Of a stretch of DNA of 64,000 nt, positions 1 through 64,000 are shown piece after piece. Below the pieces are notes generated by a model that saw only the letters and a program-made list of their open reading frames with translations, did no database searches and was not told where the DNA came from. This DNA is from Leifsonia sp. fls2-241-R2A-40a (GTDB lineage Bacteria; Actinomycetota; Actinomycetes; Actinomycetales; Microbacteriaceae). The position numbers were made by a program, and so were the translations under genes. The stretch's first letter is position 1. Every line of letters starts with the position of its first letter. Where the stretch lies: the NCBI RefSeq assembly GCF_030209575.1, contig NZ_JARVRS010000001.1:3224001-3288000 (forward strand). The letters run 5' to 3'.

Positions 1-9
1 TTTCGCTTG

Positions 10-82
10 CTCCCCGACTTGGACTCGAACCAAGAACCTGCCGGTTAACAGCCGGCTGCTCTGCCAATTGAGCTATCGAGGA
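10..82 (-). tRNA. tRNA-Asn (anticodon GTT)
   Basis: Read on the minus strand, a 73-nt cloverleaf is visible. The acceptor stem TCCTCGA pairs with TCGGGGA and is followed by a G discriminator. The anticodon stem CCGGC/GCCGG frames the loop TGTTAAC, giving anticodon GTT for asparagine. The T-arm carries the GGTTCGAGTCC consensus. CCA is not encoded. Confidence 0.97.
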
Positions 83-101
83 ATGCTTGATCAGCGAAGC
101 T

Positions 102-129
102 ACTCTAGCAAGCTTCGCGGCCCGTCGAG
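102..129 (-). promoter_or_regulatory. Putative promoter of tRNA-Asn
   Basis: A TAGAGT -10 hexamer (102-107) lies about 20 nt upstream of the mature tRNA end, with a weak -35 CTCGAC (124-129) at 16-nt spacing. Assignment is by position and consensus only. Confidence 0.4.
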
Positions 130-216
130 AAATCGAGGCCGCATCCCGCGCGCGTCAACGCCCGGCACCGGCCCAGCGCCCTGCAGACACGCCGCTGAGA
201 CGCGGCTGACACCCGC

Positions 217-1239
217 TCAGTACCCCGCCGCCGGGTCGACGACGCCCACGAACCGCCCGTCGTCGAGGAACGCACGCACGTTCAGCCGGATGCGTTCCGC
301 GAGCAGCGGCGCGGTCATCTCGGGCGTGTCCGCCTGATGCGGCGTGATGATCACGCCGGGTTCGTCCCAGAGCGGATGCCCGTCGGGCAGCGGCTCCGGG
401 TCGGTGACGTCGATGCCTGCACCCGCGATCGCACCCGAGCGCAGCGCGGAGAGCAACGCGTCCGTGTCGACGAGGCCGCCGCGCGCGATGTTGACCAGGT
501 ACGCGGTCGACTTCATCGCCGCGAACTCGTCCGCGCCGAACAGGTGCCGCGTCCCGCCCGTCAGCGCCGCCGCGACCACGACCAGGTCGGCAGACGGAAG
601 CACGGACGCGAGGCGGTCGGCGGTCACCGTCCGCACCGCTCCGCGAACCGGCGCCTCGGAGCGTCGCACGATGGTGACCCGCGCCCCGAACGGCTCCAGC
701 AGCCGCATCAGCTCGAGCGCGATGCCGCCGGCACCGACGATGACGACGTCGAGCCCGTACAGCGATCGGCCCTCGGGCTCGGTGGCCCACGAACGCGCAC
801 GGATCCGCTTCGGCAGCACGCGCAGCAGCGCCAGGCTGAGCACCAGCGCGTGCTCGGCCACCGGCTGGGCGTACGCGCCCTTGGCGCTCGTCCACACCAG
901 CCCTGGACGGTCCTCCGCTGCGATGATGTCGGCGAACGCGTCGACGCCGGCGAACGGCAGCTGCACCCAGCCGATGCCGGGGTGCGCCTCCAGAACGGCC
1001 GGGAACGCCGCCGCGTCCTTGTTCGACAGCCACACGACCCCGCGGGTGCGGTCCGACAGCGGCTCGACAGTGCCGCCCGCCGCCTCCACCGCGTCCACGA
1101 ACTGCTGCTCGGGCTCCGGGAGCACCGCGATCGGTCCCGGTTCCGGCCGCTCGTCGGCGGCAAGCGGGGCGGCCTCCGCCGCGAGCACCGCGCGGTGCCG
1201 CGGTCCGCGGTCGCCGTTCACGGGTTGATCGTCGCTCAT
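217..1239 (-). CDS. D-isomer-specific 2-hydroxyacid dehydrogenase
   Basis: 340 aa. NAD(P)-dependent 2-hydroxyacid dehydrogenase fold. The Rossmann motif VIVGAGGIA is at about residues 166-174. The family arginine (NIARGGLVD), glutamate (DVTDPEPLP) and histidine (ITPHQAD) segments follow in the expected order. The substrate cannot be told from sequence. The ATG overlaps the stop of the upstream ABC ATPase gene (ATGA), so it is translationally coupled as the last gene of the peptide importer operon. The first ~30 residues are polar and not conserved-looking, so a later start is possible. Confidence 0.88.
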   Translation of the reverse strand: MSDDQPVNGDRGPRHRAVLAAEAAPLAADERPEPGPIAVLPEPEQQFVDAVEAAGGTVEPLSDRTRGVVWLSNKDAAAFPAVLEAHPGIGWVQLPFAGVDAFADIIAAEDRPGLVWTSAKGAYAQPVAEHALVLSLALLRVLPKRIRARSWATEPEGRSLYGLDVVIVGAGGIALELMRLLEPFGARVTIVRRSEAPVRGAVRTVTADRLASVLPSADLVVVAAALTGGTRHLFGADEFAAMKSTAYLVNIARGGLVDTDALLSALRSGAIAGAGIDVTDPEPLPDGHPLWDEPGVIITPHQADTPEMTAPLLAERIRLNVRAFLDDGRFVGVVDPAAGY

Positions 1240-2108
1240 GAGTTCCCCTTCGCTGCCCGGCGGGTGGTGGCGCGCTGCGGGCGGCGCTCGGTCCGCGCGG
1301 CCGGAGGCTTCAGCGCCCGGGCGAGGCCCGCGACGAAAGGATGCGTCGGGTCGGCCAGCACCTCCTCGATCGGCCCGAAGCCCACCGGCCGCCCCGCCTG
1401 CAGCACCAGCGAGGTGTCGGTCGCCCGGCGCAGCACGGCGAGGTCGTGACTGACGACGACCGCCGAGAAGCCTTCGTGGGTGCGCAGCTGCGCGAGCAGG
1501 TCGATGACCGCGTCGCGCACCGTCGCGTCGATGCCGGCGGTCGGTTCGTCGGCGATCAGGATGCTCGGGCCGAGCACGAGGGCGCGCGCCAGAGCGACGC
1601 GCTGCCGCTGGCCGGAGCTCAGCTGGTACGGGTACTTGTTCAACACGCTCAGCGGGAGGTGGACGGTGTCGAGCATCGTGGCCGCGCGCTCGCCGGCCGC
1701 ACGCCGCGGGTAGTGCTCGTCGCGTTCGAAGATCGGCAGCGCGACGTTGTCCTGCACGCTGAGGGACGGCTCCAGAGTGGCGGCCGCCTCCTGCGGCAGG
1801 TAGCCGACGTGGAAGGTCACCTCCGCGAGATCGCGCTTCTTCGCCTTGCGCAGTGGATGCCCGAGCACCGAGGCCTCGCCGCCACTGATCCGGGGTCCCG
1901 GCTCGGAGGCGCGAGCCGGAAGCACGCGCCCTGCGAGCACCTGGGCGAGGGTGCTCTTGCCCGATCCCGTCTCGCCGAGAACGCCCAGCACCTGCCCCTT
2001 CTCGAGGCGGAAATCGATCCCGCGCAGGGCCACGCATGATGCGCTCGGGCCCCGCGCGGGGTATTCGACGGACAGGTCGCTGACGACGATGGCGGGCTCG
2101 GAACTCAC
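1236..2108 (-). CDS. ABC transporter ATP-binding protein (peptide/nickel type)
   Basis: 290 aa, one nucleotide-binding domain: Walker A GETGSGKS, signature LSSGQRQRVALARAL, Walker B ILIADEPT and H-loop VVVSHDLAV. It resembles OppD/DppD-type ATPases and is a third ATPase module beside the fused double ATPase just upstream. The GTG start at 2108 lies 10 nt after the upstream stop. A TAGGGT hexamer (2116-2121) seven nt before it overlaps that stop codon, so internal leaderless transcription is possible. The product may work with the 2119-3807 ATPase or serve another permease. Confidence 0.85.
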   Translation of the reverse strand: MSSEPAIVVSDLSVEYPARGPSASCVALRGIDFRLEKGQVLGVLGETGSGKSTLAQVLAGRVLPARASEPGPRISGGEASVLGHPLRKAKKRDLAEVTFHVGYLPQEAAATLEPSLSVQDNVALPIFERDEHYPRRAAGERAATMLDTVHLPLSVLNKYPYQLSSGQRQRVALARALVLGPSILIADEPTAGIDATVRDAVIDLLAQLRTHEGFSAVVVSHDLAVLRRATDTSLVLQAGRPVGFGPIEEVLADPTHPFVAGLARALKPPAARTERRPQRATTRRAAKGNS

Positions 2109-2115
2109 ATCTTCG

Positions 2116-2121
2116 ACCCTA
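2116..2121 (-). promoter_or_regulatory. Putative internal -10 (TAGGGT) for the third ABC ATPase gene
   Basis: TAGGGT lies 7 nt upstream of the GTG at 2108. Its first three bases are the TAG stop of the preceding gene. It matches the TANNNT-N(5-7)-start pattern seen at many genes in this window. No clear -35 is visible. Confidence 0.3.
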
Positions 2122-3807
2122 GGCGCTCTCCGCACGCAACTGGCGCAGGGCCTCCCGCCGGTCGGCCTGTTCGACCGGGTCCGGGACCGGGAGGGAGGCC
2201 AGGAGGCGCTGCGTGTACGCCTCTCGCGGGTTGCCGAGCACCTCGGCGCCGGTGCCCTCCTCGACCAGCTTGCCGCGGTGCAGCACCGCGATGCGGTCGG
2301 CCAGCAAGTCGACCACAGCCAGGTCGTGACTGATGAACAGGGAGGCGAAACCGAACTCCCGCTGCAGATCCGCGAACAGCTCCAGCACGCGCGCCTGCAC
2401 CGACACATCCAGGGCCGAGGTCGGCTCGTCGGCGATCAGCAGCGACGGTTCCAGGGCGAGCGCCCGCGCCAGGCTGGCGCGCTGGCGCTGACCGCCGGAC
2501 AGCTCGTGCGGGTAGCGGTCGCCGTAGGCGCGGGGCAGCTGCACCGCCTCCAGCAGCTCGTCCACGCGGCGACGCGCTTCGGCGGCGGACGACGCCCGTC
2601 CGTGCACCACCAGCGGCTCCGCCACGCACTCGGCGATCGTGAGCAGCGGGTTGAAGCTGGACGCCGGGTCCTGGAACACGAACCCGATGTCGCTGCGCAC
2701 CTTGCGGAAGTGCCGCTCGCGGACGCCGTTCATCTCCTGCCCGAGCACCTGCAGCGAACCGCCGGTGACCCGGTTCAGGCCTGCGATCGCACGACCGATG
2801 GTCGTCTTGCCCGAGCCGGACTCGCCCACCAGACCCAGCACCTCGCCCGGCCGGATGTCGAACGACACCCCGTCGACGGCGACGAAGCCGGGACGCCCCA
2901 GACGACCCGGGTACTGGATGCGCAGGTCGCGCGCCTGCACGACCGGCGCGAGGATCGGGCGCTCGGCCCGCGCGATCGCGCGATCCTGCGTCGCCGTCAG
3001 CCCCTGACCGATCTTCGGCACCGCGGCCAGCAGCTGCCGCGTGTAGTCGGCCTGCGGGTCGGCGAACAGCGTCCGCACATCCGCCTGCTCCACGAGCTTG
3101 CCCTGGTACATGACCGCCACGCGGTCGGCGAGGTCGGCGACCACGCCCATGTTGTGGGTGATCAGCACGATCGCCGCACCGAACTCGTCGCGGCACCGGC
3201 GCAGCAGGTCGAGGATCTCGGCCTGAACCGTCACATCCAGTGCGGTAGTCGGCTCGTCGGCGACGATCAGCCCGGGGTTGAGCACGAGCGCCATCGCGAT
3301 GACGATGCGCTGCTTCTGGCCGCCCGAGAACTGGTGCGGGTAGTACTTGACCCGCTTCTCCGGCTCCGGGATGCCCACCCGGTCCAGGATCTCGATGGCG
3401 CGCGCCTGCGCCTCCTTCTTCGACAGCTTGGCGTGGGCGCGCAGGCCCTCCGCGATCTGCCAGCCGACCGGATAGACGGGGTTGAGCGCGGTGGACGGCT
3501 CCTGGAACACCATCGCGACGTCGGTGCCGCGCACCTCGCGCAGCTTCGACTTGCTGATCGAGACGACATCCGCCTCGGTCTCGCCGTCCCGGCTGCGCAG
3601 GATGACCGCGCCGGACGCGGTCGCCGTCTCCGGGAGCAGGCCGAGGATGGTCTTCGCCGTCACCGTCTTGCCCGAACCGGACTCGCCGACGATCGCGAGC
3701 ACCTCCCCCGGCGCCACCGTCAGGCTCACGCCGTCGACCGCCTTGACGGCACCGGCGTCGGTCGAGAAGGTGACCGACAGGTCCTTGATCTGGACGACGT
3801 CGCTCAT
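2119..3807 (-). CDS. Fused double-ATPase of oligopeptide ABC importer (DppD-DppF type)
   Basis: 562 aa with two complete ATPase halves. The first has Walker A GESGSGKT near residue 38, signature FSGGQKQRIVIAMAL and LIVADEPTTALD. The second has GESGSGKTT, signature LSGGQRQRASLARAL and LLIADEPTSALD. Each half ends in the C-terminal extension typical of peptide/nickel importers. It should energise the two permeases encoded immediately upstream. The start was chosen at the ATG that overlaps the upstream permease stop (ATGA); the open frame extends further only inside that permease gene. Confidence 0.93.
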   Translation of the reverse strand: MSDVVQIKDLSVTFSTDAGAVKAVDGVSLTVAPGEVLAIVGESGSGKTVTAKTILGLLPETATASGAVILRSRDGETEADVVSISKSKLREVRGTDVAMVFQEPSTALNPVYPVGWQIAEGLRAHAKLSKKEAQARAIEILDRVGIPEPEKRVKYYPHQFSGGQKQRIVIAMALVLNPGLIVADEPTTALDVTVQAEILDLLRRCRDEFGAAIVLITHNMGVVADLADRVAVMYQGKLVEQADVRTLFADPQADYTRQLLAAVPKIGQGLTATQDRAIARAERPILAPVVQARDLRIQYPGRLGRPGFVAVDGVSFDIRPGEVLGLVGESGSGKTTIGRAIAGLNRVTGGSLQVLGQEMNGVRERHFRKVRSDIGFVFQDPASSFNPLLTIAECVAEPLVVHGRASSAAEARRRVDELLEAVQLPRAYGDRYPHELSGGQRQRASLARALALEPSLLIADEPTSALDVSVQARVLELFADLQREFGFASLFISHDLAVVDLLADRIAVLHRGKLVEEGTGAEVLGNPREAYTQRLLASLPVPDPVEQADRREALRQLRAESA

Positions 3808-4874
3808 GGACGCACCTCGATTCCATGCTCGTCGAAGGATTCGCCGCCCTCGAGGCCGTCCACCCCGCCGGGACCGGCGGTGAGGGTCCCACCGGGGACC
3901 ACCGACGTCTCGGCCACCTGGCCGGAAGCGGCGGCCGCACGTCGGCGCCCGCGCAGACGCGGGTCGGCCAGGTCGTTGAGGCTCTCGCCGACGAGCGTGA
4001 TGCCGAGCACGACGAGCACGATCGCGAGGCCCGGGTAGATGGAGGTCCACCAGATCCCGCTCGTCACGTCGTCCACGGCCTTGTTGAGGTCGTAGCCCCA
4101 CTCGGCTGCGGCCGTCGGCTCGATGCCGAACCCGAGGAAGCCCAGGCCCGCGAGGGTCAGGATGGCCTCCGACGAGTTGAGCGTGAAGATCAGCGGCAGC
4201 GTACGGGTCGAGTTCCGCAGCACGTGACGGAACATGATCCGCGTGTTGCTCGCGCCGACGACCCGGGCCGACTCGACGTAGGCCTCCGCCTTGATCCGGA
4301 CGACCTCGGAACGGATCACCCGGAAGTACTGCGGGATGTAGACCACGGTGATCGAGATCGCCGCCGCCAGGATGCCGCCCCACAGGCTCGACTGGCCGCC
4401 GCTGATCGCGATGGCCATCACGATGGCGAGGAGCAGAGACGGGAACGCGTAGATCGCGTCGAGGATGACGACGAGCACACGGTCCAGCCAGCCGCCGAAG
4501 TATCCCGAGAGGAGGCCGAGCAGCACTCCGAGGAAAATCGACAGGATGACCGCGACGATGATCACCAGGATCGCGGTCTGCGTTCCCCAGATCACGCGCG
4601 AGTAGACGTCGTAGCCGCCGGAGGTGGTGCCCCAGATGTGCGCGGCGCTCGGCGGCTGCTGCGCGCCGAACGACTTCCCGTCCGCCTTCGACTGGGCGAA
4701 CCCGTAGGGCGCGATCAGGGGCGCGAAGATCGACACGAGCACGAACAGCGTCGTCAGCACGAGGCCGGCGACGAGCATCCCGCGCTGCAGGCCGACGCTC
4801 TGGCGCAGCTGGTGGACGACGGGCACGCGCTCCCAGAGCGAGCGCTTACGGGAGGTGATGGATGCGGTCGACAT
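3804..4874 (-). CDS. ABC importer permease (DppC/OppC type)
   Basis: 356 aa integral membrane permease. A cytoplasmic N-terminus leads into a first helix (about residues 33-55), then the periplasmic-side segment and five more helices. The EAA-type loop is ESARVVGASNTRIMFRHVLRNS, which contacts the ATPase. The C-terminal LADPRLRGR is typical of DppC/OppC. It overlaps the double-ATPase gene by 4 nt and is separated from the DppB-type gene by one base, so this is one operon. Confidence 0.93.
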   Translation of the reverse strand: MSTASITSRKRSLWERVPVVHQLRQSVGLQRGMLVAGLVLTTLFVLVSIFAPLIAPYGFAQSKADGKSFGAQQPPSAAHIWGTTSGGYDVYSRVIWGTQTAILVIIVAVILSIFLGVLLGLLSGYFGGWLDRVLVVILDAIYAFPSLLLAIVMAIAISGGQSSLWGGILAAAISITVVYIPQYFRVIRSEVVRIKAEAYVESARVVGASNTRIMFRHVLRNSTRTLPLIFTLNSSEAILTLAGLGFLGFGIEPTAAAEWGYDLNKAVDDVTSGIWWTSIYPGLAIVLVVLGITLVGESLNDLADPRLRGRRRAAAASGQVAETSVVPGGTLTAGPGGVDGLEGGESFDEHGIEVRP

Positions 4875-4875
4875 C

Positions 4876-5973
4876 TCAGTACCTCACTCTCGGGTCGATG
4901 AGGGCCGCGATGACGTCGACCACGAAGTTGGTGAGGGTGACGATGACCGCCAGCAGCACGACCATGCCTTGCACGGCGACGAAGTCGCGCGCCTGCAGGT
5001 AGTGGACGAGCTGGAAGCCCAGGCCCTTCCACTCGAAGGTCGACTCGGTCAGCACCGCGCCACCCAGCAGCAGGGCGATCTGGAGGCCGATGACCGTGAT
5101 GATCGGGATGAGAGCGGGACGGTACGCGTGCTTGCGCAGCAGCCGCGTCTCCTTGACCCCGCGGGAACGCGCAGCGTCGACGTAGTCGGTGGACAGGGTC
5201 CCGATCACGTTGGTGCGCACCAGGCGCAGGAAGATGCCGGCGGTCAGCAGGCCGAGCGCGACGGCGGGCAGGATGGCGTGGGTCAGCACGTCGGCGACGA
5301 CGGCCGGGTCACCGGTCTGGAACGCGTCGATCAGGTAGATGCCGGTCTTGCCGTCGAGCGTCTGCATCTCCAACTCTGAGCTCGTGGAAGCGCGCCCGGA
5401 CACCGGGAGCCAGCCCAGCCAGATGGAGAAGATCAGCTTCAGCACGAGGCCGACGAAGAACACGGGCGTCGCGTAGAAGAGGATCGCCATGACGCGGAGG
5501 GTCGCATCCTGGGCCTTGTCGCGGAAGTACGCGGCCACCAGGCCCAGCGGGATGCCGACGATGAACGCGACGATCAGGGCGTAGAACGCCAGCTCGAGGG
5601 TCGCGGCGCCGTACGTGAGCAGCACCTGCGTGACCGGCTGATTGTCGGTGAACGTCGTACCGAAGTCGCCGCGGAGCAGCTGGCCCAGATACTCGAGGTA
5701 CTGGACGATGATCGGCCGGTCGTAGCCGGCCTCGTGCACGCGCTGCGCGAGCTGCGCCGGAGGCAGCTTGCCGCCGAGCGCGGCCGTGATGGGGTCACCC
5801 GTCGACCGCATCAGGAAGAATACGACGGTGACGAGGATGAAGATGGTGGGGATGATGAGGACGGCGCGGACCAGGATGTAGCGGCCGAGGCCGCCTCCCG
5901 ATCGTCGCTTCGCGTTCGTCCGTTCTGGCCCGGGGGCGGTCCCGGCCGCCGGGGCGCTGACAGTCGCTGTCAT
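4876..5973 (-). CDS. ABC importer permease (DppB/OppB type)
   Basis: About 365 aa with six predicted membrane helices. Visible DppB/OppB features are the N-terminal RYILVRAVLIIPTIFILV helix, the GDPITAALGG segment, the EAA-like DAARSRGVKETRLLRKHAYRPA region and a C-terminal ALIDPRVRY. I used the ATG at 5973; an in-frame TTG nine nt upstream is the alternative. Neither has a good Shine-Dalgarno. A strong hairpin lies between this gene and the binding-protein gene, which may lower permease expression relative to the binding protein. Confidence 0.92.
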   Translation of the reverse strand: MTATVSAPAAGTAPGPERTNAKRRSGGGLGRYILVRAVLIIPTIFILVTVVFFLMRSTGDPITAALGGKLPPAQLAQRVHEAGYDRPIIVQYLEYLGQLLRGDFGTTFTDNQPVTQVLLTYGAATLELAFYALIVAFIVGIPLGLVAAYFRDKAQDATLRVMAILFYATPVFFVGLVLKLIFSIWLGWLPVSGRASTSSELEMQTLDGKTGIYLIDAFQTGDPAVVADVLTHAILPAVALGLLTAGIFLRLVRTNVIGTLSTDYVDAARSRGVKETRLLRKHAYRPALIPIITVIGLQIALLLGGAVLTESTFEWKGLGFQLVHYLQARDFVAVQGMVVLLAVIVTLTNFVVDVIAALIDPRVRY

Positions 5974-6000
5974 GGAAGCCAATCGTGGTGGTTCGTGGAA

Positions 6001-6033
6001 GGGGGTGGCTCGCTGCGTGAGCGAGCCACCCCC
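6001..6033 (-). terminator. Strong intercistronic hairpin after the binding-protein gene
   Basis: Perfect 14-bp inverted repeat: arm GGGGGTGGCTCGCT (6001-6014), 5-nt loop, arm 6020-6033. It sits between the binding-protein stop (6068) and the DppB-type start (5973). There is no long T-run on the minus strand, so partial termination or mRNA stabilisation is as likely as full termination. Confidence 0.7.
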
Positions 6034-6067
6034 CGGTTCGGCTCAGAGCTGGTGGCTCGGTGCCGGA

Positions 6068-7696
6068 TTACTTCGAAAGGGCCGCGTAGCGGAACTTGAA
6101 GGAGGCGTCGAGCGTCTTGTCCGCGCCCGACACGCCCTTGGCGACGACGGCGATCTGCGAGCCCTGCAGCAGCGGCAGGGTGCTCAGGTCGGCGCCCACC
6201 TTGGCCTGGATCTCCTCGATCAGCTTGGTGCGCTCGCCCTTGTCGGTCGTGCCCGCCTGCTTCGCGATGAGGTCCTGGACCTCGGGGTTGTCGTAGTGGT
6301 TCGCCAGGAAGTTGTCCTTGATGAAGAACGGCGACAGGTAGTTGTCGGCGTCGGAGTAGTCCGGGAACCAGCCGAGCTGGTAGGCCGGGTAGACGTCGGC
6401 GGTGCGGTCCTTGGAGTACTGCACCCACTCGGTCGACTGCAGGTTGACCTTGAACAGGCCGCCGTTCTCCAGCTGCTCCTTGACCAGCGCGTACTCGTCA
6501 CCCGAGGACGGGCCGTAGTGGTCCGGGTTGTACTGGAGGTTCAGCGAGACCGGGGTGGTCACGCCGGCCGACTGCAGTGCCTGCTTCGCCTTGTCGAGGC
6601 TCGGTCCGCCGTTGCCGTCGCCGTAGAGGTCCTTCAGGACCGTGGTGGCGCCGGTGAGGCCGTCCGGAACGTACGAGTAGAGCGGGGTGTACGTGCCCTT
6701 GTAGACCTGGTCGGCGATCGCCGAGCGGTCGACGAGGTCGGCCGCGGCCTGACGCACCGCGAGAGCCTTCTTGGGGTCGGCGTTCTGCGTGGTCGCGCCG
6801 TACGGCTGGGTGTTGAAGTTGAACACGATGTAACGGGACTCGCCACCCGGGCCCTTGACGACCTTGACCTTGTTGTTGCCCTCGAGGCTCGAGATGTCCG
6901 TCGCCGAGAGGCTGCGGTACGCGACGTCGATCGCGTTCTTCTGGATGTCGAGCTTCAGGTTCGACGACTCGGCGTAGTACTTGACGTTGACCTTGTCGGT
7001 CGCCGGCTTTCCGAGGATGCCCTTGTAGTCAGGGTTCGCCTTGTACGCGATCAGGTTGTTGAAGTCGTAGCTCGTGATGTCGTACTGACCGGCGAAGGGG
7101 TGACCCTTGACGATGGTGTTGTCCGGCGTGACCTTGTCGGCCGAGAAGACCTGCTCATCCACGATCGGGCCGGCGGGGCTCGAGAGCACCTGCGGGAACG
7201 TCTGGTCGTTCGGGACCTTGAGCTTGAACACGACGGTGGTCTTGTCCGGGGTCGAGACGCTGTCGAGGTTCGCCAGCAGCGACGCGGGACCGTTCGGGTC
7301 GTTGATCTTGCTCTGACGGTCGAAGGTGAACTTCACGTCGGATGAGGTGAGGTCGTGACCGTTCGCGAACTTCAGACCCGGCTTGAGCTTGACCGTGTAC
7401 TCGGTCGGCGAGGTGAAGTCGGCGCTCTCGGCGATGTCCGGCTTGACGTCCGGGCTGCCGTACGGGGTGTTCAGAAGGAACGGGTACACCTGGTTCATCA
7501 CGGCGAAGGAGCCGTTGTCGTACGAGCCGGCGGGGTCGATCGAGGTGATCTTGTCGGTCGTGCCGACGGTGATGGCGCCGCCGCCACCGCCGGAGTTGTT
7601 GTTGCTCCCCGAGCAGCCGGCGAGCACCAGTGCCGCGGCCGCGAACGCGGCGGAGACGGCGAGCAGGCGCCGTCCACCGTTCTGTGCGGATGTCAT
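6068..7696 (-). CDS. Extracellular solute-binding lipoprotein, family 5 (peptide importer)
   Basis: 542 aa. A lipoprotein signal peptide is clear: charged start, hydrophobic stretch VSAAFAAAALVLA and lipobox LAGC at about residues 24-27, followed by a Ser/Asn/Gly linker. The mature part shows SBP family 5 features (DPAGSYDNGS; KLKPGLKFANGHDLTSSDVKFTFDR). It captures oligopeptides or similar ligands for the downstream permeases and ATPases. The ATG at 7696 has the Shine-Dalgarno-like AGGAAGAGG 8 nt upstream; the open frame extends further without support. Confidence 0.94.
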   Translation of the reverse strand: MTSAQNGGRRLLAVSAAFAAAALVLAGCSGSNNNSGGGGGAITVGTTDKITSIDPAGSYDNGSFAVMNQVYPFLLNTPYGSPDVKPDIAESADFTSPTEYTVKLKPGLKFANGHDLTSSDVKFTFDRQSKINDPNGPASLLANLDSVSTPDKTTVVFKLKVPNDQTFPQVLSSPAGPIVDEQVFSADKVTPDNTIVKGHPFAGQYDITSYDFNNLIAYKANPDYKGILGKPATDKVNVKYYAESSNLKLDIQKNAIDVAYRSLSATDISSLEGNNKVKVVKGPGGESRYIVFNFNTQPYGATTQNADPKKALAVRQAAADLVDRSAIADQVYKGTYTPLYSYVPDGLTGATTVLKDLYGDGNGGPSLDKAKQALQSAGVTTPVSLNLQYNPDHYGPSSGDEYALVKEQLENGGLFKVNLQSTEWVQYSKDRTADVYPAYQLGWFPDYSDADNYLSPFFIKDNFLANHYDNPEVQDLIAKQAGTTDKGERTKLIEEIQAKVGADLSTLPLLQGSQIAVVAKGVSGADKTLDASFKFRYAALSK

Positions 7697-7902
7697 ATCC
7701 GAATACCTCTTCCTGGTGTGGGATCGCGGCGGCGTCGTCGCAGGCATGCGGGATCGCCCATCGCGTGAGAACTTTCCTAGCACGGAATGGTCGTCAATCC
7801 CGCATCAGGATGCGATTGCGGGCGCGATCTTTACACGGACGCAACAAAAGAGCGGTTCTCGGCCGAGCCGGTGAAGGATTCCGCAGAGGGGTCGTCCGCC
7901 GA

Positions 7903-9774
7903 TTATTCGCCGCGCAGGCGGCGGCGTTCGGATTCGATCGCCACCATGGCGAGCGAGATCTGCCGGCGCGTCTCGGGGTCGTCGGTGCGCCCCAGCCGAG
8001 CGGTCAACTCGGCCTTCTCGCGCAGCAGGTCGCGGTCGATCAGGCCGTCGACGATGGAGCGGGCGTAGCGACCGGCGTCTCCGCCCTGAGGCAGTTCGGC
8101 GACGGCCAGGCCGTTCACCATCGGCGCGTAGGCCTGCGGGACCTCCGCGAGGACGCGCTCGACCCATCCCGGCTGCGTCATCGTCGAGAGCTGGCTGGCG
8201 ATCGCATCCCGCACCACGGCGTGGGTCGGGTTCGCGAACGGCACCTGCATGGCGCGGGCGGCGCGCTCGGTCCCGACCTCGCCCGGGAGTTGGAGGAGCA
8301 CCATCAGGCTCTCGCGCTCCGTCCGCTGCGTGGGGTCGGCCAGCTCAGCGCGGGACGGCTGCGGCAGGCTGTCGCCACCCGGACCGGAGCGGCCGTCGGC
8401 GCCGCCCTGGGATGGACCGCGGGAGTCGTCACGGGATGAGCCGTGCGAGCCCGAGCGCTGGGCCGCGCGCACGGCGCGGATCGCATCCTGCAGGTCCGCA
8501 CCGGAGAGGCGCGCGAGCTCTCGGGTGTAGCCGTTCTGAGAGGCGGGATCGCGGATCGTCGCCACGATGGGCGCGCCGGCGCGCAGGGCCGCGGCGCGGC
8601 CCTCGACCGAATCGAGGTCGAAACGCTCGACGACCTGGCGGATCATGAACTCGAACATCGGCTTGCGGGCGTCGATCATGCGCCGGACCGCGTCGTCGCC
8701 CTTGGTCAGCCGGAGGTCGCACGGGTCGAGCCCGTCGGGGCCGACGGCGACGTACGTCTGCGCCGAGAAGCGCTGCTCCTCGCCGAACGCGCGCGTCGCG
8801 GCCTTCTGGCCCGCGGCATCCGGGTCGAAGGTGAAGATGACCGAGCCCTGACTGTTGTCGTCGCCCATCACGCGTCGGATCACCTTGATGTGGTCGACGC
8901 CGAACGACGTGCCGCAGGTCGCGACGGCGGTGGTGATCCCCGCGAGGTGGCAGGCCATGACGTCGGTGTAGCCCTCGACCACGACGACCTGGTCCTGCCG
9001 CGAGATGTCGCGCTTCGCGAGGTCGAGGCCGTAGAGCACCTGCGCCTTCTTGTAGACCGGGGTCTCCGGCGTGTTCAGGTACTTGGGGCCCTTGTCGTCG
9101 TCGAGCAGCCGGCGCGCGCCGAAGCCGATGGTCTGGCCGGTGACGTCGCGGATCGGCCAGATCAGCCGGCCGCGGAAGCGGTCGTAGACACCGCGGTCGC
9201 CCTGCGACACGAGCCCGGCCGTGAGGAGCTCCTCCTGCGTGAAGCCCTTGCCGCGGAGGTGCTTGGTGAGTTCATCCCAGCTCTTGGGCGCGTAACCCAC
9301 TCCGAAGTGTGCTGCGGCGGCCGCGTCGAAGCCGCGCTCGCCGAGGAAGCGACGGCCCGGGTCCGCGTCGGGGGCTGAGAGCCGGTCGCGGAAGAACTCC
9401 TCGGCAGCGGCGTTGGCGGCGAGCAGGCGGGCCCGGTTGCCGGAACCTTCCGACGGTCCGCCGCCGCCCTCCTCGTAGTGCAGCTGGTAGCCGATGCGGG
9501 CGGCGAGGCGCTCGACCGCGTCGGTGAAGGACACGTGGTCCATCTTGAGGAGGAACTCGTAGACGTCGCCGCCCTCGCCGCAGCCGAAGCAGTGGTACCG
9601 GCCGACCCCCGGACGGACGTAGAAGCTCGGGCTCTTCTCGTCGTGGAACGGGCACAGGCCCTTGAGCGCTCCGACGCCGCCGGTCTTCAGGCTGACGTAG
9701 TCGCCGACGATGTCGCCGATGTTGGTGCGAGCCTTGACCTCTTCGATGTCGCTTTGTCGAATTCGGCCGGCCAT
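7903..9774 (-). CDS. dnaG: DNA primase
   Basis: 623 aa, full length. The N-terminal zinc-binding domain shows CPFHDEKSPSF and CFGCGEGGD. The catalytic TOPRIM core follows (VVVEGYTDVMACHLAGI, FTFDPDAAG), and the C-terminal part is the DnaB-interacting region. It makes RNA primers at the replication fork. The ATG at 9774 has TAGAAT exactly 6 nt upstream and no Shine-Dalgarno, suggesting a leaderless mRNA. Confidence 0.97.
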   Translation of the reverse strand: MAGRIRQSDIEEVKARTNIGDIVGDYVSLKTGGVGALKGLCPFHDEKSPSFYVRPGVGRYHCFGCGEGGDVYEFLLKMDHVSFTDAVERLAARIGYQLHYEEGGGGPSEGSGNRARLLAANAAAEEFFRDRLSAPDADPGRRFLGERGFDAAAAAHFGVGYAPKSWDELTKHLRGKGFTQEELLTAGLVSQGDRGVYDRFRGRLIWPIRDVTGQTIGFGARRLLDDDKGPKYLNTPETPVYKKAQVLYGLDLAKRDISRQDQVVVVEGYTDVMACHLAGITTAVATCGTSFGVDHIKVIRRVMGDDNSQGSVIFTFDPDAAGQKAATRAFGEEQRFSAQTYVAVGPDGLDPCDLRLTKGDDAVRRMIDARKPMFEFMIRQVVERFDLDSVEGRAAALRAGAPIVATIRDPASQNGYTRELARLSGADLQDAIRAVRAAQRSGSHGSSRDDSRGPSQGGADGRSGPGGDSLPQPSRAELADPTQRTERESLMVLLQLPGEVGTERAARAMQVPFANPTHAVVRDAIASQLSTMTQPGWVERVLAEVPQAYAPMVNGLAVAELPQGGDAGRYARSIVDGLIDRDLLREKAELTARLGRTDDPETRRQISLAMVAIESERRRLRGE

Positions 9775-9780
9775 AGTTCG

Positions 9781-9786
9781 ATTCTA
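9781..9786 (-). promoter_or_regulatory. Putative -10 (TAGAAT) of leaderless dnaG
   Basis: TAGAAT is separated from the dnaG ATG by exactly 6 nt (9775-9780), so the transcript would start at or within a base or two of the start codon. It is close to the TATAAT consensus. Confidence 0.55.
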
Positions 9787-9859
9787 GTGAGCCGGGCCGA
9801 CGCTTCGTCCGGGCGGCGGGAATCTGTGGATGACGCGCCGCCGCTTCCGTGGCGCAGGG

Positions 9860-11158
9860 TCACTCCCCCGGCGGCCGCCTCCGTCGCGTGTTCTGGGCGA
9901 TCTCGATGATGGCGCAGAACACCTCGATGCCGACGCGCAGCAGCAGCACGCTCAGCATGGCGCCCACCAGCGTGATGAGCACGCCGAACAGGAAGACGAA
10001 CGCGCCGATGGGAGCGTGCGTCGCGATGGCCGACGTGAGCGAGTTCGCGAACCCGACAACGATGCCGAGACCGATGAGCACGAGCCCCACCACGTAGACG
10101 GGGCCGGCCAGCTTGCGCGTGACGTAGTTGGTGAAGGTGAAGTCGAACAGCGAGGAGAAGAAGCGCGAGTCGTCGAGGCGGTCGGCGAGGTCGTTGACCG
10201 TGCGGCCGTAGGGCGCGTGGGCGTGCGGAGCGGGGTGGGCGTTCGGGTCGGTGGATGCGGTCGCGTGCGTCGCGTCCGGTGCTCCCACCGGCGGGGCGTC
10301 GGCGGCGGTCGTCGCGTCGGTTGGTACTGCGTCACCGGCGTCGATCCGCTCGGTCGGCAGCGCGTCGGGCAGGGAATCCGCCGGGACGGCGGCCGGTGCG
10401 GGGGCCGCGGCGGTGTCGACGGATGCGTCCCGCTCGCCCGAGGGGCGAGTCGTTGCGGGCGGCGCCGTTTGCGCACGGGTTTCCGCCGGGACAGCGGCGG
10501 CCGCCGTGGTCGCCGCGGCTGTTGTGGTCGTCGAGGCGCTTGCCGCGGTTGGCGCCGTCGGGCGGGCGTAGAGCTCCTCCGCAGTGGGAAGGCGCTTCGT
10601 CGTGGCGGCATCGACGTCGGCGTCGGTGTCCGCGATCGGCTCGGCGGGCGACGAGGACGTGTCGCTCGGGGCAGGCTGCGCAGCGACCGCGGCCGCTGCT
10701 TCCGGGGCCGCCGCCTCGGGAGCGAGGGGCTCACGGGCGCCGAGGGTGGCATCCATGATGCCGGGCGCCTCCCCTTCCGGCGCGATCGCCGCGGGCTTGG
10801 TGGTGGTGCGGCGCGTGCGCGGCGTCGGCGTCTTCTTGGCCGTGGATGCCGCGCGCGCGGGCTTGGCGGCGGCCGGCGCCTTCGCATCGTCGGCCGGCTT
10901 CGCGGTGCCGGTCGTCTTCGCTGCGCCGGCGGCCTTGCCGGTTCCCGCGGGCTTCGCGGTTCCCGCTGCTCCGGCCGTTTTGGAGGTGCCTGCGCGGGTC
11001 GCCCGAGGTGCGCCGCTTCCGGCGGACGTGCGCGGCGCGCGGCGGGGGGCCTCCGGCGCGGCGGGGACCGCCTGCGCCGTTTCGCCCGCTGCCGACTCGT
11101 CCGCCGACGCGCCCGCTGCGGGGCGGTCGCCGTCCGACGGTGGTAGTGCGGTGCTCAT
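9860..11158 (-). CDS. DUF4282 membrane protein with long Ala/Thr/Pro-rich N-terminus
   Basis: 432 aa. Residues 1 to about 320 are low-complexity, rich in Ala, Thr, Pro and Lys, with repeated AKPA/GTAK-like units, and are probably disordered. The C-terminal ~110 residues form the DUF4282 module: FFSSLFDFTFTNYVTRKLAG, then two hydrophobic helices (VVGLVLIGLGIVVGF; FVFLFGVLITLVGAMLSVLLLRVG). The function of DUF4282 is unknown. The ATG at 11158 has a strong GGGAGGAG 4-5 nt upstream, which decides the start over the longer frame. It lies between dgt and dnaG. Confidence 0.8.
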   Translation of the reverse strand: MSTALPPSDGDRPAAGASADESAAGETAQAVPAAPEAPRRAPRTSAGSGAPRATRAGTSKTAGAAGTAKPAGTGKAAGAAKTTGTAKPADDAKAPAAAKPARAASTAKKTPTPRTRRTTTKPAAIAPEGEAPGIMDATLGAREPLAPEAAAPEAAAAVAAQPAPSDTSSSPAEPIADTDADVDAATTKRLPTAEELYARPTAPTAASASTTTTAAATTAAAAVPAETRAQTAPPATTRPSGERDASVDTAAAPAPAAVPADSLPDALPTERIDAGDAVPTDATTAADAPPVGAPDATHATASTDPNAHPAPHAHAPYGRTVNDLADRLDDSRFFSSLFDFTFTNYVTRKLAGPVYVVGLVLIGLGIVVGFANSLTSAIATHAPIGAFVFLFGVLITLVGAMLSVLLLRVGIEVFCAIIEIAQNTRRRRPPGE

Positions 11159-11249
11159 TCGTCTCCTCCCGAAGGCCTGACCTCCAGCATTCTGCACAGT
11201 GGCACGGTATTCAAGCCCGGCTGTGCGCCCATCCGCGCTTCGTGCAGGA

Positions 11250-12542
11250 TCAGTGCTGCACGAGCCGCTCGTACCAGCTCAGCGCGGACTGGTCCGTGAG
11301 ACTGGCGACCTGGTCGACGACCGCACGCCGGCGCTCCGTATCGGTAGATGCCGCCCGCCAGTCCTCCGCGAATCCCGGGTCGAGTTCCGCCGGCCCGCGC
11401 TGGTACAGCAGGTCGGCGAGGGTGGTGAGGATCTGCCGCTGCTGCGCGTAGATCGGCTGTCGGGTGTTCCGCGACATCACGAAGGTCGCGACGATGCCCT
11501 TGAGCACGGCGATCTCGGCGCGGATGCCCGCGGGGACCACGACGTCGGCGCCGAAACGGATCAGGTCGGTCCGTCCGGCAGATTCCTTCGTCGCGTGCAC
11601 CGCCGCGTGGGCGAAGCGCCCGATGAGCTGGCTGGTCAGGTTCTTCAGCCGGGCCTGCGAGCGGCGCGAACCGTCCCAGCCGTCGAGCCAGATGTCCATG
11701 CTGTCGAGCCGGTCGAACGCCTCGATGAGGTCCTGGTGACTCACCTCGCCGCCGATCCATTCGTGCATCGACTCGACCAGGTCTTCGTGGTCGACCCGGC
11801 TGCCGAGCGCGGCGACGTCGATGTAGCCGTTCACGACCGCATCCTCGAAGTCGTGCACGGAGTAGGCGATGTCGTCGGAGAGGTCCATCACCTGCGCCTC
11901 GATGCAGCGCTGACGCTCGGGTGCGCCGGCGCGCATCCACTCAAACACCGCGTGGTCGTCGGCGTAGAAGCCGAACTTGGCGCGTCCGCTCGGGTCGGCG
12001 ACCGAGTTGGACGCAGGCCACGGATACTTGCAGCTCGCGTCGAGACTCGCGCGTGTCAGGTTCAGCCCGTAGGGCCGGCCGTCGCGGCCGAAAACCTTGG
12101 GCTCGAGGCGCGTCAGCAGCCGAAGCGTCTGAGCGTTGCCCTCGAAGCCGCCGATGTCCTCCGCCCACGCGTTGAGCGCGCGCTCGCCGTTGTGACCGAA
12201 CGGAGGGTGTCCGATGTCGTGGGCGAGGCACGCGGTGTCGACGATGTCCGGATCGAGCCCGAGGCTGTTGGCGAGCTCGCGGCCGACCTGGGCGACCTCG
12301 AGCGAGTGGGTGAGCCGGTTGCGGGCGAAATCGAGCCCCGCGGTCGGGCTGAGCACCTGCGTCTTCGCGGCGAGCCGGCGGAGTGCGCTCGAGTGGAGGA
12401 GCCGGGCGCGGTCGCGCGCGAAGTCGCTGCGCCGGTTGGAGTGATGCTCCGGCAGCCACCGCTCGCGGTCGTGCTCGGAGTACGCGTCGGCCGTCTCGAC
12501 GGCGCCGGGCGTCTGCGGGATCGAGGCCACCTCATCCACCAC
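11250..12542 (-). CDS. dgt: Deoxyguanosinetriphosphate triphosphohydrolase-like protein
   Basis: 430 aa HD-domain protein that should hydrolyse dNTPs to the nucleoside and triphosphate. The HD metal-binding motifs are visible: RNRLTHSLEVAQ, ACLAHDIGHPPFGHNGE and DLSDDIAYSVHDFED. The GTG at 12542 overlaps the end of the dusB-like gene and has GGAGGTG 7-8 nt upstream; a second GTG follows immediately. Translational coupling to the upstream gene is likely. Confidence 0.92.
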   Translation of the reverse strand: MVDEVASIPQTPGAVETADAYSEHDRERWLPEHHSNRRSDFARDRARLLHSSALRRLAAKTQVLSPTAGLDFARNRLTHSLEVAQVGRELANSLGLDPDIVDTACLAHDIGHPPFGHNGERALNAWAEDIGGFEGNAQTLRLLTRLEPKVFGRDGRPYGLNLTRASLDASCKYPWPASNSVADPSGRAKFGFYADDHAVFEWMRAGAPERQRCIEAQVMDLSDDIAYSVHDFEDAVVNGYIDVAALGSRVDHEDLVESMHEWIGGEVSHQDLIEAFDRLDSMDIWLDGWDGSRRSQARLKNLTSQLIGRFAHAAVHATKESAGRTDLIRFGADVVVPAGIRAEIAVLKGIVATFVMSRNTRQPIYAQQRQILTTLADLLYQRGPAELDPGFAEDWRAASTDTERRRAVVDQVASLTDQSALSWYERLVQH

Positions 12543-13722
12543 TGTTGTGCACCTCCGCGTCGGCGACCTCGGCGCGCTGTGCGCCGTCGAGCTCGCGGCT
12601 GAGCAGCCAGCCGTCAGGGAGGGCGGGTCGCTTCGGCGAACCGGCGCGTCCGCGCTGGCCCTCTGCGGCCTCGCCGGGATACTCCTGGTCCCAGTCCAGG
12701 GTGGCGAGCAGTTCATCGAGGTGCTCGAGCGTGTCGACGGTGGCGAGGCTCGCGCGAAGGTCTCCCCCGACCGGGTAGCCCTTGAAGTACCAGGCGACGT
12801 GCTTGCGGATGTCGCGGCAGCCGCGCTCCTCGCTGTCGAAGAACTCGACGAGCAGCTCGGCGTGCCGGCGGAAGGTCTGCGCGACCTGACCGAGGGTGGG
12901 ATGCGCCTGGGCGGCAGCGGCCTCCTCCGGGCTGATCTCGCCGGCGCGAGCGCGGAACGCCGCCGCGAGGTCGCCGAACAGCCACGGGCGGCCCAGGCAG
13001 CCGCGGCCCACCACGACGCCGTCGCAGCCGGTCTCCTCGACCATCCGGATGGCGTCGGCCGCGGACCAGATGTCGCCGTTGCCCAAGACAGGGGTGGAGC
13101 TCACGGTCTCTTTGAGCTTCGCGATCGCCGACCAGTCCGCCTGGCCGGAGTAGAACTCGGCGGCGGTGCGGGCGTGCAGCGCCATCGAGGCCACACCGGC
13201 GCCCTCGGCGATCCGCCCCGCCTCGAGGAAGGTCAGGTGCTCGTCGTCGATTCCCTTGCGCATCTTGATCGTCAGCGGGATGTCGCCGGCCGCCTTCACC
13301 GCGCCCTCGACGATGTCGCGGAAGTGCCCCAGCTTCCAGGGCAGGGCGGCCCCACCGCCCTTGCGGGTCACCTTGGGAACGGGGCAGCCGAAGTTGAGGT
13401 CGATGTGGTCGGCGCGGTCCTCCGCGACGAGCATGGTGACCGCCTCGCGGACCGTGTGCGGGTCGACGCCGTAGAGCTGGATGGAGCGCGGCGTCTCCGA
13501 CTCGTGGTGCGTGATCAGGCGGAGGGACTCCGGCGTGCGCTCGACGAGCGCGCGCGAGGTGATCATCTCGCTGACGTACAGCCCGGCACCGAACTCGCGG
13601 CACAGCCGCCGGAACGCGGTGTTGGTGATCCCGGCCATCGGCGCGAGGACCACGGGCACGTCGAGCGCCAGCGGACCGATGGTCAGCTGGGGGGCGTGGC
13701 TTATGGTGGCAGTGGTAGACAT
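12532..13722 (-). CDS. dusB: tRNA-dihydrouridine synthase (DusB-like)
   Basis: 396 aa FMN-dependent TIM barrel that reduces uridine in tRNA D-loops. Signature APMAGITNTAFRRL is near the N-terminus, the catalytic cysteine segment is DLNFGCPVPKVTRKGGGAAL, and phosphate-binding NGDIWSAADA and VVGRGCLGRPWLF follow. The C-terminal helical domain is complete. It overlaps dgt by 11 nt. Confidence 0.95.
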   Translation of the reverse strand: MSTTATISHAPQLTIGPLALDVPVVLAPMAGITNTAFRRLCREFGAGLYVSEMITSRALVERTPESLRLITHHESETPRSIQLYGVDPHTVREAVTMLVAEDRADHIDLNFGCPVPKVTRKGGGAALPWKLGHFRDIVEGAVKAAGDIPLTIKMRKGIDDEHLTFLEAGRIAEGAGVASMALHARTAAEFYSGQADWSAIAKLKETVSSTPVLGNGDIWSAADAIRMVEETGCDGVVVGRGCLGRPWLFGDLAAAFRARAGEISPEEAAAAQAHPTLGQVAQTFRRHAELLVEFFDSEERGCRDIRKHVAWYFKGYPVGGDLRASLATVDTLEHLDELLATLDWDQEYPGEAAEGQRGRAGSPKRPALPDGWLLSRELDGAQRAEVADAEVHNSGG

Positions 13723-13755
13723 CTCACTCGATTCTCCCAGAAAGCGTGCTGTGCT

Positions 13756-14274
13756 ATGGCCGAGAGCTCGGAATCCGTGGACAACTCCCCTGCTGGCGAA
13801 ACCGTGAGCAGCGGTCGCGAGCGCGTCATCGCCGACGCGGAAGCGCGCGGGGTGGACATCCGCATCGTGGAGCGGGTCGCGGCCCGCAGCCTGGAGGAGG
13901 CCGCGGAGGTGCTGGGCATCCAGCCGTCGGACATTGTCAAGACGCTGGTCGTGAAGCGCAGCGACGACACCTTCGTCTTCGCGCTCGTGCCCGGCGGCCG
14001 GAAGATCGCGTGGCCCAAGCTCCGTTCGGTGCTCCAGGTGAACAAGCTGCAGCTGCCGGACGCGTCCGTCGCCCTGGCCGCCACCGGCTACGCCCGCGGC
14101 ACCATCACCCCGTTCGGCAGCACGACCGCGTGGCCCGTCGTCGCCGACGCGACGATCGTCGGGCGCACCGTGTCGATGGGCGCTGGCGAGGCCGGCTACT
14201 CGCTCTTCGTCGACGCCGATGACCTCATCGCCGCGTACGGCGCCACCGTCGCCGACATCACCGACCCCGAGTAG
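13756..14274 (+). CDS. YbaK/EbsC-family aminoacyl-tRNA deacylase
   Basis: 172 aa. YbaK domain from about residue 35 to the end. Family landmarks are GIQPSDIVKTLVVKRSD with the conserved lysine, FALVPGGRKIAWPKLR and GYARGTITPFGS. These proteins clear misacylated tRNA such as Cys-tRNA(Pro). It is divergent from the dusB-like gene, with 33 nt between the starts. The ATG at 13756 is preferred, but a GTG at the conserved region (about 13804) is possible because the first 16 residues look unconserved. Confidence 0.9.
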   Translation: MAESSESVDNSPAGETVSSGRERVIADAEARGVDIRIVERVAARSLEEAAEVLGIQPSDIVKTLVVKRSDDTFVFALVPGGRKIAWPKLRSVLQVNKLQLPDASVALAATGYARGTITPFGSTTAWPVVADATIVGRTVSMGAGEAGYSLFVDADDLIAAYGATVADITDPE

Positions 14275-14284
14275 CCCCTATCGA

Positions 14285-14335
14285 GTGGTCCCAACACGCT
14301 GTTACGGCAGCACCATTACGGCGCGTTGGGACCAC
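14285..14335. repeat. Palindromic repeat, left flank of the DUF559 gene
   Basis: Imperfect inverted repeat. Arm GTGGTCCCAACACGCTGTTA.. (14285-14307) matches the reverse complement of 14313-14335 at 19 of 23 positions, with a 5-nt spacer. A related palindrome sits at the other end of the DUF559 gene. It also lies just after the YbaK gene and could terminate it. Confidence 0.75.
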
Positions 14336-14394
14336 TGGATAGGCGGCCTGTGGATAGGCCGGAGGCGCGGTGCACACTGCGGCAGAGTGGCGGG

Positions 14395-15309
14395 ATGCGA
14401 ACTCCCCGACCCCTCCCACCGACGCTGAGATCGCCGAGCTTTTCTGTCGAGGCCGCGAGGCAGGCCGGTGTGCCGGCGCAGCGGCTCCGTCGCGCGGACC
14501 TGACGGCGCCGTTCCATGGCGTGCGCTCTCTCCCAGGCGCCGACGACGAGCTGGTGGAGCGGTGCGCCGCATATCGAGCGGCTATGCGGGAGGGGACGTT
14601 CTTCAGCCATGTCACTGCCGCGGCACTCTACGGGCTGCCGCTGCCCATGAGGTTCCGGGGGCGGGACATCCACGTGTCGTCCGTTCTCCCCGTCCGCGCG
14701 CCGAAGGGCCGCGGAGTCATCGGACACGCCCTCGGGCACCCTCCGCCGCTCCGCACGGTCTGCGGCCTGAAGGTACCTGAGCCGCAGGAGGTGTGGTGCG
14801 AGCTGGCCGCACTTCTCACCGTCGAAGAGCTGGTGATGGCAGGAGACGCGCTCCTTCGCCGCAAGCATCCCCTGTGCGAGCACGTGACGCTGATGGATGC
14901 AGCTGCGAACGCGATCGGACGCCCGGGTGTGCGCACGCTGCGAGCCGCGGCCGCGCTCGTGAGGCCGCGGACGGACTCACCCATGGAGTCCGTCCTGCGG
15001 TTGGCAATCGTTCGAGCGGGTCTGCCAGAGCCCGGCGTCAACGCACCGATCGTCGATTCCTCCGGTCGGATCCTTGCTTCCGGCGATCTCGTCTTCCCCA
15101 ACGAGCGGCTCGTCGTCGAGTACGACGGCGATCACCACCGCACTGACGCGAAGCAGTACCAGACGGACATCGACCGCATCTATGTCGTCGAGACGCTCGG
15201 CTGGCGGGTTCTGCGCATCAGTAAAGAGCACATGCGGGACAATGCGCGGGAAGCGCTCCGCCGCATACGGACTGCTCTTGGAACTGGTGGTCCGAACATG
15301 CCGTTTTGA
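14395..15309 (+). CDS. DUF559 (VSR-like) endonuclease-domain protein
   Basis: 304 aa. The N-terminal two thirds resemble the AbiEi-like/winged-helix region of standalone actinobacterial DUF559 proteins (FFSHVTAAALYGLPLP). The C-terminal domain carries the Vsr/PD-(D/E)XK-like core LVVEYDGDHHRTDAKQY, DIDRIYVVETLGWRVLRISK. Biochemical function is unknown; DNA nicking is inferred from the fold. It is bracketed by two related palindromes, and its last codons (GGPNMPF) are encoded inside an arm of the right one. This looks like an accessory gene inserted between otherwise housekeeping genes. Confidence 0.8.
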   Translation: MRTPRPLPPTLRSPSFSVEAARQAGVPAQRLRRADLTAPFHGVRSLPGADDELVERCAAYRAAMREGTFFSHVTAAALYGLPLPMRFRGRDIHVSSVLPVRAPKGRGVIGHALGHPPPLRTVCGLKVPEPQEVWCELAALLTVEELVMAGDALLRRKHPLCEHVTLMDAAANAIGRPGVRTLRAAAALVRPRTDSPMESVLRLAIVRAGLPEPGVNAPIVDSSGRILASGDLVFPNERLVVEYDGDHHRTDAKQYQTDIDRIYVVETLGWRVLRISKEHMRDNAREALRRIRTALGTGGPNMPF

Positions 15310-15337
15310 CGAACTCGTAACGGCGTGTTGGGACCAC
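15287..15337. repeat. Palindromic repeat, right flank of the DUF559 gene
   Basis: Arms 15287-15307 and 15318-15337 form an imperfect inverted repeat; the right arm reads GTGGTCCCAACACGCCGTTA on the minus strand. It shares its arm sequence with the palindrome at 14285-14335 and a CAACACGCCGT core with that at 18607-18658. It separates convergent genes, so it may act as a bidirectional terminator. Confidence 0.75.
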
Positions 15338-15341
15338 TAGG

Positions 15342-15461
15342 TCACGGGAGGGCGCAGGTGTCACCGTCGCAGACGGCGGCCGGGGCGCCGAGCGGGACAA
15401 GGGTCGGGCGCGGCGGCGTAGCCGCAGGAGCCGCCTCGGCGCCGGCAGGCGCCGTGCTCAC
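15342..15461 (-). CDS. Small 39-aa protein coupled to the DsbA/FrnE-like gene
   Basis: 39 codons: an Ala/Pro-rich N-terminal half, then LVPLGAPAAVCDGDTCALP ending at the stop. The GTG start overlaps the stop of the upstream oxidoreductase gene (GTGA), the hallmark of translational coupling. The tail has two cysteines as C-x4-C. Coupling to a thiol oxidoreductase makes it a candidate redox partner or substrate, but that is inference. I do not recognise a family. Confidence 0.5.
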   Translation of the reverse strand: MSTAPAGAEAAPAATPPRPTLVPLGAPAAVCDGDTCALP

Positions 15462-16129
15462 GCGGTCACCTCGGCGCGCTCGGACCACACCTGCTCCAGG
15501 ACCTGGGCGAAGGTCGCCGCGTCCTGGGCTCCGGAGACGCCGTACTTGCCGTCGATGACGAAGAAGGGGACGCCGTTGATCCCGTACTCGGCGGCGGTGG
15601 CCTGGTCGGCGCGCACCTCGTCGACGTACTGCGACGACTCCAGCGCTGCCACGGCGGCGTCGCGGTCGAGACCGACCTCGGCGGCCAGGTCGGCCAGGTC
15701 CGAGATCCGGCCGACGTGGCGTCCCTCGACGAAGTAGGCGCGGAAGAGTCGCTCGGCCAGTTCCAGCTGCTTGCCCTGCGCCTTGGCGAAGTGCAGCAGC
15801 TCGTGCGCCTTCACGGTGTTCGTGTGCTTCAGGGTGTCGAAGTCGTATTCGAGCCCGACGGAGGAGGCGATCCCGGTCACGCGCTCCAGCATCTGCTCGA
15901 CCTGCGAGGCCTGCATTCCCTTGTGGCCGGCGAGGAAGTCGATCTCGCTGCCCTCGAAGTCGACGGGGGTGTCCGGCGACAACTCGAACGAGTGGTACTC
16001 GACCTCGACCCCGCGGCCGTCGCCGGCGTCGGCGAAGAGGCCGCTGCCGGCCTCGAACTTGCGCTTGCCGATGTAGCACCACGGGCATGCGATGTCGGAC
16101 CAGATGTCGATCTTGATGGGTTCGCTCAC
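15458..16129 (-). CDS. DsbA-family (FrnE-like) oxidoreductase
   Basis: 223 aa thioredoxin-fold protein of the cytoplasmic FrnE/YwbO type, with no signal peptide. The active site is SDIACPWCYIGKRKFE, a CPWC motif. The helical insertion (HTNTVKAHELLHFAKAQG) and the cis-proline segment GINGVPFFVIDGKYGVSGAQ are present. I chose the GTG at 16129, directly before the conserved start; an in-frame TTG at 16156 would add nine unlikely residues. It is followed by a coupled small ORF and lies 27 nt after uppS. Confidence 0.92.
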   Translation of the reverse strand: MSEPIKIDIWSDIACPWCYIGKRKFEAGSGLFADAGDGRGVEVEYHSFELSPDTPVDFEGSEIDFLAGHKGMQASQVEQMLERVTGIASSVGLEYDFDTLKHTNTVKAHELLHFAKAQGKQLELAERLFRAYFVEGRHVGRISDLADLAAEVGLDRDAAVAALESSQYVDEVRADQATAAEYGINGVPFFVIDGKYGVSGAQDAATFAQVLEQVWSERAEVTA

Positions 16130-16156
16130 CTCAAAGACAACGGTGCAGGACTGCAA

Positions 16157-16990
16157 CTATTCCGAAGGGGATGCCGCCGACGCACTGGATGGCGTGGGCG
16201 TGTCGATCGCGCCCCCGAACCGGCGGTTGCGCCGAAGGTACAGGTCCACCGCATCCCACAGGTCGGTCCGGCTGAAGTCCGGCCACAGCGTGTCGAGGAA
16301 CACCATCTCGGCGTACGCGCTCTGCCAGAGGAGGAAGTTGCTGGTCCGCTGCTCCCCCGAACTGCGCACGAAGAGGTCGACGTCGGGCATGTCCGGGAGG
16401 TAGAGGTGACGCTGGATGGTCTTCTCGCTCACCGCCGACGGCCGCATCCTGCCCGCCGCCACCTCGTCGGCGATGGACCGCACCGCATCGGCGATCTCCG
16501 TCCGGCCGCCGTAGTTGACGCACATGGTCAACGTCAGGACGTCGTTGCCCGCGGTCAGCTGTTCGGCGTACTGCAGCTCCTTGATGACCGACGACCACAG
16601 CCGCGGCTTGCGACCGGCCCAGCGCACACGGACGCCCCACTCGTTGAGCTGGTCCCGCCGTCGGTGCAGCACCTCGCGGTTGAAGCCCATCAGAAAGCGC
16701 ACCTCGTCGGGCGACCGCTTCCAGTTCTCCGTCGAGAACGCGTACACGCTCAGGTGCTTCACTCCGGCCTGGATGGCGCCGGCCACCACATCCAGCAGGG
16801 CCGCCTCCCCGGCGCGGTGTCCCTCGATGCGCGTGAGCCCCTGGCGGTTCGCCCACCGGCCGTTGCCGTCCATGACGATCGCCACGTGCGACGGCACGCT
16901 CCCCGCCGGGAACGCGGGCGGGTAGACCCCGGTCCAGTCGAGCGGGCGGTACTCGACCGCATCCTTGTGCGTGTAGGGCTTGGGACTCAT
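16157..16990 (-). CDS. uppS: Isoprenyl transferase (undecaprenyl diphosphate synthase family)
   Basis: 277 aa cis-prenyltransferase. Conserved regions I to V are visible: [32 protein letters not shown], a central [11 protein letters not shown] and the C-terminal [21 protein letters not shown]. It makes polyprenyl diphosphate for cell-wall lipid carriers. The ATG overlaps the recO stop (ATGA). Confidence 0.96.
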
Positions 16991-17745
16991 CCACTCGCCT
17001 TCTGGTCGTGGTGCGGCTTCGGTTCGTGCTGGACGTGCTGCAGGGAGCGCAGCCCACGCTCCAGGTGCCACTGGGTGTACGCCGCGACCACGCCGTTCGC
17101 GCGGCTGCGGGTCTGCTCGGACGACGCCTCAACCGTCTCCCAGTCGCCCGACAGCAGCGCACCGAGCAGGGCGATCGTGTCGGAGTCGACCCGCGGGGCG
17201 CCCTGCGGCGCGCAGTTCTCGCAGACGACACCGCCGAGCTGGACGACCACGGCGGTGTGCGGGCCGGGTGTGCCGCAGCGCGAGCAGTCCTGGAAGCTCG
17301 GCGCCCATCCCGCCAGCGACAGCGCGCGCAGCAGGTACGAGTCGAGCGTCAGTCCGGCGCCGTGCTCCCGCCGCGAGAGCGACCGCAAGCCTCCCACCAA
17401 CAGGAGGTACTGCTGCAGCGATGCTTCGGCGTCGGTCAGCCGGTCGGCGGCCTCGACCATCGCGTTCGCGGCGGTGTAGCTCGCGTAGTCGTCGGCGATG
17501 AGGGCGCCGTACGCGCCGATCGACTCGGCCTGGGTGACGACGTCGAGGCTGCGGCCCTCGTACAGCTGTACGTCCGCGACCATGAACGGCTCGAGACGGG
17601 ATCCGAACCGGGATGCCGTGCGCCGCACGCCCTTGGCCACCGCGCGGATCTTGCCGTGCTGCCGGCTGAGCATGGTGACGATGCGGTCGGCTTCCCCCAG
17701 CTTGTGGGTGCGGAGCACGACGGCTTCATCACGGTAGACAGGCAC
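16987..17745 (-). CDS. recO: DNA repair protein RecO
   Basis: 252 aa. The N-terminal OB fold begins [25 protein letters not shown]. The C-terminal helical domain carries a zinc finger (CSRCG..CENC). It mediates RecFOR loading of RecA. The GTG start has GATACT 5 nt upstream, compatible with leaderless transcription of a recO-uppS-DsbA-like operon. Confidence 0.95.
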
Positions 17746-17750
17746 ACTCC

Positions 17751-17756
17751 AGTATC
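17751..17756 (-). promoter_or_regulatory. Putative -10 (GATACT) of recO
   Basis: GATACT lies 5 nt upstream of the recO GTG. It resembles the other start-proximal hexamers in the window but is the least consensus-like of them. Confidence 0.3.
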
Positions 17757-17834
17757 CCGCGCCCGACTGACAGTAGGGCGGATGCGGAGCTCGCCACGCC
17801 CGGGAGGCTCCACCGCGCGTGATACAAGTGACAG

Positions 17835-18599
17835 GTGAGCACGACCGCCCTGAACATCGGCGCCCTGTCGATCCCGCTGTGGGGCGACCTGATCGCCGTC
17901 GGCATCGGCAGCCTGCAGGGAGCGATGTTCGCCTCCGGCTTCCGCGACCGCCGCCTCGACCTGCTCGGCGTCGCCATCATCGGCGTCGCGACCGGGGTCG
18001 GCGGCGGCCTGCTGCGCGACCTGCTGCTGAACGTCACCCCGGTCGCCCTGCAGTCGAACTGGTATCTCCCGGCCACCGTCGTCGCGGCGCTGCTCGGGAT
18101 GCTGCTGATCCGGCTGTTCCGGCGGCTCGACCCGGTGATCACCTTCCTGGATGCGCTCACGATCGGCCTGTTCGGCGCGATCGGTGCCAGCAAGGCGCTC
18201 GCCCTCGGGCTCCCGGAGGTTCCCGCCGTCTTCGTGGGAGTCGTCGCCGCGGTGGGCGGTTCGATCCTGCGGGACGTCCTGCTGAACCTCCCGATCGCGC
18301 TCATGCACGTCGGCTCGCTCTACGCGGTCGCGGCGGGCGCGGGCACCATCGTGCTCGTCGTGATGATCGACCTCGGCGTTCCGCTGACGATCGCGGCGAT
18401 CGTCTGCGTGATCGTGACGCTCACCATCCGGTTGCTCGCGGTCCGCTTCGGCTGGAGCCTGCCGGAGCAGCGGGAGCTCGGCCGGATCCCGCGTCCACGC
18501 TGGCCCCGGTTCACCCGCGCGCCGAGCGACGCGCGCACCGTCGAGCGCACCGACACGGGCGCGATCCCCCGCTACCGCATCGACAAGCCGGGCGACTGA
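17835..18599 (+). CDS. Trimeric intracellular cation (TRIC) channel family protein (YicG/UPF0126 type)
   Basis: 254 aa, about seven hydrophobic helices arranged as two repeats. Each repeat carries the family glycine-rich motif: [17 protein letters not shown] near residue 55 and [17 protein letters not shown] near residue 140. Bacterial TRIC relatives conduct monovalent cations; substrate here is not certain. The C-terminal ~45 residues are a polar tail. It runs divergently from recO and converges on leuA, with a strong palindrome between. Confidence 0.88.
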
Positions 18600-18606
18600 C
18601 CGCCTG

Positions 18607-18658
18607 GTTGACGCAACACGCCGTCCGCGACGAGCGCGAGACGGCGTGTTGCGTCAAC
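18607..18658. terminator. Perfect 19-bp palindrome between convergent genes
   Basis: Arms 18607-18625 (GTTGACGCAACACGCCGTC) and 18640-18658 are perfectly complementary with a 14-nt loop. It lies between the plus-strand TRIC gene stop and the minus-strand leuA stop, a good position for a bidirectional terminator. Its CAACACGCCGT core also occurs in the palindromes flanking the DUF559 gene. Confidence 0.8.
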
Positions 18659-18668
18659 TCGATACGGG

Positions 18669-20510
<1,842 letters not shown>

Positions 20511-20526
<16 letters not shown>

Positions 20527-20552
20527 CAGCTAAGGAGGAGCAGACCGTACAC
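20511..20552 (-). CDS. Leucine leader peptide of leuA
   Basis: 13-codon ORF encoding VYGLLLLSCRDES, with four consecutive leucine codons (CTG CTC CTC CTT), about 70 nt upstream of leuA. The GTG lies 7 nt after a TATTCT hexamer, so the leader is probably translated from a leaderless end. Leader peptides upstream of leuA are known for Actinobacteria. Confidence 0.65.
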
Positions 20553-20559
20553 ACGTGTG

Positions 20560-20565
20560 AGAATA
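20560..20565 (-). promoter_or_regulatory. Putative -10 (TATTCT) of the leuA transcript
   Basis: TATTCT lies 7 nt before the leader GTG. A weak -35 (CTTACA, 20582-20587) is at 16-nt spacing. Confidence 0.5.
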
Positions 20566-20655
20566 CCACGCGCGGTGGAGCTGTAAGCAGCGCGGAGCGA
20601 TGCCGCGACCCCAGCGCCGAGGGAGCCTGCGACCGAGGTAACGGAGCAACGCCTA

Positions 20656-23139
20656 TTACCGCCCCCGCACGAACGTCGCCGCCTGCCGCACCGACAGCTC
20701 CGGCAGGTACGCACGCACCAGCGCGATGCCGATCGCAGGCAGGGCGACCGGGTCCGGGTAGGCCATGATCAGCGGGTGCAGCTCGGGCTGGAACTTCTGC
20801 TTGAACTTGAGCAGCGAACGGAAGCCGTACACCGGCTCCAGCGACGAGCTCAGGTAGCCCAGCAGCCGGTCCATCGTGTCCTTCTCGCCGTCCGGAGTCG
20901 CCGCGGTGTGCGCGAGCGGCGCAGCGGAGAGCGACATGAATTCGATCCCGTCGTCCTTCATCCGCGTCGCCGCTTCGGCGATCAGAAACTCCATCACCCC
21001 GTTGATCGAGTCGGGACGGCGCCGCATGAAGTCGAGCGTCCAGCCGACGACGATGCCGTTGCGGTAGCTGGGGAGCCAACTGGTGACCGCCTCGATGCGC
21101 CCGTCCTCGTCGACTGCCAGCATGAGCCGCACTTCGGGATCGCGCAGCTCGTCGAGCCCGCCGAGGGTGAAGCCCATCTCGGGCAGGTCCTTCTCCGCCA
21201 CCCACTGCTCCGAGATGTCCGACAGCTGCACCGCAGCGGTCAGCGGAAGGGCGGCGAAGCTCGTCCACTCCGAGCGGATGCCCGCGCGCTGCGCGCGGTT
21301 GATCGACGAGCGCACGTCCTGCCACTTCTTGCCCGTCGTCGCCCACAGCTGCGGGCGGATCAGCGTCTCCTCGGCGACGGTCATGGTCGACCAGCCGAGC
21401 CGTTCGAAGAGCGGGCCGAAGTGCGCATCCACGCTGTAGAACACCGGGATCCAGCCGTTGTCGTCGCAGAACCGGGCGAAGCCCTGGATGGCGCCGTCGT
21501 GCGGCCCCGGCGCGCCGAACGGTCCGCCGGTGGTCAGCGCCACCCGGCCCTCCACCCGGTACGCGATCGCGCCGCCTCCCACCGGGTCGAACCAGAAGGA
21601 GTTGCCCGGCCAGGTCGCCATGAACGAGATGGCGTCTCCGCCACCGCGATGCAGCAGCTCGCGAACGTGAGCGGGCTCGCCGGTGCCGCGGCGACGGAGT
21701 CCGCGGCCGAGCATGGCGGGGATGGCGCCCACGATCGCGACGATCCAGAACACGGTTCCGATGTTGTGGTAGACGATCGTGGCGAGGGGCGTCGTCGGCA
21801 AGTACTCCGCCGGCTCGCGTCGCAGGAAGCTCACCGGGACGAACCGCTCGAGGACGTCGTTGAGCAGGTCCCCGACCTCGATCGGCCGGGTGAAGCCGGT
21901 GTCCTTCTGCAGCCAGCCCACCAGGATGTACAGCCCGACGAGACCCACACCGGTTCCCAGGACGAGGAGCACGTAGCGACGCACCGCGCGGGCCGTCGGC
22001 ATGACGCTGAAGTGCCTGCGGAACACGACGAGCAGCACCGCCATCGCCAGCGGCACCAGCGTCGAGAGGGCCAGGATGACCGTCACCTCCCAATACCGCG
22101 GCGAGACGGCCGGACGGGCGGAGGCGATCGGCAGGATGCCGTAGTAGAGCGCCGAGAGCAGCGCCAGAAGGCCGTTCACCGACACCGCCAGCCACACCGC
22201 GAAGCGCCGGCCGCGCAGCAGGCCGTAAGCCGCGACGAGCAGGAGGAGCAGCGGCAGCACCGACAGGAGCACCGGTCCGAGTCCGTTGATCCGTTCGAGC
22301 GTGAGGTCGCGGAAGCACGCCCGCGTGACCGCGAAAGCCTGGCAGCGCTCCACCACCGACGTGGCGCTCGGCGCCTCATTGCTGAACAGCAGGCCGATCG
22401 GTGACAGCATCCCGTACCGGGTGGAGCCGAGCAGACCGATGACCGGTCCCAGCGCCGTGATGGTGAGCGCGGAGGCGAGCAGCACCCGGACCTCGTGGTG
22501 GGAGCTGCGCAGCCATCCGCCGGCGACGCGTCCCTGCCGCAGCAGCGGGCCGAGCGCGAGGCCGGTCAGCACCGCGATCAGCCGGTACAGGTCGGACGGC
22601 AGCCCCGAGTAGAGCAGGTACATGATGGCGACCAGCAGCGTGATGACCCGGATGCGCCGCCGCCACAGCGTTCCGGCGAACGCACTAGCGGTCATGATCG
22701 TTCCGCCGATCGCGGTGAACGCATCCAGCACCAGCAGGCCGTGGACGTTGCGCGCCCAGAGCTCGCCGACGTTGTTCGCGACCACCTGCACGAGCACGCC
22801 CACGACGATGCCGACCGCGGCGGTCCCGAAGAAGGCCAGCATCGTGCGCCACGTGCCCATGAGCCGTTCCGACGCGCCGACGAGCACCACGCTGAGCACC
22901 AGCACGACGATCAGCTCGAGGAGGTCGTCGGTGAACAGGACCGCGGTGAACGGCGACCACCAGTGCCCGTCCAGCAGCTGTACGGCGCCGGCGCCCAGCC
23001 AGCCGCGGAGGGGACGGTGCGGGCCGCGGATCGGGCCGGTCGCGAGCGCCAGCACCAGGATGAGCAGGGTCACCGCGGTGGTGAAGGGATGCTGCGCGAC
23101 GAGCCGTCCGGCGCGGCGGAGGACAGCGACCGGCTTCAC
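20656..23139 (-). CDS. Aminoacyl-phosphatidylglycerol synthase-like protein (DUF2156, MprF-type)
   Basis: 827 aa. The N-terminal ~530 residues hold many hydrophobic helices; the C-terminal ~300 residues form the DUF2156/GNAT-like catalytic domain (GGDAISFMATWPGNSFWFDPVGGG, INGVMEFLIAEAATRMKDDGIEFMSLSAAPLA, FRSLLKFKQKFQPELHP). Such enzymes transfer an amino acid from tRNA to phosphatidylglycerol, changing membrane charge. The GTG overlaps the stop of the upstream esterase gene (GTGA). In Corynebacterium a similar pair makes and hydrolyses alanyl-PG, so alanine or lysine are candidate amino acids; sequence alone does not decide. Confidence 0.85.
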   Translation of the reverse strand: MKPVAVLRRAGRLVAQHPFTTAVTLLILVLALATGPIRGPHRPLRGWLGAGAVQLLDGHWWSPFTAVLFTDDLLELIVVLVLSVVLVGASERLMGTWRTMLAFFGTAAVGIVVGVLVQVVANNVGELWARNVHGLLVLDAFTAIGGTIMTASAFAGTLWRRRIRVITLLVAIMYLLYSGLPSDLYRLIAVLTGLALGPLLRQGRVAGGWLRSSHHEVRVLLASALTITALGPVIGLLGSTRYGMLSPIGLLFSNEAPSATSVVERCQAFAVTRACFRDLTLERINGLGPVLLSVLPLLLLLVAAYGLLRGRRFAVWLAVSVNGLLALLSALYYGILPIASARPAVSPRYWEVTVILALSTLVPLAMAVLLVVFRRHFSVMPTARAVRRYVLLVLGTGVGLVGLYILVGWLQKDTGFTRPIEVGDLLNDVLERFVPVSFLRREPAEYLPTTPLATIVYHNIGTVFWIVAIVGAIPAMLGRGLRRRGTGEPAHVRELLHRGGGDAISFMATWPGNSFWFDPVGGGAIAYRVEGRVALTTGGPFGAPGPHDGAIQGFARFCDDNGWIPVFYSVDAHFGPLFERLGWSTMTVAEETLIRPQLWATTGKKWQDVRSSINRAQRAGIRSEWTSFAALPLTAAVQLSDISEQWVAEKDLPEMGFTLGGLDELRDPEVRLMLAVDEDGRIEAVTSWLPSYRNGIVVGWTLDFMRRRPDSINGVMEFLIAEAATRMKDDGIEFMSLSAAPLAHTAATPDGEKDTMDRLLGYLSSSLEPVYGFRSLLKFKQKFQPELHPLIMAYPDPVALPAIGIALVRAYLPELSVRQAATFVRGR

Positions 23140-24461
23140 GAGCCCAGCCCCAGCTGCGGCGCGATGAGCGGGAACCCGTGCGCCAGCACGTACCGCACGG
23201 TCTTCCAATCGTGGGCGGTGCCGGGCGAGCTCAACAGGTAGGCGTGCACGCGCGCCTGCTCCGCCTCCCGGTACAGCGTCCGCGCGAACCCGCTGTACTT
23301 GGCGTCGTTCGCTCCGGCGCCGAACACCATGACCGAATCGCGGTAGGGCGCGTGGGCCTTCAGGAGCGCGGACGGCTGCGCCTGCTCGTACGCCTGCTTC
23401 GAGCCGCCGAATCCCGTACTGATGGTCAGGGCCTCATTCCCCAGCGTCGGTCCGAGCTCGCTGGAGGACGCCAGCGCCGAGCCGAACAGGTCGGGGCGCC
23501 CGGTGGCGAACTGCACCGCGCAGGTCGCTCCCTGCGAGTATCCGAAGACGCCCCATCCCGCCGGGTCGCTGCTCACGCGCAGGTTCGAGCGCACCCAGTT
23601 CCGCACATCGGTCAGCAGGTAGGTCGCCGAATCGCCGTAATCGCGGGAATCGACGCACATCGGGTTGCGGCCCGGTCCGCCGAGTTGATCCGGAGCGACC
23701 ACGATCGGCGCGTAGCCGTCGTGCTTCGCGGCGAACGCATCCATCACGGCGGCCACACGGCCCGCGGTGAACATGTCCGCGGGAGCTCCCGGCTGTCCGG
23801 ACAGCGCGTAGAGCACCGGCAGGGCCGGTGGATTCGCGGTCAGCGCGACCGGAGGCAGGTAGACGACCGCCTTGCGCGCGGGGAACCGGGACTCGGTGGC
23901 CGGGATGCGGACAGTGCCTACCTCGCCCTTCGCGGGGAGGGTCGCGGGCGGGTCGGCGGGTGCCGGGTCGGCGGGTGCCGGGTCGGCCGTCGCGCGCCAG
24001 TCGGTCCCCGCGACGACCTCGCCACGCTCGGAGTGCAGCTGGAGCGCCCCGTACGGCACGACGCCGAGCACGTCGTTTCCGTTGCGGTACGCGCCGAAGT
24101 CCGCGTTGATCCCGCAGAAGGCCGCTGCCAGGAACACCGGGATGCTGAAAGCCGCGATCACCTTCCGCCACCAGCGGGAGCGGAACAGATTTGCGATAGC
24201 CAGGCTCACACTCCCGAAGCCGAGCGCCGTCCACAGCGTCGTCACCGGTGTCAGGGCGACACCGAAGAGATCGAGGACATCGGTGCAGAGCCACACGACG
24301 AACCAGCCGAGCAGTCCTCCGGCCACCGCAGCCGTCAGCCCGGCGAGCGTCCGCCGCCACGTGGGACGGATCAGGAGGTACAGCACGAGAGCCCCGGCCA
24401 GGACGTCCAGTGTGATGAGGAACGGCGGCTTGTCGATCCTCAGCGTCAGCAGCCAGTTCAG
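23136..24461 (-). CDS. Membrane-anchored esterase-fold protein (candidate aminoacyl-PG hydrolase)
   Basis: 441 aa. Four N-terminal helices are followed by an exported alpha/beta hydrolase domain of the esterase D/antigen 85-like type: AVVYLPP, PVLYALSGQPG, nucleophile elbow VFGYSQGATCAVQF (GYSQG), and a late histidine in SPGTAHDWKTVRYVL. It is coupled to the MprF-like gene. No ATG/GTG/TTG precedes the conserved start; the best fit is a CTG at 24461 with AGAGG 7 nt upstream, which is unusual. A longer form from an upstream GTG cannot be excluded. Confidence 0.75.
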   Translation of the reverse strand: MNWLLTLRIDKPPFLITLDVLAGALVLYLLIRPTWRRTLAGLTAAVAGGLLGWFVVWLCTDVLDLFGVALTPVTTLWTALGFGSVSLAIANLFRSRWWRKVIAAFSIPVFLAAAFCGINADFGAYRNGNDVLGVVPYGALQLHSERGEVVAGTDWRATADPAPADPAPADPPATLPAKGEVGTVRIPATESRFPARKAVVYLPPVALTANPPALPVLYALSGQPGAPADMFTAGRVAAVMDAFAAKHDGYAPIVVAPDQLGGPGRNPMCVDSRDYGDSATYLLTDVRNWVRSNLRVSSDPAGWGVFGYSQGATCAVQFATGRPDLFGSALASSSELGPTLGNEALTISTGFGGSKQAYEQAQPSALLKAHAPYRDSVMVFGAGANDAKYSGFARTLYREAEQARVHAYLLSSPGTAHDWKTVRYVLAHGFPLIAPQLGLGS

Positions 24462-24576
24462 GGGTGGTCCTCTCGCGGTCGGGGCGTCGCGCTGTAGGAG
24501 CGGACAGTTGATTATTCCGGGTTCAGTTCGTCGATCCCTGAGGCTCACTGAGAGTTCAGCTAAGCAACAGGAAGCG

Positions 24577-26022
24577 CTACTCGACCGACAGCGCTGCCAC
24601 AGGCGACACACGGGTGGCCCGGCGGGTCGGCGCAACCGCGGCGAGCACTGCGAGGGTGGCGGCTCCGACCAGGATGCACACCAGGAAGGGCCACGGAAGC
24701 GCGGGCACCAGCAGGCCGCCGCCGGGGATGGAGCCGAGCAGCGCCTGGGCCCCGATCCACCCGTAGGCGGTTCCCAGGATGAGCCCAGTCAGCACCGAGG
24801 CCACGGTCAGCTGAACGCTCTCGGCGAGAACCATCCGGCGCACCTGGGCGGCGCTGAAGCCGAGCGCGCGGAGCAGCCCGAGCTCGCGTCCGCGCTGCAG
24901 AACACTCAGCGAGAGGGTGTTGACCACGCCGCACGCGGCGATGACGGCGGAGAACCCGACCAGCACGGTGAACACGGCGAGCGTGCCGCCGATCACCCCG
25001 TCGGCGCCTTCGTACATCCCCGGTTCGCGCGCAGCCGCATCCCGGATCAGCTGCTGCCAGGTCGACGCCGCGACCACGAACATCGTGATCAGCGTCACGC
25101 CGATGACCAGACCGATCGCCGTCCGCGAGCTGCGCTCCGGGTTGCGCACAGCGTTGGCGGCGGCGAGCCGGCCTGCGGCGCCGCGGCCGAGGAGCAGACC
25201 GACCGCGCGGAGGACGGCGGGCAGGAAGAACGGTGCAGCGAGGATGATCCCCGTGAACGAGAGGATGCCGCCGGGCAGCGCTATCAGCACGCCGTACGGC
25301 GAGAGGGTGGCGAGGGTGGCGCTCAGCGCGGCGAACGCGCCGAGCCCGAGGAGGAGGCCGAGGATGAGCAGCGCAGTCCCTGCGATCAGGAGGAGCAGCG
25401 AGACGACCAGACGGCCACGGCTCCGCACCGCGCGGGCCGGGCGTTCCTCCGCCGCACCGAGCGCCTGCATCGGCGTCACCGAGAGCACCCGGCGACTGCC
25501 CACCCAGGATGCGAGCCACGTGGTGAGCACGACGGCGACCGCGGGCGGGACCATCTCGACGCTGAGAACCGGATACGACGCCTCGGGCAGGACACCTGTC
25601 GCGACCAGCAGCCGCACGGCCACCAGCGCGAGCACGGCGGCGATCGCACCGCCCACTGCCGCGCCGATCAGTCCGACGGCGAGTCCTTCGCTCGCCACGG
25701 AACGCCGCTGGGTCCGGGCGCTGGACCCGATGAGGCGGAGCAGGGCGATCGTGCGCGTGCGTCCGGCGATGACCGTCGCGAAGGTGTTCGTGGTGACGAT
25801 CGCGCCGACGTAGACCGCGACGACGAAGAAGATGCCGGCCACGACGGTCAGGGCGATCTGCACGCTGCCGTGCTCCCCCATCGACGATGCGCCGATGTAG
25901 GCGCCCAGGACGTTCACTCCGCCGACCAGCGCCACACCGAAAGCGGAGCTCAGCCCCGCGACGAGGATGCCCGCCCGATGGTCGCGGGCGTTCGCGCGGA
26001 AGGCCGAGAACGGCCGGCTCAC
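24577..26022 (-). CDS. ABC transporter permease, FtsX/MacB type
   Basis: 481 aa, about eight to ten helices, with two FtsX-like modules and no large periplasmic MacB domain. RTRTIALLRLIGSSARTQRRSV and GRELGLLRALGFSAAQVRRMVLAES are the duplicated cytosolic coupling segments. The C-terminal APTRRATRVSPVAALSVE is typical of this family. It overlaps the ATPase gene (GTGA). Together they form an exporter or mechanotransmission module, probably controlled by the adjacent two-component system. Confidence 0.9.
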   Translation of the reverse strand: MSRPFSAFRANARDHRAGILVAGLSSAFGVALVGGVNVLGAYIGASSMGEHGSVQIALTVVAGIFFVVAVYVGAIVTTNTFATVIAGRTRTIALLRLIGSSARTQRRSVASEGLAVGLIGAAVGGAIAAVLALVAVRLLVATGVLPEASYPVLSVEMVPPAVAVVLTTWLASWVGSRRVLSVTPMQALGAAEERPARAVRSRGRLVVSLLLLIAGTALLILGLLLGLGAFAALSATLATLSPYGVLIALPGGILSFTGIILAAPFFLPAVLRAVGLLLGRGAAGRLAAANAVRNPERSSRTAIGLVIGVTLITMFVVAASTWQQLIRDAAAREPGMYEGADGVIGGTLAVFTVLVGFSAVIAACGVVNTLSLSVLQRGRELGLLRALGFSAAQVRRMVLAESVQLTVASVLTGLILGTAYGWIGAQALLGSIPGGGLLVPALPWPFLVCILVGAATLAVLAAVAPTRRATRVSPVAALSVE

Positions 26023-26774
26023 GCGCGCGCCTCCATCCCGAGCATGAAGGCGGAGATCTCCTCGGCGGTGGAGCTCCCCCGCTCGGCCGCGACGCGTCCG
26101 TCGGCGAGGAAAACGATGTGGTCGGCGTAGCTCGCCGCGACCGGGTCGTGAGTGACCATGGCGATGCTCTGCCCGAACGCGCGCGACGCCTCCTGCAGGA
26201 CGGCGAGCACCTCGCGACCGGTGCGCGAGTCGAGGTTGCCGGTCGGCTCGTCGGCGAACACGAGGTCCGGGCGGGTGGCCAGGGCGCGGACGATGGCGGC
26301 GCGCTGCTGCTGGCCTCCGGACAGCTCGTGCGGTCGATGGGTCAGCCGGTCGCGCAGGCCGAGGGTGTCGACGAGGTGGTCGATCCACTCGTTCTGCTCG
26401 CGCGTCGGGCGGCGCCCATCCAACTCGAAGGGAAGCAGGATGTTGCCCCGCACATCCAGCGTCGGCACCAGGTTGAACGACTGGAACACGAACCCGACCC
26501 GTCGGCGACGCAGCAGGGTGAGCTCGGCATCCCCGAGGTGCGTGATCTCCGTGTCGCCCAGGAACACGCGACCGGCGGTCACCGAGTCGAGGCCCGCCAT
26601 CACGTGCATCAGCGTCGACTTGCCGGACCCGCTCGGCCCCATGATCGCGGTGAAGCGACCGGCGGGGATGCCGAGCGTCACGCCGTCCAGGGCGTTCACC
26701 CGCCCCGCGCCGGTGCCGTAGGTCTTCGTGGCCGTTTCGACGCGGGCCACCGTATCGGTGAGAGTCAGCTCCAT
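26019..26774 (-). CDS. ABC transporter ATP-binding protein, MacB/LolD type
   Basis: 251 aa. Walker [11 protein letters not shown]-loop [19 protein letters not shown], signature [15 protein letters not shown], Walker [14 protein letters not shown] and H-loop VTHDP are all intact. It pairs with the FtsX-type permease downstream. The ATG at 26774 has TAGCGT 7 nt upstream, which supports a leaderless transcript and this start over the longer open frame. Confidence 0.92.
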
Positions 26775-26781
26775 GCCCTCC

Positions 26782-26787
26782 ACGCTA
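26782..26787 (-). promoter_or_regulatory. Putative -10 (TAGCGT) of the MacB/FtsX-type operon
   Basis: TAGCGT lies 7 nt upstream of the ATG at 26774. The region further upstream contains a 14-bp direct repeat that could bind a regulator. Confidence 0.4.
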
Positions 26788-26908
26788 GGGACGCGATGTC
26801 GCGGCCGGATCGGGCGACGGACCGATCCTGTGTCCTCCCTGAGGATGACGTGGGCGCGGGGCTGCTCGGGTGGGATGCGGCCCACCACCCTCCTCACCTG
26901 GCTGCCAG

Positions 26909-26972
26909 CGTCGGAGATCCGGCCGCGCACGGCCCGCATCTCCATCCGCACCGCGGTACGTCGGAGATCCGG
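26909..26972. repeat. 14-bp direct repeat, 50-bp period
   Basis: CGTCGGAGATCCGG occurs at 26909-26922 and again at 26959-26972, in the 245-bp gap between the response regulator stop and the ABC ATPase start. It is a candidate regulator-binding pair, possibly for the adjacent NarL-type regulator. Confidence 0.5.
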
Positions 26973-27019
26973 AGCCCTTCGTCCGACGGAAGCGCGCCCA
27001 ACTCCGACGGATCGCGCCG

Positions 27020-27736
27020 CTACTCCGCGGCCGTCAGGCCGTGCTCGAAGGCGTAGACCACCATCTGCACGCGGTCGCGCAGGCCCAGCTTGGCGAGGAT
27101 GCGCGAGATGTGCGTCTTCACGGTCGCCTCGCTCAGGAACTCCGACCCGGCGATCTCCGCGTTGCTCAGGCCGCGCGCGGCGAGGACGAAGATCTCCCGC
27201 TCGCGCGAGGTGAGGGAGGCGAACTCGGGCGGCTCGGGACGGGGCGGCTGAGCCGACGAGAAGTACTCGAAGAGCTCCCGGGTCGCGCCCGCAGCGATCA
27301 CCGCGCTGCCCGCATGGACCGTACGGATCGCCGCCAGCAGGAACTCGGGCTCCGCATCCTTCAGCACGAACCCGCTGGCCCCGCCGCGGATCGCGCGCGC
27401 TGCCGCTTCATCGAGATCGAATGTGGTCAGCACGACGATGCGCGGCGCGGTCCGGCCGGCGCGCTCGGCGTCGGCGATGATCGCGCTCGTGGCGGCGATG
27501 CCGTCCATCACGGGCATCCGGATGTCCATCAGCACCACGTCCGGCCGGGTCTCTGCGGCCAGCCGCACGCCCTCCTGGCCGTTGCCCGCCTCGCCCGCGA
27601 ACTCGAGGTCGTCCTGCGAGCTCAGCAGCATCCGGACTCCCGCGCGGAACAGCGGCTGGTCGTCGACCAGCAGCACCCGGATCCGGCCCACCTCGGTGAC
27701 CGCTCCGGCCACACCTGCGTCCGTTCCGCCGCTCAT
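27020..27736 (-). CDS. Two-component response regulator, NarL/FixJ family
   Basis: 238 aa. The receiver domain has acidic residues in LLVDDQPLF, the phosphoacceptor aspartate in VVLMDIRMPVMDG, a conserved Thr in VLTTFD and Lys in FVLKDAEP. The C-terminal LuxR-type helix-turn-helix shows LTSREREIFVLAARGLSNAEIA..SEATVKTHISRILAKLGLRDR. It overlaps the sensor kinase gene by 4 nt (ATGA). The neighbouring MacB/FtsX-type transporter is the likeliest target. Confidence 0.95.
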   Translation of the reverse strand: MSGGTDAGVAGAVTEVGRIRVLLVDDQPLFRAGVRMLLSSQDDLEFAGEAGNGQEGVRLAAETRPDVVLMDIRMPVMDGIAATSAIIADAERAGRTAPRIVVLTTFDLDEAAARAIRGGASGFVLKDAEPEFLLAAIRTVHAGSAVIAAGATRELFEYFSSAQPPRPEPPEFASLTSREREIFVLAARGLSNAEIAGSEFLSEATVKTHISRILAKLGLRDRVQMVVYAFEHGLTAAE

Positions 27737-29604
27737 GCCGCTGCCCCCGGCAGGAAGGCGGTGACCACGAACTCGCCGTCGTGCGGCCCCGCAGTAAGCG
27801 AACCGCCGGCGAGGGATGCGCGCTCGCGCATCCCGGGCAGACCGTGTCCGATGCGGGGCAGCGCGCCGGTGGCGCTCGGTTCGAGGGTGGTGTCTCTCAT
27901 GGTGTTCCTCACGGTGATGACGAGTCCGGGGCCGCGGTCGGCGGGCGCCTCGGCGAGCACGACGCTGGCCGGGCTGCCGGTGTCGCCGTGCCGCAGCGCG
28001 TTGGTGAGCGCCTCCTGCACGATGCGGAAGGCGGCGAGTTGCTGTGCGGAGCCGAGGCCCGCCACGTCGCCCTGCCGCTCCAGGGTGACCGGCAGACCGG
28101 CAGAGCGGATGTGCTCCACGGTCAGGTCGAGGTCGGCGAGCGACGGCTGCGGGCCGTCGTGCTCCCCCGGCGAACGGCTTGCGTCGGCGGGATGCGACTG
28201 CCGCAGCTCCGCGAGCAGCACGCGCACGTCGCCGAGCGCGGAGCGGGCGGTGGATGCGATGGTCGCGAGCGCCTCATCCACCGCGTCGGGGTCGGAGTGG
28301 CGCGCATAGCGGGCGCCGTCGGCCTGCGCGATGACGACGGCGAGCGAGTGCGCCACCACGTCGTGCATGTCGCGCGCGATGCGGGTGCGCTCCTGCTCGA
28401 CTACGACATCCTCGACCGCGCGATTCCGATCGAGTTCGGCTTCCGCCCGGGCACGCCGCGCAACGCGCGCGTTGCGCCAGGTGCGCACGAGCAGGCCGAG
28501 CACCCAGGACAGCCCCAGGACGGTGACGCTCACCACGAAGAGGAACGCGAACTGCAGCGCCACGTTCGCGATGGCGCTGGAGAGCAGGTCGTAGTACCCC
28601 TGCGCCACGGCGGAGGTGACCGTCAGGTAGAGCGCCGCGACGAGGGCGCCGATGCCCGCAGAGATCAGTCCGGCGCCGCGCACGATCCGGTCGCCGTAGG
28701 CGCCCGTGGCGTAGAGCACGATCAGGACCGCCACATCGCTGACCAGGATGCTGTGCCCGGTCGTCATCTGCAGCACGGCGGCCAGCCAGGCGATCGAGAG
28801 GGCGACCGCGGGCGAGATCCGCCGGAGCGCGACGGCGACGGCGAACGCGATCATCACCAGGAACGACGACCGGTCGGCGGTTCCGCCGCTCAGCAGGCAC
28901 AAGGCCGCGAAGGCGACCGCTCCGACGATGTCGGCGGTCAGCTGCGTGCGCGTGAGCCGGCGCACCAGCTCCGGTCGCGACGGGTCGTCCTCGGCGGCCT
29001 CGATGCCGCCGTTCGAGGCGAGCCACACCAGCACCGACGGGCCGCGCGCACCGCCGGTGGCGACCTGGGCCGCGCGCTGCCGCGCCACGAGGAACCCCAG
29101 GAGCCAACCAGCGACGAAGATCACCGCCAGCAGCAGGCTCATGAGCAGGAAGCCGACGCCCTGACTGGTGTAGTAGCCCCCGATCACCGGTCCGAACTGC
29201 GGGAACTTGAGGTCGCCGCGGACCGTGAACAGGTACGCGACCGCCGGCGCGAGCAGGATGGCCGACGAGAAGTCGACCCACCGCAGCACGCGCCCGCCGT
29301 GTGCCGCGACGCCGACCAGCGTCGTGACGACCGCGATGGCCGCGATCACCCGGAAGGCGCCGGGCAGGGACGCCTGCTCGGTCAGTTCGAGCAGCACCGC
29401 GACCCAGACCAGGCCGAGCGCCACCGCGGGCAGGATGCGCGACAGTGCCACAGCGGCGCAGTAGAACACGAGGGCCAGCGCGCCGCTCATGTCGTACGGC
29501 AGGCCGGTCACGAACCACGCCGCGAAGAGCACGACCGCAAGCGCGGGCTCCAGCACCCAGCGGTGCGGTGCCAGCGCGCTCAGCAGTCGGCGGCGGTCGG
29601 GCAT
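27733..29604 (-). CDS. Sensor histidine kinase with duplicated membrane domain
   Basis: 623 aa. The HisKA_3 phosphoacceptor is in RTRIARDMHDVVAHSLAVV (His at about residue 414); a C-terminal HATPase has FRIVQEALTNALRHG and GHGLPGMRERASLAGG. The N-terminal ~380 residues are mostly membrane helices in two homologous copies: ILPAVALGLVWVAVLLELT (57-75) corresponds to ISPAVALSIAWLAAVLQMT (263-281). Most NarL-type kinases carry one such module. TACGGT sits 6 nt before the ATG. Confidence 0.93.
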   Translation of the reverse strand: MPDRRRLLSALAPHRWVLEPALAVVLFAAWFVTGLPYDMSGALALVFYCAAVALSRILPAVALGLVWVAVLLELTEQASLPGAFRVIAAIAVVTTLVGVAAHGGRVLRWVDFSSAILLAPAVAYLFTVRGDLKFPQFGPVIGGYYTSQGVGFLLMSLLLAVIFVAGWLLGFLVARQRAAQVATGGARGPSVLVWLASNGGIEAAEDDPSRPELVRRLTRTQLTADIVGAVAFAALCLLSGGTADRSSFLVMIAFAVAVALRRISPAVALSIAWLAAVLQMTTGHSILVSDVAVLIVLYATGAYGDRIVRGAGLISAGIGALVAALYLTVTSAVAQGYYDLLSSAIANVALQFAFLFVVSVTVLGLSWVLGLLVRTWRNARVARRARAEAELDRNRAVEDVVVEQERTRIARDMHDVVAHSLAVVIAQADGARYARHSDPDAVDEALATIASTARSALGDVRVLLAELRQSHPADASRSPGEHDGPQPSLADLDLTVEHIRSAGLPVTLERQGDVAGLGSAQQLAAFRIVQEALTNALRHGDTGSPASVVLAEAPADRGPGLVITVRNTMRDTTLEPSATGALPRIGHGLPGMRERASLAGGSLTAGPHDGEFVVTAFLPGAAA

Positions 29605-29610
29605 GCTTCT

Positions 29611-29616
29611 ACCGTA
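29611..29616 (-). promoter_or_regulatory. Putative -10 (TACGGT) of the sensor kinase operon
   Basis: TACGGT is exactly 6 nt upstream of the ATG at 29604 and no Shine-Dalgarno is visible, consistent with a leaderless mRNA for the kinase-regulator pair. Confidence 0.4.
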
Positions 29617-29685
29617 CGGTCCGGCTCCGCGGGGACGCGCATCCGGCCGCCGGAATCATCCTCGGGATGTACGGGGCGACCCAGG

Positions 29686-29733
29686 CCGCGCAGAACCCCG
29701 ACCGCGCAGAATCCCGACCGCTCAGAACCCCAG
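29686..29733. repeat. Three tandem 16-bp repeats at the 3' end of era
   Basis: Units CCGCGCAGAACCCCGA (29686-29701), CCGCGCAGAATCCCGA (29702-29717) and CCGCTCAGAACCCCAG (29718-29733). The third unit contains the last codons and stop of era on the minus strand, so the others look like tandem copies of the gene end. Confidence 0.7.
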
Positions 29734-30615
29734 TCGCCCGAGCTGCTTGGGGTCGCGCTGCCAGTCCTTCGCCACCTTCACGCGGATGGACAGGAAGACG
29801 TGCCGCCCGATCAGCTTCTCGATCGGCACCCGCGCAGCAGCGCCGACTTCGCGGATGCGGCTCCCGCCCTTCCCGATGACGATCGCCTTCTGGCTGTCGC
29901 GCTCGACGAAGAGGTTGGCGTAGACCTCGACCAGGTCTTTGTCGTCGCGCTCGATGATGTCGTCGATGGTGACCGCGAGCGAGTGCGGCAGCTCGTCTTC
30001 GACGCCCTCCAGCACCGCCTCGCGGATGTACTCCGAGATGCGGTCCTCGAGTCCTTCGTCGGTGATCGCCTCGTCCGGGTAGAGCGGGGCGGGCGATGCC
30101 GGCAGCAGTTTCATGAGCTCGGAGGTCAGCGTCTCCAGCTGGATGTTGCTGGTGGCGGACACCGGGACGATCGCCTCCCACTCGCGCAGCGCCGAGACGG
30201 CGAGCAGTTGCTCGGCGACCTGCGCCTTGCCCGTCGCATCCACCTTGGTGACGATGGCCACCTTCTTGGCGCGCGGGTAGTCGTCCAGCTGTTCGTTGAT
30301 GAAGCGGTCGCCGGGGCCGATCTTCTCGTCAGCGGGGACGCAGAAGCCGATGACGTCCACATCGCCGAGCGTCGACTGAACCAGGGTGTTGAGGCGTTCG
30401 CCGAGCAGGGTGCGCGGGCGGTGGATGCCTGGGGTGTCGACCAGGATGAGCTGGCCGTCCTTCTGATGCACGATGCCGCGGATGGCCCGGCGGGTGGTCT
30501 GCGGCTTGGAGCTCGTGATGGCGACCTTCTCGCCGACGAGGGCGTTGGTCAGCGTCGACTTGCCCACGTTGGGGCGGCCGACGAACGAGACGAATCCGGC
30601 GTGGTACTCGGTCAC
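29722..30615 (-). CDS. era: GTPase Era
   Basis: 297 aa. G1 GRPNVGKSTL, G3 LVDTPGIH, G4 VTKVDA and the C-terminal KH RNA-binding domain (AIVIGKGGSRIREVGAAAR) are in place. It binds 16S rRNA during 30S assembly. The GTG start overlaps the stop of the CBS-domain gene (GTGA). It is the last gene of the hrcA-to-era run; tandem 16-bp repeats cover its stop codon. Confidence 0.97.
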   Translation of the reverse strand: MTEYHAGFVSFVGRPNVGKSTLTNALVGEKVAITSSKPQTTRRAIRGIVHQKDGQLILVDTPGIHRPRTLLGERLNTLVQSTLGDVDVIGFCVPADEKIGPGDRFINEQLDDYPRAKKVAIVTKVDATGKAQVAEQLLAVSALREWEAIVPVSATSNIQLETLTSELMKLLPASPAPLYPDEAITDEGLEDRISEYIREAVLEGVEDELPHSLAVTIDDIIERDDKDLVEVYANLFVERDSQKAIVIGKGGSRIREVGAAARVPIEKLIGRHVFLSIRVKVAKDWQRDPKQLGRLGF

Positions 30616-31985
30616 GATCTGGTCTCCTGGGTGGTGTGTCGGGAGTCGCCGTGTCGCGACTCGCTGTGCCGGTCATTGCGGTCGGCCCGTTCGGTCCGGT
30701 CGTGCCGGTCCGGCTCCGGTTCGGGCAGCACCGCATCCCGCTCGACCAGGACCGTGGCGACGTGCTTGTGCCGGCCCTCGATCCGGTCGACCGTGAACTT
30801 GAGCCCGTGCACGACCACCGTTGAGCCCACCTCCGGCAGCCGGCCGAGCGCCTTGGTGACGAGTCCGCCGACGCTGTCGACGTCCTCCTCCTCGATCTCG
30901 ATGTCGAAGAGTTCGGCCAGGTCGTCGATCGGCAGCCGCGTCGCGATGCGGTAGCGGCCATCCCCGAGGGCCTGGATGAGCGCGAGCTCGTGGTCGTACT
31001 CGTCCGAGATGTCGCCGACGAGCTCCTCGATCAGGTCCTCCAGCGTGACGAGCCCGGCGATGCCGCCGTACTCGTCCACGACCATGGCGAGATGGTTCGA
31101 CTCGCGCTGCATCTGGGCGAGCAGCGCGTCCGCCTTCTGCGACTCGGGCACGAACAGCGCGGGGCGCGCCAGCTCGCGGACGGTCAGCTCGTCGGCGCCG
31201 AGCGGGCGCTCGAAGCTGAGCTTGGCCGCATCCCGCAGGTAGAGGATGCCGGCCACCTCGTCCGGATCTCCTCCGTCGATCACCGGCATCCGCGAGACGC
31301 CGGTGCTGAAGAACAGGCCCATCGCCGTGCCGAGGCCGGCGGTCGAGTCCACGGTGATCATGTCGGTGCGCGGGATCATCACCTCGCGCACGACCGTCGC
31401 GTTGAACTCGAAGATCGAGTGGATGAGCTCCCGGTCGTCCTCCTCCAGCACGTCGAACTCGGTCGCCTCGTCGACGATCGAGAGCAGCTGCTCCTCGCTC
31501 GTGACCGGCGCCGACCGCGCACGCGAGGGGGTGACGCGGTTGCCGAGCGCCACCAGTCCGCCCGGGATCGGGCCGAGCACGATGCGGACGAAGTGGACGA
31601 CCGGTGCCGTGAGGCGCAGCAGCACCGTCGAGTTCGCACGACCGACGCTCCGCGGGCTCACGCCGACGAGCACGAACGAGACGGCAGTCATGATCAGGGC
31701 GGCGAGGATGAGCGAGATCCACCACTGCTCGAAGATCTGCTCGAAGGCCAGGGTGACCAGCACCGCCGCCGTGGTCTCGGCGAGGAGCCGGGTGAAGCTG
31801 ATCGCGTTGAGGTACGCGCCCGGGTCCTCGGAGATCGACCGCAGCGAGTTCTTCGCGCGCGAGGTCTCGGCGAGATCGGCGATGTCGGCGCGCGACTGCA
31901 CCGCCAGTGCCGCGTCGACGGCGGCCATCAGACCGCCGAATGCCACCAGCAGGAACGCGACGATGAAGAACAGCGCCTGCAGCAT
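30612..31985 (-). CDS. Hemolysin-family CBS domain membrane protein (CorC/HlyC, CNNM type)
   Basis: 457 aa. The N-terminal CNNM/DUF21 domain has about three to four helices (residues 1-160). Paired CBS domains follow (MIPRTDMITVDSTAG..SRMPVIDGGDPDEVAGILY; HLAMVVDEYGGIAGLVTLEDLIEELVGDI). A CorC_HlyC C-terminal domain (IDDLAELFDIEIEEEDVDSVGGLV) and a highly charged Arg/Asp/His tail end the protein. Relatives are linked to Mg/Co export or membrane integrity. It lies 8 nt after ybeY. Confidence 0.9.
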   Translation of the reverse strand: MLQALFFIVAFLLVAFGGLMAAVDAALAVQSRADIADLAETSRAKNSLRSISEDPGAYLNAISFTRLLAETTAAVLVTLAFEQIFEQWWISLILAALIMTAVSFVLVGVSPRSVGRANSTVLLRLTAPVVHFVRIVLGPIPGGLVALGNRVTPSRARSAPVTSEEQLLSIVDEATEFDVLEEDDRELIHSIFEFNATVVREVMIPRTDMITVDSTAGLGTAMGLFFSTGVSRMPVIDGGDPDEVAGILYLRDAAKLSFERPLGADELTVRELARPALFVPESQKADALLAQMQRESNHLAMVVDEYGGIAGLVTLEDLIEELVGDISDEYDHELALIQALGDGRYRIATRLPIDDLAELFDIEIEEEDVDSVGGLVTKALGRLPEVGSTVVVHGLKFTVDRIEGRHKHVATVLVERDAVLPEPEPDRHDRTERADRNDRHSESRHGDSRHTTQETRS

Positions 31986-31993
31986 CCCGCCCC

Positions 31994-32455
31994 CTACCGC
32001 TGTCGGTCGTAGCGCGCGAAGCCGACGAGGATGTCGCGCTGGATGGCGAACATCTCGCGCTCCTCGGCCGGCTCGGCGTGATCGAAGCCGAGCAGGTGCA
32101 GGATGCCGTGCGTCGTGAGCAGCAGCAGCTCGTCCATCAGCGAGTGCCCGGCCGTCTCGGCCTGGACCTGCGCGACCTGCGGGCAGAGCACCACATCGCC
32201 GAGGAGGCCGGCGGGTGAGGGCTCCTCCTCCGTGCCCGGACGGAGTTCGTCCATCGGGAAGCTGAGCACGTCGGTCGGGCCCGGCTCGTCCATCCACTGG
32301 ACGTGCAGCTGCTCCATCGCGGCCTCGTCGACGAGCACGATCGCGAGCTCGGCGTCGGGGTGCACGTGGAGGATGTCGAACGCGTAGGTGGCGAGCCGCT
32401 GAAGGGCGGACTCATCCACCTCGATGGTCGACTCGTTGTTGATCTCGATGCTCAC
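31994..32455 (-). CDS. ybeY: Endoribonuclease YbeY
   Basis: 153 aa, usual length. The zinc-binding motif HGILHLLGFDH (H-x3-H-x5-H) is intact, preceded by TDVLSFPMDE and LLGDVVLCP. It acts in 16S rRNA 3'-end maturation and ribosome quality control. It lies between phoH and the CBS-domain gene, its normal place in actinobacteria. Confidence 0.96.
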   Translation of the reverse strand: MSIEINNESTIEVDESALQRLATYAFDILHVHPDAELAIVLVDEAAMEQLHVQWMDEPGPTDVLSFPMDELRPGTEEEPSPAGLLGDVVLCPQVAQVQAETAGHSLMDELLLLTTHGILHLLGFDHAEPAEEREMFAIQRDILVGFARYDRQR

Positions 32456-32473
32456 TGCGGCCCTCTCGTCTGG

Positions 32474-33556
32474 CTACCGGCGTTTGGGGAGGTGGTCGCG
32501 CGGAGATCCGCCGCGCCGCTCGGCACGGTTCGCGAACTCGGCCGCCTGCTCGCGCTCGTAGTGGCGGGCCTGCTGGCGCGCGTCGTACTCGGTGTAGGCA
32601 TCGACGATCCGGCCGACCAGGCTGTGGCGCACGACGTCTTCGCTCGTCAGGCGCGCGAAGTGGATGTCGTCGATGTCGTTGAGCACGCGCGTGACCAGCC
32701 GCAGTCCACTCGCCGCATTGGGCAGGTCGACCTGGGTGATGTCGCCGGTGACGACCATCTTCGAGTTGAACCCGAGACGCGTGAGGAACATCTTCATCTG
32801 CTCGGGCGTCGTGTTCTGCGCCTCGTCGAGCACGATGAACGAGTCGTTCAGCGTCCGGCCGCGCATGTACGCGAGCGGGGCGACCTCGATCGTGCCGGCG
32901 GCGAGCAGCTTCGGGACGAGGTCGGGATCCATCATCTCGTTGAGCGCGTCGTACAGCGGCCGGAGGTAGGGGTCGATCTTGTCGGTCAGAGTGCCGGGCA
33001 GGTAACCCAGTCGCTCGCCCGCCTCCACGGCGGGACGCGTCAGGATGATGCGGGTGACCTCCTTGCGCTGGAGCGCCTGCACGGCCTTGGCCATGGCGAG
33101 GTAGGTCTTCCCGGTTCCGGCGGGGCCGATGCCGAACACGATGGTGTTGTGGTCGATCGCGTCGACGTACTGGCTCTGCCCCAGAGTCTTGGGTCGGATG
33201 CTCTTGCCGCGCGCGGTCAGGATCGCCTGGCCGAGCACGTCGGACGGGCTGAGGTTGAGGTCGGTGCCGAGCATCTTGGCCGAGCTCGTGACCTCGGCGG
33301 GCGACAGCTCCTGGCCGTTGCGGACCATCTGCAGCAGCTCTTCGACGAGCCGGCGCGCTGCGTCGACCTGCGTCGCATCACCGCTGAGGGTGATCTCGTT
33401 GCCACGGACGTGCACGTTGACCAGGGGGTACTGACGCTCCAGCGTCGTCAGCAGGCGATCCTGCGGCCCGAGCAGCCGGACCATCTGAACCCCGTCGACA
33501 CTCAGACGTGCCTCCGCGCCCTCGCCGGGCGTTGCGGTCGAATCGCTAGAGGGCAA
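32474..33556 (-). CDS. phoH: PhoH-like ATPase
   Basis: 360 aa. An N-terminal KH-like segment is followed by the P-loop ATPase: Walker A GIGPAGTGKTYLAMAKAV, RPAVEAGERLGYLPG, Walker B SFIVLDEAQNTTPEQMK and VTGDITQVDLP. The role is probably RNA-related. The TTG start at 33556 overlaps the end of the HIT gene and has GGAAGGAAG just upstream. The C-terminus is Arg-rich. Confidence 0.94.
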   Translation of the reverse strand: MPSSDSTATPGEGAEARLSVDGVQMVRLLGPQDRLLTTLERQYPLVNVHVRGNEITLSGDATQVDAARRLVEELLQMVRNGQELSPAEVTSSAKMLGTDLNLSPSDVLGQAILTARGKSIRPKTLGQSQYVDAIDHNTIVFGIGPAGTGKTYLAMAKAVQALQRKEVTRIILTRPAVEAGERLGYLPGTLTDKIDPYLRPLYDALNEMMDPDLVPKLLAAGTIEVAPLAYMRGRTLNDSFIVLDEAQNTTPEQMKMFLTRLGFNSKMVVTGDITQVDLPNAASGLRLVTRVLNDIDDIHFARLTSEDVVRHSLVGRIVDAYTEYDARQQARHYEREQAAEFANRAERRGGSPRDHLPKRR

Positions 33557-33914
33557 GGCTTCCTTCCTCGAGGCCGCGGCCCTCGCCGGCGGCGCTCAGT
33601 ACGTGTGCGTGGACGTGGAACACGGTCTGACCCGCGCCCTCGCCCGTGTTGAAGACCAGGCGGAAGTCGCCGTCTCCGTGCTCGTCGGCGAGCCGCTTGG
33701 CGGTCGCGACGAGTTCTGCGAGCAATTCGGGGTCGCCTGCGGCGAGCTCCGCGACGTCGCGGTACTCCTCCGTCTTGGGCACGACGAGGAGGTGCAGCGG
33801 AGCTTTCGGCGCGATGTCGCGGAACGCGATGAGGCGCTCCGAGTCGTAGACGACGTCGGCCGGGATCTCTCCCGCGATGATGCGCGAGAAGATCGAACGC
33901 TCCGTTTCTGCCAT
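33546..33914 (-). CDS. HIT family nucleotide-binding protein
   Basis: 122 aa histidine-triad hydrolase/transferase of the Hint group; the triad is HVHAHVL near residue 99. SIFSRIIAGEIPADVVYDSE is the usual N-terminus. The substrate is likely a purine nucleoside phosphoramidate or similar. TAGGAT lies 6 nt before the ATG, so a promoter may start a HIT-phoH-ybeY-corC-era transcript here. Confidence 0.94.
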   Translation of the reverse strand: MAETERSIFSRIIAGEIPADVVYDSERLIAFRDIAPKAPLHLLVVPKTEEYRDVAELAAGDPELLAELVATAKRLADEHGDGDFRLVFNTGEGAGQTVFHVHAHVLSAAGEGRGLEEGSLAL

Positions 33915-33920
33915 GCCTCT

Positions 33921-33926
33921 ATCCTA
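33921..33926 (-). promoter_or_regulatory. Putative -10 (TAGGAT) of the HIT gene
   Basis: TAGGAT ends 6 nt upstream of the ATG at 33914. The GAGG within the 6-nt spacer is too close to be a normal Shine-Dalgarno. Confidence 0.45.
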
Positions 33927-33967
33927 TTCGCGCGCGCCGACAACGGCGGGGGTGTCCGCCCAGGGCG

Positions 33968-34696
33968 TCACCAGCGCCCGAGCGCGGCATTGAGCACGGC
34001 GAGGGCGGCGGGGCCGGCTGTGGAGGTGCGCAGCACCGTCGAGCCGAGCCGGACGAGCTCCGCGCCCGCCTCGCGGAACAGCGCGAGCTCCTGCGGCGCG
34101 ATCCCGCCCTCCGGGCCCACCACGAGCACGAGGTCGCGGCCGTCCGGGACCACCGCGGTGAGCGGAGCCGACGCATCCGGTTCGAGTACCAGGACGCGCG
34201 CGCCCGCTGTCAGAGCAGCCACCTGCTTCGTCGTCGCGAGCGCGCCCACCTCTGGCGTCCACGCCCGGATGGACTGCTTCGCCGCCTCCCGAACGATCGT
34301 CGCCCAGCGCTCACGGCCCTTCGCGACCTTCGCCCCCTCCCAGCGGGAGACCGAGCGGGATGCCGCCCACGGGACCACCGCATCCACTCCGAGCTCGGTC
34401 GCCGCCTGGATCGCGAGCTCGTCGCGGTCGCCCTTCGCCAGCGCCTGCACGAGCGTGACCGCGGGAGACGGCCGCTCGACGCGCGACACCGACTCGACGT
34501 CGATCGTCAGCTCGGCGTTCGTCGAGACCAGCACCTCGCCGGAGGCGACCAGCCCGCGCCCGTTGCCGATCAGCACCGACTCGCCCGTCCGGGTGCGGTT
34601 CACCGTCGCGGCGTGCTTCGCCTCGGCACCGGTCAGCGACAGCCGGGCGCCCACCTCGACGTCGTCGAGGTCCTCGCGCAGGTAGAGGGACGCCAC
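33968..34696 (-). CDS. rsmE: 16S rRNA (uracil-1498-N3)-methyltransferase
   Basis: 242 aa SPOUT methyltransferase. The N-terminal PUA-like part has GAEAKHAATVNRTRTGE. The SAM-binding trefoil knot shows LVVGPEGGIAPQELALFREAGAELVRLGSTVLRTSTAGPAAL. It methylates U1498 in the decoding region. The GTG start is 5 nt after the dnaJ stop, typical of the dnaJ-rsmE pair. Confidence 0.95.
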   Translation of the reverse strand: MASLYLREDLDDVEVGARLSLTGAEAKHAATVNRTRTGESVLIGNGRGLVASGEVLVSTNAELTIDVESVSRVERPSPAVTLVQALAKGDRDELAIQAATELGVDAVVPWAASRSVSRWEGAKVAKGRERWATIVREAAKQSIRAWTPEVGALATTKQVAALTAGARVLVLEPDASAPLTAVVPDGRDLVLVVGPEGGIAPQELALFREAGAELVRLGSTVLRTSTAGPAALAVLNAALGRW

Positions 34697-34701
34697 AGCT
34701 G

Positions 34702-35817
34702 CTACAGGTTGAGGAACCGGTCGCGGAGCTTGGCGAACAGGCCCTGCTGGAAGTGCGCCAGCGACGGCTCGGCCGCCTTGTGGGTGGCCGCGAACTTCTT
34801 GATCAGGTCCTTCTCCTTGTGGTCCAGCTTGGTCGGAGTGACCACCTGGATGCCGACCCGCAGGTCTCCGCGCCCGGCGCCGCGCAGGTGCGTGATGCCG
34901 CGATCCTTCACGGTGATGATGTCGGCCGACTGCGTGCCCGGCTTGAGCTCGAGCCGGATGTCGCCGTCGAGCGCCTTGACCGTGGCCGTCGTGCCGAGGA
35001 TCGCATCCGTCATCGACAGCTCGAGGGTGCACAGCAGGTCGTCGCCGTCGCGGCTGAACACCTCGTGGTGCTTGACCTTGATCTCGAGGTAGAGGTCGCC
35101 GTTCGGGCCGCCGGCGGGGCCGGCCTCGCCGCTGCCCGGCATCTGGAGGCGGAGCCCGGTGTCCACGCCCGCGGGGATGTCGACCGGGACGCTACGGCGG
35201 GCGCGGACCCGCCCCTGGCCCTGGCAGGTCACGCACGGCGTCGCGATGACGGTGCCGTAGCCGCGGCAGGTGCCGCAGGGGCTCGAGGTCATCACGTTGC
35301 CGAGCAGGGAGCGCACGGAGCGCTGGATGCTACCGGTGCCGTGGCAGATGTCGCACGTCACGGGCTGGGTGCCCGGCTGGCAGCACGAGCCGTTGCAGGT
35401 CTCGCAGACGACCGCCGTGTCGACCTCCAGGTCGCGGTGGGTGCCGAAGATGACCTCGTCGAGGTCGACCTCGACGCGGAGGAGCGCATCCTGACCCCGC
35501 TCACGCCGCGACCGGGGACCGCGCGTCGAGCCGCCCCCGCCACCGAAGAACGTCTCGAAGATGTCGCTGAAGCCGGCGAAGTCGGCACTGCCCCCACCGC
35601 CGCCGAATCCGCCGGAACCGCCCAGGTCGTACTGCTGCCTCTGCTGCGGGTCGCTCAGCACGTCGTAGGCGTGCGTGACCAGCTTGAACCGCTCCTGCGC
35701 CTCCGAACTGGGGTTCACGTCCGGGTGCAGCTCGCGCGCGAGCCGGCGGTACGCCTTCTTGATCTCGTCAGGGCTGGCGTCGCGTTCGACACCGAGGACT
35801 TCGTAGTGGTCGGCCAC
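34702..35817 (-). CDS. dnaJ: Chaperone protein DnaJ
   Basis: 371 aa type I DnaJ. The J domain contains the HPD motif in [12 protein letters not shown] Gly-rich linker follows at about residues 70-110. Four CxxCxGxG-type zinc repeats are present ([32 protein letters not shown]); the first is degenerate, with Ser-Cys in place of the usual Gly. This is the HrcA-linked second DnaJ of actinobacteria. The GTG at 35817 follows GAAGGA. It lies 61 nt after hrcA. Confidence 0.95.
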
Positions 35818-35878
35818 GTGGGCTGTTCCTTCTTCTTTCGATCGCGTGATGCGTGTTGTGGTCTCGGAAGCCGGCGGC

Positions 35879-36901
35879 CTACTGGTCGCCGAGCAGCCGG
35901 GAGAGGTACCGGGCGACCGCGCGAACGGCCGCCATGTTGCCGGAGTAGTCCATGCGGAGCGGACCGAGCAGGCCCACGCGGGCCACATCCGATCCCGCCG
36001 CACTGTAACCGCTGGAGACGACGGATGCTTCCGTCAGCCCGAAGACGGCGTTCTCGCGGCCGATGCTGACGGCGACGCCGTGCTGATCGGTCGCCATCTC
36101 GTCGAACAGGCGGAGCAGAACCACCTGCTCCTCGATCGCCTCCAGCACGGGCGTGATGCTGCCCGGGAAGTCGAGCTCGGTGCGGACCAGGTTGGCGGCG
36201 CCGGCCATGACCAGCTTCTCCTGCCGGTTTGCGGCGATCTGGTCGAGCAGCGCGCTCGCGACCGGCTCGACCATCGCCCGGGTGCGCTCGGTCAGCGCCT
36301 GCGGGAGTTCGCGCAGCCGGGCGGTCGCTTCCGCGAGGGTCAGGCCGGCGGCGGCGCCGTTGATCGCGCCGCGGATCTCGGCCACGGCCTCGTCGTCCAG
36401 CTCGGTGGTCAGCTCGATGACACGCTGCTCCACCGCACCGGAGTCGGTGATGAGGACGCTGAGCAGCCGGCGCGGCGCGAGGGCGACGAGTTCGATGTGC
36501 CGGATGCGCGAACGCGCCACCGACGGATACTGCACCAGGGCGACCTGGTTGGTCAGCTGCGAGAGCAGGCGCACCGTGCGGGAGAGCACGTCGTCGAAGT
36601 CGACGGACTGCCCGAGGAAGGTCTCGATCGCCGTGCGCTGCGCGGGTGTGAGCGGGCGCACGTCGGCCAGGTGGTCGACGAACAGCCGATAGCCCTTGTC
36701 GGTCGGCACACGGCCGGACGAGGTGTGCGGAGCCGCGATCAGCTCCTCTTCTTCGAGCAGCGCCATGTCGTTGCGGATGGTCGCCGCCGACACCCCGAAG
36801 GAGTGCCGTTCGACGATGCTCTTGGAGCCGACGGGCTCCCGCGACGCCACGTAGTCCTGGACGATGACGCGCAACACTTCCAGACTGCGTTCCGAGACCA
36901 T
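35879..36901 (-). CDS. hrcA: Heat-inducible transcription repressor HrcA
   Basis: 340 aa. The N-terminal winged helix ([43 protein letters not shown]) binds CIRCE; the GAF-like and C-terminal domains are complete. It represses chaperone genes and, given the CIRCE element just upstream, itself and dnaJ. The ATG at 36901 has GGGAGGGCGGAG close by; the longer open frame is unsupported. Confidence 0.96.
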
Positions 36902-36921
36902 CTCCGCCCTCCCATCGACGA

Positions 36922-36948
36922 TTAGCACTCGCGTTCTCTGAGTGCCAA
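36922..36948. promoter_or_regulatory. CIRCE operator (HrcA binding site)
   Basis: TTAGCACTC (36922-36930), 9-nt spacer, GAGTGCCAA (36940-36948). This matches the CIRCE consensus TTAGCACTC-N9-GAGTGCTAA with one change. It lies 20 nt upstream of hrcA, implying autoregulation of hrcA-dnaJ. Confidence 0.95.
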
Positions 36949-37059
36949 TCCTACCGCCACGAAACACCCCCAGGATGATTGCTGCCTGTGACACGGCCGC
37001 AGTACCGTATGGGCACCGGTTCGACGTGGCTCGTAACCGATCACGAAAGGGTTCCGCAG

Positions 37060-37602
37060 ATGTCAGACCCGAACCAGCCCTCCGACCCTGCCGGCGACGT
37101 CCCCCCGCAGCAGCCGGGCGGCGTTCCCCCGCAGCAGCCGTACTCGAACGTCCCGCCGCAGCAGCCGTATTCCAATGTGCCCCCGCAGCAGCCGTACGGG
37201 CAGCCGGCCGGCGCACCCCAGCAGCCCTACGCGGCGCAGGCGGCTCCGCTCGACCCGGCCCAGGACAAGCAGTGGGCGTCCTTCGCGCACCTCGGCGGCA
37301 TCCTCTGGATCCTCCCCTCCCTCATCATCTGGCTGGTCTTCAAGGACCGCGGCCGTCTCACTGATCAGGAGGCCAAAGAGGCCCTCAACTGGCAGATCAC
37401 CTGGATCATCTGCTGGGTGGCGTCGCAGATCATCGGGATCATCATCGGCAGCTTCACCTACGGCATCGGCTACCTGCTCTTCGGTCTGCTCATCCCGTGG
37501 GCGCTGTACATCGTGAACCTGATCTTCTCGATCCTCGGCTTCGTCCGGGTGAACAGCGGCGGCACCTATCGGTACCCGCTGAACTTCCGGTTCATCAAGT
37601 AG
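37060..37602 (+). CDS. DUF4870 membrane protein (paralog 1)
   Basis: 180 aa. Residues 1-65 are a Pro/Gln/Tyr-rich tail built from VPPQQPYSN-like repeats. The DUF4870 domain follows: DKQWASFAHLGGILWILPSLIIWLVFKDRGRLTDQEAKEALNWQIT, with three or four helices. The ATG at 37060 has AAAGG upstream. It is divergent from hrcA and followed by a second DUF4870 gene. Function unknown. Confidence 0.85.
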   Translation: MSDPNQPSDPAGDVPPQQPGGVPPQQPYSNVPPQQPYSNVPPQQPYGQPAGAPQQPYAAQAAPLDPAQDKQWASFAHLGGILWILPSLIIWLVFKDRGRLTDQEAKEALNWQITWIICWVASQIIGIIIGSFTYGIGYLLFGLLIPWALYIVNLIFSILGFVRVNSGGTYRYPLNFRFIK

Positions 37603-37726
37603 CGGCCGCGCCCGGCGGGGCTCCCCGCGGAGATAGTGCGTTCAGGCTCTTCTCAGCCTCGGGCCCCGCGCCCTAGGCTGAGCACCACCACGTCCACTTC
37701 TGCCGCACCCAGAGGAGCCCCGCACC

Positions 37727-38113
37727 ATGTCCGCAACACCCCCGCCGCCCCCGCCGCCGCAGCAGCCCTACGGAGGCTCGGCGCCGCAGCTGAGCCCTGC
37801 CGACGAGAAACTCTGGGCGACGCTCGTCCAGGTGGGCGGCATCCTCTTCAACTGGATCCCTGCGCTGATCGGCTACCTGGTGCTGAAGGATCGCGGTCCG
37901 TTCGTCCGCGCCCACACGGCCACGGCCCTCAACTTCCAGATCACGATCTTCATCGCCTACATCGTGGGCGGCATCCTGTCGATCGTGTTCATCGGCTTCT
38001 TCATCATCATCGCCGCCTGGGTGATCAATATCGTCTTCAGCATCATCGCCGCGGTGAAGGCCAACCAGGGCGAGTACTACACGTATCCGCTCGCCATCCG
38101 CTTCTTCAGCTAA
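37727..38113 (+). CDS. DUF4870 membrane protein (paralog 2)
   Basis: 128 aa. A short Pro/Gln N-terminus leads into DEKLWATLVQVGGILFNWIPALIGYLVLKDRGPFVRAHTATALNFQIT and two further helices, ending in YTYPLAIRFFS. It is clearly homologous to the preceding gene (compare YRYPLNFRFIK), so the pair is a tandem duplication that lost most of the repeat tail. A TAGGCT hexamer lies about 50 nt upstream of the ATG. Confidence 0.85.
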   Translation: MSATPPPPPPPQQPYGGSAPQLSPADEKLWATLVQVGGILFNWIPALIGYLVLKDRGPFVRAHTATALNFQITIFIAYIVGGILSIVFIGFFIIIAAWVINIVFSIIAAVKANQGEYYTYPLAIRFFS

Positions 38114-38146
38114 CGCGCGCTCGGAGGTTGGGGCAGGAGGTCGCGG

Positions 38147-39382
38147 TCAGGCGGCTTCGTCGGCCAGCAGCCTCCGCACGACGGCATCGGCCAGGAGCCG
38201 CCCCCGCAGGGTGAGCACGATCGACCCGCGGAGGGCGGCTCGTCCGTCGACGAGCCCGTCCGCGATCAGGCCCGGCACCTCGCGCCGGCCGGCGTCGCCG
38301 AGTTCGGCGGTCCGCAGGCCGTCGCGGATGCGCGACAGCAGCAGTACGCGCTCCACACGGCGGGTCTCGGTGTCGAGGGTCTCGCGACCGGCCGCGGGCG
38401 ACTCCCCCGCGAGCACGCGTTGCGCGTACGCGGCGGGATGCTTGACGTTCCACCAGCGGACCCCGCCGACGTGACTGTGGGCGCCCGGTCCGATCCCCCA
38501 CCAGTCGTGGCCGAGCCAGTAGGCGAGGTTGTGCCGGGATCGGTGGGCGTCATCCGTGGCCCAGTTGCTCACCTCGTACCAGTCGTAGCCGGCGTCCGAC
38601 AGGCGCTGGTCGGCGAGCTCGTACATGTCCGCTTCGAGGTCGTCGTCCGGCTCGGGCACCTGACCGGAGCGGATCTGCCGCGCCAGCTTGGTCCCGGCCT
38701 CCACGATCAGGGCGTACGCGGAGAGGTGGTCGGGCTCGCAGGCGAGTGCCGTATCGAGGCTGCGCGACCAGTCGTCGAGCGACTCCCCCGGCGTTCCGTA
38801 GATGAGGTCGAGGCTCACCTGCAGTCCGGCTTCGCGCGCCCAGCCGACGACGAGCGGGACGCGGGCGGGATCGTGGGTGCGCTCGAGGGTCTCGAGGACG
38901 TGCGGGACGGCGGACTGCATCCCGAACGAGACGCGGGTGAACCCTGCCTCCGCGAGCCGCTGCAGGTCGTCGGCGTCGACGGAGTCGGGGTTCGCCTCCG
39001 TCGTGACCTCGGCGCCGTCGGCGAGTCCCCAGGCGTCGCGGACCGCGCTCAGCATCGCGGACAGGTCCCCGGGCGGCAGAAGGGTCGGCGTCCCGCCGCC
39101 GAAGAACACGGTCGAGACCTGCCGCGGAGGCACACCGCTCGCGTCGAGGGCGCGGGCGGCGAACTCCACTTCACGCACCGCGTGCCCGGCGTAGTCCGAC
39201 TGGGAGACGCCGCGCAGTTCGGTCGCCGTGTAGGTGTTGAAGTCGCAGTAGCCGCAGCGGACGCGGCAGAACGGGACGTGCAGGTACACGCCGAAGTCGC
39301 GATCGTGCGCGCCCTCCGCGACGGTAGCGGGCAGAAGTCCGTCCGCGGGCGCCGGGTCGCCGATGGGGAGGATGCTCGGCAT
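38147..39382 (-). CDS. hemW: Radical SAM heme chaperone HemW-like protein
   Basis: 411 aa. The radical SAM cysteine motif is VPFCRVRCGYCDFNTY (C-x3-C-x2-C). Glycine-rich VSTVFFGGGTPTLLP, ANPDSV and the HemW-type SFGMQSAVPHVLETLERTH and YEVSNWA segments follow. HemW inserts or carries heme; older annotation as coproporphyrinogen III oxidase is less likely. The ATG overlaps the stop of the DUF1990 gene (TGATG), so the two are coupled. Confidence 0.94.
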   Translation of the reverse strand: MPSILPIGDPAPADGLLPATVAEGAHDRDFGVYLHVPFCRVRCGYCDFNTYTATELRGVSQSDYAGHAVREVEFAARALDASGVPPRQVSTVFFGGGTPTLLPPGDLSAMLSAVRDAWGLADGAEVTTEANPDSVDADDLQRLAEAGFTRVSFGMQSAVPHVLETLERTHDPARVPLVVGWAREAGLQVSLDLIYGTPGESLDDWSRSLDTALACEPDHLSAYALIVEAGTKLARQIRSGQVPEPDDDLEADMYELADQRLSDAGYDWYEVSNWATDDAHRSRHNLAYWLGHDWWGIGPGAHSHVGGVRWWNVKHPAAYAQRVLAGESPAAGRETLDTETRRVERVLLLSRIRDGLRTAELGDAGRREVPGLIADGLVDGRAALRGSIVLTLRGRLLADAVVRRLLADEAA

Positions 39383-40047
39383 CAGGCGGACCTGGCGGGG
39401 TGGAGCGCGCGCAGGTACTTCGCGGTGTAGCGACGCTGCACCAGCGTCAGCACCGGGGAGACCACGCGGTAGAAGGCGTTCGAGGGGCGCGCGAACGCGC
39501 GGAGCAGGAACCAGACCGTGCCGTCGTCGCGCTGCTCGACGAGGAAGAGCTCCTCGCCGCTCTGCGGGTGCCCGCGCAGTGTGCCGTACGCGAAGCCCCG
39601 GCGGTGCGGCTCGTCGACGACGTACACGACACGGATCGGCGCTGAGACGCGGAAGGGGCCGAACGGGATCTTGAGCACGGCGGTCATCCCGTTCCTGACG
39701 AACGGCGTGCCGTCGTCGGAGAAGACGTCCTCCTCCGGACGGTTGGTGCGCATCCGCATCGGGGTACCGTCGGGGCCGAACTCGACGCCCTCGTACTGCA
39801 CACCGGTGCCCTCCTGGACGTCGGTGACCTGGATGCCGCTGCCCTTCTGCACACCCCACGCCATCAGCGCGGTCGCCGCCGTCTCGAACCGCTCGTCGCC
39901 GCTGCCCAGCCGGATGCTGCGTTCGAGCGGCTTGTAGCCCTTCGGCGGGTAGTAGAGCAGATCGGCCGCCTGGGTGCCGCCGACCGCCCCGTACGTGACG
40001 GGTTGATCGGTGAACGTCGAGCGCCGCATGTATTCATCTTCCGTCAT
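39382..40047 (-). CDS. DUF1990 family protein
   Basis: 221 aa soluble protein. Visible features are FTDQPVTYGAVGGTQ near the start, PIRVVYVVDEPHRRGFAYGTLRGHPQSGEELFLVEQ in the middle and FARPSNAFYRVVSPVL near the end, which fit DUF1990. Relatives occur in actinobacteria and plants; biochemical role unknown. The ATG at 40047 is used; an ATG six codons later is the alternative. Coupled to hemW. Confidence 0.85.
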   Translation of the reverse strand: MTEDEYMRRSTFTDQPVTYGAVGGTQAADLLYYPPKGYKPLERSIRLGSGDERFETAATALMAWGVQKGSGIQVTDVQEGTGVQYEGVEFGPDGTPMRMRTNRPEEDVFSDDGTPFVRNGMTAVLKIPFGPFRVSAPIRVVYVVDEPHRRGFAYGTLRGHPQSGEELFLVEQRDDGTVWFLLRAFARPSNAFYRVVSPVLTLVQRRYTAKYLRALHPARSA

Positions 40048-40126
40048 GTCCTATGGGTTCGCGAAATGGGTCTCCCCCGGTGTGAAACGCCGTGGTCTAC
40101 TCGTTGGGACGGAAGGCGGTCGAATC

Positions 40127-40741
40127 GTGGGCACCATCGTGTTGCAGGCGTTCATCACGCTCGACGGCGTGGTGCAGGGCGGCGGCGGACCAGACGAGGA
40201 TCCGGAGGGCGGTTTCGAACTCGGCGGATGGGCCACCGCCTTCGACGAGCAGTACGGTTCAGCCGACGACGAGCGCATCGTGGCGGAATGGGAGAGCCGG
40301 ACCGAGGCGCTCCTGCTCGGACGCAAGACCTACGACATCTGGGCGCAGGCCTGGGGCGTGTGGTCGGAGGACGAGCCCGGCCTGACGGGCGAGCTGACCC
40401 GGCGATACAACCGCGTCCCGAAGTACGTGGCGTCGCGGACGCTGAGCGAGTTGGGCTGGAAGAACTCGTTCCTGCTGGGTCCGGAGGTCCCGGCCGCGGT
40501 GACGCGGCTGCGCGATGAGATCGACGGCGAGATCCGGATCTGGGGCAGCACCGGACTCGTGCGCACGCTCGCTGCGCACGACCTCATCGACGAGTACCGG
40601 CTCTTCGTGTACCCGCTGGTGCTCGGCACGGGCAAGAAGCTGTTCCCCGAGGGCTTCCCTTACGTTCGGATGACGCTCGCGGAGACGCGACCCCTGCGCT
40701 CCGGGGTGCTGGTCAACACCTACCGCCGCGCGGCCGGCTGA
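40127..40741 (+). CDS. Dihydrofolate reductase-like (RibD C-terminal domain) protein
   Basis: 204 aa. RibD_C/DHFR fold: IVLQAFITLDGVVQGGGGPDEDPEGGF, LLLGRKTYDIWAQAW, DEIRIWGSTGLVRTLAAHDLIDEYRLFVYPLVLGTGKKLF. Such standalone proteins are probable NADPH-dependent reductases of unknown substrate. The GTG at 40127 follows GGAAGG; the longer open frame upstream is unlikely. Its stop is 1 nt from that of the convergent membrane-protein gene. Confidence 0.88.
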   Translation: MGTIVLQAFITLDGVVQGGGGPDEDPEGGFELGGWATAFDEQYGSADDERIVAEWESRTEALLLGRKTYDIWAQAWGVWSEDEPGLTGELTRRYNRVPKYVASRTLSELGWKNSFLLGPEVPAAVTRLRDEIDGEIRIWGSTGLVRTLAAHDLIDEYRLFVYPLVLGTGKKLFPEGFPYVRMTLAETRPLRSGVLVNTYRRAAG

Positions 40742-40742
40742 G

Positions 40743-41102
40743 CTACGACGGGGGCCCGGCGACCAGGAGCGCGGTCACGCATCCGATCAGCACGGTCGAG
40801 GCCAGTAGCAGCACGAGAGTGGCCGGCCACCTCGGCGGCCTTGCCTGCTTCCCTGCGCGCAGGGCGTGAAGCTCTCGCGCGCGCTCCATGATCGCGTCGC
40901 TTCGGGACTTCTTCGTCGGCGGCACGAAGGTTGCAGCTCCCAAGAGAAAGAAGAGAGCGGCGAACAGGAACGGCGCTAGTGCTCCCCGGGAGTATTTCCC
41001 ATCGGACGACACTGTCATCGGCATCCACCAGAAGACCGCAAGGATCAGGATCGCTATCGCCGTCTCCCAGAGCAGGATCCGAATGCCGATCCGCCAGCTC
41101 AC
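40743..41102 (-). CDS. Small membrane protein of unknown function
   Basis: 119 aa. Three hydrophobic segments are seen: residues ~7-28, ~42-62 and ~95-115. A basic cytosolic stretch (KKSRSDAIMERARELHALRAGKQARPPR) lies between the second and third. No family recognised. It starts 36 nt after lepA on the same strand, probably in the same transcript. Confidence 0.65.
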   Translation of the reverse strand: MSWRIGIRILLWETAIAILILAVFWWMPMTVSSDGKYSRGALAPFLFAALFFLLGAATFVPPTKKSRSDAIMERARELHALRAGKQARPPRWPATLVLLLASTVLIGCVTALLVAGPPS

Positions 41103-41138
41103 CCAGTCACCCGCTTCCGAGGGAGCTGACCGGCCGGA

Positions 41139-42989
41139 CTACTTCTTTTCCTTCTTCTCAGTGTCGCCGGAGAGCGCCGCGATGAAGGCTTCCTGGGGGA
41201 CCTCGACGCGGCCGACCATCTTCATGCGCTTCTTGCCCTCCTTCTGCTTCTCGAGGAGCTTGCGCTTCCGGGTGATGTCGCCGCCGTAGCACTTCGCGAG
41301 GACGTCCTTGCGCATCGCGCGGATGTTCTCTCGCGCGATGATCCGGGCGCCGATGGCCGCCTGGATGGGCACCTCGAACTGCTGGCGCGGGATCAGCTCG
41401 CGCAGACGCGACGCCATCATGGTGCCGTACGCGTACGCCTTATCGCGGTGAACGATCGCGCTGAACGCATCCACCGTCTCGCCCTGGAGGAGGATGTCGA
41501 CCTTCACCAGGTCGGACTCCTGCTCGCCGAACGGCTCGTAGTCGAGGGAGGCGTAGCCGGCGGTCTTCGACTTGAGCTGGTCGAAGAAGTCGAACACGAT
41601 CTCGCCGAGCGGCATGGTGTAGCGGATCTCCACGCGGTCCTCGCCGAGGTACTCCATACCGAGAAGGGAGCCGCGGCGGCTCTGGCAGAGCTCCATGATG
41701 ACGCCGACGTAGTCCTTGGGGGCGAGGATCGCCGCCTTTACGACCGGCTCCTCGACCTTCTCGATCTTGCCGCCCGGGAACTCGCTCGGGTTGGTGACCG
41801 TGACCGTCTTCTTGTCCTCGGTGGTGACCTCGTAGATGACGCTCGGTGCCGTCGTGATCAGGTCGAGGTCGAACTCGCGGGCGAGGCGCTCCGTGATGAT
41901 CTCGAGGTGCAGCAGTCCGAGGAAGCCGCATCGGAAGCCGAAGCCGAGGGCGACCGAGGTCTCCGGCTCGTAGACGAGCGCGGCATCCGACAGCTTGAGC
42001 TTGTCGAGCGCCTCACGAAGTTCTGGGTAGTCGCTGCCGTCGATCGGGTACAGGCCCGAGAAGACCATGGGCTTGGGCTCGGTGTACCCGGGGAGTGCGA
42101 CGGTGGCCGGCTTGGCCGCCGACGTGATGGTGTCACCGACCTTCGACTGGCGGACGTCCTTCACGCCGGTGATCAGGTAGCCGACCTCGCCGACGCCGAG
42201 CCCTTTGGACGGGGTGGGCTCGGGCGAGGACACGCCGATCTCGAGGATCTCGTGCGTCGCCTTCGTGGACATCATCTGGACGCGCTCGCGCGGACGCAGC
42301 TTGCCGTCGACCATACGGACGTAGGTGACAACGCCACGGTAGCTGTCGTAGACCGAATCGAAGATCATCGCGCGCGCTGGGGCGGCGGCGTCGCCCACCG
42401 GAGCGGGAATCTCGGCCACGACGCGGTCGAGGAGCGCCTCGACGCCCATGCCCGTCTTGCCGGAGACACGGAGTACGTCCTCCGGTCGGCCGCCGATGAG
42501 GCTCGCGAGCTCTTCCGCATACTTCTCCGGGTCGGCCGCGGGAAGGTCGATCTTGTTCAGCACCGGGATGATGGTGAGGTCGTTCTCCAGCGCGAGGTAC
42601 AGGTTCGCAAGCGTCTGCGCCTCGATGCCCTGGGCCGCATCCACCAGCAGGATGGCCCCCTCGCACGCCGCGAGGGAGCGCGAGACTTCATAGGTGAAGT
42701 CGACGTGGCCGGGCGTGTCGATCATGTTGAGCGCGAAGGTCTGCCCGTCGGACGCCCACGGCATCCGGACGGCCTGGCTCTTGATCGTGATGCCGCGCTC
42801 ACGCTCGATGTCCATGCGGTCGAGGTACTGAGCGCGCATGTCCCGGTCGGAGACCACGCCGGTGATCTGCAGCATGCGGTCGGCCAGGGTCGATTTGCCG
42901 TGGTCGATGTGCGCGATGATGCAGAAATTGCGGAGGAAGGCCGGGTCGGTCGCGGCGGGCTCGAGGGCCTGAAGAGCTCGTGGTGACAT
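41139..42989 (-). CDS. lepA: Elongation factor 4 (LepA)
   Basis: 616 aa. GTPase motifs are [15 protein letters not shown], the switch [18 protein letters not shown] and [13 protein letters not shown]. The LepA-specific C-terminal domain is present ([57 protein letters not shown]). It acts on stalled or assembling ribosomes. It sits near rpsT and holA as is common. Confidence 0.97.
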
Positions 42990-43054
42990 CGTCCGGCCAT
43001 TCTCCCATGAACGCCCGCCGGTCGTCGTCCGGGGTCAGGGGTCAGGGGCTCCGG

Positions 43055-44275
43055 TCAGGCGAAACGCTCCGAACGCTCGACGACGTGGCCGCGGCCGTCC
43101 TCCCAGCGGTAGACCTCTGCCCCTCCGATGTAGACGCGCTCGGCGCGGGAGTTGACGTCGAGCGGGTCGCCCGACCAGACCACCACGTCGCCGTCGAGCC
43201 CGACGGAGAGCGAGCCGACGCGGTCGTCCAGCCGGAGGAACGCGGCGGGGTTCATCGTGAGGGCCTCGAATGCGGTCTGGCGCGGCAGCCCGTCCTTCAC
43301 GGCCAGCGCCGCCTGGTACACGAGGAAGTTGATGGGGACGACGGGGTGGTCGGTCGTGATGGCGACCCGCACTCCGGCCGCAGCCAGCGTCGCCAGGTTC
43401 GCGATCGCACGGTCGCGAAGCTCGACCTTCGAGCGCGAGGTGAACATCGGCCCGAAGATCACCGGGATGTCGCGCTCGGCGAGCACGTCGGCGATCTTGT
43501 GCGCTTCGGTGCCGTGGTTCACGACCAGGCGGTACCCGAACTCGTCGGCGAGACGCAGGGCGGTCGCTATGTCGTCGTGGCGGTGCGTGTGCTGGTCCCA
43601 GGCGAGGTCGCCGTCGAGGACGCGCACCAGGGTCTCTTTAGAGAGATCGCGGTCGAACGGCTTGCCCTCGAGTTCGGCGGTGTCGCGCTGGGCACGGTAG
43701 TTCTGCGCGGCGACGAACGCCTCGCGGATGACCATCGCCACACCCAGGCGCGTGCTCGGCGTCTGGTTCTTTCCGCCGTAGACGCGCTTGGGGTTCTCGC
43801 CGAGGGCCGACTTCACGCTGACGGCCTCGCGGATGACCTGCTCGTCGATGATGCGGCCGCCCCAGGTCTTGATGGCGACGGTCTGACCGCCGATCGGGTT
43901 GCCGGACCCGGGCTTGACGACGACCGAGGTGACTCCGCCCGAGAGCGCGTCGCGGAATCCTTCGTCGTCGATGTTGATCGCGTCGATCGCGCGCACGGCA
44001 GCCGTGTTGGGCGTCGTCATCTCGTTCGTGTCGTCGCCTGCCGGACCGTTCGCCTCTTCATGGATACCCACGTGACCGTGCGACTCGATGAACCCGGGGA
44101 GGACCCACTTGCCCTCCGCATCGACCACCGTGAAGCCCTCGGGCACATCGATGTCGGAGGCCGCACCGACGGCTTCGATCACGCCGTCGCGGACGAGGAC
44201 GACCCCGTTCTCGATCGGCTCCTGCGAGACGGGGACGACGTAGCCGTTGACGATGGCGATGCTTGTGCTGGTCAT
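43055..44275 (-). CDS. Amidohydrolase family protein (imidazolonepropionase-like)
   Basis: 406 aa metal-dependent hydrolase. The N-terminal beta-sandwich has NGYVVPVSQEPIENGVVLVRDG; the first metal motif is PGFIESHGHVGIHEE. Later ligands are in DQHTHRHDD, VNHGTEAHK and AITTDHPVVP, and the closing segment is GDVVVWSGDPLDVNSRAERVYIGG. Substrate unknown. TAGGCT lies exactly 6 nt before the ATG, indicating a leaderless mRNA. Confidence 0.9.
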   Translation of the reverse strand: MTSTSIAIVNGYVVPVSQEPIENGVVLVRDGVIEAVGAASDIDVPEGFTVVDAEGKWVLPGFIESHGHVGIHEEANGPAGDDTNEMTTPNTAAVRAIDAINIDDEGFRDALSGGVTSVVVKPGSGNPIGGQTVAIKTWGGRIIDEQVIREAVSVKSALGENPKRVYGGKNQTPSTRLGVAMVIREAFVAAQNYRAQRDTAELEGKPFDRDLSKETLVRVLDGDLAWDQHTHRHDDIATALRLADEFGYRLVVNHGTEAHKIADVLAERDIPVIFGPMFTSRSKVELRDRAIANLATLAAAGVRVAITTDHPVVPINFLVYQAALAVKDGLPRQTAFEALTMNPAAFLRLDDRVGSLSVGLDGDVVVWSGDPLDVNSRAERVYIGGAEVYRWEDGRGHVVERSERFA

Positions 44276-44281
44276 GGTTCG

Positions 44282-44287
44282 AGCCTA
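44282..44287 (-). promoter_or_regulatory. Putative -10 (TAGGCT) of the amidohydrolase gene
   Basis: TAGGCT is separated from the ATG at 44275 by exactly 6 nt, with no Shine-Dalgarno. Confidence 0.45.
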
Positions 44288-44361
44288 CGCGCGCTGCATC
44301 TCTGAATCGCGGGCGGGGATAACTTGGGGAATGTTCACGCCGGACCCGCGTTGTGCACGAT

Positions 44362-45243
44362 ATGAACATCCTTCTGACCGGCGCCACCGGCTTCATCGGC
44401 TCCTACGTCCTCCCCCGTCTGCTCGAGGAAGGACATCGCGTCACCGCGCTCGTCCGCGACACCGAGAAGGCGGCCGCCGTGGAGGCGGCCGGCGCCACCG
44501 CGCTCGTCGGCGACGCGGGCGACGCGGAGCTGGTCGAGGCGACCGCGCGCCAGAGCGACGGCGTCATCCACCTGGCATCGTCCCGCGAGGTGGACGCGGT
44601 GCTCGTCCCCGCTGTGCTCTCCGGCCTCGCCGGTTCGGGCAAGCCCTTCGTGCACACCGGCGGCATCTGGACGTACGGGTCCAACGACGACATCACCGAG
44701 GACTCCCCCGCGGCTCCGCCCGCGATCACCGCGTGGCGAACGATCGGCGAGGGCCTCGTGCTCGCTGCCTCGGGCGTCCGCGGAACCGTCGTCGTTCCGT
44801 CGATCGTGTACGGCCACGGCAAGGGACTCGCGAACGTCATCGTGGATGCGCCCGTCGGTTCCGGGTCCGTGCCGGCCCTCCGGCTGATCGGCGACGGTTC
44901 CCAGCACTGGGCGACCGTGCATGTCGACGACCTCGCGGCCCTCTACGTCCTGGCGCTGGAGCGCGGCGACGCCGGCTCGACGTACATCGCTGCGAGTGGG
45001 CAGAACCCGACCGTGCGGGAGCTGACCGAGGTCGCGGCCCAGGCGGCGGGCGTCACGGGTGGAGTGGTTGCGGAGTCGGTCGAGGAGACCGCATCCCGCT
45101 TCGGCGAGGGGCTTGCCGAAGCGCTGCTGCTCGACCAGCAGGCGTCGGGACTGAAGCCGCGGATCGATCTCGGCTGGGAGCCGAACGCACCGGCATTGCT
45201 CGAGGAGCTGCTGGTCGGGTCGTACGCCCCGGCCCGCGTCTGA
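44362..45243 (+). CDS. NAD(P)-dependent epimerase/dehydratase-like protein (atypical SDR)
   Basis: About 293 aa. Rossmann start NILLTGATGFIGSYVLPRLLEEGH; downstream segments are HLASSREVDAVL, HTGGIWTYGSND and WATVHVDDLAALYVLALE. The classical YxxxK is not evident (YGSNDD is in that region), which suggests a regulatory or non-catalytic NmrA-like role, or an altered enzyme. The ATG at 44362 is used; an in-frame GTG at 44353 is possible. Divergent from the amidohydrolase gene. Confidence 0.82.
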   Translation: MNILLTGATGFIGSYVLPRLLEEGHRVTALVRDTEKAAAVEAAGATALVGDAGDAELVEATARQSDGVIHLASSREVDAVLVPAVLSGLAGSGKPFVHTGGIWTYGSNDDITEDSPAAPPAITAWRTIGEGLVLAASGVRGTVVVPSIVYGHGKGLANVIVDAPVGSGSVPALRLIGDGSQHWATVHVDDLAALYVLALERGDAGSTYIAASGQNPTVRELTEVAAQAAGVTGGVVAESVEETASRFGEGLAEALLLDQQASGLKPRIDLGWEPNAPALLEELLVGSYAPARV

Positions 45244-45275
45244 GTTCGAGGCCCTCGGTTCTGCGGCAGACCGTT

Positions 45276-45305
45276 TTGGTGGGAGGCCGCCCACGCTGGT
45301 AATGT
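45276..45305 (+). promoter_or_regulatory. Putative rpsT promoter
   Basis: -35-like TTGGTG (45276-45281) and -10-like TAATGT (45300-45305) at 18-nt spacing. This leaves a 5' leader of roughly 100 nt before the rpsT GTG. Confidence 0.4.
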
Positions 45306-45409
45306 GGTTTGTTGGCTTGCGTGTGGATGTGTCCGCACGAAACGCCGCAAGGCGCCCTCTCCGCTGAGCGGCACATCCATAACTCACTCAATAACGAAAG
45401 TGACCATTC

Positions 45410-45670
45410 GTGGCAAACATCAAGTCGCAGATCAAGCGCAACCGCACCAACAAGAAGTCGCAGGAGCGCAACAAGGCCGTCAAGAGCGAGCTCAAGACCG
45501 CCATCCGCGCCACCCGCGAGGCCGTCGCCGCTGGTGACAAGGTCAAGGCGACCGCGGCGCTGAGCTTCGCCGCGAAGAAGATCGACAAGGCTGCCAGCAA
45601 GGGCGTCATCCACAAGAACCAGGCGGCGAACCGCAAGTCGGCAATCGCCAAGCAGGTCGCCGCGCTCTAA
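45410..45670 (+). CDS. rpsT: 30S ribosomal protein S20
   Basis: 86 aa, standard length and highly basic: [20 protein letters not shown] at the start, [20 protein letters not shown] at the end. It binds 16S rRNA early in assembly. The start is GTG, and the gene runs opposite to its holA neighbour. Confidence 0.98.
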
Positions 45671-45705
45671 GCGACGACCGACCGCGGGCCCTGCCCCGCG
45701 CCGCT

Positions 45706-45748
45706 AGCGAGCCCCCGCTCAGGACCCAGGTCCGTGCGGGGGCTCGCT
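45706..45748. terminator. Bidirectional hairpin between rpsT and holA
   Basis: Perfect 13-bp stem: AGCGAGCCCCCGC (45706-45718) and its complement (45736-45748) with a 17-nt loop. It lies between the convergent stops of rpsT (45670) and holA (45776). Confidence 0.8.
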
Positions 45749-45775
45749 GCATGTGCGGCGACTCGTGCGGTCGGA

Positions 45776-46816
45776 TCAGTCGCGCCCGCGCGCGCTGATG
45801 ACACGGATCATCCGCTCCAGCGCGAACACCGGGTCGCGGCCGCCGCCTTTGACGTTGGCGTCGGTCTCGGCGAGCAGCTCGATGCACCGGCCGAGGCCGT
45901 CCTCCGTCCAACCGCTGAGGTCGCGCCGGGCCCGGTCGACCTGCCAGGGTGCGAGGCCGAACTGTTGCGCGAGCTGGCCGGAACCTCCGCGCGCGCCGGA
46001 GATCTTCGCCATGGTGCGGATCTTGCTCGCGAAGGCGGCGACCATGGGCACGGGATCGGCGCCCGACGCGAGGGCGTGGCGCATGGTGACGAGCGCTTCT
46101 CCGTGGCGGCCCGCGATCGCCGCGTCGGCGACCTGGAACGCGTTGGTCTCGACGCGCCCTCCGTAGTACTTGTCGACGGTCGCTTCGGTGATCTGCTCGG
46201 ACGAGTCGGACAGTAGCTGCTGGCACGCTGCCGCCAGCTCGGCGAGGTCGTCGGAGAACGCCGAGGTGATGGCGCGGAGCGCTCCGGGCGTCACCTTGCG
46301 GCCGGCTGCCGCGAACTCCGCCTGGGTGAACTCGTACTTCTCGGCGTCCTTCTTGAGCTCCGCGCAGACCACTTCGATGCCGCCGCCGGTGCCGGACCGG
46401 ATCGCGTCGAGCAGCTTCTTGCCCCGGACGCCTCCGCCGTGACGGAGGGTCACCACGGTGCCGTCGGCCGGGGATTCGAGGTAGGCGAGCATGTCGGTGA
46501 GGAACGCGTCGTTGCACTTCTCGACGGCCTCGACCCGGATGAGCCGGGGCTCACCGAACAGGGAGGGGCTCGCGAGGGTGAGCAACTCCCCCGGGGCGTA
46601 ATCGCCCGCGTGCAGGTCGCTGATCTCGAGACTGGGATCGTCGGCCTTGAGAGCGTCGCGCAGCGTGCGGATCGCGCGATCGGCGAGGAAGCCCTCCGAC
46701 CCGGAGACCAGCACCACCGGAGCCGCGCGTACCTGGCTCCAGGGCACCTGCGGGATCGCGCTGGCGACGGCGCGCGTCTTGCCTGCGCCGGCTCGGCTGC
46801 TGCCTCGGGTTGCCAC
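45776..46816 (-). CDS. holA: DNA polymerase III subunit delta
   Basis: 346 aa clamp-loader delta subunit. Visible: VVLVSGSEGFLADRAIRTLRDAL at the N-terminus, EVVCAELKKDAEKYEFTQAEF and the C-terminal LAETDANVKGGGRDPVFALERMI typical of HolA. The GTG at 46816 has GAGGAG 5 nt upstream. The comEC frame stays open for 367 nt into this gene. Confidence 0.93.
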   Translation of the reverse strand: MATRGSSRAGAGKTRAVASAIPQVPWSQVRAAPVVLVSGSEGFLADRAIRTLRDALKADDPSLEISDLHAGDYAPGELLTLASPSLFGEPRLIRVEAVEKCNDAFLTDMLAYLESPADGTVVTLRHGGGVRGKKLLDAIRSGTGGGIEVVCAELKKDAEKYEFTQAEFAAAGRKVTPGALRAITSAFSDDLAELAAACQQLLSDSSEQITEATVDKYYGGRVETNAFQVADAAIAGRHGEALVTMRHALASGADPVPMVAAFASKIRTMAKISGARGGSGQLAQQFGLAPWQVDRARRDLSGWTEDGLGRCIELLAETDANVKGGGRDPVFALERMIRVISARGRD

Positions 46817-49287
46817 GTGTCTCCTCGTTCGTCCGGGGGCCGCCGCCGCACGGCCAGGGCATCGGAAGCGGCTCCGTATCCAGGATAGGGGCGACCACCG
46901 GCACTGGTCGTCGCCGCCCGCTCGCTCCAGAGCTGCACCCCGGAGGGACCGGGCGAGACGAGCAGCAGCCCCTGTTCGTCCGTGCGGGCGACGGCCGTGC
47001 CGGAATCCGCGAGCATCCGCAGGGCGCTGCTGGTGGGGTGACCGTACCCGTTGTGCGCTCCGACGGAGACCAGACCGAGCCGTGCGTGGAGCGCACGGTA
47101 GAGCGCGGGGCTTTGATCGGCCGAGCCGTGGTGCGCGACCTTCACCACGTCGACCGGCCGGATCACACGCGTGGCGAGCAGCGCATCCTGTGCCTCCGCG
47201 CCCAGATCGCCGAGGAAGACGGAGCGGAGGCCCCTCCCCTCGGCCTCCAGGGTCAAGCTTCCGGCGTTTCCGGTATCGACATCCGATGCCGTCGCCGCTG
47301 CGCCGGCGGTCACCGGAGCGGGCGGCCAAAGCAGCCGCCAGGACAGGGTGCCCAGCGTTCCCGCCATTCCGGCGTGCCCGCGCTCGATCGGTACCCCGGC
47401 CGCTTCGAGCACGGCGAGGGTGCGCGTGTCGGCCTCTCGAACGGGTCGCTGGACGATCGCACGCGCAGCGCGGTCCGCGACTCCGGCGACGCCGCCGACG
47501 TGATCGGCGTCGAAGTGCGTGAGAAGCAGGAAGTCCAGTCGGTGGATGCCGAGACGATCGAGGCAGGCGGCAGCCGGGCCCGGCTCCCGGCCGACGTCGA
47601 TCATGGCGACCGCGTCGCCGTCGCGCAGCAACACCCCATCTCCTTGCCCGACGTCGCAGGCCGCGATCTGCCAATCGCCCGGGAGGGCGAGAGCCCGGCC
47701 GATGACGTTCCCGCCGAGCGCCCCCGCATAGACCGCCGCGCCGATGCACAGCGTCACCACCGCGGTGACCGACACGACCCGGGGGGCCGTCCGGCCCAGC
47801 ACGATCACGCTCACTGCCACCAGGACGACGGCGCTCAGCGCGACCCCGACCGCTCCCGCGGCCCACGGAAGCGCCACCCCTGGAAGTCCTGAGGTGAACG
47901 CGGCGACCTGGGCGATCCAGGCGGAGGGCAGCCACGCCAGCCACACGACGATGGCGCCCAGCGCCGGGACCCACGGCAGCAGGAGACATGCGATGCACCC
48001 GAGCACAGTCGCGACCGGCGCCGCCGGCTCGGCGAGGAGGTTGGCCGGGATACCGAAGAGCGAGAGGGTCGGCGTCAACAGCACGAGCACCGGCTGGCAG
48101 GCCAGCTGCGCCGCGGTCGGGACCGCCAGTGCGATGGCCACCGCACGCGGCATCCAGCGCGAGAGGAGGCGGCTGAGCGGTCCGGCCAGAACCAGCAGCC
48201 CCGAGGTGGCCAGCACGGAGAGGGCGAAGCCGTAGTCGCGCGCGAGCCACGGGTCGTGCACGAGCAGGACGATCGCGGCCAGGGACAGCGCGGGCACCCC
48301 GTCCGCCGGGCGTCCACGGGCCAGGCCGATTAACAGGACGGCTGCCATCGCCGCCGCGCGCAGGACGCTCGCGCCCGGCCCGACCAGTGCGACGAACGCC
48401 CCGAGCGCGAGGAAGGCGGCGACGACGCGGAGTCGGCGACCAGCGCCCGCGAGTCGCGCGAGAGCAAAGACCAGACCGATCACCAGCGCGCAGTTCGCTC
48501 CGGACACCGCCGTGAGGTGGCTCAGCGATGATGCTTTCATCGCTTGGTCGAGCTGGGGACCGACGGCGGTCTCGTCGCCGATGGCGAGACCGGGCAGGAG
48601 TGCGCCACCGTCGCCGGGGGTCTTCTGTGCGGCCAGGGCGAACGTGCCTCGGAGTGACGCGGTCCAGGCGAGCCAGGCCGGCGGCTGCTCGATGATCTCG
48701 ACGCCCGGGTCGCCTCGCGCGCTCACCGTGTACGTGGTCGCTTCTCCCGCCTCGTTCCGGAGTACCCGGCCGTGGACGCGCAGGACCACGCCGAGCGCGA
48801 CGGACCGCGCGTCCTCCTCGCTCGCCGGGAAGAGCACCGCCACGGGGACGGACGCGGATTGCGTGTCGGCGTGCCCGCGCACACTCCACCGGGCTTCGCC
48901 GCCGAAGCCGGAGGCCACGCGCTGCGGTGCGCGTTCGACACGCACCAGCTCCTCGGTGGTCGCCGACTGCTCGGCCGCCGCATCCAGAGCGTCGGAGGCG
49001 CGCCCGGGCGCTTGGGTTGCGATGGCGGCGGAACCGAGGGCCGTGGCCGCCGCCACGAGCGCCACGATCGGAGCGAGGCGTTCCGGGGACATGCGCGACG
49101 GCTCTCGAGGCAGCGAGGCGCGCGATGCGTGGGGCCGTGCCACGGCCCACACCGCAAGACCCGCCATGCTGGCGGCCGCAATAGCCGCAGTCGCAGCGAC
49201 CGCCCAGCCCGCGCTCGGCACCCCGACCACGACCGCGCAGGTGATCCATAGCGCCACCGCGGGGATGGCCAGGCGCAGGTCGGGCAT
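46450..49287 (-). CDS. comEC: ComEC/Rec2-family DNA uptake channel protein
   Basis: 945 aa as read. An N-terminal soluble part (OB-like, residues ~65-215) follows two helices. The Competence domain holds about ten helices with LSHLTAVSGANCALVIGLV. The C-terminal metallo-beta-lactamase-like domain has LLLTHFDADHVGG and VDVVKVAHHGSADQSP. The natural end should fall near residue 820. However, no stop occurs until 46450, so the last ~120 residues overlap holA out of frame and look like non-protein. The ATG overlaps the comEA stop (TGATG). Confidence 0.88.
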   Translation of the reverse strand: MPDLRLAIPAVALWITCAVVVGVPSAGWAVAATAAIAAASMAGLAVWAVARPHASRASLPREPSRMSPERLAPIVALVAAATALGSAAIATQAPGRASDALDAAAEQSATTEELVRVERAPQRVASGFGGEARWSVRGHADTQSASVPVAVLFPASEEDARSVALGVVLRVHGRVLRNEAGEATTYTVSARGDPGVEIIEQPPAWLAWTASLRGTFALAAQKTPGDGGALLPGLAIGDETAVGPQLDQAMKASSLSHLTAVSGANCALVIGLVFALARLAGAGRRLRVVAAFLALGAFVALVGPGASVLRAAAMAAVLLIGLARGRPADGVPALSLAAIVLLVHDPWLARDYGFALSVLATSGLLVLAGPLSRLLSRWMPRAVAIALAVPTAAQLACQPVLVLLTPTLSLFGIPANLLAEPAAPVATVLGCIACLLLPWVPALGAIVVWLAWLPSAWIAQVAAFTSGLPGVALPWAAGAVGVALSAVVLVAVSVIVLGRTAPRVVSVTAVVTLCIGAAVYAGALGGNVIGRALALPGDWQIAACDVGQGDGVLLRDGDAVAMIDVGREPGPAAACLDRLGIHRLDFLLLTHFDADHVGGVAGVADRAARAIVQRPVREADTRTLAVLEAAGVPIERGHAGMAGTLGTLSWRLLWPPAPVTAGAAATASDVDTGNAGSLTLEAEGRGLRSVFLGDLGAEAQDALLATRVIRPVDVVKVAHHGSADQSPALYRALHARLGLVSVGAHNGYGHPTSSALRMLADSGTAVARTDEQGLLLVSPGPSGVQLWSERAATTSAGGRPYPGYGAASDALAVRRRPPDERGDTWQPEAAAEPAQARRAPSPARSRRCPGARYARLRWCWSPGRRASSPIARSARCATLSRPTIPVSRSATCTRAITPRGSCSPSRAPPCSVSPGSSGSRPSRSATTRSSPTCSPTSNPRPTAPW

Positions 49288-50030
49288 CAGACCACCACGC
49301 GGTCTTTGAGTCCGTCAAACAGCTTCTGCCCGATCCCGGAGACCTTCAGTAGGTCCGCTGGCTTCACGAACCGGCCGTTGGCCTGCCGCCAGTCGAGGAT
49401 GCGCTGGGCGAGCGCGGGACCGATGCGCGGAAGGGTCTCGAGCTCGGCCTGCGTCGCCGTATTCAGGTTGACGGCGGCGGCACCCCCGCCCGTGCCGGAA
49501 CCGCCGCCGGCCGCGGGGGCACCGGCCGACGCCGCCCCGGCGGCCGGAGCCTCGCCCACGCGGAGAACGACGAGCTGCTCACCGTCGCTGACCGGGCGCG
49601 CCAGGTTGAGCGCGGCGGGGTCGGCGCCGTCCGCGAACCCGCCGGCGGCGGCCACAGCATCCACGACACGCGCCCCGGCCGCGAGGACGACGAGTCCCGG
49701 CGTGCGCACCGCACCGGTGACGTGCACGACTACCTCGCCCGAGCTTCCCGAACCGCCCACGCCGTCCGTCGGGACAGCGGACCCACCACCGGATAACGCA
49801 CCGAAGGTGCCCGTGGGCACCGCTACCGAACTCCCCTGCTGAGCGGTCGCCGACACGAGCACCGCGACCACCGCCGCGGCGATCAGGAGCACCACAGCAG
49901 CGCCGACACCGACACGCAGCCGACGCGGCCCGGCAGCAGCGTCCACCTGCCCGGCACCCGCGTCGCCGTCGCCCGGCACGGCGCCAGAGAGGGCTCCGTC
50001 TACAGCGGGAGGATCGGCACGGTGTCGCAT
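49287..50030 (-). CDS. comEA: ComEA-family DNA-binding protein
   Basis: 247 aa. One membrane helix (residues ~40-60) is followed by a SLBB domain (VVVHVTGAVRTPGLVVLAAGARVVDAVAAAGG). An Ala/Gly linker leads to a helix-hairpin-helix domain (VNLNTATQAELETLPRIGPALAQRILDWRQANGRF). It is the surface DNA receptor for ComEC. TAGCGT lies 6 nt before the ATG. Confidence 0.95.
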   Translation of the reverse strand: MRHRADPPAVDGALSGAVPGDGDAGAGQVDAAAGPRRLRVGVGAAVVLLIAAAVVAVLVSATAQQGSSVAVPTGTFGALSGGGSAVPTDGVGGSGSSGEVVVHVTGAVRTPGLVVLAAGARVVDAVAAAGGFADGADPAALNLARPVSDGEQLVVLRVGEAPAAGAASAGAPAAGGGSGTGGGAAAVNLNTATQAELETLPRIGPALAQRILDWRQANGRFVKPADLLKVSGIGQKLFDGLKDRVVV

Positions 50031-50036
50031 CCCCTC

Positions 50037-50042
50037 ACGCTA
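50037..50042 (-). promoter_or_regulatory. Putative -10 (TAGCGT) of comEA
   Basis: TAGCGT is exactly 6 nt upstream of the comEA ATG, consistent with leaderless transcription of comEA-comEC-holA. Confidence 0.45.
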
Positions 50043-50080
50043 GAAACGACCGCCCCTCCGCGACCGTACGCACCCCGAAC

Positions 50081-50130
50081 CGGTGGAGAACCGGCAAGAG
50101 TGCCGGGTTGTGCACGACAATCCAGTGCTC
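50081..50130. repeat. Palindromic repeat, copy A (comEA side)
   Basis: 44 of 50 bases match copy B at 56653-56702. The central GCCGGGTTGTGCACGACAA is nearly identical in both. It folds as an imperfect stem and lies just after the stop of the small membrane ORF at 50141-50368, so it may be that gene's terminator. Confidence 0.8.
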
Positions 50131-50140
50131 GCGGGGCCGA

Positions 50141-50368
50141 TCAGGACGTCCACGCCCACCAGAACGTGAAGATGCCGATGCACACCGCAGCCACGGAGAT
50201 GATCGAGCCTGCGACGGCAAACCGCCACCCCGCCGCGATTTCGTCGGTGAGTCCGAAGAGGGAGACAACCCCGCCGATCACACGAAAGATCACGCCGACG
50301 GCCCCGATAAGGGGCGCCGGCGCGCCTAGCGTCTTCGAGCGGGACTCTTTCAGCGAGCGAACCCGCAG
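50141..50368 (-). pseudogene. Remnant of a small two-helix membrane protein
   Basis: An open frame of 75 codons on the minus strand encodes a polar start, then VIFRVIGGVVSLFGL and VAGSIISVAAVCIGIFTFWW, ending WTS. It looks protein-like: two well-formed helices with aromatic residues at the end. There is no ATG/GTG start before the first helix; an in-frame TAA lies immediately upstream. It may be 5'-truncated or start at CTG. A terminator-like palindrome follows its stop. Confidence 0.35.
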
Positions 50369-50410
50369 TTAATTAGGGATCCTGACGAAGATTATTTGGC
50401 CTTGCTTCGC

Positions 50411-51154
50411 TCAGGCAGCGGTGGTCATGCCGTGGAGCAGTGTCGGTGGCTTCTCTGCCGGCCCGCTCCAAAAGACGGGGACATTTCGCATGACGAGCAC
50501 ATGATCGAACCGTGCAGTTCCGGCGGGAAGTGTGTCGAAGAAACTGGACTCAACGCGTATGGCGTGCCCCGGTTCGACTCGCCACGCATTGGTGTCCAGT
50601 CGCAACGTTTCTAGCTGCCCGGAACGCGTCGGTGACCAGCCCACGGCATCCTTCCGGAAGAACTCCGACGCGGCGGTTAGGTCGGAGAAGAGCGTGCTGT
50701 GAAACTCCTCGGGCTCCACGATGTCGACATCGATGTGGACGTGAAGATCCGCCGCGTCGATTCGCACGCTCACATTCGATCGTGATTCGACGGATTCGAC
50801 GCGCGCGCGCTCATGCACGCCGGGAAAGATCCTGCCACCGGCGACTCGCGCAAGAAGCGATGCGCTGTGCCTGCGGGGGATGTAGACGCCGGTGCGCGGC
50901 CCGTCGGGTCCGTCCCACTCGACGGCGATGCGGTGGGCCGCGTTCTCGCTTCGGTGACCAAATCGTGGTGGAAACCCCGCCGGCCGAAAATTGCCCAGCC
51001 TGATCAGGCATACCCCTGCCACCGCACTTCCGTCGACGACCTGGGGGCGAACGCCGTCGGGGAGCATCGCTGCCGCGGCATCGGGGTCGACGCGAAAATT
51101 CACGAGGAGGCGGCGCTCGATTGTCGCAGCCATACGGGGAATGGGGATGGTCAC
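50411..51154 (-). CDS. DUF2071 family protein
   Basis: 247 aa. Family-like segments: MAATIERRLLVNFRVDPDAAAAMLPDGVRPQ, VCLIRLGNFRPAGFP, SENAAHRIAVEWDGPDGPRTGVYIPRR and RFDHVLVMRNVPVFWS near the end. Function unknown. The start is uncertain: GTG at 51154 or ATG at 51133. It begins just after a broken recombinase fragment in the accessory patch. Confidence 0.8.
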   Translation of the reverse strand: MTIPIPRMAATIERRLLVNFRVDPDAAAAMLPDGVRPQVVDGSAVAGVCLIRLGNFRPAGFPPRFGHRSENAAHRIAVEWDGPDGPRTGVYIPRRHSASLLARVAGGRIFPGVHERARVESVESRSNVSVRIDAADLHVHIDVDIVEPEEFHSTLFSDLTAASEFFRKDAVGWSPTRSGQLETLRLDTNAWRVEPGHAIRVESSFFDTLPAGTARFDHVLVMRNVPVFWSGPAEKPPTLLHGMTTAA

Positions 51155-51186
51155 GCTTTGGATCGTCGCCTGCCAGACCGGCGAAG

Positions 51187-51372
51187 TCAACAGCCAGAGC
51201 GTGTCCCCGTCTCGACGATGTCGCTACCGTCTCGCGGGGAACGTGCCAGCCGGTCGAGCTTGGCCACGACCAGGGTGTCGCCGTCGCGGCAGGCGGCGAG
51301 AACTTCCCGGAGACCGGGCCGCTCTCGGTTTGTACCCGTAAGCCCGTGATCGGTGTCGATGCAGACGCGAAG
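51187..51372 (-). pseudogene. Serine recombinase (resolvase/invertase) fragment
   Basis: A 61-codon frame between two stops reads RVCIDTDHGLTGTNRERPGL, then REVLAACRDGDTLVVAKLDRLARSPRD. This is the mid N-terminal catalytic region of Pin/Tn3-type serine recombinases, including the conserved KLDRLARS. The upstream part with the nucleophilic serine and the downstream DNA-binding part are both absent. It marks past mobile-element activity here. Confidence 0.7.
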
Positions 51373-51396
51373 TCACCTTACGGCGCTGCCATACCG

Positions 51397-51522
51397 TCAA
51401 ATCGTCAGCAACATGACTAGTCCGAAAACAACAAGTGCACCTGCTACCGGGCCACCACTGATCAAGATCGCGTCTGTGGTCGGCAGAAAAGGCGCTCCCG
51501 CAACGACAATCAGCAACCCCAA
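51397..51522 (-). pseudogene. Degenerate hydrophobic membrane ORF
   Basis: The frame from a TTG at 51522 encodes LGLLIVVAGAPFLPTT and AGALVVFGLVMLLTI before its stop, two plausible helices. An in-frame TGA sits three codons upstream of that TTG, and protein-like sequence (FRLTPARRSGWRGVCLG) continues before it. The TGA may be a TGG-to-TGA change in an older gene. No family recognised. Confidence 0.3.
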
Positions 51523-51759
51523 GACGATTCACCCTAGGCAAACCCCGCGCCACCCAGAACGTCGGGCAGGTGTGAGGCGGAATCTCTTGCTCTCACGCGA
51601 AGACCAGGGCCCGCCAACTCATGTCGACTGCCAATCCACAAATGCTCCTTCGATCAATCAGTCAGCAGAGTATGCCGCTCCAGTTGAGGATCTGTATTCG
51701 TGCAGGGACGCTCGGCGGGTGCTGTGCTCACAGACTCACCGCAGCCAGGAGACGAGGCA

Positions 51760-51765
51760 TACGAT
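51760..51765 (+). promoter_or_regulatory. Putative -10 (TACGAT) of the DUF1801 gene
   Basis: TACGAT is exactly 6 nt upstream of the ATG at 51772, and there is no Shine-Dalgarno. Confidence 0.4.
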
Positions 51766-51771
51766 CGCGCC

Positions 51772-52128
51772 ATGAGCACCGCAGTGAGCGTGTATCTGAG
51801 CGCGATCGAGGGTGCCGATCGTGCCGCGTTGCAGCGCGTCTACGCGATCGCGCTTGAAGTCGTGCCTGAGGCGGAGGAGGGCACCAGCTACGGCATGGCT
51901 GCCCTGCTCTACCGTGGCAAGGGCCTCATCGCAGCAGTACAGGCGAAGAAGTTCCTGTCGCTCTACCCGTTCAGCGGCCGGGTCGTCGCCGGAAACCTCG
52001 ACCTGCTTGCCCAATTCGAGACGACAAGTGGAAGCATCCACTTCTCGGCAGAAAATCAACTACCGGATCCCGTCTTGCGCCGCATCGTGATGGCACGACG
52101 AGCCGAGATCGACGAAAGAGTGCGATAG
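51772..52128 (+). CDS. DUF1801-family protein (YdhG-like)
   Basis: 118 aa. The fold type is indicated by EEGTSYGMAALLYRGKGLIAAVQAKKFLSLYPFSG and the closing LPDPVLRRIVMARRAEIDER, typical of small DUF1801 proteins. Relatives include iron-chaperone-like proteins; role here unknown. The ATG at 51772 is supported by a -10-like hexamer 6 nt upstream. Confidence 0.78.
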   Translation: MSTAVSVYLSAIEGADRAALQRVYAIALEVVPEAEEGTSYGMAALLYRGKGLIAAVQAKKFLSLYPFSGRVVAGNLDLLAQFETTSGSIHFSAENQLPDPVLRRIVMARRAEIDERVR

Positions 52129-52250
52129 AACCGCTTCGGACTCTCGGCCACGAACCGAACTCTTCACGGGCAGGTCGGCCAGGTGTCCGCAGAGGAACCG
52201 GTGAAGGATCGGTCAGCGGGCGAGGAGTCCACCAGCGGTCTGAGTCCGGC

Positions 52251-52946
52251 TCACTGGAGAGCGCGAACGAATTCGTCGACAACAGCGGCTGCCTCATCTG
52301 GTCGCTCAAGGAAGACGAAGTGACCAGCCTTCGCAACGAGACGTAAAGTGGCGCCGGGAACAGCTGCCGCGATCCTCTGACCCGCCTGAACTGGAATGAG
52401 CCGGTCCTCCGCACCGTGGATCACGAAGGTGAGGCAGGCGATCCCAGCAAGAAGAGCGCGTGAGTCTGTTCGGCCCATCACTGCAGACTGCTGTTGTAGG
52501 AATCCCCGGGGACCCACCGTCGCTGTCATTCCTCGCCAGGCTGTCAGCAGATCCGGGTCGGACTCATTTCGTTCGGCAACCACTCCCGGAAACGCAGCAT
52601 CCACCAGTTCGTCGACGTGGCCCTGCTCGACGAGTTGGGATTGCCGTGTCCGGGCAGCGAGCTGTTCATCTGAGTCCGCTTCGGCTGAGGTACTCACCAA
52701 TGCCAGCCCGGTGACCCGTTCCGGCGCCTGGCGCATCACTTCAAGGGCAACGTAACCGCCCATACTCGTTCCGAGGAGAGCAAACCGATCCGGGGCGTTC
52801 CGCAGAAGACGAGCCGCCATACCCGCAATGGTGTTGTCGTGAAGGGTGTCGGCAATCGTGACCGAGCCGTGCGACCACACTGTGTCCAAAACCGACTCGT
52901 ACACCCGTGATGAGCACAACAACGGCGGAACAAGAATCGTCTCCAT
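52251..52946 (-). CDS. Alpha/beta hydrolase
   Basis: 231 aa, compact alpha/beta hydrolase. Nucleophile elbow LLGTSMGGYVALEVM (GTSMG) near residue 64, acid in CLTFVIHGAEDRLIPV and histidine in AKAGHFVFLERPDEAA. No lid domain is obvious. Substrate unknown. The ATG at 52946 follows GGAG by about 10 nt; the longer open frame upstream reads through an acetyltransferase fragment on the other strand and is not real. Confidence 0.88.
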   Translation of the reverse strand: METILVPPLLCSSRVYESVLDTVWSHGSVTIADTLHDNTIAGMAARLLRNAPDRFALLGTSMGGYVALEVMRQAPERVTGLALVSTSAEADSDEQLAARTRQSQLVEQGHVDELVDAAFPGVVAERNESDPDLLTAWRGMTATVGPRGFLQQQSAVMGRTDSRALLAGIACLTFVIHGAEDRLIPVQAGQRIAAAVPGATLRLVAKAGHFVFLERPDEAAAVVDEFVRALQ

Positions 52947-52961
52947 GGGAGACAGTCTCCG

Positions 52962-53156
52962 GCATGGCACCGACAAGGCTCCGGCGACACCTTGCTGGAG
53001 GCCGTGCTGAACGAGAACCCAGCGCAGCTGTGGGTCGCAGACCCGAACGCGCGAGCACAGGCCTTCTACTTCAAGCACGGGTTCGACTTCGACGGCACCG
53101 CGCAGATGGACGATGGAATTCGCGAACTCCGTATAGTGCGCTCCTCCGCGTCCTGA
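52962..53156 (+). pseudogene. GNAT acetyltransferase, C-terminal fragment
   Basis: The plus-strand frame reads QGSGDTLLEAVLNENPAQLW, then VADPNARAQAFYFKHGFDFD and ends RIVRSSAS at a stop. This covers the last motifs of a GNAT N-acetyltransferase (acetyl-CoA-binding loop remnant and the NARAQAFYFKHGF helix). The N-terminal ~100 residues are missing; the truncation point meets the start of the opposite-strand hydrolase gene. Confidence 0.7.
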
Positions 53157-53293
53157 CGCCCTTAACGGCATCGGATTACGGGCGCCCGCTGCCGACCGGC
53201 TTGCGGACGGAGGCGCATCTCAGATTGACCGGTTGCTTCTTTGTTGTCGCGTTCGTAGCTCGCGGATGGTGGGAACCGTTTCGCGCCGTCGGA

Positions 53294-53299
53294 CATTAT
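53294..53299 (+). promoter_or_regulatory. Putative -10 (CATTAT) of the ECF sigma gene
   Basis: CATTAT lies 6 nt upstream of the GTG at 53306. A GGGAAC (53271-53276), typical of ECF -35 elements, lies 17 nt further upstream, so autoregulation is possible. Confidence 0.35.
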
Positions 53300-53305
53300 C
53301 TAAGT

Positions 53306-53896
53306 GTGAGGACAGAAGACACCGGCGAGGCGGCATTGCTGGCGCGCGTGCGTGCAGGCGATCCCGACGCCTTCGGGGAGTTGTTCGATCTGCACCGCGA
53401 TCGCGTGTTTCGGCAGGCGCGGAGAATGGTTGACTCGACGCGCGACGCGGAGGACGTAACCGGCATGGTCTTCCTCGAGGCCTGGCGGCGGCGCGACTCG
53501 TTGCGGGAGGTTGATGGTTCGGTGATCGGGTGGCTGCTGGTTACGGCGAACAACGTCAGCCGGAACTTCGCTCGCGCGAGCCGCCGCTATCGGCATGTAC
53601 TTGCCGGTCTCCCATCGCCTGAGCAAATGCCCGACCACAGCCACCTTGTTGATGTTCGGCTCGATTCTGATCGTCGGCGTGTCGCCCTGCAAGGTGCTCT
53701 TTCTCGTTTGCCGCGCCGGGACCAGGACATTCTCTCGCTGTGCGTCATCGAGGAGCTCAGCACGGCAGAGGCTGCCGCTGCGTTGGACATAGCGCCGGGG
53801 ACGGTGAAGTCTCGTCTTTCTCGGGCGAAGGTGCGTCTAGCAGCTTTGCTCGCTGAATCCACCGACTTCGCATCGACCGAGGGAGGCCTCCGATGA
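53306..53896 (+). CDS. RNA polymerase ECF-type sigma factor
   Basis: 196 aa. Region 2: ARVRAGDPDAFGELFDLHRDRVFRQARRMV and DAEDVTGMVFLEAWRRRDSL. Region 4: ALSRLPRRDQDILSLCVIEELSTAEAAAALDIAPGTVKSRLSRAKVRL. The GTG at 53306 is preferred because a -10-like hexamer sits 6 nt upstream. It overlaps the next gene by 4 nt (ATGA); that membrane protein is the likely regulator. Confidence 0.92.
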   Translation: MRTEDTGEAALLARVRAGDPDAFGELFDLHRDRVFRQARRMVDSTRDAEDVTGMVFLEAWRRRDSLREVDGSVIGWLLVTANNVSRNFARASRRYRHVLAGLPSPEQMPDHSHLVDVRLDSDRRRVALQGALSRLPRRDQDILSLCVIEELSTAEAAAALDIAPGTVKSRLSRAKVRLAALLAESTDFASTEGGLR

Positions 53897-54501
53897 ACGA
53901 CAACGAGCGTTTCGACGAGGGACGCAGCGCTGCGTGGCGTCAGGCTGTCGTCGAGACAGCACGCAAAGACCAGACTCGGGCTGGTGGTCGCAATCGGGTG
54001 GGCCTCGTGGTCGGCTTGGTGGTCGCCGCCCTCGTTGTGTCGGGTGGAGGAGTCGCATACGCTCTCAACGCCAATCTGCTCGAGTCGGCGCCCATAGCGA
54101 CAGCCAGCCCAACACCGATTCAGCGGGAGACCCCAAGCACGACCCCCGCGCCGACCCCTCCACTAACCTCGGTTCCTACCGATGACGTTGGGCGCCAAAA
54201 CGCTATTGAGGCGTGCACCGCGCTGCAAGAAATGTTCACAGTGAGTGGGACGTCCGAAGCGGATACGAAGTCCACCGCTGCGATGCTAGGCGCACAGGTT
54301 GTAGAAGCGGCCGAGAGGGCACAGGCGGCTGACGTTCAGTGGAGTGGTACCTCCCAGACGCTGATTACTGCCCAGGGGGCACTCATCGCATACCTCGATA
54401 ACAACACCCCAGAGGGAGTCCATCTTCTCGAATCCGCAGCAGCGCAAGCAGGCACCACCTGTTCCGCGCTCGGCGTCTCAGTCAAACTGATGCAGGGATA
54501 G
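53893..54501 (+). CDS. Single-pass membrane protein, putative partner of the ECF sigma factor
   Basis: 202 aa. A short cytosolic N-terminus (MNDNERFDEGRSAAWRQAVVE) is followed by one helix (residues ~36-58). A Pro/Thr/Ser linker and an extracytoplasmic domain of ~115 residues with two cysteines complete it. It is coupled to the sigma gene. The His/Cys zinc-binding anti-sigma motif is absent, so the anti-sigma role is inferred from position and topology only. Confidence 0.65.
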   Translation: MNDNERFDEGRSAAWRQAVVETARKDQTRAGGRNRVGLVVGLVVAALVVSGGGVAYALNANLLESAPIATASPTPIQRETPSTTPAPTPPLTSVPTDDVGRQNAIEACTALQEMFTVSGTSEADTKSTAAMLGAQVVEAAERAQAADVQWSGTSQTLITAQGALIAYLDNNTPEGVHLLESAAAQAGTTCSALGVSVKLMQG

Positions 54502-54556
54502 TCGCCGCCCGGTGAACGATCCCCTGGTGGACAGTGCGAAACGCGGTTCGCTCAGT

Positions 54557-54604
54557 GCGGGAAGCGACGGGCGCTGGTCGGCTAGGCGCCCGTCGTCTTC
54601 CCGC
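54557..54604 (+). terminator. Hairpin after the sigma factor operon
   Basis: GCGGGAAGCGACGGGCGC (54557-54574) pairs with 54586-54604 with one bulged base; 11-nt loop. It lies between the membrane-protein stop (54501) and the next start (54659). No T-run follows. Confidence 0.65.
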
Positions 54605-54658
54605 TATGGCGCAAGCGAATCCCGGGGCGTAGACCTGGTTAGTCACGGGAGGCGCACG

Positions 54659-55435
54659 ATGAAGATCAGGGATCGCGAGCGGATGCTGGAAGCGGTGAAG
54701 CGGTCGCAGTTCGAAGCAAGGACCAACTACGTGGACGCGGTGCGAGTGCTCGCCCGTTCGAATGCGCACATCGGGATGGAACTCGTCTCCGTCCTCGACG
54801 AGGACAAGCCGGCGAAGCTCGTCGGTAGGAAGGATGGCTTGCGGGCCGCCCTCTCCGTCATCAGTTCGAAAGAGTTCTTAGAGCAGCCGATGTCGAGGTT
54901 CCGCAACGAGCACGGCTGCACCTACTCCCTTTCCGTGGACGACCCCGGATGGGACTTCTGGGTGGGCGACGACGCGGAGGGCTTCTTTTGCGGCCTAGTC
55001 GAGCCAGTCAGACACGCAACCAATTACCTCGTGGAGGCGATGATCCCCGAATGGAACGCGGAACGGATCCCCGTTCTGTGGGCGCTCGACTTCGGCGAGC
55101 TCTCCTCGGAAACCGTCTACTTCGCGATCAACGACCGCGGGTACGCGTACATGGCTCTCGGGGCGGCTAAACCAGTTGCGAAGAAAGGGTGGGAGCCGCG
55201 ACTGAGCGATTTCACCGTCGAACTGGATCGGACCCGGCGAGCGTTGACCGAGGCGATCGCGGCGGTGGCTCCGATGCTGGATGCGCCTGCTCTTGCGGGC
55301 GTGTGCTGGCAATACTTCACCGAGGTGCACGGCCTTCGAGCTGATGGGACCGACCCGCGGTGGGACGCAATCCGGGATCGGCTTACGGACGCGCGAACCT
55401 CGCTCGAGACGCAAAATGAAGATCCTCTCCGGTAG
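54659..55435 (+). CDS. Hypothetical soluble protein
   Basis: 258 aa, no signal peptide or helices. Visible stretches: MLEAVKRSQFEARTNYVDAVRVLARSNAHIGMELVSVLDED, GCTYSLSVDDPGWDFWVGDDAEGFFCGL, PVLWALDFGELSSETVYFAINDRGYAYMALG. I do not recognise the family. The ATG at 54659 has GGGAGG 8 nt upstream, which sets the start. Codon use is normal for a real gene. Isolated by a terminator upstream and a 248-bp gap downstream. Confidence 0.65.
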   Translation: MKIRDRERMLEAVKRSQFEARTNYVDAVRVLARSNAHIGMELVSVLDEDKPAKLVGRKDGLRAALSVISSKEFLEQPMSRFRNEHGCTYSLSVDDPGWDFWVGDDAEGFFCGLVEPVRHATNYLVEAMIPEWNAERIPVLWALDFGELSSETVYFAINDRGYAYMALGAAKPVAKKGWEPRLSDFTVELDRTRRALTEAIAAVAPMLDAPALAGVCWQYFTEVHGLRADGTDPRWDAIRDRLTDARTSLETQNEDPLR

Positions 55436-55683
55436 ACAGATCGGTCCTTGTTTGGGTGCCGGAACTCCGACAGCACACCGTGCCGGGATGGAACCGTGGG
55501 CGTCGATGTACGCAAACGGGCATGGAGAACACTGGGATGCCGCGACACACTACGTGACGCGTCATCGACGGGGGTGGTGCGCTGCCCTCGCTTGCTCAGG
55601 CACGCCGGATTCTGTCGGCTGAATCGGCATTGGGAAGATGTCGAACGGCCTTCGTCCGATGCGTCGAGCCCGGTGAGGGATCC

Positions 55684-56127
55684 TTAGCGGGTCTCGAGGA
55701 TCTCTATCAACAGAGCGGCCAGATTGTCCGGGTACACGGTCTCGTCGGTCGCCTGGATCTCTCGCAGCGACCACCAACGGGACTCCCGCATGACGGCCCG
55801 TTCGAGGACGGTCCATCCGCGTGTGTCGACTTCGAAGGTTGGCGCGACAACGTAGAAGTAGACCTCGAGCTGCTCGAAGGTCTCGCCGGCGAACTCGAAC
55901 CGGGTTTCGCGACGATAGATAGGCCCACGCGGGTGCCTGACCTCTAGGCCAGTTTCCTCGCGGAGTTCTCTGCGCGCTGCTTCGATCGCAGTCTCGCCGA
56001 CCTCGACGCCGCCCCCGGGCGTGAACCACCAGGTCCCCTCCTCGGGGCGCGCCGGGTCCCCGCCGCGGAAGAGGAGGGCTTGCCCCTCTTCGTTCACCAC
56101 GATCACGCGGGCTGCTGATCGTTGCAC
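55684..56127 (-). CDS. NUDIX hydrolase
   Basis: 147 aa. The Nudix box GGGVEVGETAIEAARRELREETGL is complete (G-x5-E-x7-RE-x2-EE-x-G). The N-terminal strand is AARVIVVNEEGQALLFRGGDPARPEEGTWW. It hydrolyses a nucleoside diphosphate linked to an unknown moiety. The GTG start has TAGCCT exactly 6 nt upstream. Confidence 0.92.
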   Translation of the reverse strand: MQRSAARVIVVNEEGQALLFRGGDPARPEEGTWWFTPGGGVEVGETAIEAARRELREETGLEVRHPRGPIYRRETRFEFAGETFEQLEVYFYVVAPTFEVDTRGWTVLERAVMRESRWWSLREIQATDETVYPDNLAALLIEILETR

Positions 56128-56133
56128 ATGGTG

Positions 56134-56139
56134 AGGCTA
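56134..56139 (-). promoter_or_regulatory. Putative -10 (TAGCCT) of the NUDIX gene
   Basis: TAGCCT is 6 nt upstream of the GTG at 56127. Confidence 0.45.
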
Positions 56140-56208
56140 CCGGGACCAGCAGCTCTGTTCTGGAACGCTCGTTGAGCGCACGGTCGGAGAAGTGCTGTCG
56201 GAGCCGTC

Positions 56209-56214
56209 TAGGGT
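56209..56214 (+). promoter_or_regulatory. Putative -10 (TAGGGT) of the 56221 gene
   Basis: TAGGGT is 6 nt upstream of the ATG at 56221. Confidence 0.45.
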
Positions 56215-56220
56215 CGAGTC

Positions 56221-56622
56221 ATGACCATTCCCGCCGACTGGATCGAGCACCGCCGCGGCCACGACCGCGAGCGGCTCGGCTGGGTACGCCCCAGCACACC
56301 CGTCGAGGGTGCCGGCTTCGTCGTGATCGACCTGCTCGGCCGCGAAGTGACCGGCGTCGTCGACTGGTTGAAGGCCGAAGAGACGCTGGACGCCTTGGGT
56401 ATGGGATATCTCGCCGACCCCTACGAGCTGTTGCTCGACGACGGGCGTTGGCTACGGGTGCGCATCACCGAGGTGTCACCCGATGGCATCCGGGTCAAAC
56501 GCGATGACTGGGGCGCGATCAACGTGCCTCTTGTCGAGTACCGACTCTCGTTCCCGATGCCACCCGAACTGCGAGCCATCGACTCGGCGACATCAGCCGA
56601 ATTCCCTTTCGTGACACCGTAG
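56221..56622 (+). CDS. Hypothetical protein
   Basis: 133 aa soluble protein: WIEHRRGHDRERLGWVRP, FVVIDLLGREVTGVVDWLKAEETLDALGMGYLADPYELLLDDG, then ITEVSPDGIRVKRDDWGAINV. A beta-rich, SH3-like fold is my guess. No family recognised. The start is supported by the -10-like hexamer 6 nt upstream. It converges on leuS, with repeat copy B between. Confidence 0.7.
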   Translation: MTIPADWIEHRRGHDRERLGWVRPSTPVEGAGFVVIDLLGREVTGVVDWLKAEETLDALGMGYLADPYELLLDDGRWLRVRITEVSPDGIRVKRDDWGAINVPLVEYRLSFPMPPELRAIDSATSAEFPFVTP

Positions 56623-56652
56623 CGATAGACCGCCCGGTGGCCAGTCGAGGTC

Positions 56653-56703
56653 CGGTGGAGAAACGACAAGAGCGCCGGGTTGTGCACGACAACCCGGCGC
56701 TCT
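56653..56703. repeat. Palindromic repeat, copy B (leuS side)
   Basis: Contains a perfect 15-bp stem: AGAGCGCCGGGTTGT (56669-56683), 5-nt loop GCACG, then 56689-56703. 44 of its 50 leading bases match copy A at 50081-50130. It separates the convergent 56221 gene and leuS and should work as a bidirectional terminator. Confidence 0.85.
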
Positions 56704-56719
56704 CGCGCGGAAGACGACC

Positions 56720-59341
56720 TCAGCCGCGCGGCTTGGTCGCGATGTTCACCAGGCGGGGTGCGCGGACGATGACGTTCACGATTTCGCGATCGCCCACCGA
56801 GCGCGCCACAGCCTCCGAGCCGCGAGCGAGCGCCTCCAGCTCGTCGGAGGCGATCTTGGGCGACACCTCCAGCCGGTCGCGGACCTTGCCGTCCACCTGC
56901 ACGACCGCGGTCACCGACTCCTCGATCAGCAGGGTCGGGTCGGGCTTGCGCCACTGCGCCAGCGCGACGGACGGCTCGTAACCGAGCTTGCTCCACATCT
57001 CCTCGGCCGTGTACGGCGCGAACAGGTTCAGCGCCATGGCGACGACCTCGGCGGCCTCACGCACGGCGGCGTCGGCCGGGCCGGCGCCGGTGTCGATCGC
57101 CTTGCGGGTCGCGTTCACCAGTTCCATCAGGCGGGCGACGACCACGTTGAACTTGAACGACTCCACCAGGCCGGGGGCGTCGGCCAGGAACCGGTGCGTC
57201 ACGCGCCGCAGGGATGCGTCGCCGGTCTTCCAGACGACGTCCGGAGCGCTGGTCACGTCGTCCGCGACCCGCCAGGCCCGTGCCAGGAACTTGGCGCTGC
57301 CCGACGGCGACACGTCCGCCCAGTCGATGTCGTCCTCGGGCGGCCCGGCGAACGCCATGGTCAGGCGCACCGCATCCACACCGTGCTCGTCGAGCTGCTC
57401 GGACAGCTTCACCAGGTTCCCGCGGGACTTCGACATCGCCGAGCCGTCCATCAGCACCAGACCCTGATTCAGCAGGGCGGTGAAGGGCTCGGTGAAGCTG
57501 ACGTAGCCGAGGTCGAACAGCACCTTGGTGATGAACCGCGAGTACAGCAGGTGCAGGATCGCGTGAGACACGCCGCCGATGTACTGGTCGACCGGCGCCC
57601 ACTTCTCCGCCTCGCGCGGGTCGAATGCCTGCGTGTCGTCCTTCGGGGACAGGAAGCGCAGGAAGTACCAGGAGCTGTCCACGAAGGTGTCCATCGTGTC
57701 CGTGTCGCGCTTCGCGGGACCGCCGCAGTTCGGGCAGGCGACGTTCACCCAGTCGGTCGCCGCGCCCAGCGGGCTGGTGCCCTTGGGCTGCAGGTCGAGA
57801 CCCTCCGCCGGCGGCAGCAGCACGGGCAGGTCGGACTCCGGGACCGGCACCTCTCCGCACTGCTCGCAGTGGATGATCGGGATGGGCGTGCCCCAGTAGC
57901 GCTGACGCGAGATCAGCCAGTCGCGCAGGCGGAAGTTCTTCGCCGGGGCGCCCAGCTTGGAGGCCTGCAGCGCCTCGGTGACGCGGCGGATCGCGTTCGA
58001 CTTGCTCAGCCCGTCGAAGGGTCCCGAGTTGATCAGGCGACCCTCGCCGGTCAGTGCGACACCGGTCTCGGACGGGTTCTCGAGCGCCGCCTCCTCAGGC
58101 AGGATCGGCTCGCCCGTCTCCGGGTCCGTGTGGATGACCGGGATGGCGCCGGTGACCGGCTGCGTCGTGTCCACGACCACCCGCACGGGCAGGTCGAAGG
58201 CGCGCGCGAAGTCGAGGTCGCGCTGGTCGTGCGCGGGCACGGCCATGATCGCGCCGTGACCGTAGTCGCTCAGCACGTAGTCGGCCGCCCAGATCGGCAG
58301 GCGCTCACCGGTCAGCGGGTTGATGGCGTGCCGCTCCAGGAAGACGCCGGTCTTCTCCCGTTCGGTGCTCAGGCGGTCCATCTCGGTGGTGCCGCGCACC
58401 ACATCCAGGTAGTCGTCGAAGCGCTTGCGGACCTCGGGACGCGCACCCTCGACCAGCTCGGCGGCCAGGTCGGAGTCCGGCGCGACGACCATGAAGGTCA
58501 CGCCGTACAGCGTGTCCGGACGGGTCGTGTAGACGGTGACCGGCTCGTCGCGTCCCTCGATCTGGAACGTCACATCCGCACCGGTCGAGCGCCCGATCCA
58601 GTTGCGCTGCATCGAGATGACCTTGGACGGCCAGGCGCCCTCCAGCTGGTTCAGGTTGTCCAGCAGGCGGTCGCCGTAGTCGGTGATCCGGAAGTACCAC
58701 TGGGTCAGCTTCTTCTTGGTGACCAGGTTGTCGCAGCGCTCGCAGCGCCCGTTGACGACCTGCTCGTTCGCCAGAACGGTCTGGTCGAACGGGCACCAGT
58801 TGACCTGGCTGGCCTTGCGGTACGCCAGGCCCTTCTCGTAGAGCTTCAGGAACAGCCACTGGTTCCAGCGGTAGTAGGCCGGGTCGGAGGTCTGCAGCAC
58901 GCGGTCCCAGTCGAAGCTGGGCGCGTAGCGGCGCATGCTCGCCTTCTGCTGCGCGATGTTGTCGTTGGTCCAGCCGTCCGGGTCGAGGCCGCGCTTGATC
59001 GCAGCGTTCTCGGCGGGCAGGCCGAAGGAGTCCCAGCCGATCGGGTGCAGCACGTTGAAGCCCTGCTGACGCCAGTACCGTGCCACCACGTCGCCCAGGG
59101 CGTACGCCTCGGCGTGACCCATGTGCAGGTCGCCTGAGGGGTACGGGAACATGTCGAGGATGTACTTGCGCGGACGCGTGTCGGAGGGGTCGTCGGTCGC
59201 GAAGGGGCGCAGCTGCTCCCAGACCGGGAGCCACTTGTCCTGGATGGCCGCGAAATCGTACTGCGCGCGCTCGTCGTGCGCGCGACCGTCCTGCGGGGTG
59301 CTCGCTGCCGTGGTGCCGGCTGCGTCGTGCTCGTGTGCCAC
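56720..59341 (-). CDS. leuS: Leucyl-tRNA synthetase
   Basis: 873 aa class I synthetase. The HIGH-type motif is [14 protein letters not shown] near residue 75. The zinc-domain cysteines follow in CERCDNL. The CP1 editing domain includes [14 protein letters not shown] and [16 protein letters not shown]. The KMSKS-type loop is SAMSKSRGN, and the anticodon-binding and C-terminal domains are complete. It charges tRNA-Leu. Convergent to the 56221 gene. Confidence 0.97.
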
Positions 59342-59535
59342 GTGACTCTCAATCTCGGATCCGTCGTGCCCCCGATGATGATGGACGGCACGGAAGAGGG
59401 CCGGACGACAGAGCGCCCGGGTCTCCAGCGTACTAAACGTCAGACGCGTTCAGACCGTTCCCAGCAGGGGCCCAGTTCGCCGCAGGCGTGACGCGCGCCG
59501 CCGGACGGACCGCCCCACGACGTCCGGGCGCACGC

Positions 59536-60906
59536 TCACTCCGGCGTCAGCCCCGCCGCCTCGAACAGCGCAGCCGCCTTGACCTGCACCTCCTCGAGCT
59601 CCTCCTCCGGGACCGAGAGCGCCGTGATGCCGCCGCCCGCACCGATCACAGCCCCGCCGGAGGAGAAGTGGATGCTGCGGATCACCATCGCGAGGTCGGC
59701 CGTGCCGTCGAGCGCGAAGTAGCCGAAGCATCCCGCGAAGGCGCCGCGCGGGCCGTCCTCCAGCCGAACCAGGATGCGCATAGCGCTGAGCTTCGGCGCA
59801 CCCGTCATCGAACCGGCCGGGAAGCAGGCGGCGACCGCATCCACCGCGCCGAGGCCGGGGCGCAGGCGGCCCTCCACGGTCGAGACCAGCTGATGGACCT
59901 GCGCGTAGCTCTCCACCGCCAGGAGGTGCGAGACCGCGACGGAGCCGACCTCGCTGACCCGCCCGAGGTCGTTGCGCATCAGGTCGACGATCATGACGTT
60001 CTCGGCGCGTTCCTTCTCACTGGCCTCCAGTTCGGCGCGCAGCTCGACGTCCGCGGCGACCGTCGCGCCGCGCTTCCGGGTGCCCTTGATCGGACGGGTT
60101 CGGACCCGGCCGTCACCGTCGACGCGGAGGAACTGCTCGGGCGACGAGCTCACCAGCGTCTCCTCCGCGATCCGCAGGAATCCCGCGTGGGGCGCGGGAC
60201 TCGCACGCCGGAGGCGGAGGTGCACGGCGAGCGGGTCGGCGTCGGTGCGGGCGGCAGCACGGTTGGTCAGGCACAGCTGGTACGCATCCCCGTCGCGGAT
60301 CGCCACCTGGCAGGCGTGGATGGCCGCGAGGTAGGCCGCATCGTCGTGCCGCCAGTGCGCCGACGCGGCCGGCACGGGATGCGCGGCCGCGTAGGCGCGG
60401 GCGGCCCCGTCGGCGTCGGCGAGGGCCTCCGCCGTCCGCCTAGCCCACAGGTGCCCATCCGCGTCGTCGGGCGCCACGACCGTGACGCTCCGAGCGCCGT
60501 GGTCGAAGGCCACCAGCCGGTCGACCAACAGCAGGGCGGCGTCGACCGGTCCGTCGTCGAGGGACACCGGCGCGCCCGCGGCGGATGCTCCGGCTTCGTA
60601 GCCGAGCCTGCCCCACCAGCCGAGCGGGTAGCCGGACGGCCCGGGATGCGTCGCCCGGGCGAGCTCCGCGCGCAGCGCATCCAGGACCCCGCCCTGCCCG
60701 GTCACCCCGTCCACCGTGACCGTCCCGGCGGCGACCGACGAGGTCATCGTCGTGCGCCCGGTGCCGAAGTAGGAGTGGCCGGTGTCCGCCTCGGGCCCGC
60801 TGTCGAGCCAGACGACGTCCGCGGGATCGCCGCCGAAGAGGGCCACGAACGCATCGGCCGGGTCGACCCAGGTGTCGAGCGGCAGCACGCGGAGCGGGAG
60901 GACCAC
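59536..60906 (-). CDS. pabB: Aminodeoxychorismate synthase component I-like (PabB)
   Basis: 456 aa chorismate-binding enzyme. The C-terminal core has RPIKGTRKRG (PIKGT rather than the TrpE PIAGT), ENVMIVDLMRNDLGRV, HLVS-like VHQLVSTVEGRL and FPAGSMTGAPKLSAMRIL. It makes 4-amino-4-deoxychorismate for folate. Its GTG start faces that of a PabC-like gene across a 17-bp gap. No glutaminase domain is fused. Confidence 0.9.
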   Translation of the reverse strand: MVLPLRVLPLDTWVDPADAFVALFGGDPADVVWLDSGPEADTGHSYFGTGRTTMTSSVAAGTVTVDGVTGQGGVLDALRAELARATHPGPSGYPLGWWGRLGYEAGASAAGAPVSLDDGPVDAALLLVDRLVAFDHGARSVTVVAPDDADGHLWARRTAEALADADGAARAYAAAHPVPAASAHWRHDDAAYLAAIHACQVAIRDGDAYQLCLTNRAAARTDADPLAVHLRLRRASPAPHAGFLRIAEETLVSSSPEQFLRVDGDGRVRTRPIKGTRKRGATVAADVELRAELEASEKERAENVMIVDLMRNDLGRVSEVGSVAVSHLLAVESYAQVHQLVSTVEGRLRPGLGAVDAVAACFPAGSMTGAPKLSAMRILVRLEDGPRGAFAGCFGYFALDGTADLAMVIRSIHFSSGGAVIGAGGGITALSVPEEELEEVQVKAAALFEAAGLTPE

Positions 60907-60911
60907 CGGAC

Positions 60912-60918
60912 TAGCCTA
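60912..60918. promoter_or_regulatory. Overlapping divergent -10 boxes between pabB and the pabC-like gene
   Basis: Plus strand: TAGCCT (60912-60917), 6 nt, GTG at 60924. Minus strand: TAGGCT (60913-60918), 6 nt, GTG at 60906. The two hexamers overlap by five bases and the layout is mirror-symmetric, so both mRNAs would be leaderless. No good -35 on either side. Confidence 0.55.
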
Positions 60919-60923
60919 GGCGA

Positions 60924-61724
60924 GTGGACACGCACGGCACCGGACCTGTCAGCACGATCGCCGACTGGGCGGACGGCGGGCTCCGCGTCCGCGACGACTG
61001 CGAGCTGGTCGAGACCGAACTGCTGGCGGCGGACTCCTTCCTCGTCGAGTCGGGCAGGGCGCTGGCGCTCGGGCTGCACCGCGCCCGCTTCATGGAGACG
61101 GCCCGCGAGCAGGGATTCGCCGGGACGGACGAGCTGGACGCGTTCTGGACCGCCGGCGTCGCCGCCCTCCCGCGGTCGGGTCCGTGGTTCCCGCGGTTCG
61201 AGCTGGTGCGGGCACGGGATGCGTTGCGGCTGCGGTTCCGGCTGCGCACGGCTCCCCCGCTGACCTCGGCGCTCGTCGTCGCGACGGCGGAGACGGACCC
61301 GCGCCGGACCCCGAGCCTGAAGGGACCGGACATCGACCGGCTCAGCGCACTGCGTCAGCGGGCGCAGCGGCGCGGCGCGCAGGAGGCGGTCATCCTCGAT
61401 GGCGGCTCGGTGACGGACGGAGCGACCACCGCGCTGCTCTGGTGGCGCGGCGACGCGCTGTTCGCTCCGCCGTTCTCGCTTCCACGGGTGGACAGCGTGG
61501 CGGCGCGGACGGTGCGCGGGATCGCCGCCGCACTCGGCGTGCCGGTCGAGGAGGAGGCGGTGCGTCCGTCGGAGTTGGACGGCGCGGTCGTGTGGGCGGT
61601 GAACGCGCTGCACGGGATCCGGGCGGTGACGGCGTGGGTGGACGGCCCCGCGGTGGCGCAGGACGCGGCGCGGACGGATGCGTGGCGCGCGCGGTTCGCG
61701 GCGCTGGCGCGGCCGCTTCCGTAG
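60924..61724 (+). CDS. Aminotransferase class IV (PabC-like, 4-amino-4-deoxychorismate lyase family)
   Basis: 266 aa PLP fold-type IV protein. Visible: ELVETELLAADSFLVESG, the candidate PLP lysine in SLKGPDIDRLSALRQRAQ, and EAVILDGGSVTDGATTALLWWRGDALFAPPF. The usual E-G-STAN segment is altered to DGGSVTDGATT. Its position opposite pabB supports p-aminobenzoate synthesis, though branched-chain aminotransferase-like activity cannot be excluded. Confidence 0.85.
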   Translation: MDTHGTGPVSTIADWADGGLRVRDDCELVETELLAADSFLVESGRALALGLHRARFMETAREQGFAGTDELDAFWTAGVAALPRSGPWFPRFELVRARDALRLRFRLRTAPPLTSALVVATAETDPRRTPSLKGPDIDRLSALRQRAQRRGAQEAVILDGGSVTDGATTALLWWRGDALFAPPFSLPRVDSVAARTVRGIAAALGVPVEEEAVRPSELDGAVVWAVNALHGIRAVTAWVDGPAVAQDAARTDAWRARFAALARPLP

Positions 61725-61761
61725 CCGGCGACCCCGTCCTCGGAAGAACAGGACGCGAGCC

Positions 61762-63465
61762 TCAGGCCGGGACGATCCGCCCGGTCTCCAGCCGCAGCTC
61801 GCGGTCGACCAGCTCGCCCGGCACCTCCGTGTGCGAGATCAGCAGCACGGTACGGCCATCCTCTGCCGCGGTCGCGAGCACGTCGCGCACGATCGCGTCC
61901 GCGACCGCCGCATCCACGTTCGCCGTCGGCTCGTCGACGATCAGCACCGGGAACCCCGCCAAGAGGGCGCGCGCGAGGGCGATACGCTGCGCCTGACCGC
62001 CGGAGACCAGCGCGCCGCGCTCGCCGACCCGAGCCGAGAGGCCACCGCGCGAGAGCGCCCACTCCCGCAGGCCGACGCGGTCCAGGACGGCGAGCAGCTC
62101 GTCGTCCGTCGCGGTGTCGCGCGCGAAGAGGAGGTTCTGGCGCAGGTCCGAATCGAACAGGTACGGCCGCTGCTCGACCAGCCCGACCATCCGGCGCACG
62201 TCGTCCTGGCGCAGTTCGCGCGTGGGGATGCCGTCGATCCGGTAGTGGCCGGTGTGGTCCAGCAGGCGTGTCAGCACGTGCGCGAGCGCGGTCTTGCCTG
62301 CGCCGGTCGGCCCGCTGAGCCCCACGCGCTCCCCCGGTCGGATCGTCAGCGAGACGTCGTCGAGGACGGGAGACGACGACCCGGGCCAGTGCGCGGACAC
62401 GCCATCGAGACGGACTTCCGGGACCCGTCCGGGACGCACCTTCAGCGGCCGCGCCTCCACCCCGTCCACCGGGATCCCGTCGGGCACGATGACCGGCGCC
62501 ACGGATGCGATCCGCTCGGCGCTCGAACGCACCCGGCTCCACGCCCCGAACGCGAGCGGCACGGTGCCGAACACCTCGAACACCGCCAGGGGCAGCAACG
62601 CGATCACGGCGAGGCCCGGCGCGTCGATCGCCCCGCCACCGAGGGCAGGGATGCCCGCAGCGAGCCCGACCGCGGTGGCCGCTCCGGCGAGCAGGGACAC
62701 GACCGCGGCGGTGAGCCCGAGCCCGACGGCCCGCGTCCGCACGGCCGTCGTGAGCCGTGCGCTCGCCCGTCGGACGCGGTCTTGGGCGGACGGCAGCGCG
62801 CCGTACGCAGCGAGCACGTCGAGGTTGCTCGCGAGGTCGTGCAGGGCGTCGTTCAGGTCGGCCCGCAGCGGTGCGACCCGCCGTTCGGCCGCTGCCGCCG
62901 ACCAGCGACTGATCGCCAGACCGGCGAGCAGGGCCACCGCGAGCGTGACCAGCAGCGCCGCTCCTGCGGCCGGCAGCAGCAGGTACGCCACGACGACACT
63001 CCCCGCCGCGACGATCACCGCGCCGACCAGCGGCTGGATTACGCGCAGAGAGAGGTTCTGCAGCTCGTCGACGTCGTCCGCCAGGCGCGTCAGCAGGTCG
63101 CCCGAGCGGATGCCGTGCAGACCGTCGGGAGCGAGCGGCTCCAGCCGCGCGTACAGCCGCGAACGCACCGTGCCCAGCTGACGGAAGGCCGCGTCGTGAC
63201 CCGCCAGCCGCTCCAGATAGCGGAAGAACGCGCGGCCCAGCGCGAAGGCCCGCACACCGACCACGGCCATCGAGAGATACATGAGCGCCGGCTGCTCGGA
63301 GGCGCGGGTGATCAGCCAGGCCGATACCCCGAGCAGGGCGACAGCACTGCCGCCGCTCAGCACACCGAAACCGATCGCGGTCCACAGACGCCCGGCCGAG
63401 GGGACGGCGAGACGCAGGATGCGGCGGACCTCCGCCCGATCGACCTGAGCCACGCCTTCCTGCAC
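61762..63465 (-). CDS. cydC: ABC transporter, CydC-like (thiol reductant exporter subunit)
   Basis: About 567 aa. The N-terminal six-helix ABC membrane domain has SGGSAVALLGVSAWLITRASEQPALMYLS and VGVRAFALGRAFFRYLERLAGHDAAFR, characteristic of CydC. The ATPase has Walker A GPTGAGKTALAHVL, signature LVSGGQAQRIALARALL and VLIVDEPTANVD. CydDC exports glutathione/cysteine-type thiols or heme-related compounds and supports cytochrome bd. The start is uncertain: GTG at 63465, or a TTG at 63480 overlapping the upstream stop. Confidence 0.88.
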   Translation of the reverse strand: MQEGVAQVDRAEVRRILRLAVPSAGRLWTAIGFGVLSGGSAVALLGVSAWLITRASEQPALMYLSMAVVGVRAFALGRAFFRYLERLAGHDAAFRQLGTVRSRLYARLEPLAPDGLHGIRSGDLLTRLADDVDELQNLSLRVIQPLVGAVIVAAGSVVVAYLLLPAAGAALLVTLAVALLAGLAISRWSAAAAERRVAPLRADLNDALHDLASNLDVLAAYGALPSAQDRVRRASARLTTAVRTRAVGLGLTAAVVSLLAGAATAVGLAAGIPALGGGAIDAPGLAVIALLPLAVFEVFGTVPLAFGAWSRVRSSAERIASVAPVIVPDGIPVDGVEARPLKVRPGRVPEVRLDGVSAHWPGSSSPVLDDVSLTIRPGERVGLSGPTGAGKTALAHVLTRLLDHTGHYRIDGIPTRELRQDDVRRMVGLVEQRPYLFDSDLRQNLLFARDTATDDELLAVLDRVGLREWALSRGGLSARVGERGALVSGGQAQRIALARALLAGFPVLIVDEPTANVDAAVADAIVRDVLATAAEDGRTVLLISHTEVPGELVDRELRLETGRIVPA

Positions 63466-63469
63466 AGCA

Positions 63470-64000
63470 TCACTGGACAACGGACACCTCCGCGACGACG
63501 GACGACGAGACCGGGACACCCGGCTCCAGCGTCAGCACGGTGTCCGCCGCCGCGGTGACGGCATCCCGGTGGCTGACCACCAGCACGGCCGCACCTTCGG
63601 CGGCCGCCCGGCGCAGCCCCTCCATGAGGCGTCCCTCCGTGGCCGCGTCGAGGGCCGACGTCGGCTCGTCCAGAATGAGGACCGGGCACTCGCGGGACCG
63701 CAGCCGGTAGAGCGCGCGCGCCACCGCGACGCGCTGCGCCTGCCCGCCGGACAGCCCGGCGCCGCCCACTCCGAGCGGCAGCTGCGGATCGAGTTCGCCG
63801 GCAGCCGCATCCCGCAGCGCCGAAGCGACTCGGGCAGGGTCCACGACATCGCCCAGCGCGACGTTCTCGGCGATCGTCCCCGCGATCAACCCGGGCCGCT
63901 GGCCCGACCAGGCCACCGCCTCCCGGCGCTCGGCGACAGCGGACCGGCCGGATACCAGGACGCGACCCTGCGACTCCACGAACCCCAGCACCGCGCCCAC
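63470..64000 (-). CDS. cydD: ABC transporter, CydD-like (partial)
   Basis: 176 residues of the C-terminal ATPase domain; the start lies beyond the window. Signature LSGGQAQRVAVARAL, Walker B VLILDEPTSALD and H-loop VLVVSHRD are visible, preceded by the Q-loop AWSGQRPGLIAGTIAENVALGD. It should pair with the CydC-like protein encoded 4 nt downstream. Confidence 0.85.
   Translation of the reverse strand: MGAVLGFVESQGRVLVSGRSAVAERREAVAWSGQRPGLIAGTIAENVALGDVVDPARVASALRDAAAGELDPQLPLGVGGAGLSGGQAQRVAVARALYRLRSRECPVLILDEPTSALDAATEGRLMEGLRRAAAEGAAVLVVSHRDAVTAAADTVLTLEPGVPVSSSVVAEVSVVQ

Follow-up and report, generated by a model that had tools for sequence, protein, structure and literature searches.

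A DUF559 nuclease gene framed by matching palindromes in Leifsonia: a candidate REP/RAYT-like system with an unrelated enzyme

Introduction

REP/RAYT systems are the closest described relatives, in layout, of the locus considered here. In the papers that describe them, the enzyme gene is flanked by cognate palindromes, further copies are dispersed, enzyme and palindrome co-diverge, palindrome abundance tracks the enzyme gene, and the gene is inherited vertically in single copy (PMC2817692, PMC8049555, PMC8266576, PMC3733652). CGTC-tagged REPs without a dedicated transposase have also been described (PMC3733652). A second body of work concerns AbiEi proteins; AbiEi is reported to bind two 23-bp inverted repeats with 3 bp between them, and in the case of Rv2827c the paired 23-bp repeats are separated by 13 bp (PMC7319586).

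A search of the open-access literature (subscription papers and preprints lay outside its scope) found nothing joining DUF559/MTES_1575 genes to palindromes. To our knowledge, HUH tyrosine transposases are the one enzyme group so far linked to repetitive extragenic palindromes. Two papers whose available text contains both “DUF559” and “palindrom” deal, by their titles, with CRISPR in Aliivibrio (PMC8861277) and NAD metabolism (PMC9454445). Bracketing of a gene by matched palindromes has a precedent in enzymes of another, unrelated family; for DUF559 nucleases it is apparently undescribed in the open-access literature searched.

The window analysed here is a stretch of 64,000 nucleotides from Leifsonia sp. 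fls2-241-R2A-40a (G000:C1:3224001-3288000, G000 being the window’s genome). It carries a DUF559 gene with a palindrome at either end.

The cassette in the window

The gene belongs to the DUF559 / MTES_1575 family and lies at 14395..15309 on the + strand (304 aa). Its predicted start in the list of open reading frames, ATG 14395, was picked from an alignment with relatives; an alternative upstream start, TTG 14326, falls within the 5′ palindrome. This palindrome (14277..14343, strandless like the two described next) is of subtype AGTGGTCCCAACACG and has 31-nt arms, 14277-14307 and 14313-14343, which are 84% complementary by inverted-repeat analysis. The 3′ palindrome (15287..15338) holds the last codons of the nuclease gene and its stop codon, TGA at 15307-15309. 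Over 52 nt, the two palindromes are 73% identical in direct and 77% identical in inverted orientation.

A third palindrome (18607..18658) lies between a Gly_transporter-family gene and a convergent gene, which from its sequence we take to be leuA. Its 19-nt arms (18607-18625 and 18640-18658) are 100% complementary with a spacing of 14 nt. The DNA hairpin z scores are −7.0 (5′), −6.5 (3′) and −9.9 (third palindrome), each beating all 200 of its own shuffles. The core CAACACGCCGT, allowing up to one mismatch, occurs seven times in the window against 1.8 expected, and 0 of 100 shuffles reach seven; five of the seven cores are in the three palindromes and two elsewhere.

The original prediction had described imperfect palindromes on both sides of the DUF559 gene, the right one overlapping its last codons, and both points are confirmed by the inverted repeats, the hairpin scores and the position of the stop codon. 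It had also counted the third palindrome as a nearby relative. That palindrome is real, with perfect 19-nt arms and the shared core; its arms (GTTGACG), unlike those of the flanking pair (GTGGTCC), place it in a genome-wide family of sister subtype GTTGACGCAACACGCCGT. The flanking-pair subtype itself has two clear further relatives in G000, at G000:C1:3189653 and G000:C1:2464783.

Two neighbours border the orthologous site. On the left is an aminoacyl-tRNA editing gene (13756..14274, + strand; PF04073), presumably ybaK, which has a match in 28 of 28 Leifsonia genomes. On the right is an open reading frame for a DSBA-like protein (15458..16156, − strand; PF01323 for 15461-16126), presumably frnE.

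Domains and predicted fold of the nuclease

Profile searches place the window protein in PF04480 (DUF559) above the cut-off and in PF18741 (MTES_1575) under it. NCBIfam gave one match under the cut-off (E 0.0097), and PADLOC two weak ones, mREase_II (E 3e-4) and AbiEi (E 0.04). By Pfam, Y1_Tnp is absent from the window protein and from the eight relatives scanned.

A structure model built from 30 aligned sequences has a mean pLDDT of 89.1 and a pTM of 0.84. Foldseek alone returned no match for it at E ≤ 0.001 (3r3p_A, E 0.02); the structural Z scores given here come from realignment of Foldseek candidates. By this measure, residues 195-300 resemble the catalytic domain of the homing endonuclease I-Bth0305I (3r3p_A; Z 12.5, 95 aligned), residues 193-304 resemble E. 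coli Vsr (1cw0_A; Z 10.5), and residues 3-190 resemble the Streptococcus agalactiae AbiEi antitoxin (6y8q_A; Z 10.8, 168 aligned, rmsd 5.4). The Leifsonia gene product is accordingly predicted to be an AbiEi-antitoxin-like fold fused to a Vsr/EDxHD-type nuclease: a putative DNA-binding part encoded by 14401..14964 (+ strand, residues 3-190; model and structure match) and a predicted nuclease domain encoded by 14965..15294 (+ strand, residues 191-300; structure match and alignment).

E198, D231, E242, H248 and D258 are unchanged in 30 of 30 alignment rows; from the Vsr/EDxHD families we infer that they are catalytic. Mean pairwise identity is 0.37 and 0.42 for the N-terminal domain against 0.45 for the nuclease. 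The N-terminal part diverges only slightly more than the nuclease, which gives no strong hint that a reader domain evolves fast.

Bracketing of DUF559 genes beyond the window

Bracketing was scored by local alignment of a gene’s 5′ flank with its own 3′ end in both orientations; the threshold of 18.5 is the 99th percentile reached by 953 control windows with the same geometry. By this threshold, 35 of the 51 PF04480 genes in 28 Leifsonia genomes are bracketed. When neighbouring genes serve as the control, a score of at least 20 is reached by 32/48 DUF559 genes (the 51 minus three without a start or with short flanks) and by 0/82 neighbours. A profile search across the genus gave a match in 27 of 28 genomes; 49 further Leifsonia homologues, part of those it found, were scored and 44 are bracketed. 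Orthologous flanks and shared families pushed up a swap control for these 49 (its 99th percentile is 29.6), and the threshold of 18.5 from the first Leifsonia set was therefore applied to them. In all, matching palindromes stand at both ends of 79 of the 100 Leifsonia genes examined.

The pattern extends beyond the genus. A second set comprised relatives belonging to 25 named genera or to unclassified bins, namely the best 80 of 566 confirmed candidates; 78 of these were scored (two were dropped for short flanks), with 3709 windows as controls. Among the 78 from the best 80 of 566, 54 lie above the controls’ 99th percentile; the highest control window scored 54, and only 6 of the 78 genes exceed that value. 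Leifsonia supplies 9 of the 80, overlapping the first Leifsonia set, and outside Leifsonia 47/69 of this best-80-of-566 set are bracketed. In a gene-level control on the same best 80 of 566, with starts placed nominally 930 nt upstream of the stop, a score of at least 20 was reached by 51/77 family genes against 2/255 neighbouring genes. Both of these neighbours are MTES_1575-family members themselves, and the top-scoring control genes sit in loci with a second nuclease gene. At a score of at least 18, a third control gene appears (L239, 19.5), a member of the FTR1 family and not a nuclease. In a phylum-wide profile search, 103 of 296 sampled genomes gave a match, some covering the nuclease part only; 19 of the 29 loci scored are bracketed.

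The 5′ copy of bracketed cassettes is found some 950-1350 nt ahead of the stop codon, the gene itself being about 900 nt long, which puts this copy around or upstream of the start; the 3′ copy is as regular and often overlaps or touches the stop codon. The window’s bracketed gene is one case of a wider rule: DUF559 genes elsewhere do have palindromes, mostly of other sequences (35/51, 44/49, and 54/78 of the best 80 of 566), and, at a score of at least 20, other genes do not share this habit (0/82 and 2/255 neighbours).

Fixed sites and matching ends

Leifsonia genes of this family keep their addresses. Of the 100, 89 fall in five orthologous sites (23, 20, 17, 15 and 14 genes; single-linkage clusters with at least 200 bp of shared outer flank), with one gene per genome at each; seven lie in three small shared clusters and four stand alone. 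Sitting at fixed sites, the cassette gives no impression of a unit that moves.

The window’s own site (site 2) is filled in 18 of 28 genomes and empty in 8; in one genome the site is cut by the end of a contig, and in another the left gene is degenerate. Empty sites thus exist, and two of the eight (G008, G017) hold a palindrome of another sequence. Filled and empty states interleave on a tree of the neighbouring DNA, with at least 5-6 changes. CAACACGCCGT or a near form of it is common to most filled copies; the outer arms vary by species and are mostly alike at both ends, with the types GTGGTCC, GTTGACG, GGGGTCG, GGGGACG, TGGGACG and others. G005 is wholly different at this site, and G018 has no clear pair. 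G009 has no cassette there, yet keeps five copies of the CAACACGCCGT family. At the junction that holds the window’s third palindrome (18607-18658), other species have other palindrome families or other sequence.

Matching of the two ends was assessed within each site, for genes with usable flanks, by comparing the 5′ flank with its own 3′ end and with the 3′ ends of other genomes at the same site. An earlier run was limited to bracketed genes (own-end wins at site 0, 408/440; site 1, 360/380; site 2, 185/210; site 3, 57/70; site 4, 180/182; site 5, 4/6), and the test was therefore redone without that selection. The own 3′ end scores higher in 1350 of 1524 comparisons over all sites together: 448/506 at site 0, 371/380 at site 1, 217/240 at site 2, 182/182 at site 4 and 4/6 at site 5. 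Median own-end scores at sites 0, 1, 2 and 4 are 28.5, 38.75, 25.75 and 40.0, against 13-15 between genomes. Site 3 has no within-genome matching effect (128/210); 5 of its 15 genes are bracketed, and those of its proteins that were scanned contain an AbiEi_4 domain. Many species have palindromes at sites 1 and 4 that show little or no likeness to one another; at sites 0 and 2, the core is frequently common and the remainder differs among species.

Palindrome families also follow the protein. On the protein tree they cluster with 11 changes against 31.3 in shuffles, for all groups together, the groups having been assigned by reading, with clades that largely coincide with sites and with 2/8 GGAGGA rows (L073, L080) and some others under the bracketing threshold. 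A branch with support 97/91 separates the ATTCGT group from the rest. No clustering is seen for the mixed group “other” (44/500 shuffles are as low).

Dispersed copies

Exact CAACACGCCGT occurs 28 times in the whole of G000 against 2 for a reversed-pattern control; among the 28, at least two cores stand singly, outside palindromes (L010, L014). The full CAACACGCCGT palindrome is present in 17 of 28 Leifsonia genomes (control 0), so that the core does lie inside palindromes of related genomes. The centre is 15 or 16 nt in 52/52 CAACACGCCGT-family copies read, where 12-20 was allowed. In G000, 11 intact copies were read, and every one is intergenic by gene prediction; 5 have convergent genes on their two sides and 2 are not classed. 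Most dispersed copies in the window’s genome belong to the sister subtype.

The main site-0 motif, ATTCGTSACGAAT, occurs 0-456 times per genome (49 in G000; control 0 in 28/28); one element can carry two or more of these motifs, so the elements are fewer than the motif counts. Outside the cassette, the 17 genomes with a site-0 cassette of that type hold 4-451 copies. The 11 genomes in which no cognate cassette was found hold 0, 0, 0, 0, 0, 0, 0, 1, 3, 20 and 31 (Mann-Whitney p 1e-4), the exceptions being G009 (31) and G024 (20). In this one family, the abundance of dispersed copies follows the cognate gene, though not without exception.

Four Rathayibacter genomes have 89, 16, 2 and 2 forward matches to CGAGATGCCACTT (control 0); in the genome with 16, the gene at the one locus read (L240) is not bracketed, and a genome whose gene is bracketed (L244) has forward matches at only 2 places. 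For GAGTTGCGACAT, the expectation of abundance wherever a site-1 cassette of that type is present was not fixed beforehand; it is borne out by G000 (13, 3 of them at the cassette) and G009 (9), and weakly by G016 (3). G010 contradicts it, with 15 despite another site-1 cassette type, and G025, whose arms are variant, has 0.

It was also considered whether dispersed CAACACGCCGT arms match the cassette at the window’s site in their own genome. The own cassette arms are the best match in G011 and G016 and tied best in G006 and G020; they are not the best match in G000, G010, G019 and G021, where the arms of another genome’s cassette fit better, and the rule was rejected. Over the eight genomes and 47 copies fetched, 1053/40320 label permutations score no worse than the true labels. 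The misfit CAACACGCCGT copies are likely older dispersed copies that outlast replaced cassette types, and the orphan copies of G009, G024, G010 and Rathayibacter may be remnants of replaced or lost cassettes.

Turnover of positions appears low. Over 200 kb of the sister genomes G019 and G021, palindromes are mostly at the same places; at G021 offset 128856, G019 has a different palindrome, and the palindrome at G021 offset 196665 is absent from G019. Since sister species mostly keep palindrome positions, spread is slow. REPs borne by a RAYT are ruled out as the source: the RAYT family Y1_Tnp (PF01797) has no match at E ≤ 0.001 in any of the 28 Leifsonia genomes, and 5 of 14 control genomes match.

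Proposed mechanism

On balance, we think it probable that a REP/RAYT-like system is at work here with an unrelated enzyme in charge, and with a bind-cut-copy mechanism. The unit would consist of a nuclease gene at a fixed address with a palindrome of about 60 bp on either side (in the window’s family, a centre of 15-16 bp between arms of about 20-23 bp), both palindromes being copies of one another, and the gene would maintain a family of like palindromes elsewhere in the genome. Bracketing, clean neighbours and empty sites all support the original prediction that the nuclease and its palindromes may form one unit on the logic of REPs and RAYTs.

The size of the palindrome suggests how it may be read. 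Left-right complementarity exceeds the expectation from column composition at the variable positions 3-12 nt outside the 11-nt core, strongly to 7 and then weakly, as measured on 52 elements of the CAACACGCCGT family only. Arms of about 20-23 nt, set beside the 23-bp repeats of AbiEi, make the palindrome about as large as an AbiEi-type double site. This size and the AbiEi-like part of the protein led to the proposal that two protein molecules would sit on the arms and that the Vsr-type domains would cut.

Most likely, the arms are bound, cut and copied by the protein and by repair, in the following order. The AbiEi-like N-terminal part would bind both arms as an inverted-repeat pair, one palindrome taking two protein molecules. 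Two Vsr-type nuclease domains would thereby be brought to the palindrome’s centre or foot, where they may nick or cut, on duplex DNA or on an extruded hairpin. Repair would then copy the palindrome sequence from another copy. Repeated rounds of cutting and conversion would homogenise the cassette ends and prevent the dispersed copies from drifting apart, and now and then a palindrome would be planted at a new intergenic site; the specificity of the protein would change along with the sequence of its palindrome. The proposal would explain the matched ends, the dispersed kin and the joint change of protein and palindrome.

Alternative explanations

The strongest rival is an operator model, which we regard as unlikely though worth serious consideration. 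It holds that the palindromes are sites of an AbiEi-like repressor: the 5′ copy would autoregulate, the 3′ and dispersed copies would be secondary sites, a regulon or sinks, and the nuclease would act elsewhere (e.g. on phage or damaged DNA). AbiEi-family proteins do autoregulate via inverted repeats upstream of their own genes (PMC7319586), the arm length here is similar to that of AbiEi sites, and the 5′ copy, about 950-1350 nt before the stop, lies around or upstream of the start. The matched 3′ copy, often at the stop codon, is however equally regular, and up to 456 motif copies is high for a regulon. Several dispersed copies also sit where two genes converge, a position at which a promoter would be unexpected (5/11 intact ones in G000, 2 not classed), and joint replacement of both ends is not explained by an operator role alone. 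The binding step is common to this model and to the bind-cut-copy mechanism.

The bind-cut-copy reading also has to be weighed against a classical mobile element, in which the nuclease would be a transposase or homing gene, the palindromes terminal inverted repeats and the single copies remnants. The layout of a cassette with ends would fit, as would a nuclease fold nearest to a homing endonuclease, the interleaving of filled and empty states (18 versus 8 of 28; at least 5-6 changes) and two Arthrobacter-type loci with two adjacent family genes and related repeats. Against this, 89/100 genes lie in five orthologous sites and 7 in three small clusters, and the palindromes at one site differ among species, unlike inherited transposon ends. 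Mobile insertion is largely ruled out by the fixed sites, and we consider this model improbable.

Ordinary recombination is a still weaker candidate and, in our view, very improbable. Close inverted repeats would convert each other without an encoded nuclease, and the dispersed copies would be functionally unrelated; a distance of about 1 kb between the ends would permit passive gene conversion. It leaves unexplained why the nuclease family is bracketed but its neighbours are not, why palindrome families cluster on the protein tree, and why dispersed copy number tracks the cognate gene. The idea that these are ordinary bidirectional terminators sharing a core by chance, which the original prediction had kept as its alternative, fails and is scarcely credible: although the palindromes form hairpins and are intergenic, with 5/11 intact G000 copies between convergent genes, none of the three was called as a terminator-like site (stem plus T run), a copy lies upstream of the nuclease gene as well, matched pairs are absent around 82 neighbouring genes, the subtypes are sequence-specific with a fixed centre length, and ends match within, not between, species.

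Significance

A broader claim, on which we place about equal weight for and against, is that bacteria have a second, independently evolved way of keeping REP populations. It would consist of host-resident, vertically inherited AbiEi-Vsr nucleases, several per genome and each with its own palindrome, which recognise a pair of arms of about 23 bp and act through biased gene conversion with slow seeding, throughout Actinomycetota. With a non-homologous nuclease in the same architecture, the question of why REPs are maintained (selfish spread versus host use) would become testable by comparing two independent inventions. The proposal also offers a candidate function for a large family of unknown function (profile match in 103/296 sampled genomes of the phylum), and a natural series of protein-palindrome pairs from which the DNA-recognition code of AbiEi-type domains might be read.

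Comparison with known systems

Insertion sequences and transposons differ, as copies here are not at many unrelated sites (89/100 genes in five orthologous sites). CGTC-tagged REPs are also dispersed palindromes without a known transposase; the CGTC tag is found in only 10/52 elements here, and a candidate enzyme is identified.

AbiEi antitoxins (type IV TA; S. agalactiae AbiEi and Rv2827c) share the predicted N-terminal fold (Z 10.8, rmsd 5.4) and inverted-repeat DNA of similar arm length, the palindrome arms being the putative sites here. In contrast to AbiE, neither neighbour of the window gene is an AbiEii toxin (tRNA_edit, PF04073; DSBA, PF01323), a nuclease is fused to the protein, and repeats lie at both gene ends and genome-wide. 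The EDxHD homing endonuclease I-Bth0305I and Vsr share the C-terminal fold (Z 12.5 and 10.5) and the invariant E, D and H; here an AbiEi-like part is fused to it, and the associated DNA is a palindrome population, not an intron or a mismatch.

REP/RAYT (REPtrons, REPINs; HUH tyrosine transposase TnpA-REP) comes closest. In both, cognate palindromes stand on either side of the enzyme gene (except for most site-3 genes, with 5/15 bracketed) and extragenic copies are dispersed, the window’s own GTGGTCC subtype having only two further ones. Palindrome abundance tracks the enzyme gene (in one family here), inheritance is vertical, and enzyme and palindrome co-diverge. The differences lie in the parts: the enzyme here is AbiEi-like/Vsr-like and has no HUH/Y1 domain, a GTAG tag at the foot is found in only 1/52 dispersed and 1/44 cassette elements, and one long palindrome of about 60 bp takes the place of short hairpins. 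By architecture alone it could be called a variant; the proposed system works like REP/RAYT but is not one, and we regard it as a new kind because neither its enzyme nor its repeats are homologous to those of REP/RAYT.

Variation among nuclease genes

One nuclease gene in each of three Leifsonia genomes gave two overlapping matches in the profile search (G019:C2:542783-543677, G018:C1:2577945-2578836 and G017:C45:231288-232153); these are probably broken copies, and at those of G019 and G018 the palindromes are still present. Another Leifsonia cassette lies at the end of contig G023:C25 (L132), where the sequence 3' of the nuclease stop codon resembles sequencing adapter; the 3' palindrome is therefore cut off. 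Two Arthrobacter stretches contain a second nuclease-family gene (L215:1409-2341 and L224:1507-2484), separated from the first by a few kb and carrying matching repeats on both sides. Both were picked up blind, as outliers among the control genes. In the predicted structure of the window nuclease, residues 155-304 adopt a fold similar to that of Toxoplasma and Tetrahymena mitoribosomal proteins and of human FASTKD4 (Z 7.8-10.1).

Palindrome families and arrays

The core CTTTGCAC defines a palindrome family in the Leifsonia genome G021, with three copies in 200 kb (L267-L276; offsets 69740, 120078 and 159108). No cognate was found among the cassettes read in G021; the corresponding nuclease may have disappeared from the genome, or it could be a weak homologue outside those cassettes. 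The main site-0 motif, ATTCGTCACGAAT, forms a regular array at G007:C1:42567-42879, with an exact 75-nt period occurring five times among the matches listed. Four complete palindromes of the window-site family, built on CAACACGCCGT, lie ~100-180 nt apart in a single stretch of G021 (C1:1369712-1370130; L116:3713-4223), where the left core is matched five times; this cluster is a BIME-like array.
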